Part shown: in pieces, positions 1-35,068 of the stretch
Numbering within the stretch: the first letter of the stretch is position 1
Layout of the letters: the number at the start of each line of letters is the position of its first letter
NCBI GenBank assembly: GCA_003566775.1
Contig: PXBW01000057.1
Location: forward strand, 1 to 35,068
Direction: 5' to 3'
DNA length: 35,068 nt
Origin: a candidate division WS1 bacterium
GTDB lineage: Bacteria > Armatimonadota > Zipacnadia > Zipacnadales > UBA5352
Notes under the pieces: generated by a model
Databases searched by the model: none
What the model was told of the DNA's origin: nothing
What the model saw: the letters and a program-made list of their open reading frames with translations, nothing else
Position numbers and translations under genes: made by a program

Positions 1-1595
1 AGATTACCCGCCACTATCGTCTTGCCCTCCGCGCGCCCGGCGCTGGTCACGGTGAGGCTCGTGAGATTCTCGCGCGACATCTGTATCCTCACCGTCGAGG
101 CGAGCATTCGCGTCGCGTTCGCAAACGCGTTTCGGGTGCCCCCGTTTCCTGCGGCTACCTGGATCGTCTCCTTTCGCTCCTGGTCGATCACCGGGAGCAC
201 GCCCAGCAGCCTCGCATCGAGTACGTCGCGTATCTCATCCGGATCGGCGAACGTGTCGTCAATCTGATCGACCACCACCGCCGCCAGCGCTGCGAGGAGA
301 ATCGCTCCGATGAAGCCAACGCCGATTATCGACTGATACTGCGGCGACACCGGGCTGCGCGGGGTGTCCGCCTCCCTCACCACCTGCACCGGGGCGATCG
401 CCATCGCCCGCTCAAGCTGAAGCTCATGAAGACGCGAGAGCAGGAACGAGTGGACCGACTGCAGGCCCTCCGCCTCCCGGGCCTTCTCCTTGTAGCTGAT
501 GCTTCCCGCCGGCACCAGTTCCGAAAGGGCCTGCTGCTCGCTAAGCTGCGCCTGCAGAGCACTCTCCCGTGCGCGCAGAGAGTCCAACTGACCGTACAGC
601 CCTATGAGCTTATCCTGTGCGCTGAGATAGACCGGATTCGGCTGGGTGGTCACCGCGGAGCGTGTCATCTCCGACCGCTCCTCGAACTGCTCCTCCAGTC
701 TTGCGATATGCTCCCTCAGAGCAGTTATCTCCGGACTGTCATCGTAGTACTCCTGCAACTTGTCCTGAAGCTCCACATGAAGCCGAGAGAGCTGCTGCTC
801 GATGGCTACAGCCTGATAAGAAGGCTGTTCCTCTGTCTCCTCAAGCTCCATCGGCTCCTCCTCGAGCCGATTCGCCGTGCGCTCGATCTGGGCCTCGATC
901 GCCCGCATCTCGATACGGTTCTCGGCGATACTCCCTATCAGGCTGTGCAGGCGAGTTCCACCTTCCGCCGAAGCAATATTCACCCCGGTCGTGAGATACT
1001 CCTGTTCGAGCCTCGCCATCCGTTCTTCAAGGTCACGCAGATCGCCGGACACCGTCCCGATCTGTCTCTCCACGTAATCTATCGCGGAGACAGTGGACCT
1101 CGTGCTTTGCTCGCGGGAGGATTGCTCGTAGAGCATTGCCCACGTGTCGGCGATCTGCTTGGCCTCCATGGGATCACGAGAGCGGAATGCAATCGAGATC
1201 ACGTTCGCCGACGTGCCGCGGGCCTGCTCGACAGTCACAGCATCGATTAGTGCGTGGATCGGGTAGTCAACATTCAGCTCCTGCCTGACCCTCTCCGCGA
1301 TCTCCGCGCTTCTTATCAGCCGCCTGTGCATCGATATGTCCGCCTGCAATGATCTCAGCACGTCCTGCTCCGTCATCAACGGCATTCCCCCACGCCGCGT
1401 CTCACCGGGTGTCACGAGCATCCATACCGATGCCTCGTACATTCTCGGCTGCACGGCGGCGTAGAGCAGCGCACTCGCTATCAAAACCAGTGCAACCGGA
1501 AGCATCACCCAGAGCCGTCTGCGAAATACCGAGAGTAGATTGCGTGATCCCGCAATCGACTCCGTGTCATCGATTGAGTGCATTCTGTCTTCCAT
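1..1595 (-). CDS. Wzc-like polysaccharide co-polymerase: GNVR chain-length determinant fused to start of BY-kinase domain (C-terminus cut by window edge)
   Basis: Not in ORF track because it runs off the edge. Reverse-strand translation from ATG at 1595: MEDRMHSIDDTESIAGSRNLLSVFRRRLWVMLPVALVLIASALLYAAVQPRMYEASV...; long coiled-coil middle; Pro-rich PRSPVSPQ before second TM (IIGVGFIGAILLAALAAVVV); then LTVTSAGRAEGKTIVAGNL resembling a BY-kinase Walker A. GGAG upstream of ATG. Confidence 0.85.
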   Translation of the reverse strand, partial: MEDRMHSIDDTESIAGSRNLLSVFRRRLWVMLPVALVLIASALLYAAVQPRMYEASVWMLVTPGETRRGGMPLMTEQDVLRSLQADISMHRRLIRSAEIAERVRQELNVDYPIHALIDAVTVEQARGTSANVISIAFRSRDPMEAKQIADTWAMLYEQSSREQSTRSTVSAIDYVERQIGTVSGDLRDLEERMARLEQEYLTTGVNIASAEGGTRLHSLIGSIAENRIEMRAIEAQIERTANRLEEEPMELEETEEQPSYQAVAIEQQLSRLHVELQDKLQEYYDDSPEITALREHIARLEEQFEERSEMTRSAVTTQPNPVYLSAQDKLIGLYGQLDSLRARESALQAQLSEQQALSELVPAGSISYKEKAREAEGLQSVHSFLLSRLHELQLERAMAIAPVQVVREADTPRSPVSPQYQSIIGVGFIGAILLAALAAVVVDQIDDTFADPDEIRDVLDARLLGVLPVIDQERKETIQVAAGNGGTRNAFANATRMLASTVRIQMSRENLTSLTVTSAGRAEGKTIVAGN

Positions 1596-1665
1596 GGCAT
1601 CTCCCCGGGCGGGAAAGACACATCGATTCTCGCGGTCCTCTCCCGCCATGACTCTCCATAATGTA

Positions 1666-4059
1666 CTATCGCAGATGCGTCCGGAATGTCAACGATCCTG
1701 TCACATTCCTCATCCCCAGAAGGCTGATACTGGCCGTCCCCCAATCCTCCATGAACCAGCGCATCCCCGCGTTGACATAATCGGAGTCGTACTCGGCTAT
1801 CGCGTGGGCTGCATTCTCTCCACCGATGGACCACTCCAGCCCCCCGAATACCGGCTCGTATCTTCCGCTGCCGACGCCCAGGTGCCCGCGTAACCGGTCA
1901 TGCTCCCACGTCGCCACCGCGTACTCGCCCTCGCCCAGGTAGGAGACGTGGGTTCCGAACATCACGTCCTGTGCGCCCACCGCGATGGCGGGAAACCACT
2001 CTCCCCGCTGCCGGTTGAGCCGATAATGCACGTTGAAGCTGCGGTCGAGATTGTAATCCCAGTCATACGCCTTTGCATCATAGAAGAAGGTCAATCTGCC
2101 GACCAATTCGAGATTCGGCAGAAAGCCAAACCCGAGAAATGTCGGCATGGCATCCGTGTCGTCACCCGCAACCTTCGAGTGTTCGCGATTGAGGTACGAC
2201 ACCCCCGCGAAGAGCTCTCCATCCGCGGCCACATCGGCGGTAGGTATTCGGATCAACCCGCTAGTCCCCTCGTAGCTGGGCGCCACGGGCCACGTGGTAT
2301 CCGACGGGCGATCCTCGCGCTCCGCCAGCCTGGCGCCCTGCCTTTGAAGGTAGGCCGGAGACAGTTCCCCGCGAAAGCTCTCGAGGTCCTGAGGGCCCTG
2401 CAGGTAGTCGCCGCGCACGGCAACACTCGACACGTAGTCGAACCGGAAAGCCCTGTCAGAACGCAGCCTCAACTGCTCGGGCTCCGCCGCTCTTCGTGGC
2501 CCCAGCGGGAGTGAGATCTCGAACGCAAGGCTCTCCCTGCCGTCATCAGTGCGGTTCGCGCGTGCCTCGATCACGCTCTCTCCGTAACGTCTGCGCAGAG
2601 ACAGCGTGGCGCCTCGCTCGCCGCTCTCCGTAAACTGTCCATAGCTCAATCTGGTGTTGAGGCCAGCGTCTCCCCAGTCATACTGGTAGTAAGCGGTTGC
2701 ACCGGCGGCTCTGTCGGTGGGATCGAATCCGGACTCCGAACTCACAAGCGTGCCGACCAGGCCGAACTGGTGCGCGTCCGAGTCCGTCCTCAGTTCTCCG
2801 TAGTAGCCATGGGCGAGGTCGTCGAACTTACCGACCGATCCGGTCGCGAGGAAGTCGCGGGACGGCCGCCCCACCCAAGTCAGCAGCCCGCGGTCCATGG
2901 TAACCTGCTGTCTGGAAGTGAGCTGTGCGGGAAAACGCAGATTGGCCCATAGCCCCGGTGCAATAGTGGTCTGCAGATTGGTCAGCAGAAAGTAGTCACT
3001 GATTATCGGATCGGATTCAAGCCCGATGGCGTATTCAACCCCGGGGCGAAGCAGCAGATCGGTTCGCAGATGGCTCTGATTGCCTTGCGCTATCACCTCA
3101 ACCGGTGTCGCCAGATCCGCCGGCCCTGCAGCGACCTCCCATTTATCCGATAAAGTCTCACCTGACAATATACCCGCCGTCATCCTGGCGCAGTCGGCCA
3201 GATCCACCACCACATGACTGACCACGACGTCGTGGCGCTTGATCTGCACCGTGACCCTCATGGGCGGCAGAACTGTTGTCGCGACCTCCAGCGCTCTGGC
3301 CAGCGCATCGATGTCACTGCGCCACGTGCGGTTCTCGAACTCGATGGACCACATTCCGGTGGCATCGGTGGCGATTGCTATGTTCTCAAGCCCCTCCGTC
3401 GAGAGTCGCTCGAGGAGCGCCTCCGCCGCCACCGCCGGATCGACGGCCGCCGCGTCTCCATCGTCGGGCGCTTCCCCTGTTGGCGATTCATCGATAGTCT
3501 CCGCCGGCGACCTCTCCGGCGGCGGCTGAGCGACCGACTCGCTATCGCCAGCAACTACGTCTCCCTCCTGGACGATACGGCTCGAGGAACGGGCCTCCTC
3601 CGAACTCTGCCTCCGCGGCGCGCGCACTTCATTCACGCCCGCCGCCGCCAGTGCGGCGCCGAGCAGGCTGTCGATCTCCGCGCGCTGCGCCTCGTTCACT
3701 GTGGAGGCGAGGACGCTGTCTATCTCTTGAAGATCTACTCTCACCTCGATGAGCGTCCGTCGCCCCTCGACATTGCGCAGCCTTATTCGCCCCACATCGC
3801 CGGCCAGAGGCTCGGAGAGGCGCAGTACGGCGGCGAGCGCCATCTCCGGGGCCGGGCCGTCCTCCTGGAGCGTGTAAACAACCAGAAGCTCGTCGTCCGG
3901 TGAGTCGATTCTATCGACATCGACCCCAATCTCCGCCAGGGTCTCCCGCATCGCCTCGGTGTACGCACGGATATCCCGCACAGCCTCAGCGGCGGGCCGT
4001 GCGTACGCGATCACGCTTGCCGAGACGATAACGATAACGGTTACGAGTACGCGTTTCAC
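1666..4059 (-). CDS. YjbH-like exopolysaccharide biosynthesis outer membrane beta-barrel protein
   Basis: 797 aa with signal peptide; C-terminal part PSYEGTSGLIRIPTADVAADGELFAGVSYLNREH...GLEWSIGGENAAHAIAEYDSDYVNAGMRWF is characteristic of YjbH. GTG start overlaps the upstream stop (GTGA). Confidence 0.8.
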   Translation of the reverse strand: MKRVLVTVIVIVSASVIAYARPAAEAVRDIRAYTEAMRETLAEIGVDVDRIDSPDDELLVVYTLQEDGPAPEMALAAVLRLSEPLAGDVGRIRLRNVEGRRTLIEVRVDLQEIDSVLASTVNEAQRAEIDSLLGAALAAAGVNEVRAPRRQSSEEARSSSRIVQEGDVVAGDSESVAQPPPERSPAETIDESPTGEAPDDGDAAAVDPAVAAEALLERLSTEGLENIAIATDATGMWSIEFENRTWRSDIDALARALEVATTVLPPMRVTVQIKRHDVVVSHVVVDLADCARMTAGILSGETLSDKWEVAAGPADLATPVEVIAQGNQSHLRTDLLLRPGVEYAIGLESDPIISDYFLLTNLQTTIAPGLWANLRFPAQLTSRQQVTMDRGLLTWVGRPSRDFLATGSVGKFDDLAHGYYGELRTDSDAHQFGLVGTLVSSESGFDPTDRAAGATAYYQYDWGDAGLNTRLSYGQFTESGERGATLSLRRRYGESVIEARANRTDDGRESLAFEISLPLGPRRAAEPEQLRLRSDRAFRFDYVSSVAVRGDYLQGPQDLESFRGELSPAYLQRQGARLAEREDRPSDTTWPVAPSYEGTSGLIRIPTADVAADGELFAGVSYLNREHSKVAGDDTDAMPTFLGFGFLPNLELVGRLTFFYDAKAYDWDYNLDRSFNVHYRLNRQRGEWFPAIAVGAQDVMFGTHVSYLGEGEYAVATWEHDRLRGHLGVGSGRYEPVFGGLEWSIGGENAAHAIAEYDSDYVNAGMRWFMEDWGTASISLLGMRNVTGSLTFRTHLR

Positions 4060-5537
4060 CAGTTAAACACCCTGTCGAGTGTGCCGATTATGCCCAGAAT
4101 AGAGAGAGGATCAGCCAGTTGCTCCCGAATACCCCTGCGAGGCTCGCGCGACGGCACATAGAGCGTGTCGCCGGGCTTCAGTTGCCAGTTCGCCGCCTCA
4201 TTCTCTCCCTGCAGCAGCCCTCTGGCATCGAGCTGGACGACCGTGGGCCTGCCGCCCTCCTCGCCGCGCCGCACCAGGGCGACCTGCTCCGCCACCGCTT
4301 CCGATCTCAGCCCGCCCGATCTCGCCAGCGCATCGGCCACCCGAGTCTGCTCATCCCACGGGAAGAAACCGCTCGACCCCACCGCACCCAGCACCACGTA
4401 AGACTTGTCCCGCGCCGGTACCAGCACAATGTCATCAGGCTCGATGAGCATTCGCGCGATCTCGGTGTCCTGACCATGCATCATCGGTCGAATATCCACG
4501 ATCTCCTTCTCGCCATCCGCATGGATAATCGTCACATTCTCCGGATTCGCCGCCTCCGACGGCTGCCCGGATAGCGCCAGCGCGTCGGCCAGTGTGATAC
4601 CCTCCCGGTGCTCGAACCGCCCCGCAGACTGCACTGCGCCAGTCACCGCGAAGTACTGCATCTCCGGATCCGGCGGCGCCGGCGGCACCCAGAGAACGTC
4701 ACCTCCGTACACCGGCGGCGGCTCGATCTCACGGTTCAGCACCAGATCGACAGCAAAGCTGTCGATGGAGCCGTCGCCGCGCAGGATCATCGCTCGCTCG
4801 CGGTCCGCCTCCTTCCCCACCCCACCGATCTTCACCAGCAGTTCGAGCATGTCGAAGCTGGGGCGGTCGGGTGGGAGAGGGATCTCGCCGGTGCGGCCAA
4901 CCGCGCCGAGGACGCCGACGTAGCGGATCTCCTGCTCGGGGACCATGAGGACATCGCCGGCGCGGATCTCGGTCTGTCCGGCCTCCGGATCGAGTTGTCC
5001 GCCGAGGTCCACGAGATCGGTGCTGCCGTCGTCGCGGTATATGCGCACCCGGCTCAAGTCCGCCTCCGGTTTCGCGCCGCCCGCCCGGGTGAGTACCTTC
5101 GTGATGGTCCCGGCGCCGGTGGGCAGCTCCACCGCCCCGGCCGAGGCGACGGCGCCGAGGATGTACGCAACGGGAGCGCGCATTTCCGTGACGTTTATGA
5201 CAACATTGGGTGAACGCAGATGGCGGCCGCCCGGGCCGAGAGCGTGTTCGATCTTATCGGTAAGCTCCCGGACAGTCATGCCCTCTACCAGGATCTCGCC
5301 GGTTGCAGGATATGTTATACGCCCGTCGGGTCGGACACCGACCGAGAGGCTCCACTCCTGATGGCCCGCGACCTGAATGTTGAGGCTGTCGCCAGCACGG
5401 ATTCTGTACACGAAGCCTTCCGCCTCGTCGGCTGAAGCGGAGGCCAACAGCGTGGCGGCGAGCAGTGCGCACAACGCCAGGCGCATCGGCGCTCGCCTGA
5501 GTCCCGACAGCGATCGGATGACAGGTATCGATATCAT
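4056..5537 (-). CDS. Wza-like polysaccharide export protein with N-terminal Poly_export domain and four SLBB domains
   Basis: YRIRAGDSLNIQVAGHQEWSLSVGVRPDGRITYPATGEILVEGMTVREL, then four SLBB-type repeats (VAYILGAVASAGAVEL, YVGVLGAVGRTGEIPL, YFAVTGAVQSAGRFEH, YVVLGAVGSSGFFPW). SD AGGAGG before ATG. Confidence 0.88.
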   Translation of the reverse strand: MISIPVIRSLSGLRRAPMRLALCALLAATLLASASADEAEGFVYRIRAGDSLNIQVAGHQEWSLSVGVRPDGRITYPATGEILVEGMTVRELTDKIEHALGPGGRHLRSPNVVINVTEMRAPVAYILGAVASAGAVELPTGAGTITKVLTRAGGAKPEADLSRVRIYRDDGSTDLVDLGGQLDPEAGQTEIRAGDVLMVPEQEIRYVGVLGAVGRTGEIPLPPDRPSFDMLELLVKIGGVGKEADRERAMILRGDGSIDSFAVDLVLNREIEPPPVYGGDVLWVPPAPPDPEMQYFAVTGAVQSAGRFEHREGITLADALALSGQPSEAANPENVTIIHADGEKEIVDIRPMMHGQDTEIARMLIEPDDIVLVPARDKSYVVLGAVGSSGFFPWDEQTRVADALARSGGLRSEAVAEQVALVRRGEEGGRPTVVQLDARGLLQGENEAANWQLKPGDTLYVPSREPRRGIREQLADPLSILGIIGTLDRVFNW

Positions 5538-5689
5538 TGCGCCTCCTCACGGACCGGTGCAGGTCAGAGTGACTCGAAGCTTAGATATTCGTCATCGCTT
5601 CAGGGATACCTTCTGCGGATTTCCGTAACGACGTCAGTATTGAATGGCTTCATTGACAGGATCATTGTCATTAGTGTAATTGTAGTTCG

Positions 5690-6149
5690 TCAGTTGGCGC
5701 CGTACAGCCGCGGAACCTCGCGGGGGGCGCGTTGCGACTGCTGCGCGGACTGCCGACCGACCGCATGGCCGATGCCGGCGAAGATGAGGAGCACGGCCAT
5801 GAACTGTGAGTACATCCCAAACACCTCGCCGGTCACTGAGGTCCTGAGGGTGTAGCCGACGACGACAGGTGCGAGCCGATTCTTCCGCCACACTTCGCGA
5901 AAGCCCACCACATCGTGAAAGAAAAGACCAGCCGCAGCGCAGCGCGACGCCTGCCAGCGCCACCACGCCGCGATCAGGGCGCTCCACCACACGATTGGCC
6001 AGCCCCCAGACGAGTAAACCGCCACCCGCCATCAAGGTCAATGCCCGGAGATCCGCAACACTCACCGTAATCCTCCCGCCCGCCACGGGTATGATTGCGC
6101 TCTCACACGGCAGATATGGATAGACAGTCGCATGGCATAAAGGTTGCAC
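5690..6149 (-). pseudogene. Frame-disrupted small integral-membrane protein, possibly an O-antigen ligase/polymerase remnant
   Basis: Two overlapping minus-strand frames look genuine in complementary halves: upstream GGRITVSVADLRALTLMAGGGLLVWGLANRVVERPDRGVVALAGVALRCGWSF and downstream FHDVVGFREVWRKNRLAPVVVGYTLRTSVTGEVFGMYSQFMAVLLIFAGIGHAVGRQ. The frames meet near the T-run TCTTTTCTTT at about 5918-5930. Confidence 0.45.
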
Positions 6150-6499
6150 GGTCAGACCGCGCGTAATCGAACTCTACCGCGAATCGGCGAGAAAAGCAAG
6201 GCAACGCAGGATTCTTGTCCGCCTCGCCAGCAGCAAGCGCGCAATCAACCAAGCACGTTCACCGACGGGACGATGGAACAGCCTTCAGCCGCCTGTACCG
6301 ACGACACAGGCGCCCGCACCCGCACCGCCGCGGGTGGCGTGATGGGTGGCACCGCTTCACCTCCCACGACTGGCCGCGTGGAGCAGCGTTTCGCAACGTA
6401 TCTCCTGCAACACTCGGTTTCGCTGTGCACATTGCGATGGATCTGACGATAAAGAGCATTCTTCGGGCGTTCAGTCGGTTCCGCAGAGGTCCAATGCCC

Positions 6500-8386
6500 T
6501 TACTCCCCGGCGGCTTCGGGTGCGAGTTCAATGATCTCCGATGGGTCGGCGGGGTCGCAGACGGCATCGAGCAGGGCCTCGGCCTCGGCGCGGGAGGTCA
6601 TCGCGCGCCGCGCGCGGGCCATAAGCTCTGAAGGCGAGAGGTCCAGTTCGTGGCCGCTGTTGATGGAGATGCGCTGCACGCGGCGGCAGCGCGTGCTCTC
6701 AAGCTCCTCATTCGGGCTGTGGAGCCGCTCATGCACCTTCTCACCACGACGCAGGCTGGTGATCCTGATGGCCCCGGGCCGATCGGGATCGCGGCCGTTC
6801 AGCTTGAGGAACTCGCGTGCGATCTCGTAGATGCAGATGGGCTCGCCCATCTCCAGCACGTAGATGTTACCGCCCTCGCTCAGGGCGCCGGCCTGAAGCA
6901 CGAGGAACGCGGCCTCCTCGACGGTCATGAAGAAGCGGGTGGCCTCCGGGTGTGTGACGGTTAGCGGTCGGCCCTCGAGCGCCTGCTGCTTGAAGATGGT
7001 GAGCACGCTGCCGCTGGAGCCGATGACGTTGCCGAAGCGCACCGCAGTGAAGTTCGTTTCGCTCTCCCGGTCAAGCCCCATGATCAGGATCTCCGACAGA
7101 CGCTTGCTCGCGCCCATCACGTTGCATGGCTCGACGGCCTTGTCGGTGGAGATCGCCACGAAGCGCTCAACCCCGACTGCATCTGCCGCGAGGGCCACCA
7201 CTCCGGTACCGAAGACGTTGTTGCGTACCGCCTCGCGGGGATGATCCTCCATGAGATAGACATGCTTGTGGGCACCGGCGTGAAAGACCACGTCGGGGCG
7301 GTGGCGCATGAAGACCTCCCGGACATGGCCCTCATTGGTGAAGTTGCAGATACAGGTTGTAAGGCGGATCTGCGGGAACGCGCTTTGCAACTCCTGATAG
7401 ATCGAGTGGATCCGGTTCTCCCCGCGGCCCAGAAGGATGATCTCGCGAGGCTGATAACGACATAGCTGGCGACATATCTCGGAACCGATGGATCCGCCTG
7501 CTCCGGTCACGAGGATGGTGCGTCCGGCGACATAGTCGGGGTCCAGCTCGAGACTGATGTCGGTCATATCGCGGCCGAGCAGGTCCTCGAAGGAGAGGTC
7601 GCGGACGTCCTCGAGCGCCGCTGTGCCGTCGCCGGTCTCAAGCAGCCGCGGGAGGGTCCGCACGCGCGCTCCGGTGTCTTCTACATGCCTGAGCATCCGC
7701 CTGATGCGCCGTCCGGAGGCGGAGGGAGCGGCGAGGATGATCTCCTCGACGTCGAATCTCTCCACGATTCGGGGAAGGTCCGCTCCGGTCCCAAGCACGC
7801 GATGCCCTCCGACGATCATCCCATTCAGTGCAGGGTCATCATCGACGAAGCCGAGGATCCGGTAGGGGGAGTCCGCTGATGTCTCCGCGTGATGGATGAA
7901 GGTGGAGCCGGTGTGTCCCGCGCCATAAACCACCACCGGGGTTCGATCTCCGTTCTCGCCATCGGCGTCGGAGTGCCACACAGTTCTCCTGAGCTGGCGC
8001 CAGCCGAATCTGGAGCCGCCGATGAGCAGGCACGCAACCAGCCAGGTGATCATCAGGATGCTGCGCGAGAAGATCGGGGGGCCCGCGTAGAGCAGACCCA
8101 GGGAGCCAATAAGGAGCGTAATGGTGACCGCAAAGAGTATGGCGAGGGCAGCCTCAGAGCGCGCGTACGCCCAGACACGGTTGTAGAGACCGAGAAGGCT
8201 GCCAAAGACGATCATCAACGGGGTGAGCCACAGAGATGCAATCCGGAAGAACTCCCACCAGAGGGGCGGTATCTGACCGTCGAATCGCAGCCAGATCGCC
8301 ATGAGGATGGCCGCATTGATCAGCAGTGCATCCAGGAGGACGAGCAGAGCACGATGCCATCTGACGCCTGTGCGAGCTTCCGACAC
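6500..8386 (-). CDS. Polysaccharide biosynthesis NDP-sugar 4,6-dehydratase/epimerase, CapD/WbpM/PglF type with N-terminal TM region
   Basis: 628 aa; four N-terminal TM segments, CoA-binding-like VVVYGAGHTGSTFIHHAE, then SDR domain ILVTGAGGSIGSEICRQLCRYQPREIILLGRGENRIHSIYQEL and FVAISTDKAVEPCNVMGASKRLSE. GTG start with GGAGGG upstream. Confidence 0.93.
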   Translation of the reverse strand: MSEARTGVRWHRALLVLLDALLINAAILMAIWLRFDGQIPPLWWEFFRIASLWLTPLMIVFGSLLGLYNRVWAYARSEAALAILFAVTITLLIGSLGLLYAGPPIFSRSILMITWLVACLLIGGSRFGWRQLRRTVWHSDADGENGDRTPVVVYGAGHTGSTFIHHAETSADSPYRILGFVDDDPALNGMIVGGHRVLGTGADLPRIVERFDVEEIILAAPSASGRRIRRMLRHVEDTGARVRTLPRLLETGDGTAALEDVRDLSFEDLLGRDMTDISLELDPDYVAGRTILVTGAGGSIGSEICRQLCRYQPREIILLGRGENRIHSIYQELQSAFPQIRLTTCICNFTNEGHVREVFMRHRPDVVFHAGAHKHVYLMEDHPREAVRNNVFGTGVVALAADAVGVERFVAISTDKAVEPCNVMGASKRLSEILIMGLDRESETNFTAVRFGNVIGSSGSVLTIFKQQALEGRPLTVTHPEATRFFMTVEEAAFLVLQAGALSEGGNIYVLEMGEPICIYEIAREFLKLNGRDPDRPGAIRITSLRRGEKVHERLHSPNEELESTRCRRVQRISINSGHELDLSPSELMARARRAMTSRAEAEALLDAVCDPADPSEIIELAPEAAGE

Positions 8387-8660
8387 GGATCCGTCCCTCC
8401 CTCAAGTGTAGCTCCGAGCCCGCTCATTCAGTGCGGCATCGATGCGTTAGCGAGCATGATGCCGCAAGATCCGTTCCAGACGGCCAAAGGATACAACGCC
8501 GACACGACGTTGCACCCCTGCGGTACACCGCGGTCATGAAGATCATGAGAGGCTGTCGATGTTGCAGCCGTGGTGCCGCGGCTGTTGCAGCGAAGCTCTG
8601 GCGCGAGGATCAGGAGTATCGCGGTTGCGAGACCGCTGTGTCCCGATGCATCAGCGATGC

Positions 8661-9065
8661 TTAGAAACCTCCGCCTCCCTGCTCATGTCCTCCACCGATC
8701 GTTGTGGTGCAGGCGATGACGGGGACGCGGAAACGAACCTCAATGTCATCCACGACGGTCACTATCGTCCGCGTGCCCGGAGGAATACCGGGGATGAAGT
8801 AATACCCATTGGCGTCGGTTGTCGTCTCACGGTCCGGGTATTCCTCAATGTAGACATGCATATCTTCTGCAGGCACGTAACCATCCGGTGCAACACGGCT
8901 ACCGCTTATGATTGGTGAGGTGCCGTCGGGCAACACGTACACCCAGCCCTCAACCTTACCCTTGATGCAGCAGGGGTCACCATCGCATCCGGTGGTCATC
9001 ACCATGGCGATGGAGACACTGACTACCGCTATGAGTATCCCGAGTCCCGTCGACCTTGCTATCAC
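8661..9065 (-). CDS. Predicted small lipoprotein with carboxypeptidase-regulatory-like (CarboxypepD_reg) beta-sandwich
   Basis: 134 aa; N-terminal hydrophobic segment and lipobox-like VMTTGC; GKVEGWVYV...TTTDANGYYFIPGIPPGTRTIVTVV typical of CarboxypepD_reg folds. Starts 54 bp downstream of the SLH-porin stop. Confidence 0.65.
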   Translation of the reverse strand: MIARSTGLGILIAVVSVSIAMVMTTGCDGDPCCIKGKVEGWVYVLPDGTSPIISGSRVAPDGYVPAEDMHVYIEEYPDRETTTDANGYYFIPGIPPGTRTIVTVVDDIEVRFRVPVIACTTTIGGGHEQGGGGF

Positions 9066-9118
9066 TTTACATGCACCCCTCCGCGCATATTCAAAACGTG
9101 ATCCGACTTGCTGGACAA

Positions 9119-11014
9119 TCAGAAATGGAGCGTAGTGCGCAACTGAAACAGGTTACTGTGACAAGTCGGGACAACGCCCGAAGGCGACTGATGGGCCCAG
9201 ATAAAGCCTGAGGTGACTTCCTCGGATATTTGCCGTTCGTAGCCCACAGCGAATAGCTCGTCGTAGTAGAGGCGATGCAGGGGCGAAGCCGCCCATCTGT
9301 CACTCTTAGCCGACAGATTGTAGTAAAGCAGGCGCAGTGTGGACCTCGCAGATGGCGTCCAGCGCACATCGGCGCCCAGCGTCTCGATATTGGGCAGTGC
9401 AAGCGGGCGATATAGCCAGCGTTCGTACGGCAGCATGACCGAGTCGGGGATCGCCAGCAGGTCTTCATAGTAGGGATGGATCGAGGAGTATACGATGTCA
9501 TACTCCGCATCGATGTTGCTGTAGATGCCGCTGACCTGCCAAGCGTCGTCGGCCCATAGATCCGCCAGCACCATGAGAGCCTCGGGCGAGTCGTTATCGG
9601 GGAAGGTGTCGGTCTTTCTGTTGGCATGCTCATAGAGACGGGCGTACTCCACCCGAATGTCTCGTTCCGACGCATAGCGCCAGCGGAAATTGACACCGGC
9701 CGCCCTCTCGCGGAATCTCTCACCCTCGCGCGTCTCATATCCGTAACCATCGATGAGCCAGGGAACAGAAATCGACCAGTTATCCTGCGTATAGCTCAGT
9801 GAGGCGGAGGCGTAGAGGTTCGCGACATCCGACCAGGGCGCGATGATGTGCTGAAAGTTCGAGCCGCCGAGAAACGCCTCGAGCCCAAGGCCACTGCCTC
9901 CGATATTGTCGAGACGCAGATGCGCGCCCTGCTGCGAGAGACGTTCGTTATTCACGACGAGACCGAGGCCGTACTTCTGATACTGTCTTCCGAGGCGCCA
10001 GGTGGCCTGGCCGGGCCAGGCGTGATCGAAGGAGACCCATGCCTCGTCGAGGTACACGTCGTCAACACCGTAGCCTTCATCAGGATCGGGTACGGGTTGG
10101 GGCACAGCGAGGGGTGGCCCGCGCATAACTTCCGCGCCGAGGACGGAGAGTGGCTGGCGTCGGGTGGTGTGCTTGATGGCGATCCGGGCATGGACACTGT
10201 CGGGGTTGATTGCACCCTCGGCACCGATGACCGCGGAAAGCGCATCGTACGGCTGCAACTCGCTGCAGCCCTGACCGATTCGGTAGTCCACCATACCGAA
10301 CATGTGCGGGAAGCGGGGCCTGGCTTCAATCTGCTCGACGCGGCCACGAAGATCATCCAGTTGTCCGGAGAGCTGATCGGCATCCTCGCGAATTGCGGCC
10401 AACTCATCCGAGAATTCGCGTGTGAGCCCCTCGACGATTTCCTCGACCTCCTGGAGGTCGGCGGCCGGTCCCTGAGGGCCGGTCGGTCCGGGTTCTCCAG
10501 CGGGTCCCTGTGGTCCGGGTTCTCCAGCGGGTCCGCGTGGTCCAGTCTCACCGGCGGGTCCAGCGGGTCCCCTCTCTCCCGGGGGGCCCTCGACAGTCAG
10601 GTCATCGATCTGCGACAGCAGCCTTGAGATAGCCATGGCGAACTCGTATCGGGTAATGGGCCTGTCGCCGCTGAAGCCACGGTCCGGGTAGTTGATGATG
10701 ATCCCCCGATCGATGAGGATCTCGACGGCGTCATAGGCCCAGTGACCGAGTGGTACAAGACCAAGATCCGCCTCGACATCTTCCAGGGGGAGTTCTTCTT
10801 CGCGCGGCGGTGGTGGTCCAGGGGGACGAACTCGCTTCCCGTCGGCAAGCCTGGTGCCGTCTCTGAGCGAAGTCATCTCGTCGACGGAATACGCTTCCGA
10901 TCCGTCAGACAGACCGATGTCAGTCAACTGTCCCTCTGTTGCCTGACCATGGATCGGAGCGATCAGGAGGCCTGTCAGAACGACGCTGAGCACAGTGTTT
11001 AGAGCGATGCGCAT
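9119..11014 (-). CDS. SLH-domain outer membrane porin-like (OmpM-type) protein with collagen-like Gly-X-Y stalk, coiled coil and C-terminal beta-barrel
   Basis: Signal peptide; SLH motif [45 protein letters not shown]; 14 consecutive GXY triplets; coiled coil [41 protein letters not shown]; barrel-like remainder ending in aromatic FQLRTTLHF. Confidence 0.85.
10463..10588 (-). repeat. Collagen-like Gly-X-Y repeat (14 triplets) within the SLH porin CDS; DNA shows imperfect internal repetition
   Basis: [42 protein letters not shown], residues 143-184 of the 631 aa ORF. Confidence 0.95.
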
Positions 11015-11217
11015 CGTTCCCTCCGCCTTTCTCTACGCACGCGGGGTTATGTATGCCCTGTGCTGTCTTTGGTGCGACATCCGGCGGGGAAGATAGACGC
11101 TGCCAATGGAATATCTCCCCGCACTTAACGCGCACGCAGGCCATAATAACAATTGGGAGCATTTTAGTCAACCGTTCTTCGGAATATTATCCCGATGTGA
11201 ACAGACCGGTGACGCCC

Positions 11218-13626
11218 TCACTGGTGTAGATCGATCCCCTCGAAGAAATCGTCACTCTCAGCGAGCTTCCAGGTCTCGCCGCCGTCACGGGAGACAATTA
11301 CCGCGCGGTGGTGGTACTGGTGCGGGAACTGTCCCTGGTAGGTCTGGTTACTCGTGAGGTAGCTATAGGAGAGCCAGAGGTCTCCGAGGCGATCGATCGT
11401 CAGCTTGTGATAGTAGATCGAGTAGCCGGGCAGCGGCGGTATGACGAGCGGTGTGGCCTCCTCGGTCCATTCGCCGTCTCTGGGCCGCTGCTGCCAGGAG
11501 AGCGCCGCGTAGAGTTCTCCGTCATGGTATGGATCCTGATTGCGCCACTGGCGGAAGGCAGTGTGAAGGGTGTCATCGGCATCGCATACCAAAGAGATGT
11601 AGGTCTGTCGGCCCACCTCGTCGCCGTCATCGGTGGTGAAGCCGGTGGTGAGGATCGGCTCCGCCTCAGTCCACTCGCCGGCATCGTTGGGACGCAGGGA
11701 ATGGACGTAGTGGAAGGGCCGTCCGTGCGCGCCGATGAGAACGTGCAGTATGCCCTGGCTGTCGATCGTGATGGCCGGGACGTTGTGCACATCGTTCACC
11801 GGGGGGCCGTGACCGAGCAGGATTTTCTCGCTCAGTTCTTCGGTGGTGTGATCGTACGTCGCCGCGTAGGTCGGCACTCCACGTTCATCGGCCCCGGTAC
11901 CGTCCGGCTCTCCTGAGATCTCGCCCCATACGATGTGCGTGCTGCCGTCCGCGGTCACCGTTGAGGACGGGCCACCTGAGTGCTGGCAGGAGCCGATGAC
12001 GGCCTCCGCTACTCTGATCGGCTCCCCGAGGACAAGAGTATCACCTTCGCGCTGCGGCAGATAGAGCCAAAGATCGTGGTAGCTGGCCCAGCGCGCGGGA
12101 TGTGGCCCTGTACGCTCGAAGGTGAGCACCGGCGGAGGACCGTCGAGCCTGTTATGGCCGGTGAACTGCTCGATCTCGGCGACATTGCCTCTTACCTCAT
12201 GGACCTCCCAGGATTCCCCTTCATCGGGGGAGAAGAGCAGTACAGCCGGTCGCTCGGCGCCCGCGATCAGGCGCAGGGTTGTGTACACTCCGCCCTGTCC
12301 GTCGAACGCGAGCTTGGCGCCGATGAAGCCGGCTCCACGGTCGGGGCGGACATAGTCCGGCCACTGCCGGCGAATCGCGTCCTCAAAGCCATGGTGCGTC
12401 CAGCGGCGATCTTCATCGAGACTGTATACCCCGGTGGTCTCATCGCGATCCTCGGTGCGATGGCGAATCCAGGGAAGGTTGCCCTCGTCGAAGTAGACCT
12501 CGTTGCGCACATAATCGGGATCGTAGCCGAATTGCACGGCCTCATGCGCGAAGGGTCTAAGAGTGATCGGCATCTCGAGCGGCTCGGAGACCGGGCTCTC
12601 CCCCACCCGGACGTTTATGCCCGAGGTGGCCTGCGCGTTCGGTTCGTCCTCTGCGGTCGCTCTGAGGAGCACATGCAGTTCGGTTTCTTCCGCTGGTGGA
12701 TCAGCCAGCGTCGCGCGAACGCGAATCGTGGCCGTCTCGTCAGCGGCCAGAGCCACGGGCATCTCCGGCTCGATAACATCGACGGCGACTTCTGGGTCGG
12801 CGGTCGCCTCTACGTGAAAGCGATCCGAGTCACCGGTGCTGTTGCGAAGCGTCAGATCTACCGTCGCAGCCTCGCCCGCCTGCAGATATCGAGTGGTGCG
12901 ATATGGTAGCAGCATCCACCGTGACTTGCTCACATCGAACCATGCGTCTTCCTCCGAGGTCCAATACTGCACACCGTCGATACTCAACCGTACGGACATC
13001 GCCTCCATGTCGAGGCGCCATAGTCCGTCGCGTTCTTCGGCCGGGAACTCAAGCAGATGATCCTCGCCGGTGACGGTAAGCTCGAAATCGTGCAACTTCT
13101 CTCCGTCGGCATCGTAAAGCGGCACTGTCTGCCTGCCGGGGTCGTGTAGGGCCGCGATGGTGATCGCGAACTCCTCGTTCGGCGGGGGAAAGTATATGCT
13201 TCCGGAGATATCGAAGTCGCTCAGGAGCAGTCCTCCCTGGACCACGAGCCTCTCGGCGGAGGTCTCGACGCCCCATACAAGATCGCTGGAGCCGTGCACC
13301 AGCAGTCGATAGACGCCGCCGAACTCGACATCGACGTTGACGTCGAAGCGCTGGTACTCCTCGGCGCGCCCTCTTCCGACGGTGCCGTCATCAGGCATGG
13401 TGTGCTGGAAGACTTCGTTGCTGAGCGGATCGAAGAGAGTAAGATGAAGCAGGTCTTCGCGATCATAGATGTTGAGATCGCGTTTGAGCACGGTGATCTC
13501 AAGGGTGCCCGGCTCGACGTCGAGATATACCGTCCTGTCCCCGCGGACTGCGGGCGGGAGGGTTGCGGCCCAGCCGGAGGTTGCGATAAGAAGCATTGCC
13601 AGTGTGATCAGAATCAGGCGGCTCAT
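11218..13626 (-). CDS. Secreted BNR/sialidase-like repeat protein with N-terminal beta-sandwich domains
   Basis: 802 aa; signal peptide MSRLILITLAMLLIATSGWA; Asp-box-like FSPDEGESWEV and VSRDGGETWKLA; TAGILSG-independent Ig/NPCBM-like middle (GEAATVDLTLRNSTGDSDRFHVEAT). Confidence 0.65.
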   Translation of the reverse strand: MSRLILITLAMLLIATSGWAATLPPAVRGDRTVYLDVEPGTLEITVLKRDLNIYDREDLLHLTLFDPLSNEVFQHTMPDDGTVGRGRAEEYQRFDVNVDVEFGGVYRLLVHGSSDLVWGVETSAERLVVQGGLLLSDFDISGSIYFPPPNEEFAITIAALHDPGRQTVPLYDADGEKLHDFELTVTGEDHLLEFPAEERDGLWRLDMEAMSVRLSIDGVQYWTSEEDAWFDVSKSRWMLLPYRTTRYLQAGEAATVDLTLRNSTGDSDRFHVEATADPEVAVDVIEPEMPVALAADETATIRVRATLADPPAEETELHVLLRATAEDEPNAQATSGINVRVGESPVSEPLEMPITLRPFAHEAVQFGYDPDYVRNEVYFDEGNLPWIRHRTEDRDETTGVYSLDEDRRWTHHGFEDAIRRQWPDYVRPDRGAGFIGAKLAFDGQGGVYTTLRLIAGAERPAVLLFSPDEGESWEVHEVRGNVAEIEQFTGHNRLDGPPPVLTFERTGPHPARWASYHDLWLYLPQREGDTLVLGEPIRVAEAVIGSCQHSGGPSSTVTADGSTHIVWGEISGEPDGTGADERGVPTYAATYDHTTEELSEKILLGHGPPVNDVHNVPAITIDSQGILHVLIGAHGRPFHYVHSLRPNDAGEWTEAEPILTTGFTTDDGDEVGRQTYISLVCDADDTLHTAFRQWRNQDPYHDGELYAALSWQQRPRDGEWTEEATPLVIPPLPGYSIYYHKLTIDRLGDLWLSYSYLTSNQTYQGQFPHQYHHRAVIVSRDGGETWKLAESDDFFEGIDLHQ

Positions 13627-13856
13627 AATGTCACCTTCTTGAAGACTGCTGTTTGCCGTCTAACTGACGATCAGTTCCGTGACGCAGTTCCGATTTCCTG
13701 CCTTTGAAGGTGCCGATGTAGAGCATCGGGAAGCAAGCTGCCGCAACTCCCGCAGATTCCCCAATCTCTGACCACCGTCCGATCGAGATTGGAACCGAAG
13801 CGCGGGTTCGCCGTTTATAGAACGTGGGATAACGATGTCAGTCGAGGTGTTCGGTG

Positions 13857-15452
13857 ATGCTGCGTAGCGCGGGAGTTGCGATTGCAGTGTCAGCGGGTGT
13901 CATGTTCATCAACTGTGGGAGGTGTCCGGCGATGGAAGAGATTCCCCGGTGGAGCGTCTGGGAGGTAGAAATGACCGGAGAGGTCCAGCACGGGAGATTG
14001 CCCGAAGCGGTCGGCGGAACCGTGGAGCTTGTGTCGCCGGGCGGGGCGGAGCATCGGGTCGAGGCGTTCTGGGATGGTGGAAGGTCGTGGCGAGCGCGCT
14101 TTGCTCCGGGTGAGGTCGGCGACTGGACGTGGCGCAGCCGCTCTGATGCCGATGCCGCGCTCGACGGCGCGAGCGGGCAGTTCCGCTGCGTGGAGGCGAG
14201 TGAGGATCAGCCGCTTCATCGGGGCCCGCTGCGCGTCTCAGATGACCGCCGGCACCTTGCGCACGGCGACGGCACGCCGTTCTTCTGGCTGGGAGACACC
14301 GCGTGGAACGGGGCGCTGCGCGCGAACGAGGACGACTGGGCGGAGTATCTGTCGCTGCGCCGCGAGCAGGGCTTCAACGTGATTCAGTTCGTGACGACAC
14401 AGTGGCGTGGCCGGCCGGGAGCCGGGGTCTACGATGACACGGACGGCCTGACGGTGAACGTGGAGGCGTTCCAGCGGCTCGACCGCATGGTAGCGGCGGT
14501 CAATGAGCACGGTATGGTGGCCGCGCCGGTGATGCTCTGGACGCTGACGGAGCGGGACCCGGGGCAGACGCTGTCGGAGGAGCACGCGATCGCCCTCTGC
14601 AGGTACATGGTCGCGCGCTGGGGAGCGTACAACGTGGCGTGGTTGCTCGGTGGCGACGGGCGTTTCCCGGAGGAGAGCATCGAGCGCTGGAGGTGGATCG
14701 GGCGCGCGGTCTTCGGCGCCGACCATGACCGACCGGTGACGATGCATCCGTGCGGGTCGCGCTGGGTGGAAGAGGAGTTCGCGAGCGAGCCGTGGTTCGA
14801 CTTCATCGGCTATCAGAGCGGTCACGGACTGCCGGAGAAGACCTCGCGCTGGATAGCGAAGGGACCTCCGGCGAGGGCGTGGCGGACACTGGAGATGCCG
14901 ATCATCAATCTTGAACCTAACTACGAGGGGTTCCCCGCCTACGGATCAGAGCACATCATCAGCGCACACGATGTGCGGCGCGCGGCGTGGCTGAGCATAC
15001 TCAGCACCCCTCCGGCGGGGGTGACATACGGAACGAACCCCATCTGGGTCTGGCATGAGGAGACGGGCCCGGCGCCCGGGCACTCGAACCTTACGAGCGT
15101 GCAGCCATGGCGAGAAGGGCTTGAGTCAGAGGGCATAGAGGGGATGACCGCTCTGCGTGAGATCATCGACGACCTCGAGTGGTGGCGGCTGCGTCCCGCG
15201 CAGGAGCTGCTGGCGAATCAACCGGGCAGCGATGATCCGCGGGACACGATCGTTGCTGTGATGACCGAGGAGCGCGATCTGCTTGTCGCGTACACGCCGA
15301 GCGGTAAGGAGATTGCCCTGACCGAGGAGGACCTGCCCGCACAGGCTATGTGGCGGGACCCGCGTGACGGCAGCAGCCGTCAGGCCGACATTACGGACGG
15401 CACATTCTCGGCGCCTGATGAGAGTGACTGGCTGCTGATATTGCGACGCTGA
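13857..15452 (+). CDS. DUF5060 + DUF4038 apiosidase-like (GH140-type) glycoside hydrolase with C-terminal putative collagen-binding domain
   Basis: WSVWEVEMTGEVQH...AFWDGGRSWRARFAPGEVGDWTWRSR (DUF5060-like), then HLAHGDGTPFFWLGDTAWNGALRANEDDWAEYLSLRREQGFNVIQFV (DUF4038-like TIM barrel). ORF track starts at GTG 13854; ATG at 13857. Confidence 0.8.
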   Translation: MLRSAGVAIAVSAGVMFINCGRCPAMEEIPRWSVWEVEMTGEVQHGRLPEAVGGTVELVSPGGAEHRVEAFWDGGRSWRARFAPGEVGDWTWRSRSDADAALDGASGQFRCVEASEDQPLHRGPLRVSDDRRHLAHGDGTPFFWLGDTAWNGALRANEDDWAEYLSLRREQGFNVIQFVTTQWRGRPGAGVYDDTDGLTVNVEAFQRLDRMVAAVNEHGMVAAPVMLWTLTERDPGQTLSEEHAIALCRYMVARWGAYNVAWLLGGDGRFPEESIERWRWIGRAVFGADHDRPVTMHPCGSRWVEEEFASEPWFDFIGYQSGHGLPEKTSRWIAKGPPARAWRTLEMPIINLEPNYEGFPAYGSEHIISAHDVRRAAWLSILSTPPAGVTYGTNPIWVWHEETGPAPGHSNLTSVQPWREGLESEGIEGMTALREIIDDLEWWRLRPAQELLANQPGSDDPRDTIVAVMTEERDLLVAYTPSGKEIALTEEDLPAQAMWRDPRDGSSRQADITDGTFSAPDESDWLLILRR

Positions 15453-15500
15453 CGGCACCCTCGCGAACTTGAGGCGAAGGAGGAGGCGTTCCTCCCCCGT

Positions 15501-15580
15501 CCCGGCTGCGCCGGGCCACCCCCCTCCTTTTCGCGCGGACGCCGCCTGCGGCGGGTCCTGGCGCGAGGGCAGGAGGGGGG
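15501..15580. terminator. Compound hairpin between convergent genes; candidate bidirectional terminator or REP-like element
   Basis: CCCGGC-TGC-GCCGGG (15501-15515), then outer stem CCCCCCTCC (15519-15527)/GGAGGGGGG (15572-15580) enclosing CGCG/CGCG, GGAC/GTCC and CGCCG-CCTG-CGGCG. Confidence 0.6.
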
Positions 15581-15630
15581 AACGACGGGAACGAAAGCAG
15601 GGGACGAGGAATGATTTCGCGCAAGCGAAC

Positions 15631-16437
15631 TCAGGAGGAGGGGAACTCCTCCCGCAGTCGCTCCCGCGACTCCTCGTCCAGCAGGAAGCCGATGTCCTCC
15701 TCCATGTACTCGCGCGTGATGTCGAAGATGTCGCGGATGCGCACGTTGGTCACCAGCGCATCGCCGATATGCGTGGTGCGCAATACGCCATGCAACTCAA
15801 GCACCTCGCGCATCTTGCCGAAGTCGTTGCGGTAGCCTTCAAGTCGCAGGAACTCCAGCGCCTCAGAGGGGACCTCGGTCCCGTCCTCGAGGATCACCGT
15901 CGATCCGACGTAGTCGCGATGATAGCGATAGGGCACGCGCATGAACTCCTCGACCGCGTGAAGCTCGGTGCATGAGGTGAACTCCACGCCCAGCAGCAGG
16001 CACCACGCATCGTGATCGTAGAGACGGTGGAAGGTGCTGCCCTCGCCGAAGCTCGACTTGCCCTCATCGATCACCGCGTCGGTGTGCGGGCCGATCGCCG
16101 CCACCGAGTGGCAGACATGCGTCGAGCGCTTCGCCTCCTCGCGCAGCCGGAAGGTCTCGGGGATGATCCCCATCTCCTTCTTGCACGAGGTATTGCGCAC
16201 GTCAAAGGTCACGCGTTCGGCCTTGTGGGCGTGGCCCCAGTCGAAGGTCGGCACCACGACCGTGCCGCTCTCGCCTACCGTCTCGAGCAGCGCATCGATC
16301 ACCGTGTCCGCGCCGCCCTCTACATGTCCAAACGCGCTGAGCGAGGAGTGTACCAGCACCACGTCGCCCTCGCTCAGCCCAACCTCGCGCAGTCCCTGCA
16401 GAATGTCCTCTTTCGTCACACGCGTCTTTTCAGTCAT
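15631..16437 (-). CDS. AAC(3)-family aminoglycoside N-acetyltransferase-like protein
   Basis: 268 aa; GLSEGDVVLVHSSLSAFGHVEGGADTVIDALLETVGESGTVVVPTF and HVCHSVAAIGPHTD, HRLYDHDAWCLLLGV match the Antibiotic_NAT family. Confidence 0.88.
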   Translation of the reverse strand: MTEKTRVTKEDILQGLREVGLSEGDVVLVHSSLSAFGHVEGGADTVIDALLETVGESGTVVVPTFDWGHAHKAERVTFDVRNTSCKKEMGIIPETFRLREEAKRSTHVCHSVAAIGPHTDAVIDEGKSSFGEGSTFHRLYDHDAWCLLLGVEFTSCTELHAVEEFMRVPYRYHRDYVGSTVILEDGTEVPSEALEFLRLEGYRNDFGKMREVLELHGVLRTTHIGDALVTNVRIRDIFDITREYMEEDIGFLLDEESRERLREEFPSS

Positions 16438-16747
16438 AGTAAGCTCCCTCGTGCCTGCTTGCGGTCCGCGGCATGCATTCGCCGGGCGACCCCGCGGCGC
16501 CTCCCCGCGATCGACGTCCGCCTCCTGTCGTTTGCCGTTCGGAGGGACGCATGTGTCGTTTACATGCGTCCGTCGTTACGCAGTGACGACCGATGGGCCG
16601 GCCTCGCCCTTCCCCCTCGCTAACGCTCGGGGCGGGCTCGTGCGGCCCCTCCATCTTGCACAGCAAAGGCTGCGATGCAGGTCTGTCCGCAATCGTGGCG
16701 AAGCAAGTCCGAAAGATCTGATGGATTGCGGACGGAGAGTGATCGTG

Positions 16748-18097
16748 ATGCCCGCGGAACGGCCCAACATGATCGTGATATACACCGACGATCTCGGCTA
16801 CGGCGATCTCTCGTGCATGGGGCAGACGGATGTGCGCACCCCGCACCTCGACGCCCTCGCCGATTCGGGCGTGCGCTTCACCGACTGGTACTCCAATTGC
16901 GCGGTCTGCTCGGGCTCGCGCGCGGCGCTGATGACCGGCCAGTATCCCGACCACGCGGGGGTCAACGGCGTGCTCCCCAGCCACCGTGAATCCGAGGGCC
17001 TGCCCGATTCAAAGCGCGGGAATACCATCGCCCACGCCCTCGGCGAGGAGGGATACCGCACCGCGCTCTTCGGCAAGTGGCACCTCGGCGTGACCGAACG
17101 CTCGATGCCGCACAACTTCGGCTTTCAGCAATGGTTCGGCCACCTCTCCGGATGTATCGACTATTATTCGCACCTGTTCGTCTACGGCCAAAATCGCGGC
17201 GTGGACCCGCTGCACGATCTCTGGGAGGACGGTGAGGAGATCTGGCGCAACGGGGAGTACATGACCTCGATGATCACCGAGCGCTCGGTCGAGCACGTCC
17301 ACGAGTGCGCGCGTGACGGCGATCCGTTCTTCCTCTACACCTCGTACAACGCGCCCCACTACCCGATGCATGCGCCGCAGGAGTACGTGGACCGCTTCGA
17401 CCACCTGCCGTGGGACAAGCAGATAATGGCGGCGATGATCGCGGCGGTCGATGACGGCGTGGGTGAGATCGTGGCGGCGCTGGAGGAGGAGGGCATCCGC
17501 GAGGACACCTTCATCTTCTTCTCCTCGGACAACGGCCCGTCGCGGGAGACGCGCAACTGGCTCGACGGCACGAAGGACCCCTACTACGGAGGCACCACCG
17601 GCGGCCTGAAGGGGCACAAGGGCACGCTCTGGGACGGCGGCGTGCGCATGCCCGCGATCATGAACTGGCCGGGAACGATCGAGGGCGGGCAGGTCTCCCA
17701 CGAGGTCGGGATCATGATGGACATCTTCCCGACGATGCTGGAGGCGGCGGGCGGCGATCCGTCGCGCTACGATCTCGACGGCGTCTCACTGCTTGACATG
17801 CTGGTGAGCGGCGGGGAGAATCCGCATGACTGGATCGCATGGAACTACGCGGGCCAGCGGGCGATCCGCCGCGGCGACTGGAAGCTGGTGCTGAACGGGA
17901 CCATGCGCGACCGTGAGGAGACACCGCCGCCGATCTGGCTGTCGCGGATCACGGAGGACTTCGGCGAGACGGTGAATCTCGCGGAGGAGAATCCGGAGGA
18001 AGTCTGGTACCTGCGCGAGATCCTCGACCCGTGGGCGGAGGAGCAGGATCGGCTGATCTCGGAGCAGCGGGCGGAGTTCGACGCGCGGGGCGGATGA
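16748..18097 (+). CDS. Arylsulfatase-type sulfatase (alkaline phosphatase superfamily, S1-like)
   Basis: MPAERPNMIVIYTDDLGYGDLSCMGQTDVRTPHLDALADSGVRFTDWYSNCAVCSGSRAALMTGQYP; GKWHLG; FSSDNGPS. Start at 16748 with GGAGAG upstream; the ORF-track start at 16034 is an open-frame extension over AAC(3). Confidence 0.9.
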   Translation: MPAERPNMIVIYTDDLGYGDLSCMGQTDVRTPHLDALADSGVRFTDWYSNCAVCSGSRAALMTGQYPDHAGVNGVLPSHRESEGLPDSKRGNTIAHALGEEGYRTALFGKWHLGVTERSMPHNFGFQQWFGHLSGCIDYYSHLFVYGQNRGVDPLHDLWEDGEEIWRNGEYMTSMITERSVEHVHECARDGDPFFLYTSYNAPHYPMHAPQEYVDRFDHLPWDKQIMAAMIAAVDDGVGEIVAALEEEGIREDTFIFFSSDNGPSRETRNWLDGTKDPYYGGTTGGLKGHKGTLWDGGVRMPAIMNWPGTIEGGQVSHEVGIMMDIFPTMLEAAGGDPSRYDLDGVSLLDMLVSGGENPHDWIAWNYAGQRAIRRGDWKLVLNGTMRDREETPPPIWLSRITEDFGETVNLAEENPEEVWYLREILDPWAEEQDRLISEQRAEFDARGG

Positions 18098-18165
18098 GCC
18101 GTCCGTTCCGGAGAGGCCGAACCCCGGTTCCGGCCTGCACCGTGCCCCTCAACCGTGGCCGTTGT

Positions 18166-18189
18166 GGTCCCGGCGCCCTCGCCGGGACC
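18166..18189. terminator. Strong hairpin between convergent sulfatase and aldo/keto reductase genes
   Basis: Perfect 10-bp stem GGTCCCGGCG-CCCT-CGCCGGGACC; no clear U tract. Confidence 0.5.
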
Positions 18190-18211
18190 GTTGTCCCGTC
18201 GCTATGGTCCC

Positions 18212-19222
18212 TTAAAGCCAGGTCCACTGACTCGGGCCGAAGTCCGCTTCGTAGTAAGGTACAAGGCCCTCGCCCGGATCGATCAACTCATCGATGCGGG
18301 CGCGATCATCTTCCGTGACTTCAACCTCCATCGCGCCGAGGTTATCCTCAAGCTGCTCCATCGTGCGTGGACCGATGATCGGTGAGGTCACTCCTGGCTG
18401 ATGCATCACCCATGCGAGCGAGAACTGCGCCATGGAGCAGCCTTTCTCCTCAGCGATCTGCTCGATGCGCTCGATCACGTCGAAGACACGGTCCTCGAAA
18501 TGCTTCTCTTTACGTTCGCCGGAGCGCTCGGCAAAGCGCGTTCCCTCGGGTACCTCGCCATCACGCCTGTACTTGCCGGTGAGGAAGCCGCCTGCCAGTG
18601 GCGACCATGGGATGATCCCAAAGCCGTAGCTTTGTGCGAAGGGAATCAACTCCCGCTCCACGCGCCGATCCAGTAGATGGTAAGGCGGTTGCTCGCAGAC
18701 GAAGCGGTTGAGGCCCAACTCGCGCGCCACCCAGATCGACTCCATCAGTTGCCACGCGGAGAACGTGGAAGTGCCCGCGTAGCGAACTTTGCCCTGACGG
18801 ATCAGATCGTCGAGCGCGCCAAGTGTCTCGTCAATCGGCAGTGACGAGTCGGGGCGATGAATCTGATAGAGATCGATGTGATCGACCTCAAGGCGCTGAA
18901 GCGAGGCTTCGCACTGACTGATTAAGTGCTGGCGGTGATTCCCTTTCGCGTTAGGGTCATCGGGATCCATCGTACCATGGACCTTGGTGGCGAGGATGAT
19001 CTCGTCGCGCCTTCCGTTGCGCTTGAGCGCCTGTCCCAGCACCTGTTCGGAGACGCCTCTGTTATACACGTTTGCGGTATCCAGGAAGTTGATGCCGGCA
19101 TCAAGCGCGCGATCCACCATCTCCCAGGCGTCTTCAGCGGGAGTGTCATCTCCAAAGAGCATCGTTCCAAGACACAGTGGGCTCACTTTGCAGCCCGTAC
19201 GTCCAAGACTGCGATATTCCAT
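18212..19222 (-). CDS. Aldo/keto reductase
   Basis: MEYRSLGRTGCKVSPLCLGTMLFGDDT...DAGINFLDTANVYNRGVSEQVLGQALK...IDLYQIHRPDSSLPIDETLGALDDLIRQGKVRYAGTS. ATG 19222 preceded by AGGAGG; the track start at 19228 is a TTG. Confidence 0.95.
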   Translation of the reverse strand: MEYRSLGRTGCKVSPLCLGTMLFGDDTPAEDAWEMVDRALDAGINFLDTANVYNRGVSEQVLGQALKRNGRRDEIILATKVHGTMDPDDPNAKGNHRQHLISQCEASLQRLEVDHIDLYQIHRPDSSLPIDETLGALDDLIRQGKVRYAGTSTFSAWQLMESIWVARELGLNRFVCEQPPYHLLDRRVERELIPFAQSYGFGIIPWSPLAGGFLTGKYRRDGEVPEGTRFAERSGERKEKHFEDRVFDVIERIEQIAEEKGCSMAQFSLAWVMHQPGVTSPIIGPRTMEQLEDNLGAMEVEVTEDDRARIDELIDPGEGLVPYYEADFGPSQWTWL

Positions 19223-19412
19223 CTCCAACCCCTCCTCAGATCAGTCTGGCAAGACCGGTAGTCGTCAAGCGAGTTAATGATTCGCCTTCCGCGCCGGGGT
19301 TCCCCCCGCTAATTGGCCGCGTGCGTCCGGGGAGTCGCGGCAATCGCTGGAGGTGCGGCATCCGTCAAGACGAACATCCCCATTAAACACCACCTGAGGA
19401 GGTTTACCGTCG

Positions 19413-19649
19413 ATGGCAGCAACCGACGAAGGACCTCGACCTATCCCAGTGGATGAGACTGATGCCGTAGCGACGCTGCCAGCACGCAAGGTGATATCGC
19501 TGGTCTTCATCGAGCACGGCGAGTCGACACCTGACACATTCATCTGTGACACGAGAGAGGGACTGCTACTGAGTGGCACTCCAGCGGCAATGCAGGCTAC
19601 ATCGTCCGCCAGACGGGCAGTTTCGTGGAGGAGAAGAGCGGATGAGTGA
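19413..19649 (+). CDS. Small hypothetical protein, 78 aa, translationally coupled to DUF202 gene
   Basis: Strong SD GAGGAGG upstream of ATG; stop overlaps the next start (ATGA at 19642-19649 region). No recognised domain. Confidence 0.5.
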   Translation: MAATDEGPRPIPVDETDAVATLPARKVISLVFIEHGESTPDTFICDTREGLLLSGTPAAMQATSSARRAVSWRRRADE

Positions 19650-20088
19650 CAAACAGCGGGATGACATGAACTCTGAGGAGTTGGCGGAGGAACGTACCGA
19701 GTTAGCCGAGCAGCGCACAGAGGAGGCTGAAGAGCGCACAGAAGGCGCCGAGGAGCGCACAGAGTGGGCAATGAACAGAACTGTACTCGCCAACGAGCGG
19801 ACCTTCATCGCATGGTTGCGCACGGGTATGGCATCGATCGGCGTCGGATTGGGCGTCGCGGAGTTTCTGGCGGAAGCCGATGCCGAGCGGATCGCCACAG
19901 TTCTGGGACTGATCCTTATTGTGCTTGGCGGGGGAATGACGATTATCGGTCTCCGCCGCTATAATCGGGTATCCAGCGAACTCAAAGACGTAGGCATCGA
20001 CATTCATCCCACGTGGATGGTGTATGGCATAGTAGTTGGTCTATCTATAGTTGCGCTGCTTGCAATCGCTCTCGTACTGATTGAGTAA
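19642..20088 (+). CDS. DUF202/YidH-like membrane protein with heptad-repeated N-terminal extension
   Basis: MSDKQRDDMNSEELAEERTELAEQRTEEAEERTEGAEERTEWAMNRTVLANERTFIAWLRTGMASIGVGLG; LANERTFxAWLRTG is the DUF202 signature, followed by further TM segments. Confidence 0.85.
   Translation: MSDKQRDDMNSEELAEERTELAEQRTEEAEERTEGAEERTEWAMNRTVLANERTFIAWLRTGMASIGVGLGVAEFLAEADAERIATVLGLILIVLGGGMTIIGLRRYNRVSSELKDVGIDIHPTWMVYGIVVGLSIVALLAIALVLIE
19678..19824 (+). repeat. Seven tandem 7-residue units (21-bp periodicity) xxAxxRT within the DUF202 gene
   Basis: ELAEERT ELAEQRT EEAEERT EGAEERT EWAMNRT VLANERT FIAWLRT; the last two units are the conserved DUF202 motif. Confidence 0.9.
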
Positions 20089-20204
20089 CCGGATTACGAG
20101 TCGCTTACGGACAGAGAAAGATCGCCGTGACAGGTTCGATGGAGGTTTCATACTTTGCGAGACGAAAACCGTACTACATATCCGTCAGGAGGAGACTCGC
20201 TCCG

Positions 20205-22490
20205 ATGGCGACAACCGTCGATCGCACAACCGATGCTCTTCCGCGCCCGGTGGGCCCTGAGGGGCTGTCGGGGTGGTCGCGGGCGCTGCGCGAGGACGTG
20301 CTCGCGGACGCCGGGAGTTTCGAAGAGCGCGCAATCTTCATGGCCGAGAGCTTCCGCGAGACCGAGGGCGAGGCGCGCAGGCAGGTGCGCGTCGCAAAGG
20401 CCGTCGCACAGCTCTTCGCCCGGATGCCCGTGCGCATCCGCGAGGGCGAGCGCCTGGTGGGATGGCACCCGAACACCCATGCTGACGAGACACTCGCGGA
20501 GGAGATCGCCGAGGCGAACGAGTACCTCGCCAGCCAGCAGTGGCGGGGCTTCGTCTCCGAGGGGCACATGGCGCCCGACTACCCGACCGCCTGCCAGCAG
20601 GGCCTCGGAGGCATCCTGCGGCGCATCGATGACGCGGAGCGCGCTTTAGGCCCCGGTGACCCGGAGACACCCGCGAAGCAGCACTTCTATGAGGCGGCGC
20701 GCATCGCGCTGGGTGGTCTGCAGCATATGATCGAGCGTTACGCCGAGCTTGCGGCCGAGATGGCAGAGGACGCCGATGACCCCGCCTGGGCCGCCGATCT
20801 GCGCGAGATCGAGGCCACCTGCCGGCGCATCGCGCACGAGCCGCCGAGGAGCTTCCGCGACGCGCTGCAACTCGGCTGGTTCATGTTCCTCGGCATCGCG
20901 CTGGAGAACTCGATCCATCATCACTGCTTCGGCCCCGGGCGGCTCGATCAATGGGCATGGCGCTTCTACGAGGCCGAGAGGCAGGCTGGAACGCTCGACG
21001 AGAGCCTCGCCGACGACCTGCTGGCACAGCTTCTGATCAAGTGCAACGAGTTCGAGGGGCCGCAGATGAGCGCGGTGATCCTCGTACTCGGAGGGCGCAG
21101 GCCCGACGGCTCCGACGCGACGAACGAGCTTTCCTTCCGCATCCTCGAACTCGCAGACCGGGTGCAGATGTACTTCCCCGGCATCGACATCTCGTGGCAC
21201 GCACAGATCGACCGGGAGTTCATGCGCCGCGCGATCGCGCTGCTGCGCAACGGCAACGGGCAGCCATCGATCTTCAACTCAGATCAGATCGTGAAGGGCC
21301 TCGTGCGCCACGGAGTGCCCTTTGAGCATGCGGTCGATCACCTGCCCAGCACCTGCACCGAGACCTCGATCATGGGGCGCAGCAACCCCCATGTCGCATG
21401 GCCCTACGTGAACCTCGCAATGTGCCTGCAGTACGCGCTGTTCGGCGGCGTCCATCCGGAGAAGGGGCATGCCGATGACTTCGCGGCGGATGTCGGCCTG
21501 CGGCTGCCCGACCCGCCTGCGAGTTGGCGTGATGGGTTCGCGCGGATGGCTAACGGCCTTCCGAGGACTTACGCGGAGCTTCGCGATGCCTTCATGCGGG
21601 TGCTGCGCCATGCCGCCGAGGGCGCGGTCATCCAGTGCAATCATGACCTGTGGCTGCAGTCGATACACCGGCCCTTCCCGCTGCTCAGTTGCTTTATCGA
21701 GGGGTGCGTGGAGAGCGGGCACAACATCTCCGACGGGGGCGCGCTCTACAACTTCATCCAGCCCGAGGCGGTCGGTACCTCGAACGTGGTGGACGGCCTC
21801 GCGGCGATTCACACGCTGGTCGAGGAGCGCGGGCGATACAGCCTCGACGACTTCCGCGCTGCGGTCCGCGATGACTTCACGGGCCATGAGGCCTTGCGCC
21901 GGGCGATTCAGCGCGATTGCCCCAAGCACGGGACCGATGACGCGCTGTGCAATCGGCTCTTCGGAGAGGTCGCCGGTGGCTGGTGTGACCTGATCGAGGG
22001 CAACAGGAACTACCTCGATGGCCCGTTCCTGCCCGGCTTCCTCGGCTGGACCGTCTGGATTCGCTACGGTGAGGCAACGCCCGCGACCCCGGACGGGCGC
22101 CTGGCGGGGGAGCCGCTGGCGAACTCGATCATGAACTGCACGGGAGTGCAGACGCCAGGCTTCCCGTCGCTGGTGCGGTCGATCACCGACGAGTTCGATC
22201 ACTCGCGCGGGCTCGGCGGCACCACCTGCAACGCGCGCTTTCAGGCGAATGTGCTCGATGAAGATGAGGGCGTGGAGGCGCTACTGGGGTTGACCGAGGC
22301 GGCGCTGGACCTTGGCGTCTACCAGCTTCAGTTCAACCTCGCCTCCACCGAGCAGATGCGCGCGGCGCAGGAAGATCCGGACGCCCACCGCGATCTCTAC
22401 GTGCGCATCGGCGGCTACCTCGTGCCCTTCGTGCTGCTCTCCGCGCAGGCGCAGGAGGAAGTGATCGCGCGCGAGGAGCTTGGCTGGTGA
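20205..22490 (+). CDS. Glycyl radical enzyme (PFL-like family), substrate unknown
   Basis: GPGRLDQW; LVLGGRRPDGSDATNELSFRILELADRVQ; HLPSTCTETSIMGRSN at the catalytic Cys-loop position; GCVESGHNISDGGALYNF; ATPDGRLAGEPLANSI; C-terminal glycyl radical motif LYVRIGGYLVPFVLLSAQAQEEVIARE. ATG 20205 follows AGGAGGA; ORF track start is 20127. Confidence 0.93.
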   Translation: MATTVDRTTDALPRPVGPEGLSGWSRALREDVLADAGSFEERAIFMAESFRETEGEARRQVRVAKAVAQLFARMPVRIREGERLVGWHPNTHADETLAEEIAEANEYLASQQWRGFVSEGHMAPDYPTACQQGLGGILRRIDDAERALGPGDPETPAKQHFYEAARIALGGLQHMIERYAELAAEMAEDADDPAWAADLREIEATCRRIAHEPPRSFRDALQLGWFMFLGIALENSIHHHCFGPGRLDQWAWRFYEAERQAGTLDESLADDLLAQLLIKCNEFEGPQMSAVILVLGGRRPDGSDATNELSFRILELADRVQMYFPGIDISWHAQIDREFMRRAIALLRNGNGQPSIFNSDQIVKGLVRHGVPFEHAVDHLPSTCTETSIMGRSNPHVAWPYVNLAMCLQYALFGGVHPEKGHADDFAADVGLRLPDPPASWRDGFARMANGLPRTYAELRDAFMRVLRHAAEGAVIQCNHDLWLQSIHRPFPLLSCFIEGCVESGHNISDGGALYNFIQPEAVGTSNVVDGLAAIHTLVEERGRYSLDDFRAAVRDDFTGHEALRRAIQRDCPKHGTDDALCNRLFGEVAGGWCDLIEGNRNYLDGPFLPGFLGWTVWIRYGEATPATPDGRLAGEPLANSIMNCTGVQTPGFPSLVRSITDEFDHSRGLGGTTCNARFQANVLDEDEGVEALLGLTEAALDLGVYQLQFNLASTEQMRAAQEDPDAHRDLYVRIGGYLVPFVLLSAQAQEEVIAREELGW

Positions 22491-23425
22491 GCGACCCGCG
22501 CGAAGTGACGGGCACTATCTTCGACTTCGACGAGACCGCGCTGCACGACGGTCCCGGTGTGCGCATGACCGTCTATCTCAAGGGCTGCCCGCTGACCTGC
22601 GCGTGGTGTCACAGCCCCGAATCGCAGGCGGCGGGGCCGGAGATCGTCTGGTACGAGACGCGCTGCGGGCAGTGCGGCGCGTGCGTGAATGCCTGCCCGC
22701 AACATATCCGCAGACCGGGGCTCATCGCGGCGGAGGATCGCGCCCGATGCACTCTCTGCGGGGCGTGCATCGAGGCATGTCCGGCGGGGGCGCTGGAGGT
22801 GAAGGGGCGCACGGTCAGCGCGGGTGAGGTCGCGGATCGCGCATCGCGGCTGAAACCGTTCTTCGCGCGCACCGGTGGCGGAGTGACGATTACCGGCGGT
22901 GAGCCGACCGCGCAACCCAACTTCGCGCTTGCCATCGCGACGCTGTGCCGCGACGCGGGCATCCACGTGGCGCTGGAGACCTGCGGCCTCGCGCCGTGGG
23001 AGACGATCGAGAGTCTGGCGGAGGTCGTGGACCTGTGGCTCTACGACCTGAAGCTGCCGGATTCGGCCTCTCACGAGGAGTACACGGGCGCGGGTAATGA
23101 GCAGATCATTGAGAATATGCGGGCGCTGATCGAGAGCGGCGCGGAGGTGCTGGTGCGGGTGCCGCTGATCCCTGAGGTTAACGATGACGAGGGCACGATC
23201 CGGGAGATAGCGCGGCTGGTCGCAGGCGTCGGGGCGCGAAGGATCGAGCTTCTGCCCTTCAACCCCGCGACCGGCGGGAAGTACTCGTGGCTGGGGCTGG
23301 CGAACCCGCTGCCCGGCGCGCGGCGGCAGTCGCCGGAGCGGGTCGCGCAGCTTGAGGCGGTCTGCGCGGAGTGCGGGCTGGGAACCGGAAAGGATTCTGA
23401 AGATGACACATCGAGAGCGCATTGA
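22487..23425 (+). CDS. Glycyl-radical enzyme activating protein (radical SAM, with two extra 4Fe-4S motifs)
   Basis: GPGVRMTVYLKGCPLTCAWCHSPES (CxxxCxxC), CGQCGACVNACP and CTLCGACIEACP ferredoxin clusters, GGGVTITGGEPTAQPNF. Overlaps the GRE stop by ATGA-type junction. Confidence 0.95.
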   Translation: MSDPREVTGTIFDFDETALHDGPGVRMTVYLKGCPLTCAWCHSPESQAAGPEIVWYETRCGQCGACVNACPQHIRRPGLIAAEDRARCTLCGACIEACPAGALEVKGRTVSAGEVADRASRLKPFFARTGGGVTITGGEPTAQPNFALAIATLCRDAGIHVALETCGLAPWETIESLAEVVDLWLYDLKLPDSASHEEYTGAGNEQIIENMRALIESGAEVLVRVPLIPEVNDDEGTIREIARLVAGVGARRIELLPFNPATGGKYSWLGLANPLPGARRQSPERVAQLEAVCAECGLGTGKDSEDDTSRAH

Positions 23426-24515
23426 GACCGCGTGGGATCACCGGGAACCGGATCGCGCGCCGGTCGAGTTCCCGGTCACCGCGCAGATGCGTGACGACCC
23501 GCGTTGCAAGCGCCTCATCCGTCTCGCCGAGGAACACGCGGACAACTTCGTCGGCGTGAGCGGTTACGACTGGGGCTTCCTCGGGCATCCCGCCGAGCGC
23601 AGCGAGCGAGTGCTTGAGGACACCGGGGGGTACGAACGGATCGAGTGGACGATGCACACGCCCGCGGGGGAGTTCACCGCGGTCATCCGCCGCCCGCGCT
23701 TCGAGACCGGCATCGAGGACTATCACTGGGAGAAGCGTTACATCGAGGAACCCGCGGACCTCAAGCGCGTCCTGAGCGTACGACTTCAGCCGCGGCCTCC
23801 CCTGAGCGATGACTTCAAACGGGCGATGGCGGCCATTGGCGATGACGCAGTTCAACTGATCTCCCTGTTGCATCCGCTCGGAACCCTCGTGCGCTCGGCA
23901 AACATGGAGAACGCTTACTCATGGCTGCTGACCGCGCCGGAGTTGATGCATCGCTATCTGCGCGTGACCAATGACTACGTGATCGGCGCTGTACACGCAA
24001 TGTTCGACGAGGGCATCGGCCCGAACTTCACCAGCGCCGCGCACGAGATGTTCATTCCTCCGTGGATGGGACGCGAACTCTTCGACGAGTTCGTCTTTCC
24101 CTACGATCGCGAGGTCTATGCGGCGATTCATGAACGTGGCGGCCGCTTCCGTGCCCACTGTCACGGCAACTGCATGGGGTTCCTTGAGCGCTTCGCAGAG
24201 ATGGGAGTTGACTCGGTGGAGCCACTGGAACCGCCCCCCTACGCCGATTGCGACCTCGCGGAGGCGAAGCGCCTGGTCGGCGATCGGATGCTGCTGTCGG
24301 GCAACATACCGTCTCAGGCCTTTGTGTTCATGGAGCCGACAGAGGTGCGGGGACTCGTGCGTGAAGCGATCGAGGTGGCTGCGCCCGGTGGGGGATTCAC
24401 CCTGCGACTCACCGGCGGAGGCGGCGGCCGCGGGGCGGAGCGTACCGCCGCGCAGGCGGAACGGAACATCCGTTGCGCCGAGGCATACCTCGAGAGCGCT
24501 CTGGAGTACGGCTGA
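23403..24515 (+). CDS. Uroporphyrinogen decarboxylase (URO-D) family protein, divergent
   Basis: MTHRERIETAWDHREPDRAPVEFPVTAQ N-terminal signature; RAHCHGNCMGFLERFAEMGVDSVEPLEPPP; MLLSGNIPSQ. Start at 23403 overlaps the activase by 23 bp. Confidence 0.85.
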   Translation: MTHRERIETAWDHREPDRAPVEFPVTAQMRDDPRCKRLIRLAEEHADNFVGVSGYDWGFLGHPAERSERVLEDTGGYERIEWTMHTPAGEFTAVIRRPRFETGIEDYHWEKRYIEEPADLKRVLSVRLQPRPPLSDDFKRAMAAIGDDAVQLISLLHPLGTLVRSANMENAYSWLLTAPELMHRYLRVTNDYVIGAVHAMFDEGIGPNFTSAAHEMFIPPWMGRELFDEFVFPYDREVYAAIHERGGRFRAHCHGNCMGFLERFAEMGVDSVEPLEPPPYADCDLAEAKRLVGDRMLLSGNIPSQAFVFMEPTEVRGLVREAIEVAAPGGGFTLRLTGGGGGRGAERTAAQAERNIRCAEAYLESALEYG

Positions 24516-24576
24516 TTCACGGTGCCTGCCGGCGGACAGAGACAGGATTATCGCCGGCTCGCGCATTCTCGTGGAG

Positions 24577-24614
24577 CGTCTTCGCGACCGGAGCCGTCGA
24601 AGACGGAGCTTTTT
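24577..24614 (+). terminator. Candidate intrinsic terminator of the glycyl radical operon
   Basis: CCGTC-GAA-GACGG followed by AGCTTTTT; alternative longer stem CGTCTTCG (24577-24584)/CGAAGACG (24598-24605). Confidence 0.6.
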
Positions 24615-24709
24615 CGGGACCCCAATCACCACTGACCTCCGGGATAGCGAGCACCCTCGTCGGGTATCTCAGCGAGCTTGCCTGCCGCGCCAAATTATTG
24701 GGCTTCCTC

Positions 24710-25129
24710 TTACGCCAGCCCCACAAATAGGACGGTCAATAGCAGAACGATGATCGTCATCAGTCCACAACCGCAACCGCAGCAGAAGGGCTTCGGGGTT
24801 CTTTGATAGTTGTCTGCCAACTGGTCCGCCGAAGCTACCATGTCCCCTAATGGACACGTCTCTTTGGCTTCTTTACCTATGAGTCGCAGTTCCTCCAAGC
24901 CTTCCTCTATCTCTTGCTGCTCTCGCGCTTCTCGCTCCTCAAGTGCCTCAAGACACCGATCTTCGCCGACAACGGCTTTGACCCGCGTGATGGGCTTGTC
25001 GCGCTGTCGAGCGAATGAGTCGGGCTCGACATTCCCGAGAGCAATTTGCTCGCACAATTCCTCGACTGTGAAAGGACCCGCGGTCTCGCCACTGGGGAGC
25101 CTTACCTTCCAACTCGGTTCTTCCGGCAT
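24710..25129 (-). CDS. GYF_2 (DUF4339)-like domain protein with Cys-rich C-terminal TM anchor
   Basis: MPEEPSWKVRLPSGETAGPFTVEELCEQIALGNVEPDSFARQRDKPITRVKAV resembles GYF_2; ends PFCCGCGCGLMTIIVLLLTVLFVGLA. Confidence 0.65.
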   Translation of the reverse strand: MPEEPSWKVRLPSGETAGPFTVEELCEQIALGNVEPDSFARQRDKPITRVKAVVGEDRCLEALEEREAREQQEIEEGLEELRLIGKEAKETCPLGDMVASADQLADNYQRTPKPFCCGCGCGLMTIIVLLLTVLFVGLA

Positions 25130-25383
25130 CCACCATCGTCTCCCTTCACCTGCGCCTGCCCACGTGGTGCAGGTTTGCACTGGTGCCGATGCTCATGGTC
25201 GCCGTGCCGCCCAGATGTTTGCTACTACGCTTCCGACCGGGGCGGCGCTCAGCGTCACCCGTCAGTCCCGTATCGCCTGCTTTTGCCGCGTCATGCATAT
25301 TGGCCATCATTGCGCCCTCCCGTTGCTTCGGATCGAAGCCTGCTGATAGACTATCCGTGGAGGCGCGTTCTAAGACCCGTTCT

Positions 25384-26190
25384 CTACTGCTCCTCCTCAT
25401 CATCTTTGGGCAGCACCCTCGCGAGTAGCTCCTTGGTCGAAGAGAATTTCTCGCCTTTGCTGATAAGTTCCATGGCGATATCCCGCCGCGATTTGCCGCC
25501 CTTATGCATCTTCAACACACGTTCTTCTATGGGCGAGATGGTGTCATTATCCTGTTTCCCCGGCTTACTGTCCTCTAATGTGACTTCCCTCTGCGCAGAC
25601 GGAGACTCTTGGCCTACCGTGAGTTCCACGCCAGCCTTTCGCAGGTGAGCCTTCAGATAAGCAGAAGAGAGCTGCTCTCGATCGCAGTAGGGCACCTCGA
25701 TTAGAGTCCAACCCTCCTGCTCCAATCTCCGCCGCTTACGCTGGTCGCGTTCACGCTGCTTGCGCAGGTCATCTTCAGTCTTGTTCCAGTAACCATCCAC
25801 GTCGTAGTGCTGCTCACCGTGATACTCGAAGGCAAGCTTTCGCCGCGGGACAGCCACATCAATCCTTTGCTGATCGAGCCACGGCGGGGAGTACTCTTGC
25901 CTTACTCCCGTACGGAATAACTCCTTGACATGACGGTGCAGGCGCGCTTCTCCTTCAGAACAAGCGGGTTGCTCGGAGGCCTCAGTACCAACTAATCCGC
26001 TCGACGTGCCCGCCTGACGAGAAGTCTTAACCTCCTCGCGAATTTTACTCCAGAGGACTAAAGCGCCCACTATGGACCAAAAGACGCCGAATGTGGGTAT
26101 CATGAATATGAGCAAGAGTACAGCGATAATGCACGAGCAACCATCTCCATCGGATCGCTCAGAGGAAGTATCAGAGACGTGATTACTCAT
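25384..26190 (-). CDS. Membrane-anchored protein with PD-(D/E)XK/DUF559-like nuclease domain
   Basis: N-terminal TM CSCIIAVLLLIFMIPTFGVFWSIVGALVLW; RIDVAVPRRKLAFEYHGEQHYDVDGYWNKTEDDLRKQRERDQRKRRRLEQEGWTLIEVPY resembles Vsr/DUF559-type endonucleases. Start likely MSNHVSDTSS at 26190; track start is 26232. Confidence 0.65.
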   Translation of the reverse strand: MSNHVSDTSSERSDGDGCSCIIAVLLLIFMIPTFGVFWSIVGALVLWSKIREEVKTSRQAGTSSGLVGTEASEQPACSEGEARLHRHVKELFRTGVRQEYSPPWLDQQRIDVAVPRRKLAFEYHGEQHYDVDGYWNKTEDDLRKQRERDQRKRRRLEQEGWTLIEVPYCDREQLSSAYLKAHLRKAGVELTVGQESPSAQREVTLEDSKPGKQDNDTISPIEERVLKMHKGGKSRRDIAMELISKGEKFSSTKELLARVLPKDDEEEQ

Positions 26191-26514
26191 GATGAAGGAT
26201 TGCCCACTTCCTCCTCGTCGATCAGACTCCAATCACCCGTTTCACCAGCGCCCCACGGACCTCCTCGCGCCTTATCGGGCACTCAGGGCAATGAGCGACC
26301 GGGTCGCGGTGTCGCCCCAGCACGCCTTTTCGGGTGTGAGGTGACGGGTACGGTATCTTACTACTCTTCGCGCCGCCGGCCTCAGCCTCCTCCGCCCCTT
26401 ATGTACACTCCGTTACCTGCGCGCGGCCTGCCCTGCGCCCCGGCACTCGCGGCGGGTAGGAGGCTCTACCGGGGGCGGCCACAGGTGGAGGCTTCGAGGG
26501 CTCTGACTGGAGTG

Positions 26515-27438
26515 TCAGCGATCCTCTCCGCCACCCGGCGGTTGATCAAGCTTCCACCGCTCGCCCTCGATCAAAGGTGTGTGGAAGCGACCTGCAATGC
26601 GCCCGGTCTTCTCCAGATGATCCATGCATGCTCGGATGCAGCCACGACCCGCGCAGATAATGCCGCTGTGATGGAACTTCTCCTGGATGAACCGGTTGTA
26701 GGCGGGCTGCCGCCCCTCCTCCTCTTCGCCTGTCCGGAATGGAGAGAAGCGCGGGTCATGTCCGGTCTGAATCCTGGCGCAGGCCGTGGTGTCGAGGGGC
26801 GCGTGGCGATAGTCCCGGCCGTCGATGGTGACGACCTCGGTGCGCTCGTCACCGATAGCCCCGGCCTGGCATTCCCTCGCGCAGGCGAGACATTCATCAC
26901 AAACGCTACCCTTAAAGAGAGGTGAAGGAACCAACTCCGCGTCGGTGAAGACGGCGAAGATGCGCTGCCGGGGGCCGTACTCGGGGGTGAGCAAGAATCG
27001 GGACATCCCGAACTCTCCCAGCCCGGCGGCGACGCCGATCACCCGGAGGGAACAGATGCCATCCGGCCCCAGCGGATTGTCCTCCCGTATCCGACGTCCG
27101 AGATGAGGCTGGAAGGGATTGTGCACGGGAAGGCCGGTGTAACCGTCCTGTTCAAGCGCAACGCAGATGCGACGGAGGATCTGAGGTGCCTCCACCTCGT
27201 TCATGTGCCAGTAGGAATCGCAGTTGTACGCCTGCCAGTAGGTCCCTTCCTCCACGGCCTTCAGGGTGCCTCTTGCCATGCGCAGGGCGATCGCGACTAC
27301 AGTCCGGGTCGGTGGAAAGACGGCGCGTGGATGGAACTCGGGCGGGGCGTTTTCGAAGCGGGAGATGGGCGCTACTCCCACCAGGTCCGCCCCGGCGTCA
27401 AGTGCAGTCGTTCGGATACGCTCTGTGAGCCTCTCCAT
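26515..27438 (-). CDS. QueG-like (epoxyqueuosine reductase/reductive dehalogenase-related) 4Fe-4S protein
   Basis: ALDAGADLVGVAPISRFENAP; VRVIGVAAGLGEFGMSRFLLTPEYGPRQRIFAVFTDAEL; Fe-S motif CDECLACARECQAGAI. Confidence 0.75.
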   Translation of the reverse strand: MERLTERIRTTALDAGADLVGVAPISRFENAPPEFHPRAVFPPTRTVVAIALRMARGTLKAVEEGTYWQAYNCDSYWHMNEVEAPQILRRICVALEQDGYTGLPVHNPFQPHLGRRIREDNPLGPDGICSLRVIGVAAGLGEFGMSRFLLTPEYGPRQRIFAVFTDAELVPSPLFKGSVCDECLACARECQAGAIGDERTEVVTIDGRDYRHAPLDTTACARIQTGHDPRFSPFRTGEEEEGRQPAYNRFIQEKFHHSGIICAGRGCIRACMDHLEKTGRIAGRFHTPLIEGERWKLDQPPGGGEDR

Positions 27439-27595
27439 GTATCTGCTCCTGCGGGTCGGGGTGATCTGATGTGAACGATTTCGCCATCGTCAGCGCGCGC
27501 TCCTGCACCTGAGGTGGCATGGAGGTCTCCCCCACTGCCTGCCGAATAGATCTTTCCGAAGGCGCTATCATGCAGCACACGGGTTGTGAGTTGTG

Positions 27596-29683
27596 ATGAC
27601 TCCCGAGGAGTACTTCGACCGCAAGCGCAAGGTCCATCTGGATATGCACCTGCCTGACGATGCGCCGGAGATGTTCGAGCGCTTCGACGCAGAGGAGTAC
27701 GTGGCGACCCTCGTCGATGCGAACGTGAACTCGGTGACGATCTTCGCGCACTGCCATCACGGGAACTGCTACTACGACACGGCGGTCGGTCACAAGCACT
27801 CACGGCTCGAGTTCGATTACGTTCGCGAGGTCGCCTCGGAGTGCCGCAGGCGCGATGTGGCCGTAATGGCTTACATATCCTGCGCGTGGAATCATCGCGC
27901 CGGTGAGGAGCATCCGGAGTGGCGGCAGCGAGATGCGTCGGATGAGCCACGCGAGACACCGCGGTTCTGGTGGTGGATGTGCCTCAACTCGCCCTACGGG
28001 GATCAGATCATCGAGATGACGCGGGAGATTGCGGCTGATTACCCGGTCGATGGTCTCTGGTTTGACATCACCTACGTCGCCCCGCCCGGGTGTTACTGCG
28101 ATTACTGTCGGGCGGAGTTCAGCGACCTTCATGGCCGTGATATCCCCGCAGATCCCGAGGCGGGGACTGAAGACGCGCGCCTGCTGCACGAGTATCGCAT
28201 CGGAACCGAGCAGCGGTTCCGCGAGCGACTCGTCGAGACCGTCAGATCGACGGATCCCGAGCTGCTCATAAGCTGGAATCACGCCGGTGACGTCACGCAA
28301 CTGTATCTCGATAACGATCACACGGCGGACATCCTATTCCGTGAGGCACATACGCCGGAGGACTGGTTGCCCTCGATTCAGGCGCGCTGGTTTCAACATT
28401 TCGACAAGCCTTATGAATGTTGCACAAGTCGTTTCCATTATGGCGGATGGTCAAGTTTCAGTTACAAGACTGAGGCCAAGCTACATCTGGAGGCGGCGAC
28501 TGGCCTCGCTCATGGTGGTATCGTGGATATCGGCGACCAGGCGCTGCATGACGGGACACTTGACCGGGCGGCGTACGAGCTGATCGGAGGGGTTTATGAG
28601 CGGGCTCGGGCCGTTGAGCTATGGTGCAGCGACACGACCTCCGTGCCGAACATCGCGGTGCTGCACTCGTCACGCGCACATCATCTGGGTTGGTGGATGG
28701 AGCATGCGGGCGACAGACGGCCGATGACCAGTGTTCGAGGGGCTGCACGCGTGCTACACGACGGAGGCAGGCACTTCGACATCATCTCGGAACGAGCCCT
28801 TGATCGCCTCGGGGACTACCACGCGCTACTGCTGCCGGATCAACTGGTGCTGACGGATGAGGAGCTTGAGGCGATCCGGGCGTACGTTGAGGCTGGAGGC
28901 GCGGTCATGGCGTCATGGCGCTGCGGCATGTACGACGAGAATGGCGAGGAGGTCTCGCCCACCTTCCTGCGAGAGCTTTCTGGAGTGAAACCCGTACGCT
29001 TCGCCGACTACTCGTGCGGATATGTCGTGGACCCGCTGTTTGAGATCAATGCGCCGGATGGGCCGCTGCTGTTCCGCGGACCGGGACCGGATGCGACCAC
29101 CAAGCAGTACCTGAAGATCCCCGCACTCGAGTGCGAGGCCTCGGGTGCAGAGGTGCTGGCGTCACTGTCACACCCGATCTACGAACGCACGCGGGAGCAC
29201 TTCTATGCTGCGCATAACGCGCCCCCGGCGGCGCCATCCGGATACGGGTCAGTCTTTCTCAACAGAGTGGGCGACGGTCAGGTGGTCTTCTTCCCCTTTG
29301 ATCTCTTCCGCTTTTACCAGCTTGACTCGTACTCCCCTCTACGCAGCATCGCTTTGTCGATGCTCGACCGCATCGCCCCTGCGCAGGAGGTAATCGTGGA
29401 TGCGCCCGCGCAGGTGGAGGTAATCCTGCGCCGGCGGGGATCGCGTCGCTTTCTCCACCTGATTAACTACGCGAATCAGCGTTTCGGCCAGGGCTCCCAT
29501 CCAGTCGTGGTCGAGGACATTGTCTCGGTGAGCGGTATCCCGGTGCGAGTTCGCGGGGAAGCCCTTGAGGTGGTTGAGCGGCCTTCCGGCAGACGGATTG
29601 ACTTCGCCATCGAGCGAGGTTACACCGTGTTCACTCTCCCCCGCCTCGATCTTCATGCGATCATCGAGCTTACGATCCCGTAG
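27596..29683 (+). CDS. GHL6-like glycoside hydrolase (hypothetical glycosyl hydrolase 6) with beta-galactosidase-trimerisation-like C-terminal region
   Basis: VATLVDANVNSVTIFAHCHHGNCYYDT; GDQIIEMTREIAADYPVDGLWFDITYVAPPGCYCDYCRAEF; later HALLLPDQLVLTDEELEAIRAYVEAGGAVMAS. GTG at 27593 immediately precedes ATG 27596. Confidence 0.75.
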   Translation: MTPEEYFDRKRKVHLDMHLPDDAPEMFERFDAEEYVATLVDANVNSVTIFAHCHHGNCYYDTAVGHKHSRLEFDYVREVASECRRRDVAVMAYISCAWNHRAGEEHPEWRQRDASDEPRETPRFWWWMCLNSPYGDQIIEMTREIAADYPVDGLWFDITYVAPPGCYCDYCRAEFSDLHGRDIPADPEAGTEDARLLHEYRIGTEQRFRERLVETVRSTDPELLISWNHAGDVTQLYLDNDHTADILFREAHTPEDWLPSIQARWFQHFDKPYECCTSRFHYGGWSSFSYKTEAKLHLEAATGLAHGGIVDIGDQALHDGTLDRAAYELIGGVYERARAVELWCSDTTSVPNIAVLHSSRAHHLGWWMEHAGDRRPMTSVRGAARVLHDGGRHFDIISERALDRLGDYHALLLPDQLVLTDEELEAIRAYVEAGGAVMASWRCGMYDENGEEVSPTFLRELSGVKPVRFADYSCGYVVDPLFEINAPDGPLLFRGPGPDATTKQYLKIPALECEASGAEVLASLSHPIYERTREHFYAAHNAPPAAPSGYGSVFLNRVGDGQVVFFPFDLFRFYQLDSYSPLRSIALSMLDRIAPAQEVIVDAPAQVEVILRRRGSRRFLHLINYANQRFGQGSHPVVVEDIVSVSGIPVRVRGEALEVVERPSGRRIDFAIERGYTVFTLPRLDLHAIIELTIP

Positions 29684-29825
29684 ACGCCCTGATTGTCCCT
29701 GCACGTCGGCAGTCCGCGCAGACTGAACTGGCGGTGCTCATCAGGCGCTCCAGCAATCTGTTTCGTGGATAATCCTGTAGATATTCTGGATAGCAGCCCT
29801 GCCCCGGGTCTGTCTGCCATGTCTC

Positions 29826-29834
29826 TGTGGAAAA
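29826..29834 (-). promoter_or_regulatory. Candidate DnaA box
   Basis: TGTGGAAAA, reverse complement TTTTCCACA fits TTWTNCACA. A weaker one-mismatch candidate is CGTGGATAA at 29764-29772, and TGTGGATAT at 30960-30968. Confidence 0.35.
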
Positions 29835-30071
29835 CCATGTTGAACTTGGGGAAGAAAACCTATACTGCCCTGCACATGCCACGCAACCACGCCTGTCTGC
29901 GCGCCGGTGCTTACTGCAATCAGACTTGCCGTTTCACGGAAGTGATCTGCTATAAGACTCACGAGGTATCAGCCATGCGAGCGAGGCTGCCGCTACTACT
30001 TGCCCAGATGACAGTCCCGAGCGCGGCATGTCCCCGTACGTGTGTCCGCCACCAACATTCCGACGGCAATC

Positions 30072-30087
30072 TGTTTCACGTGAAACA
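30072..30087. promoter_or_regulatory. parS centromere site 1 (perfect 16-mer)
   Basis: TGTTTCACGTGAAACA, identical to the canonical ParB binding palindrome. Confidence 0.97.
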
Positions 30088-30175
30088 CTGGCTTCAGCGC
30101 TACCCGCCGATTTCCGCATCGCAGGTGTTGGATCTACCGAGAAGAACCCACCACGCCACATGACGGCGCCGTGAT

Positions 30176-30191
30176 TGTTTCACGTGGAACA
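30176..30191. promoter_or_regulatory. parS centromere site 2 (one mismatch)
   Basis: TGTTTCACGTGGAACA, embedded in a longer near-palindrome GATTGTTTCACGTGGAACAATC. Confidence 0.92.
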
Positions 30192-30245
30192 ATCGGGACA
30201 CTCACACAGGGTGCACGCGTCATATCAATTCAGCTAACTCTCCCG

Positions 30246-30261
30246 CGTTTCACGTGAAACA
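30246..30261. promoter_or_regulatory. parS centromere site 3 (one mismatch)
   Basis: CGTTTCACGTGAAACA; inner GTTTCACGTGAAAC is a perfect palindrome. Confidence 0.95.
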
Positions 30262-30933
30262 GTGATTCTGCATTTGCTGAAAGGTCTCTTCCACGAGCGC
30301 GGGGAATTGATCCTCATGAGATCATCGGGACTGAAGCAGTTCGCCAGTGCAGCGCGCGAGGTCGGCCTGAATCTCGACCATGGTGAGCTGGAGAGATTGC
30401 GCACCGGGGCCGAGTTGCTCGCCGCTACAGCGCGGGTGCGTGGGATTTCTCAGTACAAGCAGGTCGATGAGGCACTCATACGCGCGATGGCTCCGGCTCT
30501 GGCATTCTTTCGCTTTCATGACTGGCGGTCGGCGCAGCGAATCGCCGATCTCGGTGCGGGGAATGGGGCTCTCGGCGCGACGATTGCCCTATGCGCGCCC
30601 GATATCGATGTTGCTTTGATTGATCGCGCTACCCGGTCAATCACGGCGTGCGAGCTTCTCACGAGACGAATGGGCCTGCAGAATGCGGAGTGCCTCCAGA
30701 TCGATGTTGACAGCGACTCGGAGACCGGCTATGATGGGGTGGTCTTTCGGGCATTGGCACAACCGGAACGCGCTTTGACCCTGGCTCGGGGACTATGTGG
30801 AAGGGATGGCTTTGTCGGCGCCTGGCATGCTCCGGGCGATCCCGCGTATGACCGGCCGCCAACGGGTCTCGAAGTAGTCAATACTGTGCGCACCGTGCTG
30901 CCCGACCTGGTTCTCACCGGATACCGACTCTAA
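30262..30933 (+). CDS. rsmG: RsmG/GidB-like 16S rRNA (guanine-N7) methyltransferase, divergent
   Basis: Position upstream of parAB and fold: LERLRTGAELLAAT...IADLGAGNGALGATIALCAPDIDVALIDRATRSITACELLTRRMGLQNAECLQIDV...VVFRALAQPERALTLARGLCGRDGFVGAW. Start uncertain: GTG 30262 or ATG 30316. Confidence 0.65.
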   Translation: MILHLLKGLFHERGELILMRSSGLKQFASAAREVGLNLDHGELERLRTGAELLAATARVRGISQYKQVDEALIRAMAPALAFFRFHDWRSAQRIADLGAGNGALGATIALCAPDIDVALIDRATRSITACELLTRRMGLQNAECLQIDVDSDSETGYDGVVFRALAQPERALTLARGLCGRDGFVGAWHAPGDPAYDRPPTGLEVVNTVRTVLPDLVLTGYRL

Positions 30934-30935
30934 GA

Positions 30936-30957
30936 GTTTCCACCGCACGTGGAAAAC
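30936..30957. repeat. Inverted repeat just after the rsmG-like stop codon
   Basis: GTTTCCACCGCACGTGGAAAAC: arms TTTCCAC/GTGGAAA around CGCAC. Confidence 0.5.
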
Positions 30958-31031
30958 CTTGTGGATATGTTGGCGTAAACCCCGGGAGTGCAGATACTGC
31001 CCTCCCGACACATGCAGGCGGAGGGATTCCG

Positions 31032-31808
31032 GTGGCCCGGTGCTACGCGGTCGTGAATCAAAAGGGTGGGGTGGCGAAGACAACCAGCGTGATCAATCTG
31101 GGCGCGGTCGCAGCGCTCGAGGGCAAGTCCGTGCTTATTGTGGATGCTGATCCTCAGGGCAATGCTACGAGCGGCCTGGGTGTAAGCCGCGATGAGATCG
31201 AATACTGCCTGTACGATCTCATCTGCAAGCCAGATGGGGAAGCGTACCCTGCGGTTGATGAGGTGATCTGCCCCACTTCTACGACCGGGCTCGACGTTCT
31301 GCCGGCGACGATCGACCTCGCCGGTGCGCAGATGGCCCTGGCGAATGCAATCTCTCGCGAGATGCGCCTGCGCAGGGTGCTCGAACCCGTGCGATCAGCA
31401 TATGACATCATTCTGATCGACACTGCACCCTCGCTCGGCGTTCTAACCATTAACGCGCTGGCGGTGGCGGATCATGTGCTGATACCTATGCAGTGCGAAT
31501 ACTACGCCATGGAGGGGCTCTCTCAACTTCTCCAGATCATATCGATGGTACAGGCGGAGATCAATCCCGCGCTCATGATAAAGGGAGCGCTGCTGACCAT
31601 GTACGACGCGCGAACGAATCTTGCGGAAGAGGTAGCGGAGGAAGTGCGCGAAAACTTCCCCGGCAGAACCTTTCGCGCAAAGATTCCGCGCAACGTGCGT
31701 CTCGCCGAGGCACCAAGTCATGGATTGCCGGCGGTGATCTATGACAAGCACTGCCCGGGATCCGCAGCCTACCGAAGGCTCTACTGGGAGGTCTTTGAGG
31801 ATGCGTAA
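31032..31808 (+). CDS. parA: Chromosome partitioning ATPase ParA/Soj
   Basis: VARCYAVVNQKGGVAKTTSVINLGAVAALEGKSVLIVDADPQGNATSGLG; IDTAPSLGVLTINALAVADHVLIPMQCEYYAMEGLSQLL. GTG start. Confidence 0.97.
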   Translation: MARCYAVVNQKGGVAKTTSVINLGAVAALEGKSVLIVDADPQGNATSGLGVSRDEIEYCLYDLICKPDGEAYPAVDEVICPTSTTGLDVLPATIDLAGAQMALANAISREMRLRRVLEPVRSAYDIILIDTAPSLGVLTINALAVADHVLIPMQCEYYAMEGLSQLLQIISMVQAEINPALMIKGALLTMYDARTNLAEEVAEEVRENFPGRTFRAKIPRNVRLAEAPSHGLPAVIYDKHCPGSAAYRRLYWEVFEDA

Positions 31809-32733
31809 GAAGGGACTCGGACGCGGCCTGAGCGAACTCATCTCCGGAGAGGCGCTGGCGCGCAGTCGCGCCGTGCTGGAGGTGAGCCTGGATAACCTTG
31901 AGCCGAATCCCTATCAGCCACGCTCCGAAATGAATGAGGATTCACTCGAGGAACTCACCCTGTCTATCGAGACGCATGGGGTGGTACAGCCGGTCGTGGT
32001 CCGCAAAACCGACGAAGAAGACGTCTTTCAGATTGTTGCGGGTGAGAGGCGCTGGCGGGCCGCAGGCCGAGCGGGGCTCAACACCATTCCCTGCATCATC
32101 ACTGAGGCCGATGATGAGCGAATGCTGGAACTCGCGCTGGTAGAGAATCTGCAGCGGGATGACCTCGGCCCAATCGAGACCGCTCACGCGCTACGACACC
32201 TCATCGATGAATTCGGCCTCACACAGGAGCAGGTAGCCGAGCAACTCGGGCGCAGCCGCTCTGCCGTCGCCAACATGCTTCGCCTGCTGGATCTGCCCGG
32301 TAACATCAAAGAGGCACTGGCCTCCGGGTCGATCACGCAGGGGCACGCGAGGGCTCTGCTGGCGCTTGGATCTGATCCGGAACGCATGCAGGAGGTATTT
32401 CGCGCGATTCAGGAGGAGGATCTCACGGTCAGAGCGACCGAGGACAGGGTTCGTCGCGGGCCTGATCCGGAACCTGAGCCACCTCACGAGGCCGACAGTG
32501 ATCCAGAGGCTGAGGGCGAGGGTACGGCTGCACCTGCGCCCGCCTCCGATCCGCATGTCGAGGATGTCAAGCGCCGGCTTCGCGATCGCCTCGGGACTAA
32601 AGTCACGGTTCTCTCGCGTCCCTCGGGTGGGGGATCAATTCATATCAGCTATCACGACAATGAGGACCTCGACCGGATCATCTCACTGATCGTCCCGGCC
32701 GGGCCGCGCAGCTACACCCGGGTCCGAGATTGA
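31801..32733 (+). CDS. parB: Chromosome partitioning protein ParB/Spo0J (CTPase/centromere-binding)
   Basis: MRKKGLGRGLSELISG; ANLEPNPYQPR-type segment; IVAGERRWRAA and LVENLQRDDLGPIETA CTP-binding motifs; HTH region LTQEQVAEQLGRSRSAVANMLRLLDLP. ATG 31801 overlaps the parA stop; track start is 31741. Confidence 0.97.
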   Translation: MRKKGLGRGLSELISGEALARSRAVLEVSLDNLEPNPYQPRSEMNEDSLEELTLSIETHGVVQPVVVRKTDEEDVFQIVAGERRWRAAGRAGLNTIPCIITEADDERMLELALVENLQRDDLGPIETAHALRHLIDEFGLTQEQVAEQLGRSRSAVANMLRLLDLPGNIKEALASGSITQGHARALLALGSDPERMQEVFRAIQEEDLTVRATEDRVRRGPDPEPEPPHEADSDPEAEGEGTAAPAPASDPHVEDVKRRLRDRLGTKVTVLSRPSGGGSIHISYHDNEDLDRIISLIVPAGPRSYTRVRD

Positions 32734-32937
32734 ACCCCGGCGACTGTGCGCAATACACTCGATCTACGGTGACTACAGTTCTGTGTCGCTGGACGGGTTG
32801 ACCAAATGCCAGGCGGCCAGCGCGAGGCATCTAAGTGCTCGCTGGTGCACCGAGCCTACCTGTACTGCTGATGGTGCGTCGGACAACCACTCCAGTCCTC
32901 TGGTTCGGTGATCAATGGCAGTGGGGGAGAGCAACCA

Positions 32938-33963
32938 TTAGCGGTCGGGCCCCTGAGCGTCGGCATCGCTGGATATCGTAAAGCCGACGGATGCCAGCGG
33001 CTCCGCCTCGTCGCCGAGATGGATCGCCACCTGATAGGGCCCCGGGGGCAGGCGGTCGGCTTCACCCGTGGACAGCCATACCTCGGCCCAGCCGCTGCTG
33101 TCGGGGATCGCAATCTCGGTCCGCGCACGCTCGATCTCCATGTCGCCAAGGTGCCAGCGGGCAGTCAGCACCGCTCCAGGCGTTATGCCGCGGTATTCAA
33201 AGACCGCACAGATTCTTCCGACGTCCGGGGGAAAGTCAGTTGCCGCACCGACCGGCTCGCCTTCCTCGGTGACGTCGGTAGCCGTACGCAGGGACCGGAT
33301 GACCGGCGGGCCTTCGGGCTCTCCACCGCCCTGAAGAATACGTGCTCCCTGCGGCAGTACTACGAAGCTGGATCGCACGCTCACCTCTACCTGATGAACC
33401 CCGCGGACTTCGACCTCATATATTCCAGGGGCGAAGGTCCCCTCCGTTTCGGCAGGGGAACGTAGAGTAAACCTACCAGATGCATGGTGGACATCCTGCT
33501 CACGTTGCAGGTCCTCAAGGGGCAGGTCACCCAGTGCTTCACCATCACCCCACCACTGTGCCTCAAGCTCTGCATCGGCGGGCAGCCTTCCGAGTTCGAA
33601 GAAGCAGTACACGGCTGCAGTCTCCGCCGGGATGATGTCGGGAGTTGCTTCCGGCCGATCCGGGGCGGGGGAGAAGATGAGGCGATTCACTGTTGCGGCA
33701 GGTTCCGGATCGCTGTCGATACGCTCGCGGGGAGCTTCGGCGGTCTGCCGACCGATCATCAGCGCGATTCCCCCTCCGAGCAAGAGCCCGAGGATTGCGA
33801 GCAGGCACCCGACAACTATCGTTCGGCGGCGCCAGAGGCCAGGACGTCGAACGCGTTCCGCCCCCGACGCCTCATCGCCGGCATCGACAGGGTCTATCCC
33901 GCCGATGATACCGTCATCCGCGGTCGGGCCATTCCGCTCATCATTCTTCGGCTGCTCGTCCAT
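32938..33963 (-). CDS. Single-pass membrane protein with two tandem Ig-like/beta-sandwich extracytoplasmic repeats, function unknown
   Basis: TM RRRTIVVGCLLAILGLLLGGGIALMIG; two similar units AAVYCFFELGRLPADAELEAQWW...APGIYEVEVRGVHQVEVSVRSSFVV and GRICAVFEYRGITPGAVLTARWH...PPGPYQVAIHLGDEAEPLASVGFTI. Confidence 0.75.
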   Translation of the reverse strand: MDEQPKNDERNGPTADDGIIGGIDPVDAGDEASGAERVRRPGLWRRRTIVVGCLLAILGLLLGGGIALMIGRQTAEAPRERIDSDPEPAATVNRLIFSPAPDRPEATPDIIPAETAAVYCFFELGRLPADAELEAQWWGDGEALGDLPLEDLQREQDVHHASGRFTLRSPAETEGTFAPGIYEVEVRGVHQVEVSVRSSFVVLPQGARILQGGGEPEGPPVIRSLRTATDVTEEGEPVGAATDFPPDVGRICAVFEYRGITPGAVLTARWHLGDMEIERARTEIAIPDSSGWAEVWLSTGEADRLPPGPYQVAIHLGDEAEPLASVGFTISSDADAQGPDR

Positions 33964-34007
33964 CAGAGACCTCGCTACCGTGTATCCTCCATGCTAAGAA
34001 CATAGTA

Positions 34008-34802
34008 TCAAAGTTGCCGAAAAAGTTCCACCCAACGAGGCAGTCCCGTTTCGACCGGCTCGATCTCCGGTATCTCGTACTCAAGGGCGTAATCACCCTC
34101 ATATCCGATGCTCCCGAGGGCGTTGACAAGCCAGGCAGGATCGACCTCGCCTGCACCGAGATGAACTCGCTCGAAGCCGTCCTCGGTGACCCGCCCATCT
34201 TTCACATGCACATGAACTATCCATGACTGCAATAGGTCGAAAGCTGCGCGGTAATCGACGCCATTATGAAGAAGGTTACATGGTTCGTATAAGACGCCGA
34301 ACCAGGGGGAGGCAACCGCCTCACACAGTCTGAGGCAATGCTCGGGATTGCCGGCGATGCTGCCACGGTGGTTTTCCATTCCGAGGCGGACACCCGCGCG
34401 CCCGGCGTAGTCAGCGCTCTCGGCCATGAGCGGGGCGATCGTGTCAATGATCGCGGGGTCTTCACCCCGGCCCGGCGTGACGCGAATCGAGAGGCAGCCG
34501 AAGCGTTCCGCCGCATCGATTATGCGCTTCATGTGGGTGAGAGCCGCGTCTCGCGCCTGCGGATCGTCTGATGAGAAGTCGGCGCCGGGGTAGCTTCCGA
34601 GGTTCGCAATCGTTACGCCTGTGTCCTCGGAGGCCTGTTCAATTGCGGCGAGGTCCTCCTCGGTCGGCTCCTCCGGGAGATGCGGATCACGTCCCCAGAG
34701 ATCAGCGCGATGCACTCCTGACTCCGCGATTACTGCAAGAGCGTAGTCATAGGGATGCTCGCGCAGCGGGTAGGTACATGCGGAGATACGGTTGATGTCC
34801 AT
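34008..34802 (-). CDS. Sugar phosphate isomerase/epimerase-like TIM barrel (AP endonuclease 2 family)
   Basis: MDINRISACTYPLREHPYDYALAVIAESGVHRADLWG...TIANLGSYPGADFSSDDP...RLGMENHRGSIAGNPEHCLRLCEAV...IVHVHVKDGRV...VHLGAGEVDPAWLVNALGSIGYEGDYALEYE. ATG 34802 with AGGAGG upstream; track ORF extends to 35057. Confidence 0.88.
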   Translation of the reverse strand: MDINRISACTYPLREHPYDYALAVIAESGVHRADLWGRDPHLPEEPTEEDLAAIEQASEDTGVTIANLGSYPGADFSSDDPQARDAALTHMKRIIDAAERFGCLSIRVTPGRGEDPAIIDTIAPLMAESADYAGRAGVRLGMENHRGSIAGNPEHCLRLCEAVASPWFGVLYEPCNLLHNGVDYRAAFDLLQSWIVHVHVKDGRVTEDGFERVHLGAGEVDPAWLVNALGSIGYEGDYALEYEIPEIEPVETGLPRWVELFRQL

Positions 34803-34942
34803 CTGCTGCAGCCTCCTGTGTGGTACCGCGGTCATCTCACGCCATAGTTCGCCGAAACGCGCCGCATAACCTGCGGCGCTCAGGCAGGGCTCCTGACGCG
34901 GGATCATGCCGGTTCGATCCAGTCCTGTCGCGTCGCGTGACG

Positions 34943-35068
<126 letters not shown>

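Follow-up and report, generated by a model that had tools for sequence, protein, structure and literature searches.

A collagen-like block at the junction of the SLH domain and coiled coil in OmpM/SlpA-related porins of Armatimonadota

OmpM and SlpA have been proven to act as trimeric tethers, and their stalks are coiled coils (PMC10628300, PMC9388160). VpOmpM1 of Veillonella parvula (PDB 8bym, 8bys and 8bz2), which binds polyaminated peptidoglycan (PMC10628300), combines an SLH domain, a trimeric coiled-coil stalk and a 16-stranded porin barrel. SlpA of Deinococcus radiodurans (PDB 7zgx) has the same order of parts; its barrel has 30 strands, and its stalk, composed entirely of coiled coil, measures ~28 nm (PMC9388160). 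Binding of SLH domains to a pyruvylated wall polymer has been described in Deinococcus and Cyanobacteria (PMC10628300), and the motifs for cell-wall polymer binding are a W, a GVILG-like motif and TRYE (PMC9388160). SlpA-like/OmpM proteins have also been reported from Armatimonadetes, as proteins made of an SLH domain, a coiled coil and a barrel (PMC9388160). Collagen is mentioned neither in the OmpM structure paper (PMC10628300) nor in the SlpA paper (PMC9388160).

Among the collagen-like proteins of bacteria, the streptococcal adhesins Scl1 and Scl2 carry hydroxyproline-free Gly-X-Y blocks on cell-surface, LPXTG-anchored molecules. Most of the bacterial collagens described so far are adhesins of the cell surface, or parts of spores and phages. 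Bucl8 of Burkholderia is a trimeric outer-membrane protein with a collagen segment that is triple-helical by CD (PMC7682875). It is an outer-membrane factor for efflux that lacks an SLH domain, and its collagen segment lies outside the cell.

The gene considered here comes from a genome of Candidatus Zipacnadia, a lineage of the phylum Armatimonadota, and lies in a stretch of DNA of 35,068 nucleotides that was analysed as a whole (the window). It is a real gene, with an ATG start codon, a Shine-Dalgarno sequence (GGAGGG) at 11024-11019 and homologues in 58 of 61 related genomes. The features of the locus are collected in Table 1.

Table 1. Features of the porin gene and its downstream neighbour (positions in the window; residues counted in the porin)
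Feature	Position	Strand	Basis
Complete gene, SLH-collagen-coiled-coil porin, 631 aa	9119..11014	-	ORF + Pfam
Signal peptide, residues 1 to ~23	10946..11014	-	Read by eye from sequence
Proline-rich segment, ~60 residues (24-85), between signal peptide and SLH	10760..10945	-	
SLH domain, residues 90-126	10637..10747	-	Pfam PF00395 E 6e-8; SlpA + OmpM matches
Collagen-like block, 14 Gly-X-Y triplets, residues 143-184	10463..10588	-	Pfam PF01391 above cut-off
Predicted coiled-coil helix, residues 187-230 (44 residues)	10325..10456	-	AF2 helix; 3.5-residue hydrophobic period, 59 homologues
Predicted outer-membrane porin beta-barrel, residues 237-631, ~18 strands	9122..10306	-	AF2; Foldseek OmpM1
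Small lipoprotein-like gene, 134 aa, carboxypeptidase-regulatory-like domain, 53 bp downstream of porin	8661..9065	-	Pfam weak, below cut-off

A preliminary description of this DNA had listed a signal peptide, one SLH domain, 14 uninterrupted Gly-X-Y triplets, a coiled-coil stretch and a barrel-like C-terminal region ending in an aromatic phenylalanine, and all of these parts were recovered. The signal peptide was seen by eye and the last residue is Phe; Pfam supplies a single SLH domain that passes its curated threshold and a Collagen match (PF01391, residues 143-183) of 31.7 bits against a cut-off of 27.2, and the barrel comes from the AlphaFold2 (AF2) model. In the SLH domain the W and TRYE motifs are present, with GIIIN where relatives have GIIIG, a difference that speaks against the tether reading favoured below. 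Against the NCBIfam model por_somb (iron uptake porin) the protein scores 46.4 bits, below the curated cut-off of 100.

AF2 was given the monomer with an alignment of 14 homologues. The model has a helix at residues 187-230 followed by approximately 18 strands across residues 237-630, most of them with pLDDT values of 75-95. A Foldseek search of the PDB with this model returned Veillonella OmpM1 as the top match (8bym and 8bys; E 4e-11), with a TM-score of 0.60 when normalised to the target length; further porins come next in the list. In a sequence search of the PDB, SlpA of Deinococcus (E 7e-12) and OmpM1 were the best non-collagen matches, with similarity covering the SLH domain and the start of the stalk. 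The match to Scl1/Scl2 is limited to the Gly-X-Y stretch and is far below the cut-off. Downstream of the block, 59 homologues display a sharp 3.5-residue hydrophobic period, with two hydrophobic places per seven and clean a/d positions, which points to a coiled coil. The block itself is modelled as low-confidence coil, as expected for a monomer, so that the model is uninformative on a triple helix. It lies C-terminal to the SLH domain and N-terminal to the first strand, and not in an extracellular loop; hence it is likely to be periplasmic, if the usual barrel topology holds. The protein is thus homologous to the outer-membrane tethers OmpM and SlpA, with a collagen block inserted precisely where the SLH domain meets the conserved coiled coil. 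VpOmpM1, in contrast, has no such block and a shorter stalk.

Runs like the 14-triplet block are expected by chance at about 1e-13, taking the glycine frequency from the remainder of the protein. In the aligned core of the block from 31 proteins, all glycine columns between columns 70 and 103 are 100% Gly, and no X or Y column is invariant, the best reaching 26 of 31. This strict glycine register, retained while X and Y drift, is our main argument that the block is a real triple helix and not a loose linker. At 14 triplets without hydroxyproline it is short, and would have modest stability if alone. The glycine codons of the block are unusual, with GGA used in 11 of 14 cases inside it versus 7 of 45 outside. 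Across the 59 homologues the block likewise has an excess of GGA and a deficit of GGC (Fisher p 8e-19, which is only a guide as the sequences are related), perhaps reflecting avoidance of GC-rich repeats.

Among the Armatimonadota proteins that were read, 59 have the order SLH domain, Gly-X-Y block and coil motif, and a further 44 of the fetched SLH proteins have no block, counts that do not represent frequencies since some loci were chosen through a collagen match. The number of triplets in relatives, which the preliminary description had proposed to check, varies: the 59 blocks range from 6 to 54 triplets (median 13, most 10-16). Of the 59 proteins, 55 have a block whose start lies 50-63 residues into the SLH. 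Collagen repeats occur in all 41 genomes of the same class with at least 80% completeness, and in 122 of the 256 genomes of a phylum-wide sample, a search which by itself does not assign the repeats to a protein. Outside the class the picture is mixed, with several lineages having proline-rich or helical linkers at the site of the block, such as the proline-rich non-collagen linker RPTPTPQPQPQPQPQ of locus L120. Thus, collagen is not essential to the design of the tether. The spacer between the SLH domain and the coil has a median of 55 residues with collagen and 50 without it. Two SLH porins, L027 and L086, have 52 and 54 triplets in two blocks, which would reach a length of about 45 nm when wound throughout. 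The idea that the block is a ruler of fixed length is only partly supported, as 10-16 triplets are the usual size but two proteins reach 52-54, and spacer length differs little between proteins with collagen and those lacking it. Nor is there support for the block having arisen once: a quick tree, built without the block, needs five state changes, of which at least three are forced by well-supported branches, in an analysis that carried long-branch warnings.

Beyond the phylum we read SLH-matching proteins from a sample of 15 genomes (Negativicutes, Synergistota, Thermotogota and others) and from plasmid records, a survey that is not exhaustive. No Gly-X-Y block was found in those of the 15 genomes, and in nearly all cases the matches stop at the end of the SLH domain. 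For the SLH proteins found on plasmids of Cyanobacteria, Deinococcota and Sporomusa, similarity is limited to the SLH domain; the eight of them that were read, those of Deinococcota included, contain no Gly-X-Y run. In cyanobacterial and Deinococcota porins the SLH domain leads to a helical stalk without collagen. The cyanobacterial proteins (iron uptake porin, por_somb) resemble the porin described here in their SLH domain, their barrel and a similar coil motif (EF..ELA.L...VD.LE). Many Armatimonadota have the SLH-collagen-porin layout; every SLH porin that was read from another phylum lacks it. As the block is absent from this sample of other phyla, and the cyanobacterial SLH domain leads directly to a similar coil motif, the collagen block is a drop-in at a fixed junction.

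The host genome encodes a second intact copy of the porin (558 residues, 15 triplets; contig C119), and an SLH fragment is found in contig C147. An Omp85 protein is also encoded, making an outer membrane likely. In this genome, which is 91% complete, the sole OmpA-domain (PF00691) protein is MotB, adjoining MotA, so that neither a Pal nor an OmpA tether was detected. The gene of a CsaB-like pyruvyl transferase runs into a contig end; its fragment reaches 196 bits, where the full-length cut-off is 213, and fits binding of the SLH domain to a pyruvylated wall polymer. This context of Omp85, the CsaB-like enzyme and MotB as the only OmpA-domain protein fits an OmpM-type tether. The order of the porin gene, the lipoprotein-like gene and a sugar dehydratase gene is kept in two relatives (L032 and L209); by analogy with the lipoprotein DR_0644, a partner of SlpA (PMC9388160), the 134-residue protein may be a partner of the stalk. 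Near the porin lies an exopolysaccharide export cluster (1666-8386, minus strand) encoding a YjbH-like protein, an SLBB/Poly_export protein and a nucleotide-sugar dehydratase. Upstream, at 13854-18097 on the plus strand, genes for an Apiosidase-like glycoside hydrolase and a sulfatase suggest polysaccharide breakdown.

The preliminary description had read the protein as an OmpM-like tether, and the homology to OmpM/SlpA, the conservation of the architecture in relatives and the genome context support that reading. Two outcomes had been named there as refuting it, a C-terminal region that fails to model as a barrel and a block placed in an extracellular loop, and neither was seen. We consider it likely that the protein is an OmpM/SlpA-type outer-membrane tether and porin with a partly collagen periplasmic stalk, which would trimerise, form a triple helix, bind the wall and bear load in tethering the membrane. 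The collagen triple helix rises by 0.286 nm per residue, and foldon-type trimerisers are able to stabilise short collagen peptides. By comparison with OmpM1, the C-terminal barrel would trimerise in the outer membrane, and the adjoining helices would form a trimeric coiled coil (~6.6 nm) that brings the three chains into register. From this coil the 14 triplets would wind N-terminally into a triple helix of ~12 nm (42 residues at ~0.29 nm), with the trimers of barrel and coiled coil serving as its nucleus. Three SLH domains at the end of the stalk would then bind the cell wall, probably via a pyruvylated polymer, with the collagen block lengthening the spacer between outer membrane and wall as a stiff, tension-bearing rod.

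An OmpM-type tether could also be built with the Gly-X-Y block as an unwound, extended polyproline-like linker, in which three separate strands run side by side and no triple helix forms. The shortness of the block and the proline-rich non-collagen linkers found at the same position in other Armatimonadota, as in L120, would be in keeping with this. However, a mere linker needs no glycine at every third place, whereas in the aligned core glycine occupies each third residue without exception as X and Y vary, in a family of 59 proteins with 6-54 triplets; moreover, the adjacent coiled coil and barrel would already keep the three chains together. We regard such an unwound linker as unlikely.

More improbable by a wide margin is that the SLH and collagen parts face the exterior and serve in adhesion or in anchoring an S-layer, even though most of the bacterial collagen-like proteins described are indeed surface adhesins. 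Bucl8 offers a precedent, being an outer-membrane protein whose collagen segment is extracellular (PMC7682875), but there the collagen follows the outer-membrane domains and here it precedes them. The block is N-terminal to the first strand, barrel N-termini are periplasmic, and the regions of OmpM and SlpA to which the SLH domain and coil are homologous lie in the periplasm. Least credible of all is a recent simple-repeat expansion without a structural role. A 27-bp partial tandem repeat does overlap part of the block in this gene, but the position of the block is conserved throughout a class and in several further families, although codons and X/Y residues vary, a conservation that already contradicts such an origin. 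We favour a periplasmic collagen triple helix in the stalk.

A second collagen-bearing envelope protein is encoded in the same genome (L205:1649-3781, contig C182). It has N-terminal membrane segments, about 22 Gly-X-Y triplets and a PQQ-type beta-propeller; its gene adjoins one for a polyferredoxin and is also present in a relative (L069). This protein suggests that collagen is a general envelope spacer. A broader proposal, which we advance tentatively as plausible but somewhat short of probable, is that true collagen triple helices serve Armatimonadota as exchangeable periplasmic spacers, in the tethers of the outer membrane as well as in a beta-propeller protein of the inner membrane, with their length helping to set the spacing of the envelope.

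The exact architecture had been put forward in the preliminary description as one not known to be characterised, and our literature search, which took in few subscription papers, likewise gave no description of it and no paper joining SLH or OmpM with collagen. Going by sequence, the combination of SLH domain, collagen, coil and porin appears to be a new stalk variant of the OmpM/SlpA tethers, with Bucl8 as the closest published idea. The natural variation of the block, from 6 to 54 triplets or none, makes the relationship between stalk length and periplasm width directly testable, and experiments are possible as the relatives include Chthonomonas calidirosea, of a cultured genus. If our interpretation is true, the collagen fold would have a new use, carrying load from the outer membrane to the cell wall, and a tether for which an ancestral role in diderm Terrabacteria has been proposed (PMC10628300) would gain a new type of stalk.
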